DNA of 64,000 bases from Prosthecobacter dejongeii (GTDB lineage: Bacteria; Verrucomicrobiota; Verrucomicrobiia; Verrucomicrobiales; Verrucomicrobiaceae): positions 62,001 through 126,000 of the forward strand of contig NZ_JACHIF010000009.1 in NCBI RefSeq assembly GCF_014203045.1. Direction: 5' to 3'. The translations under genes were made by a program, and so were the position numbers. A model generated the notes under the pieces. The model did no database searches and was not told where the DNA came from. It worked only from the letters and a program-made list of their open reading frames with translations. Shown piece after piece: positions 1 to 64,000 of this stretch. Numbering within the stretch: the stretch's first letter is position 1; each line of letters opens with the position of its first letter.

Positions 1-1224
1 GGTCACAAAAGTCGTGCGTGTGCGTGTGGGGAACTCCACGGCATCCACTCGCCCAGTAGTACTGGTGCTCACGTTCACATACAACCGCCCATCCGGCCCC
101 CAGGCCAATCCACGTGGGCTTTCACCCGAAGGCCAAGTGGCGATGGTGGACTGCAACACCCCTGCAGAACTGTACAGCAACAATTTCCCACCGGAAATAT
201 TCTGCGTCACATACATCTGCCCGGTGCTGTCAAAGACCAGCCCCGCAGGATTATTGGTGGTCAGCACCGTGGACATCACCGCTCCGGTCGTTTGGTTAAA
301 ACGCAGCACATTGTCCGCATTTTGGTTCGCAATGAAGACACTACCATCGGGACCTACCGCCATTTGATAAGGGAAATTTAAACCACTGCCAGAAGACACC
401 AAAGTCCCCAAATAAGCACCCGTGAATGGGTTGTACTTCGTGATCGTATTTGATGAACCATTGGCAACCAAAAAGGTATTGTCACTGAGACGATACCCAT
501 AGTTAGGCGCACTCAAACCGGTAGGTGTCCAGGTGGAAAGGTGCGCACCATTGGCCCCACTAAACCGGCTAATTGTATTATTGTTGTAGTTCACCACCAC
601 CAGGGCGAAACCGGGTGTGATGGTCATGAGATGATCCTCCACTTCACCGATACCATCTGCGCCACCCGGCCCAGGGCTACTGATGCTGGTAAGGCGCACA
701 CGCAGCGCAATGTTTCCGGCAAAAGCCGTCGTAGGCACCGTGAAATTCACGGTGCGGTTCAAGTTCGACGTTCCGTTACTGATCGTCGTATTCGTGGCAA
801 CCTGCTCTCCCGTATCCGTCAGCACGCCGTTGTTATTAAAATCAATCCAGACATTCAAATACGCCGTCGAGCCGCGTGTATTGGTCACATTGATAGTTAG
901 ACTGGAAGCCGCCCCCTGCATCAGCGTAGCAGGAAAGGTCACCCCATCTTCATCATCACCTCCCGTGACATCATCACCACTAGCAGTCGCATTCACCGTC
1001 GCTGCCGTCTCTGCATCCACCGTCGCACCCAGTCGCAGCGTTGCATTGCGCGTGCTGCTTGCGCTCAAGAACGAACTGTAATCGCCGAAATCTGAAGTCT
1101 GTCCCTGCAAGCCTCCAGCAATCACGAGAAGACTCAAAAACACGAAGGTCCCCCGGAGACGCCAAAACCGCGCCCAAAGAGCACGGCCATTCCTCTTAGG
1201 TGATGAAGAAAATCGCTGGATCAT
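1..1224 (-). CDS. Secreted GEVED-domain / beta-propeller protein (3' end outside window)
   Basis: Partial: 408 codons run from an ATG at 1224 to the window edge with no stop. The start is supported by GAGGAG 7 nt upstream, just after the stop of the preceding PEP-CTERM gene. An N-terminal hydrophobic stretch near residues 23-42 suggests a signal peptide or anchor. Residues about 45-150 match the GEVED domain: SDFGDYSSF at the front, DDEDGVTFP, LNVWIDFNNNG in the middle and GMGEVEDHLMTI at the end. The rest carries repeats of the type GPDGSVFIANQNADNVLRF, as in NHL/SMP-30-like beta-propellers. Proteins of this build are extracellular in Verrucomicrobia and Planctomycetes; the ligand is unknown. 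A sorting tag could lie in the missing C-terminus. Confidence 0.8.
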   Translation of the reverse strand, partial: MIQRFSSSPKRNGRALWARFWRLRGTFVFLSLLVIAGGLQGQTSDFGDYSSFLSASSTRNATLRLGATVDAETAATVNATASGDDVTGGDDEDGVTFPATLMQGAASSLTINVTNTRGSTAYLNVWIDFNNNGVLTDTGEQVATNTTISNGTSNLNRTVNFTVPTTAFAGNIALRVRLTSISSPGPGGADGIGEVEDHLMTITPGFALVVVNYNNNTISRFSGANGAHLSTWTPTGLSAPNYGYRLSDNTFLVANGSSNTITKYNPFTGAYLGTLVSSGSGLNFPYQMAVGPDGSVFIANQNADNVLRFNQTTGAVMSTVLTTNNPAGLVFDSTGQMYVTQNISGGKLLLYSSAGVLQSTIATWPSGESPRGLAWGPDGRLYVNVSTSTTGRVDAVEFPTRTRTTFVT

Positions 1225-1239
1225 GCCGGGGCTCCTCGA

Positions 1240-1974
1240 TCAACGAATGGAAGGCTGCTCACGGGTGCGACGCCGACGCAGCAGGACACCCAGTGCCGCC
1301 ACACCAAAAAGAACGGAAGATCCAGGTTCCGGCACAGGAACCAAGCTCGTCTGAATCGTATAATTTTGCCCCCCGCCCGTCGTCCCATTCAGTCCGCCGT
1401 AGATGGCTTCGTCCGCATCGGCGAGCTGCCACTCATACGAGGTCGAAGATGGCTCTGCCGGATCTGGGAAAGCCCAATCATCGGCCACATCGCCCAGCCC
1501 AGCCCCATCGGTGACCAGCGCCCACTCTGTCCCCACCTCACGGTTCTTGGTGTTATACACCCACAAGTAAGCCACTTCTCCCTGAGCAAACACACTGAGA
1601 GGGTCTGCGTCTGGCGAGGCTGAGCCACCCGTCGCGGTGTGCTCGGCAGTCCCGACATAAAATTGCAGCAGCGGTTCCCACCCTTCAGGATCGCCATCAT
1701 TGGGATCCGCAGGAGTCGGATCATAAGCGCGATCAAACACCTTCCAGTTTGCCGCCCAGTCATTGAAGTTAGAGGAAGTCGGCACAAACCCGTTGGCAAA
1801 GGAGCCGATTTCGAAGGAGAAATTTCCATCCAGTTCCTGACCATTCGAATCAAACAGCAGATCTTGGAAATCACTGCTCCAGACGATGGTGCTCGCGGGG
1901 GACGACATCGGTAAAGCCAAAATAGACCAGGCAGCACAGGTGAGAAGCAGGCGACGGACGAGGCAAGGTTTCAT
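1240..1974 (-). CDS. PEP-CTERM sorting domain protein
   Basis: 244 aa exported protein. It has a signal peptide (basic MKPCLVRR then a hydrophobic stretch ending near PASTIV). A C-terminal PEP-CTERM tag follows: the VPEPG motif near residue 215, a hydrophobic helix (SSVLFGVAALGVLL) and the basic tail RRRRTR. The middle (about 30-210) is rich in Asp, Gly and Trp and matches no family I recognise; it is probably a beta-rich surface domain. PEP-CTERM proteins are processed by an exosortase, and one is encoded at 35691-37388. The GEVED protein follows 15 nt downstream on the same strand, so the two are probably co-transcribed. Confidence 0.88.
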   Translation of the reverse strand: MKPCLVRRLLLTCAAWSILALPMSSPASTIVWSSDFQDLLFDSNGQELDGNFSFEIGSFANGFVPTSSNFNDWAANWKVFDRAYDPTPADPNDGDPEGWEPLLQFYVGTAEHTATGGSASPDADPLSVFAQGEVAYLWVYNTKNREVGTEWALVTDGAGLGDVADDWAFPDPAEPSSTSYEWQLADADEAIYGGLNGTTGGGQNYTIQTSLVPVPEPGSSVLFGVAALGVLLRRRRTREQPSIR

Positions 1975-2174
1975 GGCTTGAGGGTCAATAAAGAGGTTTG
2001 GAGCAGTCGACTGAGGCCATCACGAAAGGCAGTTACCAAATTCAAAGTTACGAATCCAATGTTTAATTATGGTAATTATCACCAGAATTATAAATTATCA
2101 AAAACAAAAGCTAAAAATTAACGAATGAATAATTAATTAGGTTAAATCATTAACACCCAACTTTTTCACCTCGC
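1975..2174. promoter_or_regulatory. AT-rich divergent intergenic region
   Basis: 200 nt between the divergent PEP-CTERM gene (minus) and glycosyltransferase gene (plus). The stretch 2040-2160 is strikingly AT-rich compared with flanking coding DNA, with repeated TTAATTA/TAATTA words. It presumably holds both promoters. No single -35/-10 pair stands out enough to name, and no Shine-Dalgarno precedes the plus-strand ATG at 2175. Confidence 0.4.
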
Positions 2175-3437
2175 ATGCACGTCGTTCTTCTCCCCTTTGG
2201 CAGCGCTGGAGATGTCTTCCCCTTCCTCTGGCTGGGGCGGCACCTCAAAGCCCAGGGCCATCAGGTCACCCTCGTCGTCGCCTGCGTTTTTGAGGAAATC
2301 GCCCGCCAGGCAGGACTCGAGGTCCTTCCCATGGGGACTCAAGAAGAATTCGATCAGCTCATTGCCGACCCACGGGTCTGGCAGCTTTATCAGGGAACCA
2401 AGCTCGTTTTTGAAACCGCCGGGGCCAAAACACCAGAGATCTTTGCCGCTCTTGAGGCCATGGTTCACTCGGCCAAACCGCCGGATCTCCTCATGGCAGC
2501 TTGCACCGTTTTTGGAGCGCGCCTCATCCGCGAAAAATACCACATCCCATTGGTCTCAGTCCACGTCCAGCCTACGGTCATGATCAGCGCTCATGAGCCA
2601 CCCGTGCTCTTTCCAGGCATGGAACACATGCGCAGGCTCCCCCTCTGGTTGCGACGTTGGTTGGTCCACTTGCCGAATCCGGCAGATCGGTTTGCCGGCC
2701 CAGCCGTCCACGCCACTTGCTCAAAACACCATATCTCCCCGCCTAAAAGTCTGTGGTGGGACTGGGCAGACTCACCTGATGGCGTCCTCGCTCTTTTCCC
2801 GGAATGGTTCGCCCCAGCCCAGCCAGACTGGCCGGCCAATCTCCTGGTATGGGACTTTCCTCTCGAAGACATTGCCCAAGAGCGCCCTCTAAATCCAGAG
2901 GTCACCCAGTTCCTCGCCGCGGGAGAAAAACCCATCGTCTTCACTCCCGGCAGCGCCAATATCCAGGCACGCCGCTTTTTCCAGGTGGCACTGGAAACCG
3001 TGACCGCCATGAAGAAACGCGCCATCTTCGCCACCCGGCAGCGGGATCAGCTACCGCCAGATCTTCCTGAGAATGTCCTAGCCGTGGAGTACGTCCCCTT
3101 CTCCACCCTCATACCTCAGGCCGCCGCTTTTGTGCACCACGGCGGCATCGGCACACTGTCTCAGGGCTTTGCCGCAGGTGTGCCACAGCTCATCATGGCC
3201 ATGGCCCATGACCAGCCGGACAATGCCTACCGCTTGAAAAAATTGGGTGCTGGCCTGGGCCTCACACCCCGTACTTTCACGCCTGGGAATGTTCAGGCCG
3301 CCCTTCACCACCTGCTCACCCAGCCCTCTTATTTGGCCGCTGCTCAACGCTGCCAAACCCACATGCAACGACGCCCGTCGATCCCACAACTTTTAGATTG
3401 GATCGCGGCGCGTAAGTTCCTGCCGAGCAAAAGCTGA
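2175..3437 (+). CDS. Glycosyltransferase family 1 (UGT/MGT-like, GT-B fold)
   Basis: 420 aa, normal length for a bacterial UDP-glycosyltransferase of the sterol/macrolide glucosyltransferase type. The N-terminus MHVVLLPFGSAGDVFPFLWL is the glycine-rich acceptor-side start of the GT-B fold with the typical S-x-GDVFP motif. The C-terminal half has the donor-binding signature: VPFSTLIPQAAAFVHHGGIG, then GVPQLIMAMAHDQPDNAYR, where HHGG..T and the D-Q-P-D-N segment bind the nucleotide sugar. It would transfer a sugar to a small hydrophobic or lipid acceptor in the cytoplasm; the acceptor cannot be told. It is a single-gene unit, divergent from the PEP-CTERM gene and convergent with ferredoxin. Confidence 0.85.
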   Translation: MHVVLLPFGSAGDVFPFLWLGRHLKAQGHQVTLVVACVFEEIARQAGLEVLPMGTQEEFDQLIADPRVWQLYQGTKLVFETAGAKTPEIFAALEAMVHSAKPPDLLMAACTVFGARLIREKYHIPLVSVHVQPTVMISAHEPPVLFPGMEHMRRLPLWLRRWLVHLPNPADRFAGPAVHATCSKHHISPPKSLWWDWADSPDGVLALFPEWFAPAQPDWPANLLVWDFPLEDIAQERPLNPEVTQFLAAGEKPIVFTPGSANIQARRFFQVALETVTAMKKRAIFATRQRDQLPPDLPENVLAVEYVPFSTLIPQAAAFVHHGGIGTLSQGFAAGVPQLIMAMAHDQPDNAYRLKKLGAGLGLTPRTFTPGNVQAALHHLLTQPSYLAAAQRCQTHMQRRPSIPQLLDWIAARKFLPSKS

Positions 3438-3453
3438 GCTCCTAAAAATAAAA

Positions 3454-3479
3454 AACACAGCCTCGGCCGAGGCTGTGTT
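3454..3479 (-). terminator. Perfect 26-bp palindrome, terminator of the ferredoxin gene
   Basis: A perfect inverted repeat (13-nt arms, centre CGG/CCG) lies between the converging glycosyltransferase and ferredoxin genes. On the minus strand it is followed by TTTTTATTTTTAGG, so it is a classical rho-independent terminator for ferredoxin. On the plus strand no T-run follows, though the stem may still stop convergent transcription. Confidence 0.8.
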
Positions 3480-3508
3480 CTCAAAAAATCTTCCTGAATG
3501 GAGGAAGA

Positions 3509-3742
3509 TTACTCGCCGTCACGACCGATCGCTTCCACCGGGCAGCCAGCCAGAGCTTCTTCAGAAAGCTCACGCTCTTCATCAGACTCAGGCTGCTTAT
3601 AAACGTAGGAATGACCACCGTCATCGTCACGCTTGAAGTTCGCAGGGGCAGTCTCACGGCAGAGGTCACAGTCAATGCACTGATCGTCCACGTAGTATGC
3701 GCCAGCGGTGTTCTGAGGATATTTGTTTTCTGCGTCTGCCAT
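3509..3742 (-). CDS. Single-cluster 4Fe-4S ferredoxin
   Basis: 77 aa acidic ferredoxin. Cys ligands are visible as CIDCDLC (C-x2-C-x2-C) followed by the distant CPVEAIG, the pattern of monocluster [4Fe-4S] ferredoxins. Pro after the fourth Cys is typical. An AGGAGA sequence about 8 nt before the ATG supports this start. It carries single electrons in the cytoplasm; no partner is encoded next to it. It is divergent from hemQ (198 nt apart) and ends in a strong terminator, so it is probably monocistronic. The acidic tail (SDEERELSEEALAG) is usual for the family. Confidence 0.9.
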   Translation of the reverse strand: MADAENKYPQNTAGAYYVDDQCIDCDLCRETAPANFKRDDDGGHSYVYKQPESDEERELSEEALAGCPVEAIGRDGE

Positions 3743-3940
3743 GTTGAGAGTCTCCTAGTCTTGGATTTTGCGGGCCAGATAAATAAATCTCGCCACCGGG
3801 GTTTCAATCACTTTTTGCGTTTCCCTGCGCCTGCCCATTGAGCAGGAGGCATTCCAGCGTATGAAGAGAGATGCCAGAGCGGGATTCCGCCCTCTCATTT
3901 TGCCACAAAGCCGATTTTTTTAACAACCTGCCAAATCATC

Positions 3941-4753
3941 ATGTCCCCCATCATCCCCCAAGAAGGCTGGATCGTTCAGCACCTCTTTTATCACGTGGAT
4001 CACGGCTTCTGGGCCGCCCTCACCCCTGAAGAAAAGGCCGAACGCTTTGATCGGTTCAATGCCACCGTCGAGGCCATCCGGGCACATCCAAAGACGCAAC
4101 TGCTCACCTTCAGCATGGTCAGCCCCAAGGCAGATCTCGGGGTCATGCTGCTCACACCCGACCTCCAGGATGCGAACCGCTTTGAAAAGGAGCTCGGCCA
4201 GGCCTTCGGTCCTGAGGTCCTCAATCCGACCTACAGCTACCTCTCCATGACTGAATGGACTGAGTACAGCGAAAAGGAAGAGGATGCCTCCGCCCGCATC
4301 GCCCGCACAGAAAACCTGGAAGTCGGCTCCGAAGCCCACACCGCACGCCTTGCCGAGTGGAAAGGCCACATGGAAAAGTACTTCAATGACCGCCTCTACC
4401 CGAACATGCCCGACTGGCAGGTCATGTGCTTTTACCCCATGAGCAAGCGCCGCAACGTCGGCGCCAACTGGTACGCCCAGGAATTTGAAAAACGCCGTGA
4501 ACTGATGGGCGGCCACGCCAAAACAGGCCGCAAATTCTCGGGCAAGGTTCGCCAGCTCATCACCGGCTCCACCGGCCTCGACAGTCACGAATGGGGCGTT
4601 ACCCTCTTTGCCCACGACATTTTCCAGATCAAAACCATCGTCTATGAAATGCGCTGGGACGAAGTCACCACCCAATACGGTGAATTTGGCGACTTCTACA
4701 TTGGCATCCAGCTCAATGGCGAGGAGCTCCTCCAGCGCCTGCTGCTGGCTTGA
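3941..4753 (+). CDS. hemQ: Coproheme decarboxylase HemQ (chlorite dismutase family)
   Basis: 270 aa. It turns coproheme III into haem b by oxidative decarboxylation, the last step of the coproporphyrin-dependent haem pathway. The sequence shows the HemQ hallmarks. YPMSKRR (about 165-171) contains the Tyr that forms the radical in the Staphylococcus aureus enzyme. The downstream MGGHAKTGRKFSGKV (about 189-203) carries the His expected to be the proximal haem ligand, followed by TGLDSHEWGVTLF. Length agrees with HemQ rather than with the respiratory chlorite dismutases. The neighbours (ferredoxin, toxin-antitoxin) are not other haem genes. The alternative, an uncharacterised haem peroxidase of the same fold, is less likely because of the YPMSK motif. 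Confidence 0.9.
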   Translation: MSPIIPQEGWIVQHLFYHVDHGFWAALTPEEKAERFDRFNATVEAIRAHPKTQLLTFSMVSPKADLGVMLLTPDLQDANRFEKELGQAFGPEVLNPTYSYLSMTEWTEYSEKEEDASARIARTENLEVGSEAHTARLAEWKGHMEKYFNDRLYPNMPDWQVMCFYPMSKRRNVGANWYAQEFEKRRELMGGHAKTGRKFSGKVRQLITGSTGLDSHEWGVTLFAHDIFQIKTIVYEMRWDEVTTQYGEFGDFYIGIQLNGEELLQRLLLA

Positions 4754-4784
4754 TTTTTCGTCCACCGGGACTATCCATGTTTCC

Positions 4785-5036
4785 ATGAGTGCCGCTTCCA
4801 TCTCATCTTCGCCATTGCTGGAGTCTGCATTCGCAGTTGTGGCGAAAATGTCGCGCGATGAAAAAGCGGTGCTCCTGGAACGGGTAGAGGCTGAATTGCG
4901 AGATGACGCGGGAGTTCCAGATTGGGAGAATCAAGTGGTCCAAGAACGCCTGCGTCTGCTGGATGAGGGAATTTCTATTCCAATTCCGTGGGAAGAAGTC
5001 AAAACCCGGCTTGGACGCAAATGGGGAAAAAAATAA
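4785..5036 (+). CDS. Antitoxin of a ParE-type module (addiction module component family)
   Basis: 83 aa from ATG 4785, 31 nt after hemQ. The layout is typical of the short helical addiction-module component family: a Leu-rich first helix, SRDEKAVLLERVEAEL, then WENQVVQERLRLLDEG and the closing PIPWEEVKTRL. The C-terminal PW-EEV segment is characteristic. It should bind and neutralise the toxin encoded immediately downstream, whose start lies inside this gene (16-nt overlap), so translation is coupled. An in-frame ATG at 4860 (MSRDEK) is an alternative shorter start. A longer open frame running back into hemQ is not real coding sequence. Confidence 0.8.
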   Translation: MSAASISSSPLLESAFAVVAKMSRDEKAVLLERVEAELRDDAGVPDWENQVVQERLRLLDEGISIPIPWEEVKTRLGRKWGKK

Positions 5037-5332
5037 TTTTCCTTCCAGAAGCTGAAGCTGATCTCGACGAGGCTGCTGAATTTTACGAAATTCAGGAACC
5101 AGGACTCGGAGATGAAGTCTTTGACTTTTTATCTGCGCGAATTGACGAATTGGTGACCACTGGCGGCCTCCATTCAATCAGCAGAGGAGCGCATCGGGCA
5201 GTCGTCTTGGGCCGGTTCCCGTATTTCACGATTCATTACCGGAACGATCCATCAACCATTACGGTGCTCGCTGTTCTGGACCAACGGCGCGATCCAGAAC
5301 ACAATCTCAACAAGCTACGCGGCCGGATTTAA
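5021..5332 (+). CDS. RelE/ParE family toxin
   Basis: 103 aa. MGKKIIFLPEAEADLDEAAE is the usual first strand and helix of RelE/ParE toxins, followed by YEIQEPGLGDEVFDFL. The core ends with RFPYFTIHYR and ITVLAVLDQRRDPE, with the conserved Arg/Asp pair (QRRDP) seen in ParE-like proteins of this group. The start at 5021 overlaps the antitoxin by 16 nt; an upstream in-frame start at 4988 would lengthen the N-terminus without homology. The target may be gyrase (ParE) or ribosome-bound mRNA (RelE); the sequence alone does not decide, though the lack of the RelE basic catalytic set favours ParE-like. Confidence 0.83.
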   Translation: MGKKIIFLPEAEADLDEAAEFYEIQEPGLGDEVFDFLSARIDELVTTGGLHSISRGAHRAVVLGRFPYFTIHYRNDPSTITVLAVLDQRRDPEHNLNKLRGRI

Positions 5333-5383
5333 TTTCCATCGGCATCAATAGCCTCCGGCTCCACCAAGTTTAATCCCTTCCCC

Positions 5384-6166
5384 ATGCTCAATCAGCCCCT
5401 CACCATCGCCGACCGCACTTTTCAGTCCCGCCTCATGCTGGGCACGGGAAAGTTTGCCTCCGGTGAACTCATGCGTCAGGCCATCATCGCCTCCGGCACA
5501 GAGATCGTCACTGTAGCCCTGCGTCGGGCCGATCTCACTGGCAAAGGCGACCCCTTCGCCAACATTCTGGATTTTATCCCCAAGGAAGTCTTGCTCCTAC
5601 CCAATACCAGCGGTGCCATGAATGCCGAAGAAGCCGTGCGCCTCGCCCGCCTTGCCGTGGCAGCAGGCCTGCCAAACTGGGTGAAGCTAGAGATCCACCC
5701 AGATCCCCGTTACCTCCTGCCGGACCCGATTGAAACCCTCAAGGCCGCAGAGGTACTGGTCAAAGAAGGCTACATCGTCCTTCCCTACATCAATGCAGAC
5801 CCCGTGCTGGCCCGTCGCCTGCAGGATGTCGGCACCGCCACCGTCATGCCCTTGGGCTCTCCCATCGGCTCCCACCAGGGCATCACCACACGCCGGCAGA
5901 TCGAAATCATCATCTCTCAGGCTACCGTCCCAGTGGTGGTAGATGCAGGCATCGGTGCACCGAGCCACGCTGCTGAAGCCTTCGAAATCGGGGCAGATGC
6001 CGTTTTGGTAAATACTGCCATCGCCATCGCTCATGATCCCGCTCGTATGGCCACCGCTTTCAAAGCCGCCGTCGAGGCAGGCCGCGCCGCTTATGAGATT
6101 GGTCTGGGAGATCAAAATGACGAAGCCAGCGCCACCAGCCCCCTCACCACCTTTCTTTACCAGTAA
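5384..6166 (+). CDS. thiG: Thiazole synthase ThiG
   Basis: 260 aa, full length. ThiG condenses 1-deoxy-D-xylulose 5-phosphate, dehydroglycine and ThiS thiocarboxylate into the thiamine thiazole. Seen here: MLGTGKFAS near the N-terminus, [13 protein letters not shown] (73-85), WVKLEI with Lys101 as the expected Schiff-base lysine, [13 protein letters not shown], the phosphate-binding PLGSPIGS, and [21 protein letters not shown] in the TIM-barrel C-terminus. No thiS, thiF, thiO or thiH lies beside it, so its partners must be elsewhere. No TPP riboswitch could be recognised in the 51 nt upstream. Confidence 0.95.
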
Positions 6167-6251
6167 ATCAGGCCCGCCCTCGCCCCATAGACAGGAGTGA
6201 CCGCCCAAGGGTCACTAGCCCGTCCATCACCGGCAGGCAGCCTCCCGTCTC

Positions 6252-7310
6252 ATGCACGCCCTCACCGCCCTTTTTTATGCCCTGGAGACTCAGCCCGAGA
6301 TCCCCTTGGCCACTGCCCAGCGCATCCTTTTCCTCCGCGCCCAGGCCCATTCCGGTCTCGATCCTCTTCGCGAACGCCTCACCTGTGAGCAAACCTGGAA
6401 ACCGCACGCGGCAGGGCTGGAGCTTCAGGGCATCCGCCACACCCGCCAGGCTGAAGGCCAGTTTGACCTCATCCTCCTCCTGCCAGATCGCCAGCGTGAA
6501 AGCATCCTCTCGGACTTTGCTCACGCTCACGAGCTCTTGGCCGAAGGCGGCACTCTCGTCGTCGCCCTGCACAACGACTGGGGTGCGAAACGGATGGAAC
6601 AGCACCTAGCTGAAGTCGCTCCCGAGGTCAGAACGCTCTCCAAAAATCACAGTCGCGTCTTCTGGGCCACTCATACCTCCCCCTGGAAGACCGATGTCCT
6701 CGCGCAGTGGAAAACGAATGGCGCCATGCAGCGCATCCTTGAAGGAAAGTTCTGGTCTCAACCCGGTCTCTTTAACTGGGACCGCGTGGATGAAGGCTCC
6801 GCCCTCCTTACCCAGCACCTCCCTCATTCCTTGAGCGGCGCCGTCGCAGATCTTGGCTCAAGCTGGGGTTACCTCAGCGATCACATCCTCCGCCACTGCC
6901 CGAATCTCCGCAGCGTGGACATGTATGAGGCCGATGCACGCGCGCTAGAATGCGCCCGGCGGAATACCGGGCTCGTTCCTGTGCCTGTGCGCCCGCGCAT
7001 CCTGTGGAAAGACGTCACTCAAGGCGTTGGCACTGCTTGTTATGACACCATCATCATGAATCCTCCCTTTCATGATGGCCGTGAGACCAACACCATGCTG
7101 GGCCTCAAGTTCATCACCGTCGCTGCCCAGGCCCTCCGCACCACGGGAGACCTCTGGCTCGTCGCCAACAAACACCTCCCTTATGAGAACCTCATGAAGG
7201 AGGCTTTCGAGCATCAACGGACCGTGGCCGAGACCCGCAATTTCAAAGTTTTGCACGGCAGCAAACCCACACTGGTGACGCGGCAAGTGAAGAGAAAACC
7301 CCGTCGTTAA
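6252..7310 (+). CDS. RsmC-like 16S rRNA guanine-N2 methyltransferase
   Basis: 352 aa with the two-module build of RsmC/RlmG enzymes: a degenerate N-terminal Rossmann module (1 to about 165) and a catalytic C-terminal SAM module. The second module shows the SAM-binding VADLGSSWGYLSDHIL and VDMYEADARALECARRN, plus the N2-guanine methyltransferase motif NPPFHDG (270-276), then LWLVANKHLPYE and FKVLHGSKP near the end, as in RsmC. It should methylate G1207 of 16S rRNA or a similar guanine. It starts 85 nt after thiG and is followed by tRNA-Tyr. Confidence 0.83.
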   Translation: MHALTALFYALETQPEIPLATAQRILFLRAQAHSGLDPLRERLTCEQTWKPHAAGLELQGIRHTRQAEGQFDLILLLPDRQRESILSDFAHAHELLAEGGTLVVALHNDWGAKRMEQHLAEVAPEVRTLSKNHSRVFWATHTSPWKTDVLAQWKTNGAMQRILEGKFWSQPGLFNWDRVDEGSALLTQHLPHSLSGAVADLGSSWGYLSDHILRHCPNLRSVDMYEADARALECARRNTGLVPVPVRPRILWKDVTQGVGTACYDTIIMNPPFHDGRETNTMLGLKFITVAAQALRTTGDLWLVANKHLPYENLMKEAFEHQRTVAETRNFKVLHGSKPTLVTRQVKRKPRR

Positions 7311-7389
7311 TTTTTCGTTCATGAAAATGCAAAACTCTCTTGCAAACATCGTCAGCAGGTCTTAACTCCACGCCCGCACGAAAGTGAAT

Positions 7390-7475
7390 GGGTAGGTGCC
7401 CGAGTGGTTAAAGGGGGAAGACTGTAAATCTTCTGGCTTACGCCTACGCTGGTTCGAACCCAGCCCTGCCCACCA
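7390..7475 (+). tRNA. tRNA-Tyr (anticodon GTA)
   Basis: 86 nt including an encoded CCA. Acceptor arms GGGTAGG (7390-7396) and CCTGCCC (7465-7471) pair with one G-U. The anticodon loop CTGTAAA gives GTA at 7424-7426, closed by GAAGA/TCTTC. A long class II variable arm (TGGCTTACGCCTAC) and the T-loop GGTTCGAACC are present. The long variable arm with GTA anticodon fits bacterial tRNA-Tyr. Confidence 0.97.
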
Positions 7476-7497
7476 TTTTCTATCCTGCGGAAAGCAT

Positions 7498-7530
7498 AAA
7501 AAAGCCCGACTCAATGAGTCGGGCTTTTTT
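7498..7530. terminator. Bidirectional rho-independent terminator
   Basis: The stem GCCCGACTC / GAGTCGGGC with a 3-nt loop is flanked by six A on the left and six T on the right. It can terminate tRNA-Tyr on the plus strand and purT on the minus strand. Confidence 0.92.
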
Positions 7531-7561
7531 GTTATTTGGGCTGATTGAAGGCCCAATCTGA

Positions 7562-8743
7562 TTACAGGCGAATGTCCATGGCCTGGGCTGCGCGGTGGGC
7601 TTTGGCGCGGGCTTCATCCACATCCGCTCCACGGGCCAGAGTCACGGCCATGCGGCGCTGACCACTCACAGTGGGTTTACCAAACAGACGCATTTGAGTA
7701 TCAGGCTCTGCGAGGACTTTATCCAGAGAGCCAAACTGGACCTGGGAGGAATCCCCTTCGACAAGCACCGCGCAGCTCGCGCTCGGGCCATGCTGGTGGA
7801 TGTTAGGGATCGGCAGGCCTAGGATGGCTCGCACGTGGAGCGCAAACTCCGAAAGGTCTTGGGAAATCAGGGTCACGAGCCCGGTGTCATGAGGGCGCGG
7901 TGAAACTTCGCTAAAGATGACTTCATCGCCCTTGATAAACAGCTCCACGCCAAACAGACCTCGCCCGCCTAAAGCCTCCGTGATCGCTCCCGCCATGTGC
8001 TCTGCGGCGGCCAGGGCCTTCTCACTCATCGGGTGCGGCTGCCAGGACTCACGATAGTCACCTTTGATCTGCGTGTGGCCCACCGGGGCACAGAAAGAAG
8101 TGCCTCCTGCATGGCGCACGGTGAGCATGGTGATCTCATAATCAAAGTCCACAAACCCCTCGACGATGACTTTGCCTTTCCCAGCACGACCGCCCTCTTG
8201 AGCATACTGCCAGGAGTGAGCGATATCGGCCTCCGTCTTAACCACGCTCTGGCCTTTGCCGGAAGATGACATGATGGGCTTCACCACACACGGCATGCCG
8301 ATTTCTGCGATGGCAGCACGGAATTCCTCCTCCGTTTGTGCAAAGATGTAGGGAGAGCTTTTCAGCCCCAATTCTTCTGCGGCCAGACGGCGAATGCCTT
8401 CACGATTCATCGTCAGCTTCGCCGCACGGGCCGTGGGTACGACGGTGAAGCCTTCGTTCTCCAGTTCCAACAGTGTATCCGTGGCGATGGCCTCAATCTC
8501 AGGCACGATGAAGTTCGGCTTTTCAATTTCAATGAGACGACGCAGCGCCTCGCCATCCAGCATGGAAATCACATGGCTGCGGTGCGCCACCTGCATGGCA
8601 GGGGCATTGGCATAACGATCCACCGCGATGACCTCGCAGCCGAGACGTTGCAGTTCAATGACGACTTCTTTGCCCAGCTCACCCGAGCCGAGGAGCATGA
8701 CTTTCGTTGCCGTGGAGGAAAGAGGGGTACCGATGCGGGACAT
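7562..8743 (-). CDS. purT: Formate-dependent phosphoribosylglycinamide formyltransferase PurT
   Basis: 393 aa from the ATG at 8743. PurT uses formate and ATP to formylate GAR in purine synthesis. It is an ATP-grasp enzyme: [19 protein letters not shown] at the N-terminus, [29 protein letters not shown], the ATP-grasp lid [29 protein letters not shown], and [20 protein letters not shown] with metal-binding Glu residues. The start at 8743 aligns exactly with the E. coli protein ([10 protein letters not shown] versus MTLLGTALRP); an in-frame start at 8764 adds seven residues without homology. It lies 30 nt after the LysM gene on the same strand. Confidence 0.95.
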
Positions 8744-8773
8744 GCCCCCATTTTGGCCGGGCATTGCGCCACG

Positions 8774-10153
8774 TCAATTCAGGGACACAGCTCCGAGTGA
8801 AGGAACCACCACTTCTTCGCCTTCTTTCAGCTTCCGGTCCGCAGGCAGTTTATTCATCTCACGGATTTTTTCAGGTGTGGTGTTAAACAGGGCCGCCACG
8901 GTATTGATATCATCTCCACGCTCCAGTCGGTAAGCCACGATACCTCGACGATTGCTGCTGGTGGGAGGGGCCGGCTTTGGCAGCGGCTCATACGCTGGCG
9001 CAGGGGCCAAAGCAGGTGCTGGTGATGGCGAAGGGGCTGATGGCTCAGGCTGGGCCGCCATCAAGCTGGCTCCAGGAAGCGGCACCGTGTCTGAATCAGC
9101 AGCCGGATAAGTAGGGGATGGAGGCGCCGGGCGGGCAGCACCGCCACCAGGGATGATCAAGCGCTGGCCAGGTTCGATCAAATTGGAGTTCTTCAGTTTG
9201 TTCGCCGCAGCGACTGACGCGGTCGAAACCCCATGCATCTTAGCAATCGCGCCCAGGCTTTCGCCTCTTTTCACCAAATGCGAACGTGAAGATGGAGCCG
9301 ATGCCACTGAAGATCCCGCAGAAGCACGTTTCCCCGACGAATTACTCCCCTTTCCTGGAATGGTCAGCCTTTCGCCGACCAGAAGGCGGTCTGGGTAAGC
9401 GGAAGGATTGGCACGAGCAAGCGCATCTTGAGACACCCCATGAGCATGGGCTATTTGTGAAAAAGTATCTCCAGGCCTGACCGTGTGAGAGCTAGCTGAG
9501 TTCGATTCTGCAAACACAGCAGCATTCCCATGCCCCGGAATTCGGATCGTTTGCCCCACTGAAATGGTCTCACCTGAAAGGCGATTGGCGGACTTGATCG
9601 CATTGATGCTAGTGCTGTGTTTATCAGCAATCCTCCAAAGCGTATCCCCAGGTCTGACGGTGTAAGTCTTCCCTGTTTCAGGCAGGTAGCTCTCCCCGCC
9701 CTCAATGGTGGTCATTCCCTGACCGCGCTCGAGACTGCTAAGACGACGATCTTGGTGAGCATCGTTTTTTTCCAAACGCGCCACCTTGGACTCGAGGCTC
9801 ACAGGCTTGCTTTGCGTGTTTTTGGTCACACTGCTCTTAGGCTTGCTCACACTCGCCCCCTTGATCGTCGGTGGTTTGTAGCTAGACGGAGCTTGGTTGG
9901 GGGGAGGAGTGCCAAACCCAGGTTGGTAACCCTGTGTTCTCGCGGGAGCAGGGCCAGCAGGCAGCCGGGCCTGAGGGGTACGCTGAGTGGTGCCAGGTGG
10001 CACGTAGGCAGAGCCTGGCTGCCGATAGTATGGCTGCTGAACAGCACCGGGTGCTCCAGGGCTCTGGGCCTGCGCCAGAGAAACGCTGAACATCAAGGCC
10101 AGAATGGCCCAACGAGGATGCTTCGCAAAAAAGACGGCAGGCTTCGCTTTCAT
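8774..10153 (-). CDS. Secreted protein with four LysM domains
   Basis: 459 aa with a signal peptide (hydrophobic AILALMFSVSLAQAQ, cleavage likely near residue 30). A Pro/Gln-rich linker and a short coiled-coil-like segment (SLESKVARLEKNDAHQDRRL, about 119-138) follow. Four LysM repeats sit at about 163-206, 222-266, 291-335 and 407-451, each with the V-x-x-GD/E core and ending in an (I/V)P motif; linkers between 3 and 4 are Pro/Ala-rich. LysM binds N-acetylglucosamine in peptidoglycan. No catalytic domain is present, so this is a wall-binding or scaffolding protein. It is divergent from an amidase gene 64 nt away, which suggests a shared role in cell-wall turnover or division. Confidence 0.88.
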   Translation of the reverse strand: MKAKPAVFFAKHPRWAILALMFSVSLAQAQSPGAPGAVQQPYYRQPGSAYVPPGTTQRTPQARLPAGPAPARTQGYQPGFGTPPPNQAPSSYKPPTIKGASVSKPKSSVTKNTQSKPVSLESKVARLEKNDAHQDRRLSSLERGQGMTTIEGGESYLPETGKTYTVRPGDTLWRIADKHSTSINAIKSANRLSGETISVGQTIRIPGHGNAAVFAESNSASSHTVRPGDTFSQIAHAHGVSQDALARANPSAYPDRLLVGERLTIPGKGSNSSGKRASAGSSVASAPSSRSHLVKRGESLGAIAKMHGVSTASVAAANKLKNSNLIEPGQRLIIPGGGAARPAPPSPTYPAADSDTVPLPGASLMAAQPEPSAPSPSPAPALAPAPAYEPLPKPAPPTSSNRRGIVAYRLERGDDINTVAALFNTTPEKIREMNKLPADRKLKEGEEVVVPSLGAVSLN

Positions 10154-10217
10154 GATTTATATTTTAGTGAATATAATAGTTCAGGCCAATTAAATATTTT
10201 AAAAATTTGAACAATTT
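10154..10217. promoter_or_regulatory. Divergent promoter region of LysM protein and amidase
   Basis: 64 nt, almost entirely A/T. A consensus TATAAT lies at 10172-10177 on the plus strand, and minus-strand -10-like words overlap it. The region must drive both the LysM gene and the amidase gene, so their expression is likely linked. Confidence 0.45.
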
Positions 10218-11066
10218 TTGAAAAAGACTTCCTCCAACTTTTCTGTTCTGCGAAGCCGCCCCCTGTCGAAGTGGCTACGTGGCGCAGCATCATACCTGGC
10301 GCTGGCAGGTGCTTTTGCATCAACCGCCTGGCTTTCTGCGAAAATGGAGAATTTGCCTAGCGTGAACCTCGGCCCCTGGGATTTGGAGAAAATACCGCTG
10401 GTTGTGGTGGATGCCGGTCATGGTGGGCATGATGGCGGTGCGGTGGCGGGGGGAACTCTTGAAAAAAAGCTCGCTTTGGCTTTGGCACTCCGCCTGCGGG
10501 ATGAATTGATCACCCTGGGGTTGAGAGTCAAAATGACCCGGGATTCCGATGTTTTTTTACCCCTAGAAGAAAGGGCTGCCCTGGCGGACGAATGGCAGGC
10601 TGATGCCTTCATCAGCGTGCATCTAAATACCAGCGCCAGCCCCGAGGTGCACGGCATTGAGACTTATTACAACGAGCGAAAATCACTCGCTGCGCAAAGA
10701 GCGCTGCAGGTAAAGTGGTCACTCGCGAAAGGTCCCGTGCAGGATCTTCGCGGGCGCAGACTGGCTGAAAGTCTCCAGCGTCATGCTTGCCGTGGGACCG
10801 AGGCCGTGGATCGTGGGATCAAGCAAAGGAATTACGCTGTGGTCAGTCAGACTCAGGTGCCCGCAGCCTTGATCGAATGCGGTTTTCTGACCCACGAAGC
10901 CGAAGCAGCATCACTCAAAAATCCTGACTACCAAAAGAAACTCACACTGGCGATTGCTCGAGGCATGGCGGAGTTTTTGAAAATTCAAGGCAGGTATCCT
11001 CCGCATGGAGTGCTCTTAGACTCCCAAGAACCCACCGAGGAAACTCCCGAAACGGCAGCTCCCTAA
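10218..11066 (+). CDS. N-acetylmuramoyl-L-alanine amidase (Amidase_3, AmiC type)
   Basis: 282 aa. It cleaves the amide between MurNAc and the peptide stem. An N-terminal membrane helix or uncleaved signal (about 23-42) puts the enzyme in the periplasm. Zinc ligands are visible: DAGHGGHDGG (His68), LEKKLALA (Glu82) and SVHLNTSA (His135). The catalytic Glu220 is in ALIECGFL. The start is a TTG; the next ATG, at 10344, would remove the membrane segment. No Shine-Dalgarno is seen. The usual regulatory helix insertion of AmiA/B/C seems short. It is divergent from the LysM gene. Confidence 0.9.
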   Translation: MKKTSSNFSVLRSRPLSKWLRGAASYLALAGAFASTAWLSAKMENLPSVNLGPWDLEKIPLVVVDAGHGGHDGGAVAGGTLEKKLALALALRLRDELITLGLRVKMTRDSDVFLPLEERAALADEWQADAFISVHLNTSASPEVHGIETYYNERKSLAAQRALQVKWSLAKGPVQDLRGRRLAESLQRHACRGTEAVDRGIKQRNYAVVSQTQVPAALIECGFLTHEAEAASLKNPDYQKKLTLAIARGMAEFLKIQGRYPPHGVLLDSQEPTEETPETAAP

Positions 11067-11138
11067 GCTGAAAAAAACAGAGTTGCACTGGCACGCTTAC
11101 CGCCACCTGATAAAGCTCTGTCTATCGCCTGATAATCC

Positions 11139-11888
11139 ATGAACGCCCCTTTCCGCCAAAGACTGCTCTGGACGCTCGTCCTCGCGCTAGGCGTTTCCGG
11201 GTGGCTGTACACCACTTTTGCAGCCGTTCACTATACTTGGAATTGGGAAAAGGCCTGGATTTACCGCTCCCAGCTCATGTGGGGCTGGGTGACCACCCTG
11301 CTAGTCTCTCTGGGAGCAATCATGGTGAGTATCGTCGTAGGATTCACCCTGATGCTAGGTCGGCGCACACGCATCCTACCGCTGCGCCTCTTCTGCACAG
11401 GCACGGTGGAATTGCTTCGCGGGTCCCCTTTCCTAGTCCAGCTTTTAATTGGTTATTACATCATCGCCACCGCCTGGAAGATCAATGATCCCTTAGTGGT
11501 GGGGACGCTTCTGCTAGGCTTGTTTGAAGGGGCATACCTGGCAGAAATCTTTCGCGGAGCCATCGAAAGCATCGGCGCGACCCAGCGTGAGGCCGCCCGC
11601 GCGGTGGGTTTTAGCAAGGTGCAGATGTATCGCTATGTCATCATTCCCCAGGCCGTGCGGCGTGCCCTACCTGGCACGACAGGGCAGCTCGTTTCTCTGA
11701 TCAAGGATTCATCCCTGCTCTCAGTGATTGGCGTTGAAGAACTGGTGCAGAAGGTCAAAATCCTGAACAGCAGCAGCTACACAGCCCTGGAAGGTTACCT
11801 GCCACTAGCAGCTGCCTACCTCATCGTCACGCTGCCCCTTTCCTGGTATGCCGGCCGTCTTGAGAGGAGGTTCGCCTATGAAACTTGA
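11139..11888 (+). CDS. Polar amino acid ABC transporter permease (HisM/GlnP family)
   Basis: 249 aa inner-membrane permease with about five hydrophobic helices. The cytoplasmic EAA loop that docks the ATPase is clear: REAARAVGFSKVQMYRYVII, then PQAVRRALPGTTGQLVSLIK and DSSLLSVIGVEEL, as in the glutamine/histidine class. The motif ELLRGSPFLVQLLIGYYI is the family's conserved second helix. It overlaps the ATPase gene by 11 nt. No periplasmic binding protein gene is adjacent, so the substrate is not fixed; amino acid is inferred from the family. Confidence 0.88.
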   Translation: MNAPFRQRLLWTLVLALGVSGWLYTTFAAVHYTWNWEKAWIYRSQLMWGWVTTLLVSLGAIMVSIVVGFTLMLGRRTRILPLRLFCTGTVELLRGSPFLVQLLIGYYIIATAWKINDPLVVGTLLLGLFEGAYLAEIFRGAIESIGATQREAARAVGFSKVQMYRYVIIPQAVRRALPGTTGQLVSLIKDSSLLSVIGVEELVQKVKILNSSSYTALEGYLPLAAAYLIVTLPLSWYAGRLERRFAYET

Positions 11889-12615
11889 GACACGAAAGGT
11901 CGTTAAGCGTTATGGCGACTTCATCGCTCTAGATGAGGCCAGCTTTCAAACGGGTGACGATGCCCGCGTGGTCGCCCTTCTTGGGCCCAGTGGCGGGGGG
12001 AAGTCCACTCTACTGCGCGTGCTGGGCGGCCTGCTGGTGCCCGAGGCCGGAGAGGTCCGGGTGAATGACCAAATGCTTCCTCAAGACGATGCTGCAGCCC
12101 TTCTGGGCCTCCGGCAAAACGGGTTTGTCTTTCAGGGCTACAACCTTTTCCCTCATCTCACCGCGCTACAAAATGTCACCCTGCCCCTGACCGTCGTGCA
12201 TGGTCAGCCAGCAGACGCAGCCCACCGACGCGCCACGGAACTGTTAGATCGCCTGGGCTTAGCCCAGCATCTGCATAAACGCCCAGCGGAACTCTCTGGC
12301 GGGCAGCAGCAACGCGCCGCCATCGCCCGCGCACTGGCTTCCAAACCAAGACTCCTTCTTCTGGACGAACCCACCTCTGCGCTGGATCCCGTCATGACAG
12401 GAGAGGTGCTGGACGTCATTCGAGAACTGGCCCAAGAAGGCCAGCAAATCGTCCTAGCCACCCACGAAATCAGTTTTGCCCGATTGGTGGCGGACTGGGT
12501 GGTATTCTTGGCACAGGGAAAAGTGGTTGAATCCTGTTCTGCTGTTAAGTTTTTTGACGACCCCTCGTCATCCTATGCGAAGGAGTATTTGACGGCCCTG
12601 ACGAAATATCGTTGA
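11878..12615 (+). CDS. Polar amino acid ABC transporter ATP-binding protein (GlnQ/HisP-like)
   Basis: 245 aa from ATG 11878, with GGAGG 9 nt upstream inside the permease gene. Walker A is LGPSGGGKST, the Q-loop lies in GFVFQGYNLFPHLTALQN, the signature is LSGGQQQRAAIARAL and Walker B LLLLDEPTSALDP, followed by the H-loop ATHEISFAR. This is the short ATPase of PAAT importers. It overlaps the permease stop and so is translationally coupled. An in-frame start at 11848 adds ten residues without homology. It is the last gene before the aminoacyl-ACP region. Confidence 0.92.
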   Translation: MKLETRKVVKRYGDFIALDEASFQTGDDARVVALLGPSGGGKSTLLRVLGGLLVPEAGEVRVNDQMLPQDDAAALLGLRQNGFVFQGYNLFPHLTALQNVTLPLTVVHGQPADAAHRRATELLDRLGLAQHLHKRPAELSGGQQQRAAIARALASKPRLLLLDEPTSALDPVMTGEVLDVIRELAQEGQQIVLATHEISFARLVADWVVFLAQGKVVESCSAVKFFDDPSSSYAKEYLTALTKYR

Positions 12616-12756
12616 ATGGGAGGCGGGGTCACTCGGTCGAAGGCTGCATGGCAGCTAGATTGAACGACTCACGTCTAAAAAGTATCAATGCAAGTAACGT
12701 TCGTGACGAAAAAGGGTATTGCCTGCTGACAAGGTGATAATTCCGATAACAAACGC

Positions 12757-12784
12757 TTGCTAAATACAAGGCTAATTATAAAAT
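12757..12784 (+). promoter_or_regulatory. Candidate promoter of the half-adenylation gene
   Basis: A -35-like TTGCTA (12757-12762) and a -10-like TAAAAT (12779-12784) with 16-nt spacing sit directly before ATG 12793. Transcription would begin about at the start codon, so the message could be leaderless; no Shine-Dalgarno precedes it. The rest of 12616-12756 holds nothing recognisable. Confidence 0.35.
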
Positions 12785-12792
12785 CCATATAG

Positions 12793-13500
12793 ATGCGCCC
12801 TCTTTCAGAATCCAGTACGGGTCTTAGTCTTTGGCAAAACCCTGCCAGACAGGGGCCTTTTCATCTCAGCGCTTTTTTAGCGGATGCCGCCGAACGCACT
12901 CCCACGACCACTCTGACCGTGGACGGCATGGAATTCACGTGTGAACAGGCTTGGATGAGTGTGCTCCGCATCGCCACCTGGCTGCAACAGAATGGCGTTT
13001 CCCGTGGGGACAAAGTGGTCACCGTGTTACGCCACAGCTCGGACCTGCATTTGATCACTTTGGCAGTGGCACACATCGGTGCCGTGGTTTCTGTGATCTC
13101 TCCGCAGATCCGCCAAGAAGCTTTCAAATCCATACTAGAAGAAGCTGAACCAGTTTGCCTCTTCCTGGAAAAGACCAGTCATCATCTCAAAGCCATGGCT
13201 GAAAACATCCTGACGGTCTGGATGACGGAAGGACTGAACGGCGGCGAATGGGACGAGGCCGAATTCAGTGAAGTAATGAATACACGTCCCGCATGGGGCA
13301 TGCGTTTCCCTGGAAAGTCCGAGGATCCTGCGTTTTTGGTGTTTCCCTCCAGTGGCGTGGCACAGTCTCACGGCATTCTGCTTTCTCACGAAAAAGTGCG
13401 TCACATGCTTGCGGCCCAATCGGGTAGAGAAGAAGGCATCTTTTCTCTTTTCGTAGACTCACCGGCGTCATCCCCGAATCTCGCGGTCCTAGAAGCCTAA
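12793..13500 (+). CDS. Half-length AMP-ligase-like protein with degenerate P-loop
   Basis: 235 aa. It resembles the N-terminal part of the full ligase encoded at 13748. Matching segments are GVSRGDKVVTVLRHSSDLHL versus GIRRGDRILLILPNSAEAVL, and HIGAVVSVISPQIRQEAFKS versus QQGVIFSVLSPQLQPEGLQR. The ATP-binding loop, FTSGSTGTPRG in the full enzyme, is FPSSGVAQSHG (184-194) here, with the Thr/Gly pattern and the basic residue lost. The protein ends about 40 residues later, before the A4-A10 motifs, so it should not adenylate anything alone. The frame is otherwise open. It could be a decaying duplicate or a non-catalytic partner. The stop lies 15 nt from the 3' end of tRNA-Val. Confidence 0.75.
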   Translation: MRPLSESSTGLSLWQNPARQGPFHLSAFLADAAERTPTTTLTVDGMEFTCEQAWMSVLRIATWLQQNGVSRGDKVVTVLRHSSDLHLITLAVAHIGAVVSVISPQIRQEAFKSILEEAEPVCLFLEKTSHHLKAMAENILTVWMTEGLNGGEWDEAEFSEVMNTRPAWGMRFPGKSEDPAFLVFPSSGVAQSHGILLSHEKVRHMLAAQSGREEGIFSLFVDSPASSPNLAVLEA

Positions 13501-13515
13501 ACTGGCGAGGCTAAA

Positions 13516-13590
13516 TGGTACACGGAGAGGGATTCGAACCCCCGACCAACTCGGTGTAAACGAGCCGCTCTACCACTGAGCTATCCGTGC
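13516..13590 (-). tRNA. tRNA-Val (anticodon TAC)
   Basis: 75 nt including the encoded CCA (complement TGG at 13516-13518). Read on the minus strand the acceptor arm GCACGGA pairs with TCCGTGT (first pair G-U). The D-arm is AGCTCAGTGGTAGAGC, the anticodon loop TTTACAC gives TAC, and the T-arm GGGGGTTCGAATCCC is standard. Its 3' end faces the half-ligase gene. Confidence 0.95.
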
Positions 13591-13747
13591 CTCGCGGGAT
13601 GGGATTATTCGAGATGTGGAGCGACTGCGCAAGGGCGAATTGTAAGATATTGAAGACTGTTTCTTCGAAGATGCTGTTCGATCAGAAAACAGTGAGTGAA
13701 AATCTCCAGACTGATGGGTGATTTTAGGCTAAAAGGGGTTCTTTCAG

Positions 13748-15250
13748 ATGTTTGCACCATCTTTCTCCCTCACATTCCCCGCTCAATGGCTGGCGCAAGC
13801 TGCCAGGACCTGGCCTGAACAGGTTTTCATTTCCGGGGAACAGCCACTGACGTTTTCTGAAGCCTACCAGGAGGTGAGCCGGATCGCTGTTTGGATGGAA
13901 CAACGAGGCATCAGAAGAGGCGATCGTATCTTGTTAATTTTGCCAAATAGTGCTGAGGCGGTGTTGATTCTCTTAGCAGCACTTCAGCAAGGGGTGATCT
14001 TTTCTGTCCTAAGCCCACAGTTACAGCCGGAAGGGCTGCAACGAATCATTTCCCAATGCGGCCCGAAGGTCGTCTTTTTAGATCAAAGCACAGGCCATTT
14101 GCAGGGGACCGTTTCTCCAGACCAGGCGGTCTTTTTAGAAAATGTAAAGTGGCCTACCATTGAGGATGTGGACAGCCCGTCCCCCGCCGTCTTGCAGCCT
14201 GAGGATATCGCCTTCTTGGTATTTACCTCTGGCAGCACGGGTACCCCGCGTGGAGTCATGCTCACCCAAAAAAATGTAGGCTTTGTCTGCCCGGCTATTC
14301 TGGCACGGCTGAAATACAGGGCAGAAGACTGCATCGGCCTCTTTTTGCCCCTGGCCTTTGATTACAGCCTTTATCAGATTTTTTACGCCTGTCTCACGGG
14401 TGCGCGTTTGTTCATCGGCCGCCCCGAAAAAGTGGGGCCAGAGCTGCCCAAGATTTTAGCCCGTGAAAAGGTGACGGTGCTGCCGGGGGTGCCGACCGTG
14501 TTTGCGGCTTTGATCAAGATGCAGCGGTACCGCCCCACCTCGCTGCCATCACTGCGTATGATGACCAATACGGGTGATCACCTCCCCAAGGCCTACATTG
14601 ACCACCTGCGAGAGCTTTTTCCCCAGGCACAAATTTTCCCCATGTTTGGCCTCACGGAGTGCAAACGAGTCTCCATTTTATGCCCTGAAGAATTTGAAAC
14701 CCACCCTGAAAGTGTGGGGCGTCCGCTGGATGGAACGACGGTCTTTGCCGTCAACGCTGAAGGGGAAAAACTCCCCCCAGAGCAATCTGGAGAGTTGGTC
14801 GTTCAAGGGCCCCATCTTTCACCGGGTTATTGGGGAGCCGAAGAAGAGACTGCCAAACGTTTTCGCGAACTGGCTGGCACACGTAGCCTATTCACGGGTG
14901 ACTATGGCATCGTGGATGCTCAAGGTTATATCACGTTTCATTCGCGAGGTGATTTTGTCATCAAACATCGTGGTACCCGCTTAAGCCCTGCTGAGGTGGA
15001 AGAAGCCGCCTGCACGATCCCGCAAATCATCTCCGCAGGCTGCGTGAAAGATGACGAACGGGACCTGCTGTGCCTTTTCCTGGCCACCACGGATGATACG
15101 CTTACGGAAGCGGGAATCCTGGCTGCCTTGGCCACGCGTCTGGAACGTGGCAAGATCCCCGACCGAGTTTACTTCCAGCCTGATTTGCCCCGAACGACTA
15201 ACCAAAAGCTCGACCGCAAAGCGTTGCGTCGTTTGCTGACCACCGTGTAA
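13748..15250 (+). CDS. AMP-dependent ligase, amino-acid-activating type, carrier-protein loading
   Basis: 500 aa, complete adenylation enzyme. P-loop FTSGSTGTPRG (159-169). A4-type FDYSLYQIFYACLTGARLFI has Asp205, the residue that binds the alpha-amino group in NRPS and DltA-type A domains. Also present are the A5-like PMFGLTECKR, TGDYG, the hinge region GDFVIKHRGTRLSPAEVEEA and the catalytic-lysine region TTNQKLDRKAL at the C-terminus. This suggests amino acid rather than fatty acid activation, with transfer to the ACP encoded at 16502. The order ligase, PLP decarboxylase (7 nt gap), ACP matches exosortase-associated cassettes (families annotated ligase_PEP_1 and dCO2ase_PEP1) and the butirosin BtrJ/BtrK/BtrI trio. 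The substrate is not determined. Confidence 0.87.
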   Translation: MFAPSFSLTFPAQWLAQAARTWPEQVFISGEQPLTFSEAYQEVSRIAVWMEQRGIRRGDRILLILPNSAEAVLILLAALQQGVIFSVLSPQLQPEGLQRIISQCGPKVVFLDQSTGHLQGTVSPDQAVFLENVKWPTIEDVDSPSPAVLQPEDIAFLVFTSGSTGTPRGVMLTQKNVGFVCPAILARLKYRAEDCIGLFLPLAFDYSLYQIFYACLTGARLFIGRPEKVGPELPKILAREKVTVLPGVPTVFAALIKMQRYRPTSLPSLRMMTNTGDHLPKAYIDHLRELFPQAQIFPMFGLTECKRVSILCPEEFETHPESVGRPLDGTTVFAVNAEGEKLPPEQSGELVVQGPHLSPGYWGAEEETAKRFRELAGTRSLFTGDYGIVDAQGYITFHSRGDFVIKHRGTRLSPAEVEEAACTIPQIISAGCVKDDERDLLCLFLATTDDTLTEAGILAALATRLERGKIPDRVYFQPDLPRTTNQKLDRKALRRLLTTV

Positions 15251-15256
15251 CCTTTC

Positions 15257-16477
15257 ATGGACGCCCCACTCCTTCGTCTAGCCGAACAATTCGAAACACC
15301 TTTTTATGCTTATGACCTCGCCGAGGTCAAAAGGAGAACTCAGGAGCTGCGGGAAAGCTTGCCGGAAGGAGCCAGACTGCTGCACTCCTTCAAAGCCAAT
15401 CCCCTGCCCTCCATTGCCGAAAAAATTCGCCTCGAAGGCGGCACCGCAGAGATCACCTCTGAAGGGGAATTGCAGGCAGCCCGACTCGCCGGCCATGATA
15501 TGAGAGAAGCGCTTTACGGGGGGCCAGGAAAAACGGTAAGTGAAATCACTTCCGCCATGGCAGCAGGGGTGCGGTGGTTTTCGTGCGAGTCATGGAGAGA
15601 TCTGGAGCGCATCTCCGCCGTGGCCAGTCTGCGTGCTGCGGATGCCCAGATTCTGCTGAGAGTGAACCCGGCAGAAGCTCCACAGGCCCGCCTGGCAATG
15701 ACGGGGGTGGAAAGCCAATTTGGATTCGATGAAAGCCTCCTGCTAGCAGCAGGGGCCCGGGAAAAACTGCAACTTCCTCATGTCAAAATTCGGGGGATTC
15801 ACGTCTATTTCGGCACTCAAGTGGCATCAGTCGAAGCCCTGACCCAAAATACCCAACGAGCCATAGAAACGGCTGAACGATTGGAGAAGGCCCTGGGCTT
15901 CGTATGCAGTGTGGTGAATGCGGGCGGGGGTTTTCCCTGGCCCTACGCTAACCAGGGATCCCCCCCTGATCTGCAAGGGCTCAGAGGGGCACTTACTGCC
16001 GTCTGGGAAGCCTCCCCACTTCATGAAACCGCAGAACTCTGGTTTGAGGCTGGGCGCTATCTATGTGCAAGCGCAGGGACGCTTGTCTCGAGAGTTTTGG
16101 ATGTGAAACCTTCCCGCTCACGCACCTTTGTGGTGCTGGATACAGGCATTCATCATCTGGGGGGGATGGCGGGTCTCGGCCGCATCCCACGCAGTTCAGT
16201 GACTTTTCAAAACCTCAGTCGGCAGAGCGAAAACGAAGTCACGGCTGACATCGTGGGCCCGCTCTGCACTCCGCTGGATAGCCTGGCCCGAGGTCTAAAA
16301 ATGCCCGATGTGGCCGCTGGCGATTTGCTTGCGGTCCCCAATGTTGGCGCGTATGGACTGACTGCTAGCCTGATTGGTTTCCTCAGCCATCCTGCTCCCG
16401 CTGAAATCGCCTATCTGGACGGTGAAGTGGTACAGGTGTGGCAGTGGCGGACCGGTCACCAGCAGCTTCAGTCCTGA
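15257..16477 (+). CDS. Fold-III PLP-dependent decarboxylase (exosortase-associated / BtrK-like)
   Basis: 406 aa of the diaminopimelate/ornithine decarboxylase class. Lys46 in LLHSFKANPLP is the PLP Schiff base, NAGGGFPWPYAN and EAGRYLCASAGTLVSRVLD hold the phosphate-binding Gly loop and E-x-GR, and Cys337 in VGPLCTPLD is the active-site Cys from the partner subunit. LVVLDTGIHHLGG-type sequence (FVVLDTGIHHLGGMAGL) resembles the exosortase-system decarboxylase family and BtrK more than LysA. Beside a ligase and an ACP it probably decarboxylates an amino acid while it is bound to the carrier as a thioester. It starts 7 nt after the ligase stop. Confidence 0.85.
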   Translation: MDAPLLRLAEQFETPFYAYDLAEVKRRTQELRESLPEGARLLHSFKANPLPSIAEKIRLEGGTAEITSEGELQAARLAGHDMREALYGGPGKTVSEITSAMAAGVRWFSCESWRDLERISAVASLRAADAQILLRVNPAEAPQARLAMTGVESQFGFDESLLLAAGAREKLQLPHVKIRGIHVYFGTQVASVEALTQNTQRAIETAERLEKALGFVCSVVNAGGGFPWPYANQGSPPDLQGLRGALTAVWEASPLHETAELWFEAGRYLCASAGTLVSRVLDVKPSRSRTFVVLDTGIHHLGGMAGLGRIPRSSVTFQNLSRQSENEVTADIVGPLCTPLDSLARGLKMPDVAAGDLLAVPNVGAYGLTASLIGFLSHPAPAEIAYLDGEVVQVWQWRTGHQQLQS

Positions 16478-16501
16478 TTTGACTTTTCCTTGATAGCTAC
16501 C

Positions 16502-16753
16502 ATGTCCGATATCGCTCCCCGTCTCCTGGCCCTGCTACGCCCTCACCTGCGCATGCTCGCACCCGAGGCTCCTATCCGCCTTGAAGATGATCTGGGGAAG
16601 CTGGGGCTCGATTCACTGGAGTCCATTGATGTGCTGATGGAGATCGAAAGTGAATTTGGGGTCATCATCCCCGATGATCAAGTAACGGTGGATACACTCG
16701 CCACAGCAGGGAATCTACTGCAGGCGATTGAAGCCCAGATGGCGACCGCTTAG
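16502..16753 (+). CDS. Acyl carrier protein
   Basis: 83 aa acidic carrier protein. The phosphopantetheine site is Ser38 in KLGLDSLESIDVLMEIE, and helix 3 (DQVTVDTLATAGNLLQAI) follows, so the four-helix ACP fold is complete. The ATG at 16502 is preferred over an in-frame TTG at 16490. It is not the fatty-acid AcpP (no DSLD.VEL.M motif) but a dedicated carrier: it is the third gene after a ligase and a decarboxylase, 25 nt from the latter. The GNAT-like gene converges 31 nt downstream; a short palindrome (AGCAGGCCCTGCT, 16756-16768) lies between. Confidence 0.9.
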   Translation: MSDIAPRLLALLRPHLRMLAPEAPIRLEDDLGKLGLDSLESIDVLMEIESEFGVIIPDDQVTVDTLATAGNLLQAIEAQMATA

Positions 16754-16784
16754 TGAGCAGGCCCTGCTAGGTCAGCCTACCGCA

Positions 16785-17771
16785 TTAGAGGCCGAAATCG
16801 CCCTCGGCCATCACAGTGTGCTTGGCGACGTCTTTGAGTGCAGGTGGACAAGCATGAAAGTGGCTGACAAGAGCTTCATCCCGGATCAAAGCCCGCACGT
16901 CCAGCCAGTGCTCATCTTGAGGAAAACCGATCAACGATAAAAGATGGGCCGGGGGCCCAGGTAAATGAACCTCTCGTGAAATAAGTGCCCCCACCAAAGC
17001 GGCGAGTTCTTGGTTGTCTGCCTCCGTGGAGAAGGATTCCAGCAGCATCCACAAGTGGATGCCACGGCGGGAACGGCGGGTCAGCCATAGGTAGGAAGTC
17101 AGGCAGCCTTCTGCATCCACCACGCCTAAAAACTGGTGCTCGCGAAGCCTGGCTGCGGCGTACCAGCGCAGAGTCTCAAGGCAGATCCACTTTTCCAGCC
17201 GCCCGCTTTGCTGCCACGGACGCTCCAGTTGACGGACGTCGTTCACATTGGTGGTGAAGCGGTGACCGGGCTTCAAGGCTGGCCAAGACTGGCCAGTGAA
17301 TCGGCCGAAAAGTTTACCCCAAAAACCGAGGGGTAACATCTGCCGACGGACCTTCAGTTCCCCGATCCACCCCAGGCGAAGGATCAAAGCCTGCACTTCA
17401 AGGCTAGGGGTGGAGTCTAACAAAAGGTGCGTCTTAGCCAGTCGCTGCATCTTCAACGCCATGGGCAAAGCCGCATGGCGAAACCCCTCTTGCACAACCC
17501 AGCTTGTGGCGATGAGGGCTGGCACAGGCTGGCCAGCGAAGGCATAGCGCACAGGAATAAAGCCCAGAAAACCAACCAGCCGACCAGCCGCTTTCAAAAC
17601 CCAGCCGCGCTCGGCCGAATCACTGGCATGGGGATTTTCATCCCACCAGTGTTTCAACCGCTGTTGCCAAAGTTCCTCAGAAGGGCCGTCGGGTAATTCC
17701 TGGCACAAAAAAGGCACTAACTCTGCCCGCGCCGAGACGCTGTCAGTGTAAGGCTCAATGTGGCAGGACAT
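16785..17771 (-). CDS. GNAT-like acyltransferase paralogue 1
   Basis: 328 aa from ATG 17771 (an in-frame GTG at 17780 is possible and shares the GGAGG). It is paralogous to the next gene upstream. Both carry the WWDENPH/WWDKNPH N-terminal motif, a GFLGFIP/GFGGFIP strand, PVPALIATSWVV versus PVPGLYATSFRV, RLEKWICLETLRWY versus RIEKWTTVDSLKWY, RSRRGIHLWM versus RRRRGIATWD, and the C-terminus KHTVMAEGDFGL versus KHTVLAEGDLGL. The pattern (VGFLGFIP, then a helix after AALPMALKMQRLAK) fits the GNAT N-acyltransferase fold. No family function is known to me. It lies tail to tail with the ACP gene. Confidence 0.7.
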   Translation of the reverse strand: MSCHIEPYTDSVSARAELVPFLCQELPDGPSEELWQQRLKHWWDENPHASDSAERGWVLKAAGRLVGFLGFIPVRYAFAGQPVPALIATSWVVQEGFRHAALPMALKMQRLAKTHLLLDSTPSLEVQALILRLGWIGELKVRRQMLPLGFWGKLFGRFTGQSWPALKPGHRFTTNVNDVRQLERPWQQSGRLEKWICLETLRWYAAARLREHQFLGVVDAEGCLTSYLWLTRRSRRGIHLWMLLESFSTEADNQELAALVGALISREVHLPGPPAHLLSLIGFPQDEHWLDVRALIRDEALVSHFHACPPALKDVAKHTVMAEGDFGL

Positions 17772-17807
17772 AGCCTCCACTATGCCTAACCCAGAGAAGT
17801 AAACAAC

Positions 17808-18785
17808 TTACAAGCCTAAATCTCCTTCTGCCAGCACGGTGTGTTTCGGCGCGTGAGACAGGTCTTTAGGCAGCAGAAAGTAATGACAGACCTGCTCTTT
17901 CCTGCGGATGAGAGTCGGCATTTGGGCGAGCCAAGGCTCATCCCCAAAATCAGTCACCGTCAGCAAGCGCCTCCGGCCTGGAAGCCGATCTGGCTCATGC
18001 ACCAACGTGCCCAGCACAGCCATAAGTTCCTCGGGAGTTTCGCGGGTGGTAAATGTCTCGACCACATCCCAAGTTGCGATGCCACGGCGGCGGCGTGCGG
18101 TGATCAAAAGATAGGAGCTCAAGACCCCTGCTGCATCCACCGCCCCGATGAAGTAGTGCTGGCGCATGGGCGAAAGGCAATACCATTTCAGAGAGTCCAC
18201 CGTCGTCCATTTTTCAATCCGATCTGCTTTCTGGTAAGGGCGCGCGAGGGAGGTCACTTCATTGAGATCGCTCACGATCTTCATGCCCGATGCCAGGGCT
18301 GGCCAGGGTGGCTGGCCATTGAAATAACCTAATTTGCCTAAAGCCACGTAGTGGCAAGTCACCTGCGTTTCCCCCCGCCCGCCCATTTTGACCAAGGCCG
18401 TCTGGATCTTGGGCAAAGGGGTGGAATGGACGATGACGTGCTTCTGCATGACCTCGCGCTGGTTGAGAAACATCTTCGCAGCCGCTTTGGAGTGCTTTTC
18501 ATCCACCCGAAAACTGGTGGCGTACAGGCCCGGGACTGGCTGTCCCTGCCACGCAAACATAGCGGGAATAAAGCCGCCAAACCCCACAATGTCTTCCCCT
18601 GCAAGAGCCGTGTAGCCGAGATGCGAGTCTGCCTCGCGGTGGGGGTTTTTATCCCACCAAAATTCCAAACGATGCAGCCAGATGCTGACGGGTGTTTCCG
18701 GCCAGGAGACATGGAGATATGCCGCGAGTGCATCACGCGTCACAAGCCCATCATGGTGAGGAATGACCTGGGTGTTTGAAGCCAT
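17808..18785 (-). CDS. GNAT-like acyltransferase paralogue 2
   Basis: 325 aa, first gene of a two-gene minus-strand unit (36 nt gap to paralogue 1). The GNAT core is suggested by VGFGGFIPAMFAW and the following strand-helix segments; FIGAVDAAGVLSSYLLITAR and the arginine-rich turn lie in the second half, which may be a second GNAT-like lobe. The last twelve residues, KHTVLAEGDLGL, are nearly identical in the two copies, so that tail is probably functional. The duplication is old, since most of the sequence has diverged. A plausible role is transfer of the product held on the nearby ACP, but only the neighbourhood supports this. Confidence 0.68.
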   Translation of the reverse strand: MASNTQVIPHHDGLVTRDALAAYLHVSWPETPVSIWLHRLEFWWDKNPHREADSHLGYTALAGEDIVGFGGFIPAMFAWQGQPVPGLYATSFRVDEKHSKAAAKMFLNQREVMQKHVIVHSTPLPKIQTALVKMGGRGETQVTCHYVALGKLGYFNGQPPWPALASGMKIVSDLNEVTSLARPYQKADRIEKWTTVDSLKWYCLSPMRQHYFIGAVDAAGVLSSYLLITARRRRGIATWDVVETFTTRETPEELMAVLGTLVHEPDRLPGRRRLLTVTDFGDEPWLAQMPTLIRRKEQVCHYFLLPKDLSHAPKHTVLAEGDLGL

Positions 18786-19039
18786 CGTTTTAATCTGGCT
18801 TAAAACGGAGTTTTTGAGATAGAAAAAATGCTTCTAACACAATTCTTACATCTTACGCCAAGGTCCTTCAGCCACATCTATGTGAACTTCGGTAAGCTAA
18901 AAGGCTCTTCTTGGGTGCCGTCATTGAGGCGTTCAGGATGCAGGCCTAACTACAGATGCTCAGAAGTCAGGATTCTCATCCATGCCAAAGTTACCCGCGC
19001 CTATACGACCTAGGGCCGAAAGAGGGGGATCGTGCTTGC

Positions 19040-20863
19040 TTACTTTTTGACTGGCACGGCGATGGAAATCCCCAATTCGACGGTCGGTTCACGCTCATCT
19101 TCCATGGGTATTGAGGTGGTGCGCCCACCTTCAGCCACCAGATTGAGCCCGACTGAGGACAAAAGCCCCCGGCTGGCATCGTATTGCAGAGGCTCGCCAG
19201 AAAATGGATCCACCGGGAGAGACAGCAGAAAGGTGGGAGTAAGATCATTCAACTGACGAGGCAAAGTCTGCTTTTCCGCCAAGTAACGCCTGACGGCAAA
19301 AAGGCAACGCACCAGCCCATGCCTAGCCTGGGCCAGGCTGTGTGCTTCAGGCAGCTTCAAACGAGGGGCAATGCGGTCACTGAAGTAGGTTTCTCCGCTG
19401 GAATTTGGGTGGTAAAAACGTGGCTGGGTCAGACGAATGCGGCGGCTAGGAGAGGCTGAAACGGAAAGCCGCGTGTATGGGGGCCTGCTGATCTCATCTC
19501 GCAGATCACGAAAAGCGGAGGCGAAGAGGCTAAGCGTCTCGTTCACTTTAAAAAAAAGGCGTCCAGGGCGCTGATGAAGGCGGCCTCCAGGCATGGTATC
19601 TAGCAGTTCCCCGCTGGCAGGACCGAGCAGCAGTTTCTTCTCATGTATGTAGTAAGCTGCGCAGGCTTGACGCAGGAGGTCATCCTCTGGCTGGCACTGG
19701 CTGAATTCTTTCTGAAAGCGGGCTAGCGTGGCGCTATCCAGCCGGGTGGCTTTCAAGAGCTCGGCCAAAATCTGAGCGGCAGCAGTTTGCAGCTCTAGCC
19801 CCCGATCCATGTAACCTGGCCAAGCCCAGACATCCTGCAAACGCCGGGCTATTTCCGCCAGATCAATGGCCGCGACAAAAGCAGGCTCCTCATCCCCACG
19901 CCGGGCGAGGTAAGAGGCCTGGGCCTGCAAGAGAGTCCCTACATTTCCCCAACCTGAGCGGGAACTGGCATCTTCACGATACCAGTCCGAGTGATGAGGA
20001 TGCCAGTCATAGTCCTCCAAAAGATCTCGAAGATTGTCTAAAGCGGTGCCATTGACCTGCATGTAGGTGGCCAGTGAAGGCGTGTCCCAGGCCCAAGGTG
20101 GCTGTGTGCGCAAGGAGACGTTCTCCACAGGAACGATCGAGTCCAAAAAGGCTCGCAGTTTGGTGGGTGCCTGGATCACGGGTGTCTGGTCCACAGCCAT
20201 GACAGGGCGCAGATCCTCATCCGATTCGCGCGGCGAATCATGCAAGTAAATCCAGGCTAGGAGGGTAAACCCTAAGGTGCCCAAGCTCAAAGAGATCAAC
20301 GTGCCCCAAGACTGACGATGAACACGACGACGGAGCGTGCGCTTTCGCCGGCGCTCTGTTGGATGAGGGTGCTCAGGATCTGACTGAGGAGCCGCAGGTG
20401 GGAAGAGAATCTCTGGATCAGCCGCGAGCGGAGAGACTGGCTCTGGCACTTTGGGCAATGCAGTGGGCGCTTGCTTTTTCGGAGGCACTCCCGGTGGCCT
20501 AAAACGCATGTCTTCTGCCACGAGGTTGGCGACTTTTGTTTCGGTCGCGGGAGCCGGGGCTGGCGGAGGTGGTCTTGGCTCTGGAGCTTCAAATCTCAAG
20601 ACGGTGCCATGAGCGGCAATGTCAGGAACATGAGCGGGCTGAGCCTGTGAACTGGGAGTGAAACGCGGGCTTTCCAGTGCCCCTGGATCAACCAATGGAG
20701 TGGCGGAGGATCGCGTGGAATTGGACCTCTTTTCGTTGGCATAGGAGGGAGGGGTCCACTCGCTCTCAAAGCTCCACGGAGAGTCCCAATCATCCTGCGG
20801 AACATTCCACGACATCGCCCCCAACTCAGCGCGGGCTTTAGAGAAGCGTGGATGGTGACTCAT
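19040..20863 (-). CDS. Membrane-anchored protein of unknown function
   Basis: 607 aa, not assigned to a family. Three parts can be seen. Residues 1 to about 175 are low-complexity and Pro/Ala/Ser-rich, ending in a very basic patch (ERRRKRTLRRRVHRQSW). One membrane helix follows (about 183-203, TLISLSLGTLGFTLLAWIYL). The C-terminal 400 residues are helical, with LPVDPFSGEPLQYDASRG near 545-565. That PVDPFSG-PL-Y phrase is common at the end of large uncharacterised Planctomycetes/Verrucomicrobia proteins. The topology suggests a cytoplasmic Pro-rich tail and a periplasmic helical domain. It is the last of the run dapB, folK, rppH (21 nt after rppH), probably by read-through rather than function. 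Confidence 0.75.
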   Translation of the reverse strand: MSHHPRFSKARAELGAMSWNVPQDDWDSPWSFESEWTPPSYANEKRSNSTRSSATPLVDPGALESPRFTPSSQAQPAHVPDIAAHGTVLRFEAPEPRPPPPAPAPATETKVANLVAEDMRFRPPGVPPKKQAPTALPKVPEPVSPLAADPEILFPPAAPQSDPEHPHPTERRRKRTLRRRVHRQSWGTLISLSLGTLGFTLLAWIYLHDSPRESDEDLRPVMAVDQTPVIQAPTKLRAFLDSIVPVENVSLRTQPPWAWDTPSLATYMQVNGTALDNLRDLLEDYDWHPHHSDWYREDASSRSGWGNVGTLLQAQASYLARRGDEEPAFVAAIDLAEIARRLQDVWAWPGYMDRGLELQTAAAQILAELLKATRLDSATLARFQKEFSQCQPEDDLLRQACAAYYIHEKKLLLGPASGELLDTMPGGRLHQRPGRLFFKVNETLSLFASAFRDLRDEISRPPYTRLSVSASPSRRIRLTQPRFYHPNSSGETYFSDRIAPRLKLPEAHSLAQARHGLVRCLFAVRRYLAEKQTLPRQLNDLTPTFLLSLPVDPFSGEPLQYDASRGLLSSVGLNLVAEGGRTTSIPMEDEREPTVELGISIAVPVKK

Positions 20864-20884
20864 GCAGACAGAGAGGCGGTAAGC

Positions 20885-21385
20885 TCAATTCTCAACCGGA
20901 GCTAACTCCAGCCCAAAGAAGTCCAAAAAGACCTGGCGATAAACGGCCCGTTTAAATTTGGGCACCCAAGACATCTGGAATTCTTCCGGCTTGATCCAGC
21001 GCCAGTGGCTGAACTCCTGATGAGTGGCGGCGAGATTGACATCGCTATCCTGACCCAAAAAACGACAGCGGAAATAGCTCTGCTCCTGGCCACCGTAGAT
21101 GCCGTATTTCAGGCGACCTTTGGCAAAGGCATAACGGTAACCATCGCGACGCTCGAGCAGCATCACTTTATCTGGGGTAACCCCGATCTCCTCAGCCATC
21201 TCTCGATACATGGCGGTTTCTGCATCTTCGCCATCGTCAATGCCGCCCTGAGGGAACTGCCAAGCCCCAGGAATGTTGATCCGCTCAGCGACAAAAATCT
21301 CATCCTGCTCATTGGTCAGGATAATCCCGACATTGGGGCGATAAAGGATGGGAATGGTGATGGGCGTGGCGTGACTTTCAGACAT
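20885..21385 (-). CDS. rppH: RNA pyrophosphohydrolase RppH (Nudix)
   Basis: 166 aa. RppH removes pyrophosphate from mRNA 5' triphosphate ends and triggers decay. The Nudix box is intact: GGIDDGEDAETAMYREMAEE with the REMAEEIG core. WQFPQGG before it and the C-terminal FSHWRWIKPEEF are typical of the RppH/IalA group. Length matches E. coli RppH (176 aa). Upstream on the same strand is folK (49 nt). A generic diadenosine polyphosphate hydrolase is the alternative within the same family. Confidence 0.9.
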   Translation of the reverse strand: MSESHATPITIPILYRPNVGIILTNEQDEIFVAERINIPGAWQFPQGGIDDGEDAETAMYREMAEEIGVTPDKVMLLERRDGYRYAFAKGRLKYGIYGGQEQSYFRCRFLGQDSDVNLAATHQEFSHWRWIKPEEFQMSWVPKFKRAVYRQVFLDFFGLELAPVEN

Positions 21386-21434
21386 GGGGCGGCACAGAAT
21401 ACGTCCTTAAGGCCTGCTGTCACCTAGGGATCCA

Positions 21435-21962
21435 TCAAGCAACGAGATGATACCGCCAAGTGCCAGCGAAGCGCACACTGTCAGGTTCGTCTGAGAGGGC
21501 GGCCATGGCCTCGCTTATCTTTCCAGGCAGGCTAGGAAGTTTCAGATGAGGGCGGATTTCCACCAAAGGCTGGAGAACAAATCGACGCAGATGAAGACGC
21601 GGATGCGGCACCGTGAGGACGGGATCTGTGCTGACATAATCTCCCGCATAAAGGAGATCTAAATCCAATGTGCGAGGGGCATGGTGGGCACGCTCAGGAG
21701 GGCGCCCCATCAGGGACTCGACTGCGACCAAATGGGCATGTAGCTCCACAGGGGTGAGTGGCGCCTGAAGCTCAATCACCGAATTCAAAAAAGCCTGGGT
21801 TCCAGGCGCACAATCCACCGGCTCCGTTTCATACAACGAAGCACCCGCCAGGAGCTGGGCCTGAGGGATGCGATGGAGGAGATGCGCCACCCCCTGCTCC
21901 AAGTTCGCACGCCGATCTCCCAAGTTGGACCCCAGGGCGATGCCAAAAGCGATAGCGGACAT
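21435..21962 (-). CDS. folK: 2-amino-4-hydroxy-6-hydroxymethyldihydropteridine pyrophosphokinase
   Basis: 175 aa HPPK of folate synthesis: it transfers pyrophosphate from ATP to hydroxymethyldihydropterin. Motifs: IALGSNLGDRRANLEQGV at the N-terminus, SLYETEPV, FLNSVIELQ, and the signature APRTLDLDLL, followed by VPHPRLHLRRFVLQPLVEI. It is normal length. It sits 22 nt after dapB; folate and lysine genes are not functionally linked, so this is a housekeeping operon. Confidence 0.94.
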   Translation of the reverse strand: MSAIAFGIALGSNLGDRRANLEQGVAHLLHRIPQAQLLAGASLYETEPVDCAPGTQAFLNSVIELQAPLTPVELHAHLVAVESLMGRPPERAHHAPRTLDLDLLYAGDYVSTDPVLTVPHPRLHLRRFVLQPLVEIRPHLKLPSLPGKISEAMAALSDEPDSVRFAGTWRYHLVA

Positions 21963-21984
21963 GAAGGGGGAAACAGCGTGCTGT

Positions 21985-22722
21985 TTACTTCAGTCCGAGC
22001 ACGTCCTGCATGTCATAAAGACCGGCGGGTTTATCGGCCAACCAACGAGCGGCACGTACGGCACCGCCTGCGAAGGTATCACGGCTGCTAGCTTTATGAG
22101 TGAGTTCCACACGCTCGCCCACATTCGCAAAAACGACGGTGTGATCTCCCACGACATCCCCACCGCGCAAGGCGTGGACGCCGATCTCCTTCGGCGTGCG
22201 GGCCCCCACATCGCCAAAACGGCCATGACGACAGTCGGTATCATAATCCAGACCACGGACATCAGCCAAGATCTCCACCAAAGTGCGGGCAGTGCCGCTG
22301 GGGGAATCCTTTTTCATGCGGTGATGCATCTCCACCACTTCCAGGTCAAAGTCCGGGCCAAGGAGTTCCGCCGCCTTGCGTGTGAGCCAGAAGAGGGTGT
22401 TCACACCGACACTGAAATTCGACGCGAAGACCACCGGGATCGTCTTGGAGGCTTCCTTGATCTGAGCCAGTTCTTCGTCGGTGTGACCCGTGGTGCCGAT
22501 AACGAGACTCTTTCCCAAACGAAGGGACTCCGTTAGCAATTCATTCGTGAAATGGTGAGAGGAGAAATCAATCGTGCAGGAGCACTTCGACAGAGCATCC
22601 GAAAGAGAGTCCCCCACATCAATGCCCGCCCCCACAGGCACGCCCTGCGCTGCAGCAGCACTGATGACTGCCTGGCCCATGCGGCCCTTGCAGCCTGTCA
22701 CAAGAAGTTTGAATTCGCTCAT
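21985..22722 (-). CDS. dapB: 4-hydroxy-tetrahydrodipicolinate reductase DapB
   Basis: 245 aa. It reduces hydroxy-tetrahydrodipicolinate with NAD(P)H in lysine and diaminopimelate synthesis. Visible: nucleotide-binding VTGCKGRMGQAV, IDFSSHH, VIGTTGHTDEEL, FASNFSVGVN, and the catalytic VVEMHHRMKKDSPSGTA with the His pair and Lys; then RGGDVVGDHTVVF and a C-terminal RAARWL. The protein is complete. It is 42 nt after the MFS gene and 22 nt before folK. Confidence 0.95.
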   Translation of the reverse strand: MSEFKLLVTGCKGRMGQAVISAAAAQGVPVGAGIDVGDSLSDALSKCSCTIDFSSHHFTNELLTESLRLGKSLVIGTTGHTDEELAQIKEASKTIPVVFASNFSVGVNTLFWLTRKAAELLGPDFDLEVVEMHHRMKKDSPSGTARTLVEILADVRGLDYDTDCRHGRFGDVGARTPKEIGVHALRGGDVVGDHTVVFANVGERVELTHKASSRDTFAGGAVRAARWLADKPAGLYDMQDVLGLK

Positions 22723-22764
22723 AAGAGCCGTGGAGATAGCCGTTTCTGGAAAGTACGCAACTGT

Positions 22765-24114
22765 TCACGTTTCCTCGACCGACTTCGGCTTGCGAGTGCC
22801 CAGGCCGAGAAAGAATACGATGAGGGAGGCAATCAGCATGGAGCTGCCCAGGAAGTAAAAGCCACTGATGTAAGAACCCGTGTTGGTTTTGATCCAACCG
22901 ATGATGGAGGGCCCCACCGCCCCGCCCAGGTTTCCCACGGAATTGATGAGACCGATGCTGCCTGCGGCTGCGGCTTCCGCGAGGAAGAGACTGGGGAGGG
23001 ACCAAAAGGCGGGCATGTAGGTCTTAAATCCGGCAAAGGTGACCATGAGGCAGACCATCGTCCAAAACAGATTCCCATGAGAAAGCGGGGCCAGCAGCAT
23101 GGCGATACCACCGATGGCAATGGGGATGCAGGCGTGGAGACGGCGCTCCTGGAAGCGGTCCGAGCTCCACCCCCCGAAAAGCTGACCGCACAGCGCTAGC
23201 AAAGGTGGCAGCACGATGAGCCACGTGAATTGATCCCGACTGACGTTGTACCAATCCTTGATCACGCTGGGCATGAAAAGCTCCATGCTGTGGCTGCACG
23301 TGGTGATGAAAAAGTAAGCGGCGCAGAGCAGCAGCACCTTGGGATGCGAAAAAGCCTCCAAAAGGGTCATGCGTTTGCCCTTGGTTTTGAGCTGGCGCTC
23401 GCGTTCTAACTCGGCTTCCAGAGCATCACGCTCTTCCTGTGTAAGCCAAGTGGCCTGACGCGGGCGATCCGTGAGGAGCCAAAGGACACCGATGCCCAAG
23501 ACGACGGCGGGGATGGCCCACAGGATGTACACCCACTGCCAGCCGACGAGGCCTAGGAGCTTCGGGTGCACGAGCGTCTCACCATTCGCCAGGACCTCGG
23601 TGGTGCCGTATTTAAGCACCCAATTGGAGATGGGGCTGAGCATCTGAGCAAAGGGTGTGGCCACCAGGAAGTAGGAGAGCGCCTTGGCCCGATCTCGCGA
23701 AGTGAACCAGTGCGTCAGATAAACGATGACCCCAGGAAAAAAGCCAGCTTCCGCTAACCCTAGAAGAAAGCGCACGGTGTAGAACTCCACCGGAGTGCGG
23801 ACGAAGGCCGTGAGACCCGCCATCATACCCCATGTGACCATGATGCGGCAGATCCACTTCCGCGCGCTCCAACGTTCCACCATCAGGGTGCCGGGGACTT
23901 CTAGCAGGAAATAGCCAATAAAGAATAAGCTGCTGCCAAAACCAATGACGGCATCCGTGAAGGCCGGCATGTCCTTCATCATCGTCAGCTTCGCAACGGC
24001 CACATTCACACGATCCACATACGCGATCATGTAGCTGATGAAGAGAACAGGCAGCAGGCGGATGAAGGCCTTCCGCCGGGCGCGGTCGAGGGGTGAGGTA
24101 GAATCAGCAGCCAT
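22765..24114 (-). CDS. MFS transporter, anion:cation symporter family
   Basis: 449 aa with twelve hydrophobic segments in two six-helix halves. The N-terminus has RLLPVLFISYMIAYVDRVNV, the standard start of the ACS family (hexuronate, phthalate or 4-hydroxyphenylacetate permeases). GYFLLEVPGTLMVERW and RFLLGLAEAGFFPGVIVYL follow. The central cytoplasmic loop (ERERQLKTKGKRMTLLEAF) separates the halves. It probably imports an organic acid with protons; the substrate cannot be read. The nearest upstream gene is the diiron-type protein, 121 nt away. Confidence 0.88.
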   Translation of the reverse strand: MAADSTSPLDRARRKAFIRLLPVLFISYMIAYVDRVNVAVAKLTMMKDMPAFTDAVIGFGSSLFFIGYFLLEVPGTLMVERWSARKWICRIMVTWGMMAGLTAFVRTPVEFYTVRFLLGLAEAGFFPGVIVYLTHWFTSRDRAKALSYFLVATPFAQMLSPISNWVLKYGTTEVLANGETLVHPKLLGLVGWQWVYILWAIPAVVLGIGVLWLLTDRPRQATWLTQEERDALEAELERERQLKTKGKRMTLLEAFSHPKVLLLCAAYFFITTCSHSMELFMPSVIKDWYNVSRDQFTWLIVLPPLLALCGQLFGGWSSDRFQERRLHACIPIAIGGIAMLLAPLSHGNLFWTMVCLMVTFAGFKTYMPAFWSLPSLFLAEAAAAGSIGLINSVGNLGGAVGPSIIGWIKTNTGSYISGFYFLGSSMLIASLIVFFLGLGTRKPKSVEET

Positions 24115-24235
24115 GGGGGTTTGAAAAGGCGCGATGCTAGCAACCCCGGAACGAATGGCTAGATAAATGCGCTTTTAGTATGCGCCCCTCAGTACGTTCT
24201 CACACAGGCGAGTCTTCCCCATGAATGAACGGAGA

Positions 24236-25666
24236 TCATGCGCTGGCAGCCAGTTTTTCCAGATCTGCCCGGGTGGCCTCATAGGTAGTCGCAAACGCCA
24301 GGGCCTGGGGGTCTGGCTGGAGGCCCTGTCGCTCGCAGAAGTTTTGGTAAAGCCCTGGCCACCAGTTGCGGTGGTCTGTTTTCCCTTCCTCTTTCCAGGC
24401 ACTCCAGTTGCTAAGCACCTTGCTCCAGCAGGCACTGCCGAAATCAATCGCCTCTTTTTGATCTCCAAAAGCACTGACATACCAGTCCCGGCCGATACGG
24501 GCATGCAGCACCTCATCAGCCCAGTCGTAGTCCTGAAAGAGTTTGCTGAGAGGATCGCCGGATTCCGCACCCACTTCCCACTCGAAGCGTTTGCCCGTCT
24601 TGGTCATGAGCCCTTGTTCGATAAAGTAGAGCACCGCATGTCTTTCCCAGGGAAGAAGTTGAGAGTTCAGCCCCAGGGACCAAGTGAAATTCACCATGAC
24701 GTGCTGGGGCCAATCAATGCCCAGCTTCACAAACCCCACCTCCCCCATCATGGCGTGGCGGGCCTCATCCCAGAGCTGGCGGGTCATGTCTTTGTAATAA
24801 CCCCAGGGCTTGGCCTCAGTCTCTGTCAAAATGGTGGCCATCATCTCCGGCACGTCGATCTCACGCAGCCGTTTGTAGTACATCATCAGGGTCTTGTCAC
24901 GGCTCTGGAATCGAGGATCGTAAAGAAACTCCTCGGCATGGACGCCCATGTTGTAGGGATCTGGAAAGCGCTCATCCCGCTGGGGCAGCTTCTCATACGC
25001 ACGTGGCTGCTGGCTGAATTGCAAAGGTTGGGTGAGAGCTTTTTTCTCTAAGGCACCATCCAAATCACCAGCCGCGTCTAACAAAGACTGTAACAACAAG
25101 ACCCAAGAAGCCGATTCTCCCCGCTGTTTTTCACTAACCACGCATTTCACCGCCTGGGTGCCGTATTCCACAACTTCGGCGATCTCTAAGGCCGCAAAAC
25201 GGCAGATGCGCAGGCTGGGGTGATCACTCAAGGGATTGGTTTCCGCCACGTGTCGTCGCAGTCCCCGAAGCAGGGCCGGGAAAGCATAGTCATAGAGGCC
25301 GATGAGTAACTGAGCCGTGGTGGGTGCGTTTTGGATCTCTTTGAAGAAGAGGTCCAGGTGAGAATCAGGAATCTTCTCCAGCCCCAGCGGAGGGGTGCGC
25401 ATCTCCGCCACCCTTTCGCGCATGGCGGTGCAGTGTTCCGCGCAGTAGTGACTGTGCAGGCTGAAGGCCATTTTAAGCTCGTAAATAGGCTCCGCCGTCA
25501 ACCTCGCTTGAAGGATTTGCATGAGCCTTTTCAGAGCGAAGTGGTACCGCTTGATGCGGTCCACACTCTCATCGACTCCCAGCCCAGGTTTGGCAGCTTC
25601 TTCAAAAGAGGCTAAGCCAGCCAGTGGGGGTAAATGAAGGTAGGGCGTGTAGCTAAATTCGCTCAT
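24236..25666 (-). CDS. Ferritin-like diiron protein, uncharacterised
   Basis: 476 aa, family not recognised by name. The C-terminal half shows the diiron-carboxylate pattern in order: TETEAKPWG (Glu282/284), DEARH (Glu301, His304), YFIEQG (Glu350) and DEVLH (Glu385, His388). That is E, E-x-x-H, E, E-x-x-H, as in ferritin-like oxygenases and rubrerythrins. The N-terminal half is also helical and has HSHYCAEHC (71-79) and EIAEVVEYG (161-169), perhaps a degenerate second bundle. Aromatic residues are frequent. It is cytoplasmic (no signal). It may be an O2-using oxidase or hydroxylase. No partner reductase is adjacent. Confidence 0.72.
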   Translation of the reverse strand: MSEFSYTPYLHLPPLAGLASFEEAAKPGLGVDESVDRIKRYHFALKRLMQILQARLTAEPIYELKMAFSLHSHYCAEHCTAMRERVAEMRTPPLGLEKIPDSHLDLFFKEIQNAPTTAQLLIGLYDYAFPALLRGLRRHVAETNPLSDHPSLRICRFAALEIAEVVEYGTQAVKCVVSEKQRGESASWVLLLQSLLDAAGDLDGALEKKALTQPLQFSQQPRAYEKLPQRDERFPDPYNMGVHAEEFLYDPRFQSRDKTLMMYYKRLREIDVPEMMATILTETEAKPWGYYKDMTRQLWDEARHAMMGEVGFVKLGIDWPQHVMVNFTWSLGLNSQLLPWERHAVLYFIEQGLMTKTGKRFEWEVGAESGDPLSKLFQDYDWADEVLHARIGRDWYVSAFGDQKEAIDFGSACWSKVLSNWSAWKEEGKTDHRNWWPGLYQNFCERQGLQPDPQALAFATTYEATRADLEKLAASA

Positions 25667-25867
25667 GCGGTGCCACCTTCACCTTGCTAGGCGGGTGAGG
25701 ACAAGCCCAAGTCAAAAGGCCCAGATAACCGGGCAATTTTTACCATGCTCCCTTCTCATTTTCGCAAGAACGCTTGTCTGGAGATCCGAATTCGATCAAA
25801 ATGATTTCAAACGGTATATTAATTTTGAAATTTATGGAATTAGCGTTTAAATTTTAAAAAGTTAATC

Positions 25868-26254
25868 ATGACTCTGCCTGCCCTGCCTGATCTTAGCACC
25901 CCTCAAGACGAACTTGCGGCAGTGCGGGCGAGGCTCATTGCGGTGAGAGCATCCTTGCAGAAAGCCTGTCAGGAATTGGACGCACAGATTCAGGCTCTGG
26001 ACGAGCTGAGCCAATCAGCGCCGAGAGATGTGAGCGTGCCTAATCTCTTCGAGACCGAACCGGTTCCCCCGGTTAGTGAAGCTCCTCCACCTGAGGTCTC
26101 CTGGCATGAAGAACCGACAACGCATATTGTCATGGAGGCGACCGCGCCCACCTCTTTGGACCCGGCACTGGAACAGGCCACCTTAGAGGAACTGAATACT
26201 GCACTCTCCAAAGCTTTTGCCCAGATCTCTGGACGCCACCAGTGGGCAGGCTGA
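25868..26254 (+). CDS. Small coiled-coil protein of unknown function
   Basis: 128 aa, no family recognised. Residues about 12-50 form a heptad-like helix (ELAAVRARLIAVRASLQKAC), the middle is Pro/Glu-rich and probably disordered, and the last 25 residues (LEELNTALSKAFAQISGRHQ) form a second amphipathic helix. Two short helices joined by an acidic linker suggest an adaptor. The upstream 200 nt (25667-25867) become very A/T-rich after 25780 and probably hold its promoter; no Shine-Dalgarno is clear. It is convergent with the heparinase gene. Confidence 0.6.
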   Translation: MTLPALPDLSTPQDELAAVRARLIAVRASLQKACQELDAQIQALDELSQSAPRDVSVPNLFETEPVPPVSEAPPPEVSWHEEPTTHIVMEATAPTSLDPALEQATLEELNTALSKAFAQISGRHQWAG

Positions 26255-26262
26255 AAACAAAA

Positions 26263-26286
26263 AAGACACGTCGTGAAACGTGCCTT
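26263..26286 (-). terminator. Terminator after the heparinase gene
   Basis: The stem AAGRCACGT / ACGTGYCTT-like (one mismatch) is followed on the minus strand by CTTTTTTGTTTTC. It lies 19 nt after the stop of the heparinase gene and would end the polysaccharide transcript. It also sits just after the stop of the plus-strand small gene. Confidence 0.7.
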
Positions 26287-26304
26287 TGACGAGGATTCGC
26301 TGGC

Positions 26305-28152
26305 TTAGCGCTTTCGACGAATGGAAAGCGATAGCTGCCCGCTCTTATCTATCACGGTGAGACAAGGAGCCATCTCAATGCAACCATAAGCAGGTGAAAC
26401 ACGACACTCCTCCAACGAAGCAGCGGTCAAATGGCCCGTGATTTTTAACAACCACTCCCGGCCCCCACGCTGGACGATAATATCGGCATCCACCTCTGAG
26501 CCAGCAGTTTTGACTTGGCACTTGGGACTGAAGATCCAGCGTGCCTGAAAAGCCTTGCCGGTGAGTTCCTCATCCTGGATCTGAAGGGCATCCTTGGTGA
26601 TGAAAACGGACCTCCGGAATTGATGCCCCTCATGCTGAAAGGTGGCCTGAAGGTTTCCCTCTTGGGCGGTGATGGTAGGGCTAGCATGATGCTGGGCCCA
26701 GAGAAAGCTGCCCATGCGTTTAGGAGTGCGGTAGCCTTGTTGCGGAACAGGACCGTTATGTGCCTGCCAGGCGGCTAATTCAGCCCGCAATTCTGGGTGG
26801 CCGTAATAACCACCTGTTCCAGGATCTATGAGCAAGGCCTCCTCGCCATCCCAAACGGAAGCATGCAGGGCATCGCCATGGCCATGAGCTGCTAAGGCAC
26901 CGAAACCAAGGGGGGAACCGTCTAGCCGAACTTTCCAGTCATGGTCACTGACCACCGCCATTCCGCTGTCAGAAAACAGACGTGTGTGTGATCGCGAAGC
27001 AAGGTGAGGTGCTGAACCTAACCAATAACGCAGAGATCCAGCTTCACCGCGAAACCATGAGAGCCATTCCCGCGCTGCATGTGCTCGCATTTGAGTTACA
27101 GGGAGAACCTGAGCATCATCGTTATCGCCAAAGTCCCAAGGCTCATCGCTCGCAGCCAAGGCAGCAAAATAGTCTGCAGCAGCCTTGAGTCTCTCATGCA
27201 CGTCCCCCGCTTTGCACCCTACCGTCAATGCCGCCTGCCAAGCCAAGTCAAAAGCAAAAAGGTGATAGTGAAGCGCCTGCTCACGGGAACCGCCATCCGA
27301 AACGAACTGATGCAAAACTTCGTGCCCCAGCAGATCCCAGGCCTCCCCTGCGGAACAGGCCAGTGGGGTCAAACTGGGCCAACGCGATACGGCAACCACC
27401 AAAGCTGCCAATTCACCTAACAAATGATTGTTTGCCGATGAGCCTGCGGATCGGTAACGCCATACCCAGGCGGCATGTGCTGGCACTATGCGTTTGGCCA
27501 GCGCCGACTGAGTTGCCTTTAACGCTTCCCGTTCCGCTCCACGGGCGGCGGCATGGATCATGGCATCCAGCCAGGTGAAATTGAGGAGGCGAAGCGCCGC
27601 CTCCAGAGGGCTCGTCCAGTTGATGCCATAACCAGGGGGGTTTCTTTCGCACCAGTCTTCCAGCCATGATTGCGCCGTGCGGAGTGCGGATACATCCTCA
27701 TTGAGCCAACCATGCATGGCTAACCGAGTCATTTCTGACCAACGATTGATTTCCCAAAGGGTTCGGGCATCGGCACCATCTGGCAGATGCCGATGGTTGA
27801 TGCGTTGTGCAGGCTTTTCGGGATCAATGACCACGCCACAAAACGCATCGCGATGCCAGCAGGGCGGTGCTCCGACATCCACTTCACGCCAGCCAAAGAG
27901 CTGCCACTTGCCACTCTGTAGGCGGCGCGCATCATCGCCCAGTTGGGCACGGAGATCCATCGGAGCGGAAGCTTGATCAGGGAGTTTGGGCGTCTTGGGA
28001 TTGGACGGCCCGAGATCAAAAGACTCCAAACCTTTCAAAAAGTTTGGTTCCGTCATTTTCCGCCAACGCTCCTCCAGCCGATGCTTCACCTCCGCAGGAT
28101 TCATAGCCTGCAGACGGCGTGCGTACCAGGCGATGGAGGATAAAAAATGCAT
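26305..28152 (-). CDS. Heparinase II/III family polysaccharide lyase-like protein
   Basis: 615 aa from ATG 28152 (AAGGA 5 nt upstream). An open frame continues 222 nt further upstream into the oxidoreductase gene, but the family start is MHFLSSIAWYARRLQAMNPA. The N-terminal alpha-toroid (to about 330) has the AGSSANNHLLGELAALV motif, which is diagnostic. The beta-sandwich heparinase II/III domain (about 350-600) has HGHGDALHASVW and LLIDPGTGGYYG. No signal peptide is seen, although many family members are periplasmic. Such proteins accompany exopolysaccharide operons and may cleave or edit uronic-acid glycans. It is the final gene of the minus-strand glycan region. Confidence 0.88.
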   Translation of the reverse strand: MHFLSSIAWYARRLQAMNPAEVKHRLEERWRKMTEPNFLKGLESFDLGPSNPKTPKLPDQASAPMDLRAQLGDDARRLQSGKWQLFGWREVDVGAPPCWHRDAFCGVVIDPEKPAQRINHRHLPDGADARTLWEINRWSEMTRLAMHGWLNEDVSALRTAQSWLEDWCERNPPGYGINWTSPLEAALRLLNFTWLDAMIHAAARGAEREALKATQSALAKRIVPAHAAWVWRYRSAGSSANNHLLGELAALVVAVSRWPSLTPLACSAGEAWDLLGHEVLHQFVSDGGSREQALHYHLFAFDLAWQAALTVGCKAGDVHERLKAAADYFAALAASDEPWDFGDNDDAQVLPVTQMRAHAAREWLSWFRGEAGSLRYWLGSAPHLASRSHTRLFSDSGMAVVSDHDWKVRLDGSPLGFGALAAHGHGDALHASVWDGEEALLIDPGTGGYYGHPELRAELAAWQAHNGPVPQQGYRTPKRMGSFLWAQHHASPTITAQEGNLQATFQHEGHQFRRSVFITKDALQIQDEELTGKAFQARWIFSPKCQVKTAGSEVDADIIVQRGGREWLLKITGHLTAASLEECRVSPAYGCIEMAPCLTVIDKSGQLSLSIRRKR

Positions 28153-28157
28153 TGTCC

Positions 28158-30323
28158 TTAAAGAGCCGCCGCAGTGCCTGACTGGAGGCTTTCGAGCGCA
28201 GCAAAGGTCAGGTTCATGCTTTGATGAACGTCCGAATACGTCATGGGATGTGCCGAGCCAGCCTTCAGATAAGATAGCCAAGCCTGCATCTCTTCCGCAT
28301 GGCCCTTTGAAGAGAACGTCTGTGTGCTGCGTTTCCGATTCCGGAAAAGGGTGAGTTTTTGAAAGTTCTCGCACTCGGCCACCAAGCCTGAGGCAAAAAC
28401 TCGAAAGCTCTCTTTGGGGAAGGCATAGTCGCCTTCAGCGGAATAAATGATTTGAGCGGTGGAGCCATCCTCAAACTCAATCTGCGCCGTCATGGAATCA
28501 GGGAAGACTGGGCGACCTAAAGTCTGTGCAAGCACCTTCACCGGACGACCTAACAAAAAGCAGGAAAAATCAAAGAAGTGGCAAGCTTCACCGAGAATAC
28601 GGCCACCACTTTCTTCCACATTCGCATACCAATGATCAGGGGCCAACGGACCTGCAAAAACATGGAAAGCCAACGTTTTAGGGCCTGGCAAGGTGTTGAG
28701 CAGTTTCTTAAGTTCTACCGCAGCCGGGGCAAAACGACGGTTAAAACCGACCATCACGCTGCCGGAGGATATTTTAACGGCGTCATCTATCTGAGCCAGT
28801 TCTGCGCGAGTGAGACAGAGTGGTTTTTCTACAAACACATGATGACTTGAGGCCAATCCCTGCAGCACTAGGGGCGCATGCAGATGATGCCGGGTGCCGA
28901 TCATCAAAGCCCGGCCTGTCGTTTGAAAAATGCAGGTCGCATTTGTCTCTGCCAGTGAGAAACCGAACTTCTCCCTCACATGGCGAGCGCTCAATCCTGT
29001 GGCATTAACAATCGTGCCAAGGTCCATTTGACCTTTCACATGCGGCAGCAGCATGGTGCGAGCAAAGTTACCTGCACCGATGACATCCAGGCTAGGGCAA
29101 GCGATGGGCAACTTCGCAGGCGATGTTGTTCCTACGTTCAGCGGTGCCAAAGGAGCGGAAACCGAAGGTCTCTCTGGAGCCTGTGCTGCGTACTCCAGCA
29201 CCACACCGATGTCCGCATTGCCAGGCTGCATCAGCGCATCATACACTGAGACCGCCTCAGTAAATTGAGCTCGGCGAGTGGTCACAGGTGCCAAATTCAA
29301 CTGGCCTGTTTTCATCAGTTGCAGGCAAGACTCAAAATTTCGATTCTCCGTCCAGCGCACGTAGCCGATGGGGTAATCTTTGCCTCCCCATTCATACTGA
29401 GGATCATAACGCCCTGGGCCATAACTGCGGGAATAGCGAACCTGGATGTCCTTCATGTAAGCGGTTTTCCAGGACAGCTCCGCATCATAGATGCCCACGA
29501 TCACCATGACCCCACGATCTCGCAAACAGGTGATGGCGGTATCAGCCGCATCGCTGCCCTTACCGCCCACACAGAGCAGTACCGCATCCACACCATCGCC
29601 GCCGGTCCATTCTCGCACGGCATCAGCCAGTCTAGTCTGGCCAGGATTCACCACCCGCTCAGCACCTAGAGCGAGGGCCGTATCCAGTCGAGCGGGCACA
29701 TAATCAGCCCCCATGACACGAGCCCCTGAAGCGCGTAAAAGACTGGTGGCAAGAAGCCCTACCAGCCCCTGACCGAGGACTAAAACCCGATCCCCCAACT
29801 GCACGCTGGCCTGTCTCACCGCTTGCATGGAAATCGCGCTCAAAGTGGTGTAGGCGGCCTGCCAATCTTCCACTTCATCAGGAATCTTCGTCGCGAGCAA
29901 ATCCGGCACTGCAATCATCTGCGCATGAAAAGCGCATTCTGCTCCCCCGCAGGCTACACGATCCCCTACCCGAAAGCGCGAATTCATTTCATCCACAGCC
30001 AACACGACGCCGGCTGCCGAGTAGCCGAGGGGCGAAGGCGACTCCAAACGATTGCGCACCTTTTCCATGGCAGCCTTCCAGCCTAGGATGCGGGCAGTAT
30101 CTAGCACCTTTTTGACTTGGTCAGGGCGAGCTTTGGCCTTTTGAAGTAAGGACATCCGTGCCTGCTCTACCTTCATCTTTTCTGTCCCAGGCGAGATGAC
30201 GGAGCAGGTGGTCTGGACTAAAATTCCTCCTGGAGGCGGCACCGGTGCAGGCACTTCCTGCAACTCAAGGCGGCCATCCTGGTATTGGGCAAGCTGAAGC
30301 ATGAGAGATTGAATAAGGGCCAT
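28158..30323 (-). CDS. Bi-domain oxidoreductase (zinc-type MDR plus Gfo/Idh/MocA)
   Basis: 721 aa from ATG 30323. The N-terminal half (to about 375) is a medium-chain dehydrogenase: LGYSAAGVVLAVD, VGDRVACGGAECAFHAQ and the Rossmann VLVLGQGLVGLLATSLLRA. The C-terminal half (about 410-710) is Gfo/Idh/MocA: VIGAGNFARTMLLPHV, then HHVFVEKPLCLT with the EKP motif, and ESGGRILGEACHFFDF. This fusion occurs in polysaccharide loci beside heparinase-family genes, as here (5 nt gap). It probably oxidises or reduces a nucleotide sugar or a glycan-linked group, but the reaction is unknown. Upstream in-frame starts at 30368 overlap the previous gene and lack homology. Confidence 0.88.
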   Translation of the reverse strand: MALIQSLMLQLAQYQDGRLELQEVPAPVPPPGGILVQTTCSVISPGTEKMKVEQARMSLLQKAKARPDQVKKVLDTARILGWKAAMEKVRNRLESPSPLGYSAAGVVLAVDEMNSRFRVGDRVACGGAECAFHAQMIAVPDLLATKIPDEVEDWQAAYTTLSAISMQAVRQASVQLGDRVLVLGQGLVGLLATSLLRASGARVMGADYVPARLDTALALGAERVVNPGQTRLADAVREWTGGDGVDAVLLCVGGKGSDAADTAITCLRDRGVMVIVGIYDAELSWKTAYMKDIQVRYSRSYGPGRYDPQYEWGGKDYPIGYVRWTENRNFESCLQLMKTGQLNLAPVTTRRAQFTEAVSVYDALMQPGNADIGVVLEYAAQAPERPSVSAPLAPLNVGTTSPAKLPIACPSLDVIGAGNFARTMLLPHVKGQMDLGTIVNATGLSARHVREKFGFSLAETNATCIFQTTGRALMIGTRHHLHAPLVLQGLASSHHVFVEKPLCLTRAELAQIDDAVKISSGSVMVGFNRRFAPAAVELKKLLNTLPGPKTLAFHVFAGPLAPDHWYANVEESGGRILGEACHFFDFSCFLLGRPVKVLAQTLGRPVFPDSMTAQIEFEDGSTAQIIYSAEGDYAFPKESFRVFASGLVAECENFQKLTLFRNRKRSTQTFSSKGHAEEMQAWLSYLKAGSAHPMTYSDVHQSMNLTFAALESLQSGTAAAL

Positions 30324-30333
30324 TGAGTGCCAT

Positions 30334-32745
30334 TTAACCACCCGTGATTTCATCAGCGGCCTTGGCACGCCAATAGTCCGTAAAGAGGGCGATCAAACGA
30401 TCTGTGCTTTCTTTACCGCCGATGGTAATACGAGCACTCTGCGCGAGTTGACTGGAGCGATCCCGAATGAGGATGCCTTTGGCCTCAAACCAACGTGTGA
30501 GCTCGGTGGCTTCGGGCATCTGGAAAAGCACAAAATTCCCGTGTGAAGCGAAACATTTCACCTCATGAGATCGCAGAAAATCAATGAAGCGCGTGCGCTG
30601 CACTTTCACTTCTTCGATCTGTGCTTTGACCTGCGGCCAGTCTTCGAGCACTGTTTGTGCAGCCACTTGAGCAAAAGTCGTTAGGTGTTTCGGATTCGCC
30701 ACTCGTTTGATGGTCTCGATGACGGTCACATCGCCCATTAAATATCCCACCCGCAAGCCAGCGAGACCAAAGGCCTTGGAGAAAGTGCGGACAATCACCA
30801 AGTTGGGAAACTGCTTCAGCAAGGGCACACAATCTTGTTCCGCAAACTCGGCATACGCTTCATCCACCACGACGAGGGCAGACTCCTTGGCGGCCGCAGC
30901 ACAAATCGCTGCAATACTTTCGGGAGGTAGCACATAACCGATGGGGTTGTTTGGATTCGTCAGGTAAATAAGGCGCGGGACTTCATTCTGAATTTTGCGC
31001 AGCATTTCCTGAAGAGGAAAATCGCCTTCGCCATTGAAGGTAAAATGCATCGCCAGTCCTCCACGTTGTTCGGCCACGGCACGGAAGTTGTCATAACCGG
31101 GGGCGACGATCATCACCTTGTCACCGCTGGTGACATAACATTGAGTGAGGTACGCCAGCGCCATGTCCGACCCATGGGTAGCCAGCAGTTTCGCCTCCTC
31201 GATCCCATGATGCTTAGCCAGGGCCTCATGCAGCGCCGCAGGGTAGGCTTCCGGATACCAGATGATGGAGTGAGCATCCTGCACCAATGCGGCCAGTCTT
31301 TCGCGAACACGTTCTGAAGGAAGGGCATCTGCCTCATTCCAATCGAGCTTGAGGATGTCCTCCCCTGCCCTGGACCGTGACCAGGCGACTTGGGAAGAAA
31401 GCACGTATTCTTTGCGCTCTTCCACCGCCTTATTCGCCCGACGGCGCACCACCACAGGTGTCTTGCCATCACGATTCGTCTCAAAACGTTGATTGATGCG
31501 ATACTCCACCGCCATGGCATCCCCAAAACGTGAGCGCATTTCTTCCTTCACTTTCAGGAAAGCCGGGTGGCGCTCGAAAGTGGCCTCGGTGCTTTCTATG
31601 TTCACGACGATGTCCGAAGCACCGAATTGAACAATCTGGAATCTGACCACACCTGGAGCGGAACGGAACACCGAGTAGAAATTCACCGAAGGCAGACGCC
31701 GACCATCAGGTGTGAGGATGACATCATCTTTGCGACCTTGCACCCTAGCAAGCTTTCGCGGATAAAGCGTCGTCTCATTTTCAGAGGCATGACGCGTCAC
31801 CATATCTCCCGTGTCATAACGGATGAAGGGCATCACCGGATTTTGCAGGCTGGTGGCGATGAGACGGCAATCCCCGGGAGCTAAAGTGTCATCTGGCAAG
31901 AACTCTGCATGACCATATTGCCAGACCATGTTGAGGCCATCGTGATCTGCCCCTTCATAGGCCACCAGCGTGGGTTCGGTCATCCCGTACCAATCAAAGA
32001 GGATGCGGCCAAAGACACGCTCAATGGCTTCGCGCTCGTGGAGTGCCAAGGTTTCTGAAGCGGTGAATAATCCCTTTACGGAAGGCAAAGACTGTCCCGT
32101 GCGCTCCAGATACTCTGCCAAGACGAGAAGAGATGAAGGATAACTGCGAATGAATTTGGGCTGAAAATCCTGAATGGCTCGCATGTACTCTTCCGCCAGG
32201 CGGGGAGAGAAATGGTAAGCCGACATGAAGAGCGTATTCTGCGCTTTGTCATGAATCCACAAGGGGTCGCCTGCGCGGGACGGAACGTAGCTGCGCAAGG
32301 CTAGAAAGGGATCGCGAAACCGGTATCCCGCCTGGGCCCACATCTCGTACATGCAGGCATAGTCGAGAGCGATGTAACTCTCATTCAGGAGCATGCGCAT
32401 GGGCTTACCCGTGGTGCCGCTGGTCTCAGCATAAGCACTGAGGCGGCGGTAACGAGGGTCCACCAAATCTTCGAATCTTTCGCGAATGATCTCCTTGGTC
32501 AAAATGGGTAACCTGGCTAAAGTCTGGGGACCTTCAAAGTCTGTCCGCGGATCAAAACCGATGTTTTTAAACACCTCCGCATAATACCGCGTGCCTTCAA
32601 AAGCGCCCACCAAGGTCTGTTGCAATTGCTTGCGAATCCAGGCTTGGCGCTGGTCTTCTGACCATGTGCGGGTGCGCTTCAGAAAGGACTGGTAGGTCCA
32701 CCAGCCGTGAAGCTGGGCCAGTTTACGGATGGACTTCTTATGCAT
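30334..32745 (-). CDS. Fusion: CapK/PaaK-type adenylation domain plus HisC-type aminotransferase
   Basis: 803 aa from ATG 32745 (8-nt overlap with the PHP gene). Residues 1 to about 440 are a phenylacetate-CoA ligase/CapK-like adenylation domain: P-loop ETSGTTGKP (107-115), YGMTEP (253-258), YDTGD (310-314), the hinge VQGRKDDVIL and the end DGKTPVVVRR. Residues about 455-800 are a fold-I PLP enzyme of the histidinol-phosphate aminotransferase/CobD family: KLDWNEADALPSE, TNPNNPIGYVL, VVVDEAYAEF, and Lys657 in FSKAFGLAGLRVGY. Both active sites look intact. I know of no described enzyme with this order. The context suggests making an amine or amino acid and attaching it to the glycan or a lipid. 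Confidence 0.86.
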   Translation of the reverse strand: MHKKSIRKLAQLHGWWTYQSFLKRTRTWSEDQRQAWIRKQLQQTLVGAFEGTRYYAEVFKNIGFDPRTDFEGPQTLARLPILTKEIIRERFEDLVDPRYRRLSAYAETSGTTGKPMRMLLNESYIALDYACMYEMWAQAGYRFRDPFLALRSYVPSRAGDPLWIHDKAQNTLFMSAYHFSPRLAEEYMRAIQDFQPKFIRSYPSSLLVLAEYLERTGQSLPSVKGLFTASETLALHEREAIERVFGRILFDWYGMTEPTLVAYEGADHDGLNMVWQYGHAEFLPDDTLAPGDCRLIATSLQNPVMPFIRYDTGDMVTRHASENETTLYPRKLARVQGRKDDVILTPDGRRLPSVNFYSVFRSAPGVVRFQIVQFGASDIVVNIESTEATFERHPAFLKVKEEMRSRFGDAMAVEYRINQRFETNRDGKTPVVVRRRANKAVEERKEYVLSSQVAWSRSRAGEDILKLDWNEADALPSERVRERLAALVQDAHSIIWYPEAYPAALHEALAKHHGIEEAKLLATHGSDMALAYLTQCYVTSGDKVMIVAPGYDNFRAVAEQRGGLAMHFTFNGEGDFPLQEMLRKIQNEVPRLIYLTNPNNPIGYVLPPESIAAICAAAAKESALVVVDEAYAEFAEQDCVPLLKQFPNLVIVRTFSKAFGLAGLRVGYLMGDVTVIETIKRVANPKHLTTFAQVAAQTVLEDWPQVKAQIEEVKVQRTRFIDFLRSHEVKCFASHGNFVLFQMPEATELTRWFEAKGILIRDRSSQLAQSARITIGGKESTDRLIALFTDYWRAKAADEITGG

Positions 32746-33562
32746 GGTGGATGGCCGTATGAGTGGCAATCTCTGTGAGTGAGTGAGGCCGATTTCCCCG
32801 ACGAGTGTTCCAGTAAAATCGATACGCTTTCTTAGCCAATGGCAACAAAGGCTTTGGGAGCTGGATGAAGCGCTTCACCGCGTAATAACTCGCGGCATAT
32901 TTGCGCTCGCCCGAACTCGCAGACTGAGCTTTCGCGAGGATGCGGAAAGAGGTGCGCTGGGCTATCATGGCACGAACGGTTTCCTCCGCTGTCCCAATAG
33001 GGGTGATTTCATTCACGCACTGCCCCACATCGGCTTCATAGTGGGCATCGCTACCGCCAAAGATGCCCGCAGCTATCCCTGCCATGTTCTGGCGCATTTT
33101 CACATTATCAGCCTGGCCGCCTTTGGCATTGTGGATTTCAAACGCATCTGCCTGAGTCAAGCCTGAGAGACCAATCCCGCGAGGGCCCAGCAAACCATCT
33201 TTCAAACGATGGGGGTGCGGCACTAGCACAAGACCGCCCTGAGCATGAATCTCAGCCATCACGTCCTGGGGATCTGTTGAGACAATATCCTCCTGAAGAA
33301 ACAGCCCGATGATGTGGCACTTGTTGGACAAGGTGCGCTCTTCACCAATCAGGATCTGCGTCGCAGAGTTTTTGTAACGAAACCACTTTTGAAACTCCAG
33401 CGCCCCTGCCGTGGTATCGTGATCTGTGATGGCAATGATGTCTAATTTTTGAAGCTGTGCCGCTTTGAGCAGTCCATCGGGCGTGATCATGCCATCGCTA
33501 GAGGCGACGGTGTGACAGTGCAGTTCTGCACGCACTCGACCAGGGCTGTGAGTGTGCGTCAT
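32738..33562 (-). CDS. PHP-domain phosphoesterase
   Basis: 274 aa. The PHP metal-binding motifs are visible in order: ELHCHTVASSDG (motif I), ITDHDTTAG (II), VLVPHPHR (III) and FGGSDAHYEADVG (IV), so the trinuclear metal site should be complete. These proteins hydrolyse phosphomonoesters, including nucleotides and phosphotyrosine. The C-terminal 70 residues are basic and helical. The gene leads the PHP, adenylase/aminotransferase, bi-domain oxidoreductase, heparinase set and overlaps the next gene by 8 nt. A role in removing a phosphate from a glycan or amino-alcohol precursor is inference. Confidence 0.87.
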   Translation of the reverse strand: MTHTHSPGRVRAELHCHTVASSDGMITPDGLLKAAQLQKLDIIAITDHDTTAGALEFQKWFRYKNSATQILIGEERTLSNKCHIIGLFLQEDIVSTDPQDVMAEIHAQGGLVLVPHPHRLKDGLLGPRGIGLSGLTQADAFEIHNAKGGQADNVKMRQNMAGIAAGIFGGSDAHYEADVGQCVNEITPIGTAEETVRAMIAQRTSFRILAKAQSASSGERKYAASYYAVKRFIQLPKPLLPLAKKAYRFYWNTRRGNRPHSLTEIATHTAIHHA

Positions 33563-33641
33563 GATTTTCGAAACCCGAAAAAGTATCAGTCACCTACCCA
33601 CTTTCCCAAACCTCAATTCCCGATCTAGGCGGGAAGGAGAT

Positions 33642-34439
33642 TTACGCCAATTTGCGCCAGCGACGGAACAGAACAGCAAAGCCGCAGCAAGCGATCAAGA
33701 GAGCACCGCTCGGCTCTGGCACAGGAGCGACGATGATCAAGACATCCTGCCAGTTGTAATCGCTAGCGAGAGGGTCCGTATTGTTGAGCGAGTAAAGGGT
33801 ATTGGCGATGTAGTAACCATTCACCGCTGTGTAGGTATCAAAAAAGTTGGTCCCATCTTTGGCCGCCACGTCAGTCAGAATGCTTTGATAGAGGTCTGAA
33901 CGAGCCATGCCTGCCGCACTGAGATCTAGCTCCCAGCGGTCTCCGTAACCCGTCATGTCGGTGAAATCCACCTTGGTCGTTTTGCCATAGGTTTCGACCA
34001 GAAAGTGCTGGACCACATTCATCGAGTTATAAAAGGCCTCATTGTTGCCATAGTAGGCGGCATTTTCACTGCCTTGCAGGAGAGCGCCTGGTGTGGTGAG
34101 GGTGCTGATGGGGAGATAGGTATCGAGAACGTATTCGATGACAGCGACCTGTTTAGCCAAGGCTGCTTGAGCAGCCGAATCGGCGATGTAGTCATCTCGG
34201 CGCTCCGTGTTCTGCTGATCCCATCCGTTTAGGATGCTGACGGCATCTGCAATGAAACCTGTGCCTGCGCCTGCGGCCGGGGTGCTTTCTGGCTCCACAC
34301 ACAGCCACCAGTAATGCTGATCATTGATGTCATAAACCCCGATGTAGCCGTCATAATCCACCCCATTGAAGATGGACTGCGCACTCAAAGGGAGGGCAGA
34401 CGCAAACAGGAGGGAGAAAAACAGAACAATGTACTTCAT
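33642..34439 (-). CDS. PEP-CTERM sorting domain protein
   Basis: 265 aa. Signal peptide MKYIVLFFSLLFASALPLSA; body of about 210 residues that is Tyr/Asn/Asp-rich (e.g. DYDGYIGVYDINDQHYWWLC) and matches no family I recognise; C-terminal tag with VPEPSG, hydrophobic ALLIACCGFAVLF and basic RRWRK. This is a substrate for the exosortase encoded about 1.2 kb upstream on the same strand. A weak hairpin (33617-33635) follows the stop. The 86 nt upstream are very A/T-rich, so it may have its own promoter. Confidence 0.9.
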   Translation of the reverse strand: MKYIVLFFSLLFASALPLSAQSIFNGVDYDGYIGVYDINDQHYWWLCVEPESTPAAGAGTGFIADAVSILNGWDQQNTERRDDYIADSAAQAALAKQVAVIEYVLDTYLPISTLTTPGALLQGSENAAYYGNNEAFYNSMNVVQHFLVETYGKTTKVDFTDMTGYGDRWELDLSAAGMARSDLYQSILTDVAAKDGTNFFDTYTAVNGYYIANTLYSLNNTDPLASDYNWQDVLIIVAPVPEPSGALLIACCGFAVLFRRWRKLA

Positions 34440-34525
34440 AAGCTTAAGATTCGCTAAATTTTATGATAAATCTAGCAGATATTGAATATTTTTTAAAATT
34501 TCTAATTTTGAGCTCAAGAATGCTT

Positions 34526-38448
<3,923 letters not shown>

Positions 38449-38452
<4 letters not shown>

Positions 38453-39645
38453 AGCATCCTTTCACGAATCACCGACTCATAGGTTTGATCCAAAACATCG
38501 GCATAACCAGAGGCATGAACAAACCGGTCTGGCCCTGCTTTAAGATGGTGACGATCCACCTGCAAAAACTCCATGATGCGCTGGGTCATCCCCGCCACTG
38601 TCCAGGGGAGAAGGCAGCCATTGCCCCCATCTCGCAGATACATTTCATGGCCATCGTATGCAGTGACCAAAAGGGGCAAACCACAGGCAGCGGCCTCTAG
38701 TGCGACAAGGGAGAATGTCTCATAAAGGGAAGGAAATAAAAAAGCATCCGCTGCTGCATACCAGCGCTCCACCTCGGATGTGGGGGGGATCAAGCTGACC
38801 CAGTCACGCCAGTCGGGAGCGGTTTGATTGAGTTGAGGAATGAGATTTTGTTGGGCGCGGTCCCCTGCCCCCACCACGAGAAATCGCAGGTGCAGTCCAC
38901 ATTCCTTCTCGGCTCTCTTTCGGCAGGCCTGGAGGCTCCGCAATGCTGACCACAATCCTTTGCGCTGATAGTGCCCTGTGCTGACGAAGATGAACAGAAA
39001 ATCGGTTTCTCCGGCGTGGATCTGCTGGCGCATGGCTGCCCTATGGAGGGATCTGACACCCGAATGAAAACGCGTTTCATCAAGGAGGTTTGGCAAGATT
39101 TGAATGCGTTGAGGTGCGGCGATTTGCGGACGAATCCGTGCGGCCAACCCTTCCGAAACCGGTAGTATCACACGCCAGCGTTTGGACATGAAAGCCAGCG
39201 TTTCTTGGATCACTCCAATGACCGTGTGCAGCACCCGCAGCCGCTCCTTGAGCGAGGGTGCGGGCTCTTGCCACTGAAGCTGAATCCAGGTGCGATTGTG
39301 AAAGTGGAGCGACATCACATCTGCTCCAGGAATATCAGGTCCAGAAGTATGCACTATGCTCCATGATTGCCCCCGGCATCTCATCCAAGTCAGCCGCAGC
39401 CTAGCGAGAAACCAAAACCACAAGGGTTCAAGAAGTCTTAACCTGTGAGCCCGAGGCAACCTGACGATCTTCACGCGTGAATCCACAGCATCATGATCGA
39501 GACACCAAAGCTCGATTTGCCAGCCTTTTTCCAACATCCAGGGCAAGGCGCGATAGAGGCTCTGAGTGGTGGGGCGGCCCGCCTGAAAACAGGGGTCCAG
39601 CCACAGCACACGGCGATTCTCAGTTGCTGCCGTAGAGGCCATCAA
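38449..39645 (-). CDS. Glycosyltransferase family 4
   Basis: 398 aa GT-B enzyme. LFIFVSTGHYQRKGLWSALR marks the start of the C-terminal domain, and FPSLYETFSLVALEAAACGL is the E-x7-E donor motif. The N-terminus shows LWLDPCFQAGRPTTQSLYRA instead of the usual glycine-rich loop. The central segment SMSLHFHNRTW-like (MSLHFHNRTWIQLQW) precedes a helical stretch. Overlaps of 4 nt with the methyltransferase upstream and the GT4 downstream indicate coupled translation in the glycan operon. Confidence 0.87.
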
Positions 39646-40337
39646 ACTTGTTTTTGAAACACGCCGAGGAGTCCGTAGGGACGCAACGAACGGCGTTCTT
39701 TCGGGGTGAGGTGTGTCTCACCATCCACCAGAGCCACCGGCACAAACATCCCCCGTAGAGGCAGTCGCGCACAGTGCAGCATGCGGTCCACCGTATCTCG
39801 GGTAAGGAACCAATCGCTGGCTAGCCATTTCATGCCATAGGGCGCGAACAAAGCGGTGAGTTCAGCCTCGGTGTAGCCTTCCCGCATGTGCTCCGGATTC
39901 GGGAACGGCTCTGGCGGACGTGGCACAGTGATCACCGCGTATCCTCCAGGTTTGAGGATGCGGCACAGTTCCGCCGCAGCTTTCTCGTGGTCTGTGATGT
40001 GCTCCAGCACTTGCGTGGAAAGGACCACGTCCACACTCGCATCCGGCAGGGGGATGGCTAACAAAGATTCACGCATCGTGCGCACATTGTGCAGTCGCCC
40101 AGCATTGGCTTGGAGTTGGGCGTAATTGCCCTCGTCATATTCCAGGGCGACGGCTTGTTCAAAACCAAGGTCGAGACAACGACGGATAAACTCACCGGAA
40201 CCTGCACCGCCATCAAAAATCACCCCACGGCATGGGGTCATGCGCATGGCTTTTTCAATACGCGGCCACTCCACTCGGTAGCGGATGGTATTGAAGGTGA
40301 AGAGCCAACGGCGGGCGAGAGAGCGCAAGAGAGACAT
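39642..40337 (-). CDS. Class I SAM-dependent methyltransferase
   Basis: 231 aa, Methyltransf_11 type. Motif I is VIFDGGAGSGEFIRRCLDLG, motif II VALEYDEGN, motif IV DVVLSTQVLEHITD, and LKPGGYAVITVPRPPEP follows. It probably methylates a sugar hydroxyl or carries out another small-molecule methylation in glycan synthesis. It shares one nucleotide with the FkbM gene upstream and four with the GT4 downstream. Confidence 0.85.
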   Translation of the reverse strand: MSLLRSLARRWLFTFNTIRYRVEWPRIEKAMRMTPCRGVIFDGGAGSGEFIRRCLDLGFEQAVALEYDEGNYAQLQANAGRLHNVRTMRESLLAIPLPDASVDVVLSTQVLEHITDHEKAAAELCRILKPGGYAVITVPRPPEPFPNPEHMREGYTEAELTALFAPYGMKWLASDWFLTRDTVDRMLHCARLPLRGMFVPVALVDGETHLTPKERRSLRPYGLLGVFQKQV

Positions 40338-41149
40338 CAGGAAGAGGGATGGGTGAAATAAAAATTGCCATCGGCAGGCCGGGCTTCGCGATATCCTAAA
40401 TTTAGGATGAACTGCTTCAAAGCATCCGCCGTGCAGCCAAACTCACGGAGTTGATGATCGTAAGCCTCCACCACCAAGGCGGGTTTCTGCTGTTGCAAAA
40501 ACGTCTTCATCCCGCGCAGCGCCAGGAGCTCTGCACCTTCGATATCCATTTTCACGCAGTGGATCCGGCGCTCAGGTTGTTTCTGCGCCCACCAGGCATC
40601 CCAGACCACCACCGGCACTTCGATGTCCCCAGGGGCACCGTCAGTTGCCAAGCGAGAGTGGCCGGTATTCGTATCGTGCAGTCTAAAAGGTAATACACCG
40701 ACTTGGTCCCCGATTGCCAGACGATTAACGGTCACACGATCTGTTAGACCATTCAACTTAACGCTTTCTTCCAGCAGGGTGGCAATCGGCGGATTTGGCT
40801 CAAAAGCATGCACCTGGGCCTCACTTCGCAGATTGGCAACGAGCAGAGAAAAGTAGCCCACGTTCGCCCCGATATCTGCGAAGCCTCCGCCCGCTGGCAC
40901 GTGAGATAAAATGAATTGTTCGGTGACAGGTTCGATGTTGCCAAAGAGCTTCAATCCCATGGAGATGAAGTCATTCCCTGGATTCACTTTCATGGAGAAA
41001 CCCGCTCGGGTCTGCACGAGGGGAGTGGTGCTGGCCAGGGACTGGCACCAGGATGAGCGGCGCAAAACGTTTCTCAGCATGAAATCCCGTCCCCGGACCA
41101 GAGGCCAGCGGCGAGCGAGGTGTTTTAGAGCGGCAAAGGCGGCATTCAT
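40337..41149 (-). CDS. FkbM family methyltransferase
   Basis: 270 aa. SAM-binding motif FADIGANVGYFSLLVANL, acidic end VHAFEPNP, and the FkbM hallmark VKMDIEGAELLALRGM, then ALVVEAYDHQLREFG. FkbM-type enzymes O-methylate sugars or polyketides. It is the first of three FkbM members in this locus. It overlaps the polymerase gene by 4 nt (ATGA) and the next methyltransferase by 1 nt. Confidence 0.87.
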   Translation of the reverse strand: MNAAFAALKHLARRWPLVRGRDFMLRNVLRRSSWCQSLASTTPLVQTRAGFSMKVNPGNDFISMGLKLFGNIEPVTEQFILSHVPAGGGFADIGANVGYFSLLVANLRSEAQVHAFEPNPPIATLLEESVKLNGLTDRVTVNRLAIGDQVGVLPFRLHDTNTGHSRLATDGAPGDIEVPVVVWDAWWAQKQPERRIHCVKMDIEGAELLALRGMKTFLQQQKPALVVEAYDHQLREFGCTADALKQFILNLGYREARPADGNFYFTHPSS

Positions 41150-42717
41150 GATCTGGTTCCGATCTGGCGGATACGGGGACGCATTGGCACCACTCGGGGC
41201 ACCGGATGAACAGCGACGGAAGAACCATGGACAGGTGTCTCATGGGCAGCCGCTTTCCGATCACCCATGGCTTGTTGCCGGGCCAAGGCAGCGACCCCAG
41301 CTAGGCAAAGCCAGAAGAAAACATTGTTAGGAAATACCGAAAGAATGCTGCCACTGATGAGTGAGACAGCCACAAGAGCAAAAGCCAGCCCGATCATGCG
41401 AGCCGCAAACTGCCGATCAGCGGTGGCATGCAAACGCCAGGCTTGGCGATGGCTGAGGACGAGCAATAAGAATCCCGAGACCAACAAAAACAGCAAGGCC
41501 AATGCCCCAAAGCGCACGAGCACTTCACTCAAAGGATCGTGGAAATGGAAACGACCTTCGCCATGCTCATCAATGCCCCATCCCAGCAGTGTGTAGGCAT
41601 CCAGATTCATCAGCACCGTGGCAAAGCCTTCCAGCCGGTCCCAGTAGGTACCCACCGTCAACATGCGCCCCATGAAGCTTCCGGGTGCGGCCAAGCGACC
41701 GATGAATTCATTGACCAAATCTATGCGCTGAACCAACCAAGGTGAAGCCACCACCAGAGCTAGGAAACTGCCCACGGAGAAGAAATAAAACATCCGGGTG
41801 CGAGATTTTGAAAAGAAACACCACCCACCAAATAAAGCGATGGGTACAATGAAAATGGGTGTGCGACTGGTGGAAGCAATCAGGCCTGCAAAGTGGATGG
41901 CAAAACACGTCATGGCGAGCAGGGGGTGAAGCAAAGGACGCTGCCTCTTTTCACGGTGCGCAAATCCTAAGAACAAACTCGCCACCGCCAAGGTCGCGCA
42001 GACAACGGAAAGAGCACTGGGTGAATTGAGCGTGGAAAAGGCGCGAACCTCCCCGGTTCCCAATTGTTTGATCTCGATGCTTAAATTCGTCTGCAGGTAC
42101 TCGATTTCGAACTCAGCGAAACCCTGCACCTGCTGAATGACGCCATAAACGGCCACGGGAAGAAAAGCGAAGACGAGAAATCGCCACAGCTTTTGCAAGT
42201 CTTCGACAGTGCGAAAAAGCATGGGTAGAACAAACAAGAGCAGGGCATAAAGACCGTTATTGGCAATGGCCTGTAAGACCCCGTTCAGGCCCACACCACC
42301 TTTCATGTAAGCTAAGGCACCTGTGCCCATCATCAGAACCCCACCAGCAAATAAAGCAGCCAAGTCACGAAAGACTAAGCGACGAGTGCCCATGAGTCCT
42401 CCAAGGGCCAGAGCCAATGCCACCCCGCCAAACATCGCTGGAGTGATTCCTAGCACAAAAGGGAGGTCACTATGGCTCACCCGCCCGCCCATAATCATAA
42501 GCCGTTTGAGCAAGTCATTGTAGCCGCAGAAAGTCAGCCACACATAGAATCCGGTGCGCGGAGCAACCAAGCTCAGTAGAAAACCACCTGCGAGCAGATA
42601 GCGACAAAACTCACCAATGGTGTTCCCTTCTGTGAGCAAAATAGAAGCCAGAGCAAAAAGCCCCACGCCCCCCAGCACAATCATGGGAAACAAAGCACCT
42701 GCGCGGCCCTCATTCAT
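41146..42717 (-). CDS. O-antigen polymerase/ligase-like membrane protein (Wzy)
   Basis: 523 aa from ATG 42717, the start that gives an ATGA overlap with the upstream gene; a longer frame from 42780 lies inside that gene. There are about twelve hydrophobic helices and a larger periplasmic loop. The segment IASTSRTPIFIVPIALFGGW corresponds to the Wzy_C region (conserved Arg after S/T), and TLLGWGIDEHGEGRFHFHDP is the usual G-x-G...H loop of O-antigen ligases. With a Wzx flippase two genes upstream, polymerase is more likely than WaaL-type ligase. Confidence 0.82.
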   Translation of the reverse strand: MNEGRAGALFPMIVLGGVGLFALASILLTEGNTIGEFCRYLLAGGFLLSLVAPRTGFYVWLTFCGYNDLLKRLMIMGGRVSHSDLPFVLGITPAMFGGVALALALGGLMGTRRLVFRDLAALFAGGVLMMGTGALAYMKGGVGLNGVLQAIANNGLYALLLFVLPMLFRTVEDLQKLWRFLVFAFLPVAVYGVIQQVQGFAEFEIEYLQTNLSIEIKQLGTGEVRAFSTLNSPSALSVVCATLAVASLFLGFAHREKRQRPLLHPLLAMTCFAIHFAGLIASTSRTPIFIVPIALFGGWCFFSKSRTRMFYFFSVGSFLALVVASPWLVQRIDLVNEFIGRLAAPGSFMGRMLTVGTYWDRLEGFATVLMNLDAYTLLGWGIDEHGEGRFHFHDPLSEVLVRFGALALLFLLVSGFLLLVLSHRQAWRLHATADRQFAARMIGLAFALVAVSLISGSILSVFPNNVFFWLCLAGVAALARQQAMGDRKAAAHETPVHGSSVAVHPVPRVVPMRPRIRQIGTRS

Positions 42718-43781
42718 GATCTCAAAAAATGTTGGATCGCCCGCTCGCAGACGGATTCTGGAGTCAGCGATGACAAACAAAACGGACGCCCTTTTTCCTC
42801 GCGTCCTTCAGCCGCAACAGTGCAGCGATCTGCGCAGCAGGGCACGCAAGGCAAAGGGGCCGTCATCGCCAGACCATGCGGCGCACGGAATGGACCGGTG
42901 CGCGCGACAGCGGTAGGGCCGAACAGGCCCACCGCTGGAGTCCCAAGCGCCAGAGCGATGTGGTAAAGCCCGGAGTCATTGCCGATCAAGCCAGCACATC
43001 GGGAGATGTACTTCGCCGCGCCTGTGACGGAGTGCTTCCCCTGCATATCCAGCGTGCCTTCCGGCATGTCCTTCATGTCAAAGTCACCCGTCCTGCCCAT
43101 GACCACGGGCTGCCACCCACGGGCCAAAAGTAGCTCCGCCAGTTTAGGCCAGGCAGTCATAGGCCACTGCTTTAAATCCCCCGCCACCAGATCATTGCCG
43201 GCTCGTGGCACCAGGGCCACATGCCGTGGCAGACGGTCGGTATTAAAATCACGCAGGTGAGCCAGGTCCGGCCCAAATTCATGATCTTCCATATCTGTGG
43301 AGCCTAACCACAAACGCAGAAACCAAAGCGAGGTGTGATCTGCATTGCGTGCATAGTCCAGTGGCACCGTCACCGTAAAATCCAGCGGGCGATAAGGCCG
43401 CCAACTTTCCGTGCGGAAGCCGATGCGAACCCCGGCCTTCACCCGACATGAGAGGAGTGTGCGAGACCACGCGAGATCCAAACAAAAGAGCGCATCGTAA
43501 GTGCCCTGTTGGCGGATTTTTTCCCATAGGTTGTTGAGAAAAGGAGCGCTGCGTGTGGCGGTAAAATCTTCCATCGGCAGGCCATGCACACGATCTACCC
43601 AGATGGAGCCTTCCAGCAGCGAAGCTACATTGGCATTGAGAAAAATTTCCACCACAGCCTGCGGTGCATCCTGTCGGATCTGCTGTAGCAAAGGTGTCAT
43701 CTGCGCCACATCCCCCAGCCCGCAGCAGCGAACGATCGCCACGCGCCGGAGATTGACCAAATCTAGAACTTCAAATTTCAT
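42714..43781 (-). CDS. Glycosyltransferase family 9 (heptosyltransferase-like)
   Basis: 355 aa from ATG 43781; the 240-nt open extension upstream overlaps the flippase gene and is not homologous. N-terminal VAIVRCCGLGDVAQMTPLLQ is the family start (R-x-x-GLGD). VALVPRAGNDLVAGDLKQWP and CAGLIGNDSGLYHIALALGT are the GT9 nucleotide-sugar motifs, with GLFGPTAVARTGPF. The Cys-rich PCVPCCADRC near the C-terminus resembles the Cys cluster found in some GT9 enzymes. ADP-heptose as donor is supported by gmhA and hldA in the same locus. Confidence 0.87.
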   Translation of the reverse strand: MKFEVLDLVNLRRVAIVRCCGLGDVAQMTPLLQQIRQDAPQAVVEIFLNANVASLLEGSIWVDRVHGLPMEDFTATRSAPFLNNLWEKIRQQGTYDALFCLDLAWSRTLLSCRVKAGVRIGFRTESWRPYRPLDFTVTVPLDYARNADHTSLWFLRLWLGSTDMEDHEFGPDLAHLRDFNTDRLPRHVALVPRAGNDLVAGDLKQWPMTAWPKLAELLLARGWQPVVMGRTGDFDMKDMPEGTLDMQGKHSVTGAAKYISRCAGLIGNDSGLYHIALALGTPAVGLFGPTAVARTGPFRAPHGLAMTAPLPCVPCCADRCTVAAEGREEKGRPFCLSSLTPESVCERAIQHFLRS

Positions 43782-45070
43782 GACATCAAGGCCCGCCAGT
43801 GGCGCGACTCCCGCCAGAACCAAAAAGGCGCAGCTAGCCCGGCGAGTTGTTGCAGCCCTAAAGGCCTGAGCACAGGTAGCACCCAAGAGGATCCCAACCA
43901 CACTAAAGTGTAAGCGATGGCCGTGGCCCAAGCAGCCCCCACGGCGCCATGATCCGGCACCAACCACAGATTCAGCAGCACATTTAAAACTAAGCCGATG
44001 AGCGCACAGCGGATGCTCCATACCGTTTTCCGCTCAATGACCAACAAAGCGGTTCGGAGCTCACCATGCAGATACGGCAATGACGCGATGCCATGCACCA
44101 AAAGAACCATGGCGGCCTGAGTAAAAGCCTCCCCATAGAACAATCTCACCACAGCCGCTCCCGCCAGCCACCAAAACAGGATGGAACCATAGGCCACCAA
44201 GCTCAGCGCCCCAAACAACCAGCCGCACTGGCGCAGGTACTTCGCAGGGTCGCTTTGGAACGAGCGAGAGAGAATGGGCATGAAAGTCATGATGACCAAA
44301 GGCCCTGCCGCATAAACAATCTCGGATAAACGAGTGGCTGCTGCATACACACCCGCTTCAGCCGCCCCACGCATGTGATAGATCATCAACTGATCTGCTC
44401 GCAGTAATAAAAGAGTGCCGGAGTGTGCCAAAAACAAAGGTAGCGATTCCACAAGCAAAGAGCGCGCCACCTTCGCGTCCCAGGAGCGCATTTCCGGCCC
44501 CCAGCCATGTTTGATCGCCCACGTGAAAGCCACGGCAGCCGAGATAGCGACCTCTAGAACTATGATGAAAGCAGCCCAGCGTAGATCTGCCCCTGCCAGG
44601 ATGCAGACCACCCGTGCGAGTGCGGCAAGTCCATTGGCCAAGATGCCCAAACGCGCTGTCCGCTGAGATTCTTGTGCGGCATCCCAGCGCGAAAGGATCG
44701 CGAGGTAAGCATTCAGGGGTAGAGATGCATACAGGATACTGCCGACCATCAGCATCTCCGCCCCTCCCCACCACCACGCAACTGCACACGCCAGCCCGAA
44801 GCATACAAGCCCCCAGCCGAACATCAATCGCGCAGCCGTCCCTAGCACCAGTCCCGCATCGTGGCCGCGAGTGGAGAGCTCTTTGATCAGCACCTGTCGC
44901 AGCCCCAGCTCCGCCGTAAACCCCATCAAAGAACTGATGACCAAAGCAGTGCCTAACAAACCATTCTGCTCTGGCCCTAAAGCACGAGTCAACCACGTGC
45001 CAACGAACAGGCCCGTGACCAAACGCACGATCTGGGAAACCGTGAGCCATGAGAGATTTCGCAGGATCAT
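43778..45070 (-). CDS. Oligosaccharide flippase (Wzx family)
   Basis: 430 aa with about twelve helices. N-terminal NLSWLTVSQIVRLVTGLFVG and TWLTRALGPEQNGLLGTALV are the polysaccharide-transport family signature. It moves undecaprenyl-linked repeat units across the inner membrane. Its stop overlaps the GT9 start by 4 nt, and its start follows the FkbM stop by a single base. Basic residues in the cytoplasmic loops (RWDAAQESQRTAR, VIERKTVWSIR) fit the family. Confidence 0.9.
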   Translation of the reverse strand: MILRNLSWLTVSQIVRLVTGLFVGTWLTRALGPEQNGLLGTALVISSLMGFTAELGLRQVLIKELSTRGHDAGLVLGTAARLMFGWGLVCFGLACAVAWWWGGAEMLMVGSILYASLPLNAYLAILSRWDAAQESQRTARLGILANGLAALARVVCILAGADLRWAAFIIVLEVAISAAVAFTWAIKHGWGPEMRSWDAKVARSLLVESLPLFLAHSGTLLLLRADQLMIYHMRGAAEAGVYAAATRLSEIVYAAGPLVIMTFMPILSRSFQSDPAKYLRQCGWLFGALSLVAYGSILFWWLAGAAVVRLFYGEAFTQAAMVLLVHGIASLPYLHGELRTALLVIERKTVWSIRCALIGLVLNVLLNLWLVPDHGAVGAAWATAIAYTLVWLGSSWVLPVLRPLGLQQLAGLAAPFWFWRESRHWRALMS

Positions 45071-45071
45071 G

Positions 45072-45848
45072 TCAACTCAGCCGTGACCACCACATGGTCC
45101 GTCCGTGAAAATGCCGCAGGCCAAATCCGCTCTTCGTCAACAGGGCCGCCGACTGCGAAAGCTCCTCTGCGTGGTGCGTTTCTACCACCACCCAGGGCAC
45201 CGTTTGTAAAAGCGTGGATGCGCCCTGCAGTGCTAATGCACCGTAACCTTCGATGTCAATTTTCAGCAAGAGAGGCGGCAATTGCGGCGCACGCTGAAGG
45301 TAGGCATCCAGCATATTGATTTCCACCGTCCTGCGGTTTCCCCCTTGGGCATTGTCCAGGCTGTTGGTGCCTTCCAAAGGATCATCAAAAACGACTTCCA
45401 TACTCCCGGCGGTATCCCCCACAGCCCCTACGACAGGGTGCCAGCGGCGGGCTTGATTCAACTCGCCCACACAGCGACCGGTGTAGTCCAGAGCCTCCTG
45501 CATCATATCCACGCCGATGACCTGCACGTCTGGATTTTGCGCCAGCCACCAGCGGCTGGTGATGCCCACATTCACGCCCACTTCAATCACCACCCCAGGC
45601 TGGCTCTGCACCCATCTTTCCACCTCCGGGTGGCGCAGTTCGCCTAGGATGAAGTTGTCCATGTAGTTGGCCGCTTCACGCCAGTTAGTCAGTCGAATGA
45701 CGGGGCCCATCTGCAAAGGGAACCAGAGACGACGAAACACAAAAACAGCCAGTGTTAAATAAACGCCTTTCAGTCCATGCTGACGTAGGCTGCTCAGTAG
45801 AGCATGCGGCATGGTGGCAAAAAGGCTTCTCCAGTAGGCGCGGTCCAT
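45072..45848 (-). CDS. FkbM family methyltransferase
   Basis: 258 aa from ATG 45848, preceded by GAAGGAT; a longer frame to 45926 overlaps the upstream gene. Motif I VVIEVGVNVGITSRWWL, acidic VIGVDMM, and the C-terminal LLKIDIEGYGALALQGAS with VVVETHHAEEL. The N-terminal 60 residues include a hydrophobic stretch (VYLTLAVFVFRRLWF), so it may associate with the membrane. One nucleotide separates it from the flippase start. Confidence 0.85.
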   Translation of the reverse strand: MDRAYWRSLFATMPHALLSSLRQHGLKGVYLTLAVFVFRRLWFPLQMGPVIRLTNWREAANYMDNFILGELRHPEVERWVQSQPGVVIEVGVNVGITSRWWLAQNPDVQVIGVDMMQEALDYTGRCVGELNQARRWHPVVGAVGDTAGSMEVVFDDPLEGTNSLDNAQGGNRRTVEINMLDAYLQRAPQLPPLLLKIDIEGYGALALQGASTLLQTVPWVVVETHHAEELSQSAALLTKSGFGLRHFHGRTMWWSRLS

Positions 45849-45870
45849 ATGTAAATCCTTCGTTAGGCCA

Positions 45871-46674
45871 TCAAGGCCGCTTTTCCGTGAAAAGAATCCG
45901 GGCTTCAGGGGAGCGAGAAACGTCACTTAACACCGTATGCCCGGCATCGGTGAGCAGGCGAATGCAGTGGGCGTGAAGTTCCGCCGAATGAGTCTCCAGC
46001 ACGAAGGCGCGCACTTGAGAGAGGTATGAACCAAAGCCCTGCAAGGCCATCACCTCCGCACCTTCGATATCCATCTTCACCAGATCTGGAACGGTTACCA
46101 GGCCCTCATGGATAAGGGCATCCACCCGCCGCGCGGTCACCTGGATCTCGTGCCAATCTCCAGATTCCCCTGCCCCGAGCACATGCTGGCCACCAGTGCG
46201 GTCTGGATGGACAGCAAAACGAAGATGCGCACCGTCCACATCGCCAATGGCATTCTGAAAAGCCCGGCAACCGGACCATTCGGCATAGTTAGCCATAAGC
46301 CTTTCAAACTCCGACGGAGAAGGCTCAAATCCAGTGATCTGGGCCTGGGGAAAAAGCGTCTTCAGGTAAAAGCTACCCAGGCCGATGTTTCCCCCGATGT
46401 CGAGGATGGAGGTGGGCGTGAATGAAAGCGCCTCCAGGCAGCGGTAGTCCTGCTCCATCAGCACCTCCACCATTAAAATGGTGTCTGGTTGAGCATGACG
46501 GAGATGCAGCACAGGTGCACCAGGCACACTGGTATTCACCTTCACCAGCCCCCCTCGGAATGGAGTTAACCCACCGTAGCAGGCGCACAGGCGCAGAAGT
46601 TCCAGCTTGTCCTGAAACCGCCGGCCCAGTCGCCATGCGACCTTTGCCATGGCTAGTTTTCGACTCAGTCCCAT
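45871..46674 (-). CDS. FkbM family methyltransferase
   Basis: 267 aa. Motif I SILDIGGNIGLGSFYLKTLF, ITGFEPSPSEFERL, and the FkbM signature LVKMDIEGAEVMALQGF, then AFVLETHSAELH. It is the third FkbM protein of the locus and shares its gene neighbourhood with the second, though the two are not close copies. It is 22 nt upstream of that gene and 32 nt after gmhA. Confidence 0.86.
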   Translation of the reverse strand: MGLSRKLAMAKVAWRLGRRFQDKLELLRLCACYGGLTPFRGGLVKVNTSVPGAPVLHLRHAQPDTILMVEVLMEQDYRCLEALSFTPTSILDIGGNIGLGSFYLKTLFPQAQITGFEPSPSEFERLMANYAEWSGCRAFQNAIGDVDGAHLRFAVHPDRTGGQHVLGAGESGDWHEIQVTARRVDALIHEGLVTVPDLVKMDIEGAEVMALQGFGSYLSQVRAFVLETHSAELHAHCIRLLTDAGHTVLSDVSRSPEARILFTEKRP

Positions 46675-46706
46675 GGATACCTTTCGCCTAACTAAAAAGG
46701 CTCTCT

Positions 46707-47282
46707 TCAGTCCTTAAAAGCAGCCTCCACATACTCACACAGCACATGCCCAGCTAGCAGGTGGCACTCTTGAGCAAACGCGGTGACGGGAGTGGGCACG
46801 CAATAGGCGTGATGAGCCAGGGCCGCACAGTCAGCGCCTTTTTCAGCGGTGAAGGAAACGACGACACAGCCAGCTTCGCGAGCTGCCTTCAGCCCAGCGA
46901 CCACGTTCTTGCTGGTGCCGGAGGTGGAGATGCCTACCACCACATCCCCCGGCTGAGCCAGAGCCTCTACCTGACGAGAGAAGACGGTTTCAAAACCATA
47001 GTCGTTGCTGTGAGCGGTGAGCACAGAAGTATCTGTGGTCAAAGCGAGGCCTGCAAGAGCACGGCGATTGATGCGATAACGCACGCACAATTCGGCCGCG
47101 AGATGCTGGGCATCGGCTGCACTGCCGCCATTGCCAAAGAACAAGATCTTCTTCCCAGACTTCAGCGCCGTGACCCATGCCGCAGCAATGGCTGCCAGAG
47201 TCTCACGGCATTCATCCAGGCGCTTGAGCGTGGCGAGGTGGCCATCGAGATGACCCTGAAGCATGGCATTAAAATCTGACAT
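46707..47282 (-). CDS. gmhA: Sedoheptulose-7-phosphate isomerase GmhA (SIS domain)
   Basis: 191 aa. It converts sedoheptulose 7-phosphate to D-glycero-D-manno-heptose 7-phosphate, the first step to ADP-heptose. FFGNGGSAADAQHLAAELCV is the phosphosugar loop with the family's H-L-A-x-E-L, then LTTDTSVLTAHSNDYGFETV and VVGISTSGTSKNVVAGLKAA, and the closing ECHLLAGHVLCEYVE with the metal-site His and Glu. Length equals E. coli GmhA. It lies 6 nt from the heptose kinase gene. Confidence 0.93.
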   Translation of the reverse strand: MSDFNAMLQGHLDGHLATLKRLDECRETLAAIAAAWVTALKSGKKILFFGNGGSAADAQHLAAELCVRYRINRRALAGLALTTDTSVLTAHSNDYGFETVFSRQVEALAQPGDVVVGISTSGTSKNVVAGLKAAREAGCVVVSFTAEKGADCAALAHHAYCVPTPVTAFAQECHLLAGHVLCEYVEAAFKD

Positions 47283-47288
47283 AATGAA

Positions 47289-48275
47289 TCAATCTTCGAA
47301 GGCATTCAGCAGTTCATCTTTCATCACCCGGGCGGTGCCTAGCTTACCAACCACGATGCCACTGGCATGGTTGGCGACATTCGCAGCCTCTTCTGCACTG
47401 AGTCCCACCGCCATCGCCAGCGTTAGGAATGCAATTGCCGTATCCCCTGCCCCAGAAACATCGAACACCTCGCGGGCCTGAGTCGGGATATGATGTGGAG
47501 CTGCATCGCGCTGGAAAAGGATCATGCCTTGTTCGCCCAAAGTGATAAGCACTTTGCCCACGGCCCATTGATCCAAAAGCTGTTCACCGACCTCCAGCAA
47601 ACGTTTGTCTTCCAAAGGTGGGCCAGGAGTGCGCTGGTCCTGAATGCCAGCCGCTGCAAAGGCTTCGAGGCGATTGGGCTTCACCAGAGAAGCGCCACGC
47701 CAGTTGAGAGGATTGTGGGGGGAAGGATCCACCGTCACCAGCTTCCCTGCGGCCTTGGCCAGGCCGAGAACTCGGTCTGCAAAAGCCTGTGTGACGAAGC
47801 CTTTACCGTAGTCTTCAATGATGAGTCCATCCAACTCTGGCAACATCGCTTCGACGCCCCGACAGACTTCATCCAACTCTTCGGCGGAGAGCTTTTGAAT
47901 CGTCTCACGGTCCACCCGCACCACATGCTGCTGGCGGGCGATGATGCGCGTCTTGGCGATAGTGGGCAGCGTGCTGCTTTCCAGCATGGGGTCGGTATTG
48001 ACACCTTCCTCATGCAAGAGGCGGCGCAGTTCCCCCGCAGCGCTGTCTTTGCCCACACGGCCCATCAGGTAGGCATGCGGTGTGAAGGCAGAAAGGTTGC
48101 GCGCTACATTGGCTGCGCCTCCTGGAAAGGTCGTTTCCTTGGTCACCTCCACGATCGGCACCGGGGCCTCCGGTGAGATGCGGCGCACTGCCCCCCAGAT
48201 GAAATGGTCCAGCATGACATCCCCGATGACGAGGATGCGAGCACGGGAAAAAGACTCGATATGGGCAGCGATCAC
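47289..48275 (-). CDS. hldA: D-glycero-beta-D-manno-heptose-7-phosphate kinase HldA (RfaE domain I)
   Basis: 328 aa PfkB-family kinase of the stand-alone type, without the C-terminal nucleotidyltransferase of HldE. ILVIGDVMLDHFIWG, RISPEAPVPIVEV and FPGGAANVARNLSAF at the N-terminus are specific to heptose kinases. The catalytic DVSGAGDTAIAFLTLAMAVG is intact. It phosphorylates heptose 7-phosphate to the 1,7-bisphosphate. The start is uncertain: GTG 48275 gives the family N-terminus and TTG 48302 adds nine residues; neither has a Shine-Dalgarno. The phosphatase (GmhB) and adenylyltransferase (HldC) are not in the window. Confidence 0.9.
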   Translation of the reverse strand: MIAAHIESFSRARILVIGDVMLDHFIWGAVRRISPEAPVPIVEVTKETTFPGGAANVARNLSAFTPHAYLMGRVGKDSAAGELRRLLHEEGVNTDPMLESSTLPTIAKTRIIARQQHVVRVDRETIQKLSAEELDEVCRGVEAMLPELDGLIIEDYGKGFVTQAFADRVLGLAKAAGKLVTVDPSPHNPLNWRGASLVKPNRLEAFAAAGIQDQRTPGPPLEDKRLLEVGEQLLDQWAVGKVLITLGEQGMILFQRDAAPHHIPTQAREVFDVSGAGDTAIAFLTLAMAVGLSAEEAANVANHASGIVVGKLGTARVMKDELLNAFED

Positions 48276-48347
48276 TGAGAAAGAAAGACAATCAACCAGC
48301 AACGCTGGCCGAAGGGAGCAACTGGAAAGTGAAACACAACAGTCACC

Positions 48348-49412
48348 TTACGCTGCCCGCCGTGCGCGCACAGCGGCAGCCAGGGTATCTAGCATGGACT
48401 CCGTAGCCGGCCAGTTCACGCAGGCATCCGTGATGCTCTGGCCATAGGTCAGGGCCTGACCGGGCTTCGCATCCTGGCGACCTTCAACGAGGTGGCTTTC
48501 GATCATTACCCCGGTGATGGCCTTGCTGCCTGCACTCATCTGTTCCGCTAGGGACTGGGCCACGGCCGGCTGCTTGCGGTAGTCTTTGAGGCTATTGCCA
48601 TGGCTGCAATCCACCATCACACTGGCGGGCAGGCCACGCGTGCCGAGTTGATTCACCACAGACTCGATGGACTGAGCATCAAAGTTAGTCCCCGCCTTGC
48701 CACCCCGCAGGATGACATGGCAGGCCTCATTGCCACGAGTTTTCACGATGGCAGCGACGCCGTCCTTGGTCACAGAGAGGAAACAATGCTGGCCAGCGGC
48801 TGCCTGAATGGCATCCAGCGCGGTCTGGATGCTGCCATCTGTACCGTTTTTGAAACCCACCGGCATGGACAAACCGGAAGCGAGCTGGCGATGCACCTGG
48901 CTCTCAGTCGTGCGGGCACCGATGGCACCCCACACAACCACATCGGCAATGTACTGGGGCGTGATGACATCCAGAAACTCCGTGGCAGCGGGCACGCCCA
49001 TTTTGGCCAGATCCATCAGCAAACCGCGGGCACCGCGCAGGCCCGTGTTGATGTCATAGCTTTCATTGAGATGAGGATCATTGATGAAACCTTTCCACCC
49101 CACCGTGGTGCGGGGTTTTTCAAAATACACCCGCATGAGGATTTCCAAATCTGCGGAGTATTTCTCCCGGGCCGCCACGATGAGCTTGGCATATTCCAAA
49201 GCAGACGTGCGATCATGGATGGAACAAGGGCCCACCACCACCAGCAGGCGGTCATCTTTGAGATTGAGAATAGCCTCCGAACTGCGACGTGTCTGCTCGA
49301 TAAAAACCGCCTCCGAATCACCCAATGGGATGTCATGCATCAGCAGGGCAGGCTGGATCAGCGGCAGGATCTCCGCCACGCGGAGGTCATCGGTTGGGTG
49401 GGAAGGGCTCAC
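48348..49412 (-). CDS. 3-deoxy-7-phosphoheptulonate (DAHP) synthase, class I AroF/G/H type
   Basis: 354 aa. It condenses phosphoenolpyruvate and erythrose 4-phosphate, the first step of the shikimate pathway. LLVVVGPCSIHD, MRVYFEKPRTTVGWKGFIND, GARTTESQVHRQLASGLSMP, GFKNGTDGSIQTALDA, SVTKDGVAAIVKTRGN, VILRGGKAGTNFDAQS and VMVDCSHGNSLKDY are all in the expected order, so the metal and substrate site is complete. Which amino acid inhibits it cannot be told. It is upstream of the heptose genes (73 nt to hldA) and may have its own promoter in the 370-nt gap upstream. Confidence 0.95.
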   Translation of the reverse strand: MSPSHPTDDLRVAEILPLIQPALLMHDIPLGDSEAVFIEQTRRSSEAILNLKDDRLLVVVGPCSIHDRTSALEYAKLIVAAREKYSADLEILMRVYFEKPRTTVGWKGFINDPHLNESYDINTGLRGARGLLMDLAKMGVPAATEFLDVITPQYIADVVVWGAIGARTTESQVHRQLASGLSMPVGFKNGTDGSIQTALDAIQAAAGQHCFLSVTKDGVAAIVKTRGNEACHVILRGGKAGTNFDAQSIESVVNQLGTRGLPASVMVDCSHGNSLKDYRKQPAVAQSLAEQMSAGSKAITGVMIESHLVEGRQDAKPGQALTYGQSITDACVNWPATESMLDTLAAAVRARRAA

Positions 49413-49720
49413 AGGACAGTCAGGTTGGCAAAAAGGGCGCGCAAGGTGGGCTCTTTTGCCGAAATCGCAAGCAGGCGAATCATCCGGGATGAATTCGAGG
49501 TAGCTGCCGCCCCCGGTCGAGCAACTTGCGTTGCCACCGCTCGCAAATTTTCAGGATGGCCGGGTGCAAGTTCACTCGGGGCATGTTTGCCAAAACCCGG
49601 TTAGACATGGCAAATATGTCAGTTACGGAAATTTAGGCTCCAGCTCTCACTTTGCAAAGCCTTAAATTTAGGTTTATCAAAGCAAAACACCCTGGAATGA
49701 TCCCTTTTTTGCTATAAGGC
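49413..49720. promoter_or_regulatory. Intergenic region with an inverted repeat upstream of DAHP synthase
   Basis: 308 nt without a gene, upstream of DAHP synthase and downstream of the RRM gene. It holds an inverted repeat AAATTTAGGCT (49629-49639) / AGCCTTAAATTT (49658-49669) with an 18-nt spacer, which could be an operator or a leader hairpin. The right third is A/T-rich. I could not assign a T-box, Trp/Tyr operator or other named element. Confidence 0.35.
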
Positions 49721-49759
49721 AAAAAGGCACTGCGGGTCGCAATGACCTACACAGTGCCT
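49721..49759 (-). terminator. Terminator of the RNA-binding protein gene
   Basis: On the minus strand the stem AGGCACTG / CAGTGCCT encloses a 19-nt loop with further pairing (TAGGTCATTGCGACC) and is followed by TTTTTG. It begins 23 nt after the RRM gene stop. Confidence 0.8.
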
Positions 49760-49781
49760 CGAGGACCAATGTAGCGAGGAA

Positions 49782-50213
49782 TTAGTCCCAGTCGCTTTCA
49801 GGGTTTTTCCGGCCACGGTCCCGGGGTTTGCCCTTTTTGCCGCCACGATCTCCATCGTCCCAATCGTTATATGTGGGCGCTGGGGGACTGCGGAATCCTC
49901 CCGCATGACCACGATCTGATTTCTTCCGGTCAGGATAGCCGCCGCCACCCACCGCAGGGCGTGGACGCTCCTCTTTGGGGCGGGCTTCGACAATCTTGAT
50001 CGCGCGCCCAGCCAGGTTGCTGCCTTCAAGGCTGGAGATGGCCATTTTTGCCTCGGTATCATTCGGCATGTCCACGAAACCAAAGCCGCGTGAGCGCCCA
50101 GTCTCGCGATCCATCACCACACGGGCGCTGGAAACGGTACCGAAAGCAGCAAATTCGCCGCGCAGTTCATCATCAGTCACGCTGTACGCAAGATTGCTGA
50201 CGTATAAGTTCAT
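49782..50213 (-). CDS. RRM-domain RNA-binding protein
   Basis: 143 aa from ATG 50213. One RRM: RNP2 is LYVSNL near the start and RNP1 RGFGFVDM at about 46-53, with AFGTVSSARVVMDRETGRS between. The C-terminal 60 residues are Gly/Arg/Asp-rich (e.g. RGGKKGKPRDRGRKNPES) and disordered. This is the bacterial glycine-rich RNP type; in cyanobacteria such proteins respond to cold. The start MNLYVSNLAYSVTDDELR is the classical one; an upstream frame to 50312 adds unrelated residues. It ends in a strong terminator. Confidence 0.9.
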   Translation of the reverse strand: MNLYVSNLAYSVTDDELRGEFAAFGTVSSARVVMDRETGRSRGFGFVDMPNDTEAKMAISSLEGSNLAGRAIKIVEARPKEERPRPAVGGGGYPDRKKSDRGHAGGFRSPPAPTYNDWDDGDRGGKKGKPRDRGRKNPESDWD

Positions 50214-50370
50214 TGAAAGGTCTGAGTCAGGAGCCGCCAGTGAGGTAAATACAACAGAAGGCTGATCCATGGCGTCAGAATCAGACTCCTCGTTTTCTCT
50301 GGGAAGAGACAAACTCAGTCAAAGTATGCATCTCCTCTTCACCTGTCAATTCCCCCGAGAGGAACAAAAC

Positions 50371-50398
50371 AGCCTCCGGTGCTACTTGTCAGGAGGCT
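50371..50398. other. Hairpin between RRM and methylase genes
   Basis: Arms AGCCTCC and GGAGGCT flank a 14-nt loop in the divergent space. On the minus strand it is followed by GTTTTGTT, so it could act as a weak terminator or attenuator in the RRM leader if transcription begins further right. No known leader type fits. Confidence 0.35.
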
Positions 50399-50418
50399 GC
50401 GGCACGGCAAAATCTGGC

Positions 50419-51054
50419 ATGGAATCCTCCCCCCGCCTCCCGCAACTCGCCAGCCAGACCGGTGGCCTGCCCTCCGCCGTGCGCTGGGCGCAACTGCTCC
50501 TCGCAGATCGCCTTTCCGCAGGAGATGTGGTGGTAGATGCCACGGCGGGGAACGGGCATGACACACTCTTCCTCGCCCGTTGTGTGGGCGCAGCAGGTCA
50601 TGTTTACGCCATGGATGTGCAAGCAGCGGCCGTGGCAGAAACGCACCGTCGCTTACTAGAGGCAGGCATTGAGGAAGACCAATTCACCCTGGTCCAGGCG
50701 GGACATGAAACGATGATGGAGCTCGTAAAGCACGAGCATCAGGGCCAGGTGGCGGGCATCATGTTTAACCTAGGTTACCTGCCTGGATCCGATAAGACCG
50801 TCATCACGCGTACAGAGACCACCCTCACGGCGGTGAATGCTGCCGTGCAGTTGCTAAAGCCCGGCGGGCTGCTCACCATCGCCGTTTACCCAGGGCACGA
50901 AGGCGGGGCACAGGAGTTGGCCGCACTGACGGACTGGGCGACTTCCCTGCCCCCTCGGGCCTATGAGGTGCAGCATCTGCGCCCGGTCAATCGCAGCGCG
51001 AATCCACCGGAGTGCTGGGTGGTGTGGAAGACGGCCCCTTTGCGCGAGAAGTGA
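50419..51054 (+). CDS. Class I SAM-dependent methyltransferase (rRNA methylase-like, YtqB type)
   Basis: 211 aa from ATG 50419. The short-chain rRNA_methylase family: VVVDATAGNGHDTLFLARCV as the SAM motif I (D-A-T-x-GNGHDT is diagnostic), VYAMDVQAAAVAE, MFNLGYLPGSDK and LKPGGLLTIAVYPGHEGG. B. subtilis YtqB/MnmM has this pattern and methylates a wobble uridine in tRNA, so tRNA is as likely as rRNA. Upstream frame to 50269 has no homology. Its last 68 nt overlap the convergent sterol desaturase gene. Confidence 0.82.
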   Translation: MESSPRLPQLASQTGGLPSAVRWAQLLLADRLSAGDVVVDATAGNGHDTLFLARCVGAAGHVYAMDVQAAAVAETHRRLLEAGIEEDQFTLVQAGHETMMELVKHEHQGQVAGIMFNLGYLPGSDKTVITRTETTLTAVNAAVQLLKPGGLLTIAVYPGHEGGAQELAALTDWATSLPPRAYEVQHLRPVNRSANPPECWVVWKTAPLREK

Positions 51055-51814
51055 CTTCTTCAAAGCGCCGTTCATACGCCTCGTGATTCGTCCCCATGAG
51101 GCGATCCCAAAAGTTAAAGTATAGACCGTAGTTTCCCCTTAGCTTTTCATGATGCATGATGTGGTTCGTCGGCGTATTGATGACGTAACGCAGTGGAGAG
51201 CGCATGAGCCAGCGCGGGTGAAATTCATACCCCATGTGGCCAGCGATGTTAAAGACGATCTGCCACATCATGAAGAGACCAAAGGCATAGGTGTGCATGG
51301 GCATCACGACGACCAGCAGCGGAAAAATAAGTGCCTGCACCAGAGCCTCTAGAGGTGAAAAGGCATAGGCAGCCCAGGGGGTAGGATTATGAGACAAGTG
51401 ATGCACCCGGTGAAACCAGCGAAACAGTTTCCGATGATGCATGAGCCGGTGAGTCCAGTAAAACCAGGCATCGTGGATTACAATGGCACAGCCGATGCTC
51501 AGCCAAAACCATAGCAGTCCATGCTTGGAGATTTTCCCATACATCTGCGTCCAGCCCTGACGTGAGGCATACACCGTGGCCGCACCGACAACTCCAAAGA
51601 TCATCATGGAAAGCGCGGAGTAGCCGATCTCGCGCCACACCTCATGGGAGCTAGGGAAGCGCGCGACGATCTTGCGGTGGAACCAGCTGCGTTTGAAAAT
51701 CCAATACCCCAAGAGCCAGGCGATACCAGCGAACAAGAGGTAACGAACGCCCAGCCCCAAAGTGCTGCCGTAGGTGAGTTCCCAAAAATTGAGCGGCTGG
51801 CGGGCTAACATCAT
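50987..51814 (-). CDS. Fatty acid hydroxylase / sterol desaturase family protein
   Basis: 275 aa integral membrane diiron enzyme. The three histidine boxes are present: HDAWFYWTHRLMHH, WFHRVHHLSHNPTPW and NHIMHHEKLRGNYGLYFNFW, followed by DRLMGT. Four hydrophobic helices surround them. It hydroxylates or desaturates lipid chains; the substrate in this bacterium is unknown (hopanoid, sphingolipid or fatty acid). The 3' end overlaps the opposite-strand methylase gene by 68 nt. It has no operon partner except the coiled-coil gene 38 nt upstream. Confidence 0.9.
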   Translation of the reverse strand: MMLARQPLNFWELTYGSTLGLGVRYLLFAGIAWLLGYWIFKRSWFHRKIVARFPSSHEVWREIGYSALSMMIFGVVGAATVYASRQGWTQMYGKISKHGLLWFWLSIGCAIVIHDAWFYWTHRLMHHRKLFRWFHRVHHLSHNPTPWAAYAFSPLEALVQALIFPLLVVVMPMHTYAFGLFMMWQIVFNIAGHMGYEFHPRWLMRSPLRYVINTPTNHIMHHEKLRGNYGLYFNFWDRLMGTNHEAYERRFEEVTSRAKGPSSTPPSTPVDSRCD

Positions 51815-51852
51815 GATCCATCAAACGTGCGTCAGTGGCCCATCTGGCAAAA

Positions 51853-52989
51853 TCATTGCGCAGGAGCGTCATCATCCATGAGCAGAAAGCCCTGTTCTAG
51901 AACCTCAGGCACGGGCTCTACCGACTTTGCCTTGAGCATTTTCAGTGTCTCCAGATCATGCACCAGCGCCTCTTTGTCAGCCGTGAGAGCTTTCACCTCG
52001 GCTTTTAAGGCTTCGATTTCTGGGGATGCAGCGTCGTGCACTTTTGGGTTAGCCAAGGCCTCTTGAGCTTCAGTGAGTCGGTACTCCAGCTCTGCAATGC
52101 GGTAACCATCTTCACGGGATTTTTTTCGGGCCTCCGCCTCCGTTTGGGAAATCTTTGCTTCCAATTCCATGACACGCCTGTCGTTAGGCGCACCCACCAC
52201 CGCAGCCGTAGGCTCTGGCAGCACACCTACAGCACTCATGAATTCCTTTTGCACCATCGCAGCCTTGGCCTCCGCCGCAGCTAGCTGACGCTGGAGACCT
52301 GTGATTCGATTTTCTGCAGTGGTCTGGTAAGCTGCATGATTCTCCTTCAAACGGGAAATCTCATCATCCACGGTGCCTAATCGCGCCTGATCCACGGCAA
52401 GGGTCTGCTCCTGATTCGCTAATTGCTGCATCAGCTCGGCTTCGCGAACTTTCGATTTTTCAAGTTGGCTGCCCAGTCGTGTTTGGATGTCCTGCAGTTG
52501 TGTGGTCAACTCTTGAGCTCGCAAAGTGGTGACGGAGAGCGTTTGTTCCAGAGCCGCAGTGCGCCCCCGCTCCGCACGCAGTGCGGTTTCCAGATCTCCT
52601 ACACGGGCCTCGGTAGGGGCCAGACGGGCGGCGATTTCGCGAGTCGTCGCCAGATCCGTTTCCAGAGAGCCGATGCGGGCGAGGCAATCCGTTTCTCGGC
52701 GTTGGGCCGCATCCCGGTGAGAAGCAAAACGCTCTTCCATCTGCACTCGTTCAGCTTTAGCTTCCTCTAGTTTTAACTGGGCGCTGGCGGCTTGTTCAGC
52801 CGCACTGGACTTCACCTGTTCCAGAAGACTCTGCCCCTGCATCCTCTCTTGTGCGTGTAAAGCCTGTCGCAGACGGAGCTTTCGCTCTTGCAACCACCAA
52901 GCGAACAATGAAGAGACCAGGGCCACGAGAACCAGAGCACCCAGTGTCTGCATTTCAAAAAGTGAAGCCAGAATCACGGTAAAAATCAT
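51853..52989 (-). CDS. Membrane-anchored coiled-coil protein
   Basis: 378 aa from ATG 52989 (an in-frame GTG at 53028 adds 13 residues). One N-terminal membrane helix (MIFTVILASLFEMQTLGALV and on to VSSLFAWW) is followed by about 300 residues of continuous coiled coil, rich in Ala/Glu/Gln/Arg, with heptads such as ALRAERGRTAALEQTL. The end is acidic (LLMDDDAPAQ). Such layout suggests a cytoplasmic or periplasmic structural protein like RmuC's N-terminus or a spacer protein, but no nuclease domain is present. It is divergent from the AraC gene. Confidence 0.68.
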   Translation of the reverse strand: MIFTVILASLFEMQTLGALVLVALVSSLFAWWLQERKLRLRQALHAQERMQGQSLLEQVKSSAAEQAASAQLKLEEAKAERVQMEERFASHRDAAQRRETDCLARIGSLETDLATTREIAARLAPTEARVGDLETALRAERGRTAALEQTLSVTTLRAQELTTQLQDIQTRLGSQLEKSKVREAELMQQLANQEQTLAVDQARLGTVDDEISRLKENHAAYQTTAENRITGLQRQLAAAEAKAAMVQKEFMSAVGVLPEPTAAVVGAPNDRRVMELEAKISQTEAEARKKSREDGYRIAELEYRLTEAQEALANPKVHDAASPEIEALKAEVKALTADKEALVHDLETLKMLKAKSVEPVPEVLEQGFLLMDDDAPAQ

Positions 52990-53052
52990 CCAGGCAGAGA
53001 TAAGGACATCTCGCTCTGTGTCGAGCACAGATCATGCCTTCCTCGATCAGAC

Positions 53053-54159
53053 ATGATAGAAGCAGTGCTCTCCGTGATTTGCACTGGACCTGCTGATGGA
53101 TTTTTCGTTAGCCTCCCACCCGTGGCCCTCCAACCGAAGCTTCCGCCCTCCATCGTCCCCACAGCTCTCACGCAGTTAGCAGCGGCTGCACCGCAGCCCT
53201 TTGAGATTCACCCCCTCATTGATGATCGCCGCTACCTGCGACGTAACTTTGACCCCGATCTGCCTCTACTGACTAAACTCTACTCCTTTCCCACCTATCA
53301 GGGCATGGTGGGAGAAAACTGGATGCACTGGCACGACTACCACGAAATGATCCTTCCCGTAGATGGAGCAGGCCGTTTTAGCATGGGCAGTTGGGATGTG
53401 GACTTTGCTCCCGGTGATCTTTTGATTGTGGATACTCTGCGCCTTCATGGTGTGTCCAGACTCAGTGGGCCGCATCGCTCGTTGGTCATTTTATTTCCTG
53501 CGGATTTCATCACCTGCAATGGTCACCTTTCGGGTGATGCCGCGTTTTTAGATCCGCTACGGGCGCGTCCTTCTGGGGTGCCTCCCATGCTTAAAAGCAG
53601 CCACCCGCTGGCTCAGCGCGTGCATGAATCTCTCCTGGCCCTGCATGAAGCGGCGACGGCCCCGGGCACCGCCCGCGAGCATTATCCCGCATGCAAGCTA
53701 CACCTGCTAACGGTGCTGCACCACCTCCGCGAAGCCTTCGGCGTTCGGCAAGTTGACCCGCGAGCACTCGCACGCGAAGACACTCGCCGGGAGCAACTAC
53801 GTCGCGTTTTTAAATTCCTCGCGGAGCGATTCACCCACCCCCTTAGCTTGGCTGAAGTCGCCGCCGCTGCAGGCATGGGCGGCACCGTCTTCCGCACCTT
53901 TTTCAAGCATACCACTGGCCACACATTGGTGGACTATGTGCGCGACCTCCGGCTTGCTCGCGCGGCCCAACTCCTCCGCGAGACCGATGATCCGGTGGCA
54001 GATGTCGCTGCAGCATCAGGCTTCTGCGATCAAAGTTACCTCAACCGCTGTTTTGTGCGGCGTTATCACTGCACGCCACTGGCGTATCGGCAAAAAGAAC
54101 AAAGTGCCACCCCGTCAGATTGTCCAAAAAATCCGTCACGAAGTCCAAGCGTTAGTTAG
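53053..54159 (+). CDS. AraC family transcriptional regulator
   Basis: 368 aa. An N-terminal cupin sensor domain (about 80-200) has MHWHDYHEMILPVDGAGRFS and FAPGDLLIVDTLRLHGVSRL, where the His residues resemble a metal or ligand site. The C-terminal AraC double helix-turn-helix (about 250-350) has HPLSLAEVAAAAGMGGTVF and VADVAAASGFCDQSYLNRCF. An N-terminal stretch of about 60 residues lacks homology, and the start could be later. It lies 47 nt upstream of the 1861-aa surface protein on the same strand, so it may control or be co-transcribed with it. Confidence 0.87.
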   Translation: MIEAVLSVICTGPADGFFVSLPPVALQPKLPPSIVPTALTQLAAAAPQPFEIHPLIDDRRYLRRNFDPDLPLLTKLYSFPTYQGMVGENWMHWHDYHEMILPVDGAGRFSMGSWDVDFAPGDLLIVDTLRLHGVSRLSGPHRSLVILFPADFITCNGHLSGDAAFLDPLRARPSGVPPMLKSSHPLAQRVHESLLALHEAATAPGTAREHYPACKLHLLTVLHHLREAFGVRQVDPRALAREDTRREQLRRVFKFLAERFTHPLSLAEVAAAAGMGGTVFRTFFKHTTGHTLVDYVRDLRLARAAQLLRETDDPVADVAAASGFCDQSYLNRCFVRRYHCTPLAYRQKEQSATPSDCPKNPSRSPSVS

Positions 54160-54206
54160 GCCATTTCTGATAGATCCATGGGTGTCAACCAACCCGACAC
54201 CCAACC

Positions 54207-57200
54207 ATGATTCGCTCCCTCGTTACTCGCGGAGTTCTTGCCCTGGCACTTACTGCCACCTTACAGGCTCAGGTGCCTGTCCCCCAGTCCACCTACACCA
54301 CGGGCCAGCTCTATGTGCCCTTGCGAACGTTTACTTCGCTGGAGATCGGCATCGCCCCGACTTATGCGATCATGCACCAAGGCCATCTAGTCATCGCAGG
54401 AGGACGCAATGGAGCCAGTGATCCGACAGGTTATGCACGCCTCACAACTTGGCGATTGTCTCAGTCCGCAACCCCCACAGTGGTGAATCCCAGCGTGGTA
54501 GGAACCCACCTGAATGACAACATTTTCAAGAGTCACAACATGGGGTTTTCAGGGGACCTCACTCAGGTGCGTGCGGGTAAATTTGCCATCTATAACATCA
54601 GCAATGCCGCAGCCCCCTCGCTTACGGTTCAGGGATCAGGCGGTAAATCCTCCAGTCATTCTACCTGTTGGGCTGGCAAATACCTTTACACAGGCGGGGA
54701 AGGTTATGGCACTGCCAGCGGCTGGATTGACATCTTCAATGTCAGTAATCCAGCAGCACCCACGCTGGTTCGTTCCGTGGATATTCCCACCATCACCGGA
54801 TTTCGCTGCGCCTCCGTGTATGTGCTGGGAAACGTCCTGGTCGTCTCAGCCAGCCTAACCAATGGCATTGCCACGTTTGATTTGAGTGATCCGACCAATC
54901 CCCTTCTCATCAGTGTCTATCGTGGAGATACCGGGGCCAACACTTACACCTCCTACCTCAGCGGCCATCGTCTGTATGGCGGTGGCCAGGCAGGCGGCCT
55001 TTACATCTACGACATCCAAAATCCCGAAAACATCCAACTGGTGGATCAAGTCACCACCCTCGGTGGCACGCCCCGTTACCCTGTGATGCAGGATGAATTT
55101 GTCCACTTGGGTAACGTCGGGAACGGGCGCTATCAGAAGATCCGTGTGGATACTGTTCCTGCTCAAATTGTGGCCAATGTGCCGCTGCCAGGACGGATCG
55201 AATCCGGCAGCCCCACGCCTAAACCCGAAGTGGCCATCCCCATCGGCAATCTTGTCTTTATCGGCTGCGTGAATGGCTCCAACACAGGCACTTCAGTCAA
55301 TAACTCCGCTGGCTGGATCCTCCCTCACGATACCGCTCCAGATACCCGTGCACCTGACATCAATGCCGTGCGTCCACTGGATGGTGAAACGAGGGTGGCC
55401 ACCAGCAGCATGATCGGCGTATCATTCACAGACCTTTTGGACACGCCATCCATCGGCACCAGCAGCCTCATCGTTCGGCCTTTTGGCGGCAGCGCCATTT
55501 CCGGAACGTATTCCAACATGGGCGGCATTGTCAATTTCAGCCCCACCACGGCTCTCTCGGCCAATACCACTTATGAAATCGTGGTGACGGCTGGCGGCAT
55601 CAAAGACACGCAGGGAAACGCCATCACAACGGAACGTGTGTTTCGCTTTTCCACCGGCACCAGTGTGGATACTACGGGTGCAGGACTAGTGTTGCATTAC
55701 CCGCTGAATGAAACCTCTGGCACCACGGCTGAGGACGCGGCAGGCAGCAATGACGGGACACTCACCAACTTCCCCCCAAGCCCCTGGAGCGCCGGCTTGG
55801 TCGGTCGCAGTGCGGTGGCACTCGATGGCACGGATGATGTCATTTCCACCGCGAGTTTAGATGTGGGGAATACCTTTTCATTCAGCACCTGGGCACGGAT
55901 CAATTCCGGCAATACTGGACTGCAAACCATATTGGGCAACTGTGCTGGTGGGTTTTCCACCGCAGGCTTCAAACTCTTCGTTTACGGATCTGCCCATGCC
56001 ACTACCGCCGGGCGCATCCAGCTAGAAACGGGCAATGGTACCGCAGGCAATGCCGCTACCACAGCCGTCGGCACCATGCCTTTTGACCAGTGGGTACACA
56101 TCGGCCTCACGGTCAATCGTACCACGGGCACGGCCCGCATTTATGTGAATGGCACGGACCGTACGACGGACAGCAGCATCACCACGGATTTCACCACCAG
56201 TGCCGTTTTAGCACTGGGACGAATGGGCCCTGGTCCTTATTACCTGGGAGGGCACCTAGATGACTTCCGCCTATATAATCGAGTGCTTAACGCTGCCGAT
56301 TTTGACCAACTGCGCAGCCTCTGTGAAAACCCTGTGGCTCATTGGCGGATGAACAGCTCCACGGCCACTTCAGCGCCGAATGGTAGCGCACTTAATCTCA
56401 GCAGCACTGGTGCGACTTACAATACAGCCGACTCCGCCGAGGGCTCGGCCTCAATCGCTCTGGATGGCAGCACGGGTTACGCGACTGCACCCAGCAGCGA
56501 TTTGGGAAATAGCTTCGCGCTCGCCACCTGGGTGCGCGTTACTTCCGGCACGAGCACCCTGGAAACACTGGCCGCCAATTCCAACGCGGGCCTGAACAGC
56601 GCAGGCTGGAGGCTGTATGCCACAGGTTCCACACACACCACTCCTGGTCGCCTGATTTTGGAGACGGGCAATGGCACCAACGGCACCCAAGTGCAGACGG
56701 CTAACAATGCATTGACTTACAACACCTGGACTCATGTCACCCTGATGATAGATCGCGTGCGTGGCCTCTCGCGCATCTATGTCAATGGCACAGACCGCAC
56801 ACCTGCTGGCACGGCCCGCACAGACTTTACCACTGCTGGCCCCCTCCAGATCGGCCGTACCGCCGACAATGCGAGCTTGCTGAATGGACAGCTCGATGAC
56901 CTCCGCATCCATCCACGTTGGTTGACTGAAACGGAGATCCGAGTGCTGGCCATCAGTAAACTTTTGGCCCATTGGCGCTTTGACAGCAGTGGCGGGGATG
57001 AATCAGGATTCAATCGTACGGCTACACTCCTCAATGGCGCGGGTTATTCCGCCGACCACGCCCAAGGCACCGAGTCTCTCAATCTCGATGGGATTGCCAA
57101 TGGTCTCGATGATCATGCGACGACAACGGCCCTTGATTTAGGGAATCAATTCAGCGTCTCCCTCTGGGCCAAGGTCACTTCCTCCGCCTTGGGTTCACGC

Positions 57201-59792
57201 ACGGTGCTGGCGAATGCTTCAGGCGGTAGCATGGGCAATGGCTTCCGTTTTTTCATCAATACCTGGGGCACGGCGGATGGACGACTGCTTTTTGAAACCG
57301 GCAATGGCACGGTGGGCGATTCTGCCTCTAGCAACACAGGGGTGTTTGCCTTCAATCAATGGAACCACCTCGCTGTTGTCGTAAATCGCACCGCTGGCAC
57401 GGCGAGTATTTACTGCAACCGCCGCCTCGTGAGCACTGACAGCAGCATTCGCACGGATTTTGCCAACAACCTCGCCCTCTACATCGGTAGGCTGGTCACC
57501 AGTGGTAATTTTCATGGTCAAATAGATGACCTTCGCCTGTATAACAAACTGCTCAGCAATACCGACATCGGTTCGTTAGGCGAAGGAAGCCCCAATGCCA
57601 CACCGACCATCACCACGCTAGCCTCCACAGCCAGCGCGACAACTACCAGCACTGCGGTCACCTTCACCGCAACGGCCAGTGATCCCAATGTGGGCACGGA
57701 GCTTTTCTACCGATATGACTTCGGTGATGGCACCAGCACCTCCTGGACGAATAACCCTGCGGTAGGCCACACCTACAGCGCTCCTGGTCGCTATGTGGTC
57801 ACCGTTTTTGTCAGCGATGGCAGTGCCGATGTCAGCACGACGATGACTCAAATCATTTACAATGCCCCTACGGCGACGCCGCCTTCCATCTCAGCCGAAA
57901 TGGCCTATGATAGCAGCCGCAACAAGGTATGGGTCGTCGCCCCAGATGGCAACGATCATGACAATAATGTCAGCACTCCGCCTCAGGGCATTGTGGTTCG
58001 TTTCGATGCTGTCACCCGTTCTGTAAACAACCGCATCAACCTGGGAGCCAATAGCGAACCCGTGGCACTCGCCATCCGCCCAGGCAATGCGGAAGTCTGG
58101 GTAGCAAACAAACGTGCTGGCAGCGTCAGCATCATCAATGCCGATACTGGGGCGGTGCTCACCACCCTCAATACAGGACGCGGCTCACTCCCTGTAGGAG
58201 TCGCCTTTAGTCCAGATGGCAGTGCTGCTTTTATCGCCTGCGAGGGACTGGAAGGTGTCTTGAAATACGACCCTGCCACTCGTGCTCAAACCGGTGTTGT
58301 AGATACTGGATCTGCCCCGCGCGGATTGGCAGTCACTGCGGATTCCACACGTGTTCTTGTCAGCCGCTTCCGCTCTCCTGACAATCGCGGTGAAGTCTGG
58401 GAATATACCCCAGCTTCGATTGTCCTAACCGGTAATGCCACCCCGGTGCGCACCTTTGCTATCAATCGCGATACCACCACAGTGGATGCCCCGAATGCAG
58501 CCCGAGGTGTGGCGAACTACCTTTCCCAAGTGGTGATCTCTCCCGATGGACTCAAGGCCTGGATCAACGCGAAAAAGGACAATATCTCCCGAGGCACCTC
58601 TACAGCCCGGGATGGCAACCCGCTGAACCATGAGAATACGGTACGCTCTCTCATTTCCCAACTCAGCCTAACTAGCAATGCCGAATTGACCGCCAACCGC
58701 ATTGACATTGATAACACTGGCATCACCGTATCAAGCTGCTTTTCTCCACGAGGCGACCTGCTATTCGCGGCTGCGATCGGCAATGAGCAAGTGGTGGTGA
58801 TTGACACCAATACCCGCAATACCTTGCCCGCTATCTCCACGGCCACAGGCACTCAGGTCCTCGGCTTTGGCCCTAGTGGTCTATGCACCAGCCCAGATGG
58901 CAGCAAGCTCTACGTGCACAATTTCCTCGAACGCAAAGTACGTGTCTTTGACATCACCGCACTGACGGCGGGCACGGGCTCGGCCGCCACACTTCTAGGT
59001 TCAGTGGATCTGACGACGACTGAACCCCTGACCGCCACGGTCCTCCAAGGGAAAAAACTATTCTATAACTCCGAAGACGTGCGACTGGCCTCAGAGGGCT
59101 ACATTTCGTGCGCTTCCTGCCACCTTGGAGGAGACCAAGATGGACGTGTGTGGGATCTCACCCAGTTTGGCGAAGGACTGCGCAATACCATTGATCTGCG
59201 TGGTCATGCCGGCATGGGCCATGGGGCTCTGCACTGGAGTGCAAACTTCAATGAAGTGCAGGACTTTGAAAATCAAATCCGCGATCTCAGTGGAGGCTCT
59301 GGCCTTATCAATGGCACTGTGAATACACCTCTGGGCACCTCCAATGCGGGTCTCAGTGCGGATCTCGATGCCTTAGCCGCTTACGTCACCTCGCTGAATA
59401 GCTTCCACGTCAGCCCTTACCGAAATCAAGATGGCAGCTTCACCGCTGGCGCAGTCGCAGGTGCCACCCATTTCACCAATAAAGGCTGCGCGACTTGCCA
59501 CACGGGGACCCCGATGACCGATAGCAATGCCACCACTTTTCCGCTGCACAATGTGGGCACCCAAAATGCCTCCAGCGGCCAACGGATCTTTGGCACGCTC
59601 ACAGGTCTAGACACCCCCACTTTACGCGCCGTGTGGAGCACCCCACCCTATCTGCATCGGGGCCAAGCGGCCACACTGGATGTGATTTTTAATACCACCC
59701 ATGCACCGGGCACGACCAACCATGCTCGTTTCCGTGAGCTGACGGCCCCCCAGCAGGCCGAACTACTCGACTACCTCGAAGAACTGGAATAA
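54207..59792 (+). CDS. Giant secreted multidomain protein with LVIVD, LamG, PKD, propeller and di-haem domains
   Basis: 1861 aa with signal peptide (1-22, ends LQAQ). Order: LVIVD-type propeller repeats (about 35-370, e.g. GWIDIFNVSNPAAPTLVRSV); Ig-like domain (about 376-485, ends QGNAITTERVFRFSTG); three LamG-like lectin repeats starting at about 487, 707 and 917, each with HY/HWR, RIYVNGTDRT and LDD(F/L)R; PKD (about 1130-1218, YDFGDGTST); YVTN-type propeller (about 1221-1604); and a C-terminal cytochrome-c-peroxidase-like domain with CASCH (1635-1639) and CATCH (1761-1765). Two haem c groups are expected. The AraC gene is 47 nt upstream. A surface redox or carbohydrate-binding role is inferred; no substrate is known. 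Confidence 0.88.
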   Translation: MIRSLVTRGVLALALTATLQAQVPVPQSTYTTGQLYVPLRTFTSLEIGIAPTYAIMHQGHLVIAGGRNGASDPTGYARLTTWRLSQSATPTVVNPSVVGTHLNDNIFKSHNMGFSGDLTQVRAGKFAIYNISNAAAPSLTVQGSGGKSSSHSTCWAGKYLYTGGEGYGTASGWIDIFNVSNPAAPTLVRSVDIPTITGFRCASVYVLGNVLVVSASLTNGIATFDLSDPTNPLLISVYRGDTGANTYTSYLSGHRLYGGGQAGGLYIYDIQNPENIQLVDQVTTLGGTPRYPVMQDEFVHLGNVGNGRYQKIRVDTVPAQIVANVPLPGRIESGSPTPKPEVAIPIGNLVFIGCVNGSNTGTSVNNSAGWILPHDTAPDTRAPDINAVRPLDGETRVATSSMIGVSFTDLLDTPSIGTSSLIVRPFGGSAISGTYSNMGGIVNFSPTTALSANTTYEIVVTAGGIKDTQGNAITTERVFRFSTGTSVDTTGAGLVLHYPLNETSGTTAEDAAGSNDGTLTNFPPSPWSAGLVGRSAVALDGTDDVISTASLDVGNTFSFSTWARINSGNTGLQTILGNCAGGFSTAGFKLFVYGSAHATTAGRIQLETGNGTAGNAATTAVGTMPFDQWVHIGLTVNRTTGTARIYVNGTDRTTDSSITTDFTTSAVLALGRMGPGPYYLGGHLDDFRLYNRVLNAADFDQLRSLCENPVAHWRMNSSTATSAPNGSALNLSSTGATYNTADSAEGSASIALDGSTGYATAPSSDLGNSFALATWVRVTSGTSTLETLAANSNAGLNSAGWRLYATGSTHTTPGRLILETGNGTNGTQVQTANNALTYNTWTHVTLMIDRVRGLSRIYVNGTDRTPAGTARTDFTTAGPLQIGRTADNASLLNGQLDDLRIHPRWLTETEIRVLAISKLLAHWRFDSSGGDESGFNRTATLLNGAGYSADHAQGTESLNLDGIANGLDDHATTTALDLGNQFSVSLWAKVTSSALGSRTVLANASGGSMGNGFRFFINTWGTADGRLLFETGNGTVGDSASSNTGVFAFNQWNHLAVVVNRTAGTASIYCNRRLVSTDSSIRTDFANNLALYIGRLVTSGNFHGQIDDLRLYNKLLSNTDIGSLGEGSPNATPTITTLASTASATTTSTAVTFTATASDPNVGTELFYRYDFGDGTSTSWTNNPAVGHTYSAPGRYVVTVFVSDGSADVSTTMTQIIYNAPTATPPSISAEMAYDSSRNKVWVVAPDGNDHDNNVSTPPQGIVVRFDAVTRSVNNRINLGANSEPVALAIRPGNAEVWVANKRAGSVSIINADTGAVLTTLNTGRGSLPVGVAFSPDGSAAFIACEGLEGVLKYDPATRAQTGVVDTGSAPRGLAVTADSTRVLVSRFRSPDNRGEVWEYTPASIVLTGNATPVRTFAINRDTTTVDAPNAARGVANYLSQVVISPDGLKAWINAKKDNISRGTSTARDGNPLNHENTVRSLISQLSLTSNAELTANRIDIDNTGITVSSCFSPRGDLLFAAAIGNEQVVVIDTNTRNTLPAISTATGTQVLGFGPSGLCTSPDGSKLYVHNFLERKVRVFDITALTAGTGSAATLLGSVDLTTTEPLTATVLQGKKLFYNSEDVRLASEGYISCASCHLGGDQDGRVWDLTQFGEGLRNTIDLRGHAGMGHGALHWSANFNEVQDFENQIRDLSGGSGLINGTVNTPLGTSNAGLSADLDALAAYVTSLNSFHVSPYRNQDGSFTAGAVAGATHFTNKGCATCHTGTPMTDSNATTFPLHNVGTQNASSGQRIFGTLTGLDTPTLRAVWSTPPYLHRGQAATLDVIFNTTHAPGTTNHARFRELTAPQQAELLDYLEELE

Positions 59793-59814
59793 GCGCACTT
59801 TTTTGCCTCCCACC

Positions 59815-59853
59815 AACAGCCCGATCTGCTTTATCCAGGTCGGGCTGTTTTGA
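59815..59853 (+). terminator. Terminator of the giant gene
   Basis: Arms AACAGCCCGA (59815-59824) and TCGGGCTGTT (59840-59849) end in TTTTG. The hairpin lies 22 nt after the stop codon. Confidence 0.85.
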
Positions 59854-59868
59854 TAAGGGCTGGATTCT

Positions 59869-60603
59869 ATGTTTCAGGGCTCCCCTTCACACGTATCAGT
59901 GAAGGTGCCCGCTTCCCTTTCATCTGCCATTACCGCTGAGATCGCACCGAGTATCCTGCTGGATTCACGACGCGCGCTGGTGCATCAAACGCAAGGATGG
60001 ATGGCGGTGGCCGACCTTCATTATGGATATGAAGTCCACCGTAGCCGCCAAGGGGCCCTCCTTCCCCACTGGGGCATGGGCCAGTGCCGCGCCACCCTGC
60101 TGGCCCTGCTCCATGATCATCGCCCACACAAACTCATCATCGTGGGAGATATCATGGATGGAAGCGGCTCTGTGGCGCAGACAGGCGCTTTTTTGGATAA
60201 CCTACGAACCTATGTTCCTGAGCTCATTTTGATCGAAGGCAACCATGATCGCTCGGGGCTCAAAAAAGGGTGGCATCTGCAAAAAACACATCGGGAAGAG
60301 GACTTCGTTTTCCATCATGGTCACCAGGGCATAGCGCCGCCATCACTGGCAGAGGACCTCTTTGGCCACCACTCACAGGTGATCTTCATCACAGGCCATG
60401 AGCACCCAGCCATCTCCCTCCGTGACGGCGCTGGGATGAAGTTAAAACTCCCGGCTCTAGTCCAACAGCGCGTCTGCGCAGAGATGCAGCATTGGATTCT
60501 GCCGGCCTTTTCCCCGTGGGCGGCAGGGGGCGAATATCGCGGCGAACATGAGAACCTGGCCACTTGGGCCTGCGCTCCAGCGCGGATCTGGAAAATCGCT
60601 TAA
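59869..60603 (+). CDS. Metallophosphoesterase, PdeM/YkoQ-like
   Basis: 244 aa calcineurin-like phosphoesterase. Metal motifs in order: AVADLHYGYE, IVGDIMDGSG, LIEGNHDRSG, FHHGHQGI and ITGHEHPA, all intact. The sequence resembles the SbcD-related single-domain group that includes the ligase-associated DNA-damage-response endonuclease PdeM, but no DNA ligase or helicase gene is beside it. The C-terminus (EYRGEHENLATWACAPA) is unusual. It starts 76 nt after the giant gene and is convergent with the O-antigen ligase gene. Confidence 0.85.
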   Translation: MFQGSPSHVSVKVPASLSSAITAEIAPSILLDSRRALVHQTQGWMAVADLHYGYEVHRSRQGALLPHWGMGQCRATLLALLHDHRPHKLIIVGDIMDGSGSVAQTGAFLDNLRTYVPELILIEGNHDRSGLKKGWHLQKTHREEDFVFHHGHQGIAPPSLAEDLFGHHSQVIFITGHEHPAISLRDGAGMKLKLPALVQQRVCAEMQHWILPAFSPWAAGGEYRGEHENLATWACAPARIWKIA

Positions 60604-60626
60604 CGCCACGCAATCTCGCGCGAACT

Positions 60627-63119
60627 TTAAATTTCAGGGCTTGCCAGCATAACCTGTTCCAGCAGCGCCCAGGCCTGACGCGCATCATGAAGATCCATGT
60701 AGATGTAAGCTAGTTCCAGCTTCATGTACGGGGGCACCTCTTTTAGCGCCACCACTTTTTCCGCCGTTAGCCGGGCCGCGGTCAGGTCTCCCATCGCACG
60801 CTTGGCATAAAAAAGTTCGATACCAGGCCGTGGATCGGAGGGATTAAAAACAAAGGCTTTTTCTAACCGCGCCACATCCGCCACACCAAAGGTTGCTGGC
60901 CGTTCCGGGCGCTTCAAAAACTTGCTCACCAGCAGCACGGCCTCCTCATATTTCCCGTCTCGCGCATACTTTTGAGACACATGCCGCCACCCATAAACCA
61001 GCATCTTGGGATGAGCCTGCAACCACTCGACCAATCTCTCTTGATTGCCTTTGTCATGCCATAGTTTAAAGAAAATCTGGAGCTGCTCAGGATCGACAGA
61101 ATCCAGCTTGGGATGGTTTGCTAAAAACTTACTCAGATACTCCTCCCACTCCGCTCCGCGTTGCGTAGCGTTCAGAAAAATGATCTGCATTTTAGGGCTT
61201 TCCGCCATGGCCCAGAGGGGTGGTCTCAGCTCTGGAAAGAGCCCCGTGTAGCCTAGCATTTCACCATAAGCGGAACTGAGTTCACCCGACTCCCGGGGGT
61301 GCCGACGCAAGCATTCCCGCCAAGGAATCATGGCCATCTCAGGTGCAAATTTCAGCCAATACACCCCTTCTTCAAAGCAAGTATTTGCATAGTGCGGCTC
61401 CAGTGTCCGCGAACGTCCGAAGTCTAACAAAGCACGCTCAGGGCGCTGCCGGAGTTGCAAGAGCAACTGCGCCCTCAAATAATAAAGTCGGTAATCTAAA
61501 GGCGTCAGCCAAATCGCCCGATCAGCCAGCACCAAAGCATCGCGAAAACGGCCCTGCTTCGTTAATTCAAACACCTCCCCCTTCAGCACCGGAACGATCG
61601 CAGGAAGATTCGGCAACCAAGCCGATGAAGCGATGGCCAGCCATACGCCCCCTAAGGCCACAATCGCCACGCCTGCGAGGCGAAAGCAGGTTTGCTCCAC
61701 CCGACCTGTAGCCACCTTCAGCCGTCTAGGCCGGATGGCTAGCCCTAGCAAAAGTGAAGTGTGCATGGCGTAGGCAATTCCGTGGTTAGGCACATCAAAC
61801 AAGGAGTGTACCAATGCCATTCCCGCACCGATAGCTGCGGTCTGCCGCCAGCGTCGGGCAGATCTCTCATGCGAGCGATGATCCACCGCCCCCTTCTTCC
61901 AAGGCCCTGTGGATTTGATGACCCAGAGCAGCAATAAACCACAAGGCATCAGTGCTAGCAGACCTCCCTCAAAGGCGAGCAAAAGAACATCACTCTCAGG
62001 GTGCAAAAAACGCACCCCAGAAACATCCAAATCCGACAAGACCGGAAAAATGGTACTGAATGTATCAAACCCATGCCCGATCCATGGCCGATCCACCACA
62101 TTGGCCAAGGTGGCCTTGGCCAAATCCACCCGTAAGGAAGAGGTGAAGACAGAGGCCTTTTCCTCCACGAGCAATCCCCGCAAACGCTCCCCCAACTTGC
62201 CACTGGAAACCAGGGCCACGGAGAAAACAGCCAGCAGGATAGCCACTGCCACTACCATCTTTCGGAACAATCCCTGCTTCATCGCAGCCGTGGTGATCCA
62301 CACCGCCATGCCGACGAAAAAGATCAACAGACCACCCCTTGAGGTGTTCATGAAAATGGTGATCAACGGCAAAAAGAACAGCCCTGCAAAGATCCACCCC
62401 AAATAAGACTTTCTCCGGTAGGTATCATAAGTCGCAGCCGCGCATAGGATGCACGTGATTGCATTCAAACTCGACGTGTGGTTTCGATTTGCAAACGGGC
62501 CAAAACTGCTGCCCAGCGGATCTTGCGGCCACCAGGAAAAAGGATAGCCTGCACTGTGGATCCACGAGGCCCCCGCTACCAGCGCCCCCCCCGCAGCCAG
62601 AGTGTATAAACACCAGCGGCGGCCCTCATCAGAGATCTTTTGCCCTAAGCACGTCCACAGCCACGCCATCCCAGCCATGACCACCAACCAGGATTCAAAA
62701 CTGGCTCGCGGATCTGGTGAGAGTGTCTGTGGCACTGCAATGCCCCAGGATTCCAGCAAGCTATCACGCCACGGGGCCTGAATGCCAAACCAACTCCCAG
62801 GCAGCAGCCCCACCAAAGGAACCAAGCCGAAGATTAACAGACTCACCGCCGCAATACCTGGCAACCGAAAAGCTGGAGGAGCGAAGACCACCGCCCCGCC
62901 CATCAAGCAACACACCGCCCCAAGGGACCAAACCCCGGATCCAGATCCCAACAAAAACGAAGCGATCACGACCAGGGCCAGTAGCACGCCCCGCCAGCCA
63001 GGCGCTGTCTCTTCAGCCTCACTCTTCTCCACAGACACTCGCCTCCGCTTGAATACTTTGACCTTTTGCAAAGGCACTTCCGTTTCGGATTTATCAGCGC
63101 TTAGCGGGTTGGATGACAT
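60627..63119 (-). CDS. O-antigen ligase family protein with TPR-like C-terminal half
   Basis: 830 aa. Residues about 40-500 are a polytopic Wzy_C protein (about twelve helices): FGPFANRNHTSSLNAITCIL, FMNTSRGGLLIFFVGMAVW, the catalytic-type loop ASVFTSSLRVDLAKATLANV, then HSLFDVPNHGIAYAMHTSLL. Residues about 510-830 are soluble helical repeats, TPR-like in length and pattern (e.g. FRDALVLADRAIWLTPLDYR). That combination occurs in ligases and polymerases that add glycans to proteins or lipids. The N-terminus is cytoplasmic and charged. It is downstream of the WecA-like gene (39 nt), separate from the 26-48 kb locus. Confidence 0.85.
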   Translation of the reverse strand: MSSNPLSADKSETEVPLQKVKVFKRRRVSVEKSEAEETAPGWRGVLLALVVIASFLLGSGSGVWSLGAVCCLMGGAVVFAPPAFRLPGIAAVSLLIFGLVPLVGLLPGSWFGIQAPWRDSLLESWGIAVPQTLSPDPRASFESWLVVMAGMAWLWTCLGQKISDEGRRWCLYTLAAGGALVAGASWIHSAGYPFSWWPQDPLGSSFGPFANRNHTSSLNAITCILCAAATYDTYRRKSYLGWIFAGLFFLPLITIFMNTSRGGLLIFFVGMAVWITTAAMKQGLFRKMVVAVAILLAVFSVALVSSGKLGERLRGLLVEEKASVFTSSLRVDLAKATLANVVDRPWIGHGFDTFSTIFPVLSDLDVSGVRFLHPESDVLLLAFEGGLLALMPCGLLLLWVIKSTGPWKKGAVDHRSHERSARRWRQTAAIGAGMALVHSLFDVPNHGIAYAMHTSLLLGLAIRPRRLKVATGRVEQTCFRLAGVAIVALGGVWLAIASSAWLPNLPAIVPVLKGEVFELTKQGRFRDALVLADRAIWLTPLDYRLYYLRAQLLLQLRQRPERALLDFGRSRTLEPHYANTCFEEGVYWLKFAPEMAMIPWRECLRRHPRESGELSSAYGEMLGYTGLFPELRPPLWAMAESPKMQIIFLNATQRGAEWEEYLSKFLANHPKLDSVDPEQLQIFFKLWHDKGNQERLVEWLQAHPKMLVYGWRHVSQKYARDGKYEEAVLLVSKFLKRPERPATFGVADVARLEKAFVFNPSDPRPGIELFYAKRAMGDLTAARLTAEKVVALKEVPPYMKLELAYIYMDLHDARQAWALLEQVMLASPEI

Positions 63120-63158
63120 CGGTTTGAAATTCAGTAAATAAACACGGAGTCCGGGGGA

Positions 63159-64000
63159 CTAGCGCGCATCTTCCCCGTCACTCAGCAGGGGCAGACCTTG
63201 CCATCTTTCCAGGCACCGTTCGAGTACCGTCACCAGCTCTTCTGCACGGCGCAGCCATTCATCGGCCTCATGCTGATCCTCCGGCCGACGCAAGGTAAAG
63301 ACACGTCCGCCACTTAGCTGCACCACCACCGGTATTCCCCCCGGTTCAGTTTCCGGTAAAAATCCCATCCACTTCAACCGATGACGGAAAAGAGTTTCGA
63401 ATTCCTTCAAACTCCCACAGAGCTCAATGTCAAAGTCCAGCACTCTTGCGTGGGCGCGAGCATGTTCCAGCCGGTGCCTACGTTCCATCGCGATGTCTAT
63501 CTGCTGGCGCAAATTTGACCAACTGCGCACATAGCCCAGGTAGCGAGCAGCACCGATGGCCAAAAGAAATAGCACGGCCCCCGCCACGGGTAAGGCAACT
63601 CCCTTTGTTAGCAAAATGCTGATGCCCACCAGACTGAGAACCACACAGACCGAATACATCGCCACCAGCGCGCGCCCCTTGCTGTAACCCAGAAGGATTA
63701 ACCGATGATGAATGTGCTCAGCATCCGCCCGAAAGATTGGCACCCCACGGATCGAGCGCCGGAGAATGGCAAAGGCCGTGTCTAAAATCGGCACACCCAG
63801 GGCGATCACGATCACCAAAAGAGCCGCGATGATCGAGCCCTTATTGGAACATTTCAGCGAGACTGACGCGACGAAAAAGCCGATCAAATACGCGCCGCCA
63901 TCCCCTAGAAAAATCTTCGCTGGCGGAAAATTAAAAAACAAAAATCCAGACAGCGCTCCCGCCATCACAATGGAAGCAATCATCACGTCCGAGAACCCAG
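63159..64000 (-). CDS. Undecaprenyl-phosphate phosphosugar transferase (WecA/TagO-like), partial
   Basis: Partial: the frame is open to the right edge (at least 280 codons), so the N-terminal half of the protein lies outside. MraY/WecA superfamily motifs: FLFFNFPPAKIFLGDGGAYL with the D-D/G metal loop, LGVPILDTAFAILRRSIRG, and ADAEHIHHRLILLGYSKGRA (the HIHHR motif is diagnostic of WecA/TagO rather than MraY). It puts the first phosphosugar on the lipid carrier. A soluble C-terminal tail of about 110 residues follows the last helix and is longer than in WecA. It is 39 nt upstream of the O-antigen ligase gene. Confidence 0.87.
   Translation of the reverse strand, partial: GFSDVMIASIVMAGALSGFLFFNFPPAKIFLGDGGAYLIGFFVASVSLKCSNKGSIIAALLVIVIALGVPILDTAFAILRRSIRGVPIFRADAEHIHHRLILLGYSKGRALVAMYSVCVVLSLVGISILLTKGVALPVAGAVLFLLAIGAARYLGYVRSWSNLRQQIDIAMERRHRLEHARAHARVLDFDIELCGSLKEFETLFRHRLKWMGFLPETEPGGIPVVVQLSGGRVFTLRRPEDQHEADEWLRRAEELVTVLERCLERWQGLPLLSDGEDAR

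What the first reader, a model, noticed from the sequence alone, without database searches (positions are those of the whole stretch)
13748..16753. Aminoacyl-ACP cassette: amino-acid adenylase, fold-III PLP decarboxylase, dedicated ACP
Three tightly spaced genes encode an adenylation enzyme with the A4 Asp (FDYS, Asp205) expected for alpha-amino acids, a BtrK/exosortase-type decarboxylase (Lys46, Cys337) and an ACP (Ser38). By analogy with butirosin BtrJ/I/K, an amino acid would be loaded on the ACP and decarboxylated as a thioester. Similar ligase and decarboxylase families are known beside exosortase A with unknown purpose. Here the set is about 20 kb from the exosortase and beside GNAT-like genes, so it may make an amine-bearing group for surface attachment.
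Basis: partly seen in the sequence, partly recalled or inferred. Interest (0 to 1): 0.7.

Follow-up and report, generated by a model that had tools for sequence, protein, structure and literature searches.

The report
Beta-alanyl carrier cassette with acyltransferase
A bacterial gene set that probably converts aspartate into beta-alanine while it is tethered to a small carrier protein and hands it to a partner acyltransferase, perhaps to decorate a surface sugar; it also suggests a chemistry for an enzyme trio so far named only by its exosortase association.

Summary
The three genes are real and exactly placed: ligase, fold-III decarboxylase, ACP. The ligase's best solved relative is VinN, which loads the beta-carboxyl of (3-methyl)aspartate; VinN's Asp230, Lys330 and Arg331 positions are kept in 23 of 23 cassette ligases aligned. 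The decarboxylase is BtrK/VinO-type, not LysA: C[TS]PLD replaces CES, it falls outside a 100/100 LysA clade, and a true lysA lies elsewhere. No glutamate mutase was found in 12 of 12 genomes, so L-Asp to beta-alanyl-ACP is likeliest. The exosortase link fails: its ~20 kb proximity is shared synteny, also seen in a genome without the cassette. The unexpected partner is a GNAT of Eis/N-myristoyltransferase fold. Its clade A occurs in 20 of 22 decarboxylase-positive and 0 of 17 negative genomes, in two of them unlinked. Three related cassettes lie beside deacetylase and glycosyltransferase genes. Most likely: beta-alanylation of an amine, perhaps an amino sugar. Acceptor and activities are inferred. 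Known chemistry, new variant.

The parts
13748..15250 (+). VinN-type adenylation enzyme (ligase), predicted to load the beta-carboxyl of L-aspartate on the ACP
   Evidence: VinN 3wvn best PDB hit, E 5.9e-90; Asp205, Lys306, Arg307 at VinN Asp230, Lys330, Arg331; Thr at Ser299
15257..16477 (+). fold-III PLP decarboxylase of the BtrK/VinO type, predicted to remove the alpha-carboxylate of isoaspartyl-ACP
   Evidence: BtrK 2j66 best PDB hit, E 3.6e-60; GPLCTPLD instead of GPxCES; outside the LysA clade
16490..16753 (+). dedicated acyl carrier protein (start probably ATG at 16502), Ser38 in GLDSLES
16785..17780 (-). clade A GNAT-fold acyltransferase (tandem GNAT, Eis/N-myristoyltransferase-like), converges on the ACP gene; predicted beta-alanyl transferase
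17808..18785 (-). clade B GNAT paralogue; in the loci mapped it adjoins the cassette only here and in G033, elsewhere clade B genes stand apart; role in the cassette doubtful

Best explanation
A VinN/VinL/VinO-type cassette used outside polyketide synthesis. The ligase adenylates the side-chain carboxyl of L-aspartate and puts it on the phosphopantetheine of the ACP. The BtrK/VinO-type decarboxylase removes the free alpha-carboxylate, giving beta-alanyl-ACP. A dedicated clade A GNAT of Eis/N-myristoyltransferase fold then moves the beta-alanyl group from the ACP to an amine, probably with its C-terminal carboxylate as base; an amino sugar of a surface polysaccharide is the likeliest acceptor. 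Shown: genes, families, pocket residues, phylogeny, co-occurrence, predicted fold. Inferred: substrate L-Asp (about 0.7), transfer from the ACP by the GNAT (about 0.6), polysaccharide acceptor (about 0.4; raised from 0.35 in my draft after one search showed a third such cluster).
For: VinN is the best PDB match; Asp230/Lys330/Arg331 positions kept in 23 of 23 cassette ligases aligned. [quoted passage not shown] FlvN recognises Asp; in vicenistatin thioester formation must precede decarboxylation by VinO (PMC11284099, passages and section 5). Decarboxylase: BtrK best PDB match; GPLC[TS]PLD in 20 of 21 cassette enzymes and GQLCTPLD in the other, against GP[IV]CES[GA]D in 25 of 25 LysA-like loci; groups with a VinO-like enzyme that sits beside a methylaspartate mutase. 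No glutamate mutase in 12 of 12 cassette genomes (weak control, the family rang in 1 of 14 control genomes). GNAT clade A in 20 of 22 decarboxylase-positive and 0 of 17 decarboxylase-negative genomes, including G236 and G247 where it is unlinked. Model pLDDT 94.6; Z 17.3 to Eis2, 15.5 to N-myristoyltransferase. Polysaccharide setting: cassettes L047, L048 and L143 beside polysaccharide deacetylase and glycosyltransferase genes (Pfam run on L047 and L143; L048 by shared gene order); distant GNAT homologue in an O-antigen-type cluster.
Against: No activity was measured. VinN Ser299 is Thr in the cassette ligases. In the plasmid set Arg331 is present in all 24 ligases, decarboxylase or not, so it does not discriminate; 4 of 10 ligases without a decarboxylase also have Asp230 and Lys330. 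G007 has ligase, decarboxylase and ACP but no GNAT match. G015 and G025 (both 81% complete) have a close ligase but no decarboxylase or GNAT match; G015's ligase is at a contig edge, G025's is not. This window's cassette is not next to polysaccharide genes. The clade A split has support 92/84 only, and co-occurrence counts are not corrected for relatedness. G036's GNAT lies on a very long branch.
Confidence: 0.6

Rival explanations
1. Small-molecule pathway: the beta-aminoacyl-ACP is a building block of a soluble secondary metabolite and the GNAT acylates a small amine, as Eis acylates aminoglycosides, not a surface glycan.
For: Related ligase/decarboxylase/ACP trios on plasmids lie in natural-product-like gene sets. 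The GNAT fold is closest to Eis.
Against: No PKS or NRPS among the 19 window ORFs scanned; the flanks in relatives were scanned only in part. Conserved in the genus with one partner clade. Three cassettes lie beside deacetylase and glycosyltransferase genes.
Confidence: 0.25
2. Same machinery but another substrate: 3-methylaspartate (giving 3-aminoisobutyryl-ACP) or glutamate loaded through its gamma-carboxyl (giving GABA-ACP, as in butirosin).
For: VinN recognises 3-methylaspartate, and L-Asp only with low efficiency (PMC11284099, passages); BtrK, the nearest solved decarboxylase, acts on glutamyl-ACP (PMC7857480, passages).
Against: No glutamate mutase in 12 of 12 genomes (weak control). The ligase is VinN-type, whereas BtrJ is ATP-grasp (recalled).
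Confidence: 0.15
3. Exosortase/PEP-CTERM accessory: the cassette makes a group used in attachment of sorted proteins.
For: Best NCBIfam models are the exosortase-A-associated ligase and decarboxylase; an exosortase is about 19 kb away.
Against: Scores are far below both cut-offs (291.6 of 592.35; 286.4 of 478.45). Proximity is syntenic and kept without the cassette in G018; 7 of 9 exosortase-bearing cassette genomes show no linkage (contig breaks limit this); G036 has no exosortase match. The decarboxylase groups with VinO-like enzymes, not with the XrtA-locus enzyme.
Confidence: 0.06
4. Metabolic supply: a PanD bypass that gives free beta-alanine for pantothenate.
For: panD not found in 8 of 20 genomes with the close ligase (G000 among them), against 5 of 36 without it.
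Against: 12 of 20 ligase-bearing genomes also have panD, including G033; several negatives are incomplete genomes. It does not explain the GNAT partner.
Confidence: 0.05
5. The decarboxylase acts on free diaminopimelate or another free amino acid and the ligase loads its product.
For: lysA is the second-best NCBIfam model (237.7 bits).
Against: True LysA elsewhere at 486.7 bits; the LysA CES motif is lost; separate from a 100/100 LysA clade (with a long-branch warning).
Confidence: 0.04

Closest known systems
VinN/VinL/VinO (vicenistatin) and FlvN with its ACP and decarboxylase (fluvirucin B2)
   Same: Stand-alone beta-amino-acid adenylation enzyme with Asp at A4 and Lys-Arg after the A5 Glu-Cys, stand-alone ACP, fold-III decarboxylase acting on the loaded ACP (no FlvN sequence was compared)
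   Different: In those clusters a second aminoacyl ligase, a dipeptidyl transferase and a PKS follow; here a GNAT partner is found instead; VinN Ser299 is Thr
BolO/BolC/BolN (bolagladin)
   Same: Proposed L-Asp beta-carboxyl loading and decarboxylation to beta-alanyl-ACP (PMC7756342, passages)
   Different: There it feeds a lipodepsipeptide; no NRPS among the window ORFs scanned
BtrI/BtrK (butirosin)
   Same: Carrier-protein decarboxylase and small dedicated ACP; BtrK is the best PDB match (PMC7857480, passages)
   Different: Ligase class differs (BtrJ is ATP-grasp, recalled); glutamate instead of a VinN-type pocket
Exosortase-A-associated trio (TIGR03098, TIGR03099, ACP)
   Same: Same three kinds of gene; the Sphingomonas XrtA-locus ligase also has Asp, Ser and Arg at the VinN Asp230, Ser299 and Arg331 positions and its decarboxylase the GPLCTPLD motif
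   Different: Lys330 is Phe there; cassette proteins are below both curated cut-offs; no exosortase link here
DltA/DltC/DltB and AlmEFG surface aminoacylation
   Same: Ligase + carrier protein + acyltransferase put an amino acid on a surface polymer (PMC3783018, passages)
   Different: Those load glycine or D-alanine unchanged; AlmG is LPLAT-type, DltB MBOAT-type (recalled); here the amino acid would be remade on the carrier and the transferase is a GNAT
Eis and N-myristoyltransferase (tandem GNAT fold)
   Same: Whole-length fold match, Z 17.3 and 15.5, up to near the C-terminus
   Different: 8-12% identity in the rows shown; donor here predicted to be ACP-bound, not CoA-bound

Membership tests
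VinN-type beta-amino-acid adenylation enzyme | Closest solved relative is VinN | tested here: met
   3wvn E 5.9e-90, 305 bits; next protein, a gramicidin synthase, 213 bits
VinN-type beta-amino-acid adenylation enzyme | Asp230, Lys330 and Arg331 positions | tested here: met
   23 of 23 cassette ligases aligned
VinN-type beta-amino-acid adenylation enzyme | Ser299 position | tested here: inconclusive
   Thr in 23 of 23; a conservative change, also Thr in the VinN-like ligase of L179
VinN-type beta-amino-acid adenylation enzyme | Loads the beta-carboxyl of an aspartate on an ACP | not testable with these tools
   needs an assay
Carrier-protein fold-III decarboxylase (BtrK/VinO) | Closest solved relative is BtrK and it falls outside LysA | tested here: met
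   (34-row tree, long-branch warning)
Carrier-protein fold-III decarboxylase (BtrK/VinO) | C-[TS]-P-x-D in place of LysA C-E-S-x-D | tested here: met
   21 of 21 cassette enzymes (G036 as GQLCTPLD); BtrK and 8 of 9 plasmid enzymes have GPLCTP, S. meliloti GCLCTPLD, Paracoccus GPLCTSID
Diaminopimelate decarboxylase LysA (TIGR01048) | Score over the curated cut-off | tested here: not met
   237.7 against 297.9 bits; own lysA elsewhere 486.7
Exosortase-A-associated ligase and decarboxylase (TIGR03098/TIGR03099) | Score over the curated cut-offs | tested here: not met
   291.6 of 592.35 and 286.4 of 478.45
Exosortase-A-associated ligase and decarboxylase (TIGR03098/TIGR03099) | Linked to an exosortase locus | tested here: not met
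   about 20 kb in G000 and G033 only, synteny kept in G018 without the cassette; not linked in 7 other genomes; no match in G036
Eis / N-myristoyltransferase tandem GNAT | Two GNAT-like domains with the C-terminus at the active centre | tested here: inconclusive
   fold match over residues 1-326 of 328; no sequence match in Pfam or NCBIfam, the paralogue none in PDB sequences; active-centre placement not examined
Surface polymer aminoacylation (Dlt/Alm-like) | Amino acid found on a surface polymer | not testable with these tools
   needs envelope chemistry

The most novel reading that the evidence does not exclude
One widespread chemistry: the Prosthecobacter cassette, the polysaccharide-cluster trios of Sinorhizobium and Paracoccus and the exosortase-A-associated trio all build a beta-aminoacyl (beta-alanyl) group on a carrier protein by decarboxylating isoaspartyl-ACP, and a transferase puts it on surface-glycan amines, making an amine-bearing, positively charged decoration. 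This would assign a function to TIGR03098/TIGR03099.
Probability: 0.28. Interest if true: 0.75.

Novelty: new variant of a known kind. Interest (0 to 1): 0.5.

Why it matters
It gives a concrete, cheap test (mass shift of holo-ACP with Asp, ligase, decarboxylase) for a gene trio whose NCBI models are named only by exosortase association. It ties that trio to natural-product chemistry (VinN/VinO, Bol) and points to a dedicated GNAT acyltransferase group with no Pfam or NCBIfam match. If the acceptor is a surface glycan, it is a Dlt/Alm-like surface aminoacylation in which the amino acid is remade on its carrier.

Tried and rejected
Exosortase link: tested and rejected as synteny. LysA identity: rejected. 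PanD bypass: weak correlation only. Sequence search of the GNAT paralogue (clade B) against the PDB gave nothing (best E 0.33), so the fold of GNAT A was predicted. A Lys330/Arg331 'code' for a neighbouring decarboxylase was tested on 24 plasmid ligases: Arg331 is in 24 of 24, so it fails; Asp230 is in 14 of 14 with and 4 of 10 without a decarboxylase (Fisher p 0.0016), not corrected for relatedness. These 24 are a chosen set: 9 from the best 30, one (S. meliloti, H58) reached through the decarboxylase search, 14 of the 40 rows. Haft 2006 (PMC1569441) holds none of the terms decarboxylase, ligase, acyl carrier or acyltransferase. Searches for a prior assignment of the exosortase-A trio and for beta-alanine on polysaccharides showed nothing on the point in the listed rows (15, 12, 12, 12 of 39, 108, 84, 128); the library holds open-licence papers only. 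PMC11340318 (Sphingomonas exopolysaccharide) was looked into by passages and says nothing of the trio. A YN00 dN/dS run failed for most pairs at saturation and raw proportions were used. The S. meliloti GNAT-like ORF before its trio matches the GNAT profile only weakly (E 8e-4 in a small set) and was not counted. Rows dropped before the GNAT tree: five fragments (three in G006, G247:C2, G030:C29). G031's ligase, in two pieces, was left out. L113, a decarboxylase-like hit with neither motif (QTCTPYD, no ligase in its 4.1 kb), was left out of the LysA count.
Full report
Observation. The window is contig 9, bases 62001-126000, of a 6.0 Mb genome in 22 contigs. Relatives found through the GNAT genes are titled Prosthecobacter, Brevifollis, Verrucomicrobiaceae or Verrucomicrobia bacterium, two as Akkermansia muciniphila MAGs. 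The three reported ORFs are present, nearly touching, and have strong family matches.

Ligase. phmmer against PDB sequences puts VinN first (305 bits; the next protein, a gramicidin synthase, 213). VinN's Asp230, Lys330 and Arg331 (chain numbers minus 16; Lys330 recalled, Asp230/Ser299/Arg331 named in PMC7756342, passages) align with Asp205, Lys306 and Arg307. All 23 cassette ligases aligned keep them; Ser299 is Thr in all 23.

Decarboxylase. BtrK is the best solved relative (207 bits against 144 for the best LysA). The LysA motif C-E-S-x-D is replaced by C-[TS]-P-L-D in 21 of 21 cassette enzymes (20 as GPLC[TS]PLD, G036 as GQLCTPLD), whereas 25 of 25 LysA-like loci of the phylum keep CES; one further hit, L113, has neither and was set aside. 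A maximum-likelihood tree of 34 rows separates 13 LysA (100/100) from the rest; the 12 cassette rows form one group (100/98) inside a group (100/99) with the VinO-like and three other plasmid enzymes. The tool warned of long branches there. A LysA over the cut-off (486.7 bits) lies on contig 1.

Substrate. A VinN/VinO-like pair on a Streptomyces plasmid sits beside a methylaspartate mutase. No such mutase was found in 12 of 12 cassette-bearing genomes; the control is weak, as the family rang in 1 of 14 control genomes. L-aspartate, giving beta-alanyl-ACP, is therefore the best guess, as for FlvN (PMC11284099, passages and section 5) and as proposed for BolO/BolC/BolN (PMC7756342).

The GNAT partner. 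Two GNAT-like genes converge on the ACP gene. Of the 47 GNAT loci (44 with Verrucomicrobia-type titles, 2 Omnitrophota, 1 Acidobacteria), 21 have ACP and decarboxylase genes beside the GNAT; many are the same genomes as my G handles, so this is not independent. In 39 genomes a tree of 41 GNATs shows two groups: B (19 rows, support 98/92) and A (21 rows, 92/84), with G036's GNAT on a long branch. Clade A occurs in 20 genomes, all among the 22 with the decarboxylase, and in none of the 17 without it (Fisher p 3e-9; not corrected for relatedness). In G236 and G247 clade A lies on another contig, well inside it, so the link is not only adjacency. In G009 the ligase, and in G036 the decarboxylase and ACP, lie on another contig from the rest. 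Exceptions: G007 has no GNAT match; G015 and G025 (81% complete) have a close ligase but no decarboxylase or GNAT match, and G025's ligase has no decarboxylase beside it. Clade B occurs with and without the cassette. The AlphaFold model of GNAT A (33 sequences, pLDDT 94.6) matches Eis2 (Z 17.3, 3.9 A over 295 residues) and N-myristoyltransferase (Z 15.5, 6.0 A over 292) nearly to the last residue. All 41 GNATs of the tree have Gly-Asp within the last eight residues, 31 of them ending EGD[WLFY]GL. Both known families use their C-terminal carboxylate as base (recalled), so I infer the same here. GNAT A and B match no Pfam or NCBIfam model at E 0.01.

Setting. In G002 (L047) the cassette lies with a polysaccharide deacetylase (E 1.6e-21), a glycosyltransferase (E 9e-15), a hexapeptide transferase, an FkbM methyltransferase and, between ACP and GNAT, a luciferase-like monooxygenase (E 3e-24); G020's second copy (L048) has the same gene order. 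In G282 (L143) a polysaccharide deacetylase (E 2e-20) and a glycosyltransferase (E 9e-28) precede the GNAT. In G036 the ligase is followed by its GNAT and a glycosyltransferase (E 4e-8). A distant GNAT homologue in Omnitrophota sits among formyltransferase, WbqC, DegT, deacetylase and sugar-phosphate transferase (Glycos_transf_4) genes. Related trios lie beside glycosyltransferase and deacetylase genes in Sinorhizobium meliloti and beside GT61 genes in Paracoccus, by the records' own annotation. This window's cassette is not in such a cluster, nor did I annotate the flanks of every relative, so the acceptor stays open.

Exosortase. The exosortase is at 35691-37388. I searched 12 genomes. Of the 10 with the cassette genes, 9 have exosortases. 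In G000 and G033 one is about 20 kb from the cassette. In G236, G247, G009, G008, G005 and G024 they are on other contigs, in G016 about 1 Mb away or on another contig; contig breaks limit this. G036 has no match. G018, without ligase or decarboxylase, keeps the same neighbourhood, half-ligase to exosortase about 22 kb.

Control on the pocket. Of 24 chosen plasmid ligases, 14 have a homologous decarboxylase in the fetched stretch (6-10 kb flanks): Asp230 in 14 of 14; Lys330 is Lys in 9, His in 1, Phe in 4. Of 10 without: Asp230 in 4, Gly in 6. Arg331 is in 24 of 24, so it is no discriminator.

Verdict. A real, conserved cassette whose chemistry is known from natural products, in a new setting with a new transferase partner. 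Trio chemistry is well supported by sequence, transfer by the GNAT fairly, the acceptor weakly.

Noticed in passing
window 12793-13500 (+): A conserved half-ligase: only the N-terminal ~235 aa of an AMP ligase, degenerate P-loop, no later motifs, following an amino-acid ABC permease and ATPase in the six genomes mapped (two of them, G018 and G034, without the decarboxylase). Codons 21-180 show pN 0.04-0.10 at pS 0.67-0.87, so it is under purifying selection; shorter-matching homologues with open frames of 217-257 codons occur in five other genomes. Possibly a pseudoenzyme.
   Followed up: partly
window 13516-13590 (-): tRNA-Val gene between the half-ligase and the ligase; G018 has the flanking genes without the cassette, so the cassette may have been inserted or lost beside the tRNA. 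The tRNA was not looked for in the relatives.
   Followed up: partly
window 17808-18785 (-) and L051, L088, L097: Clade-B-like GNAT genes lie near the same amino-acid ABC permease/ATPase pair in several genomes.
   Followed up: no
L047 6748-7782 (-), L048: A luciferase-like monooxygenase gene between ACP and GNAT in the polysaccharide-cluster version of the cassette; might hydroxylate the carrier-bound group as BtrO does in butirosin (recalled).
   Followed up: no
L184, L185, L186, L189, L191 (plasmids of Sinorhizobium, Mesorhizobium, Shinella, Nitratireductor): VinN-like ligase and ACP in a recurrent set with asnB and nadE and without a homologous decarboxylase; L184-L186 keep Asp230/Lys330, L189 and L191 have Gly and Thr or Val.
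   Followed up: partly
genome G000: No panD match in G000, while G033 and 42 others of the 56 genomes have one.
   Followed up: partly
L113 (G379): A decarboxylase-like protein (258.9 bits to TIGR03099) with QTCTPYD, neither the LysA nor the cassette motif, from another family of the phylum.
   Followed up: no
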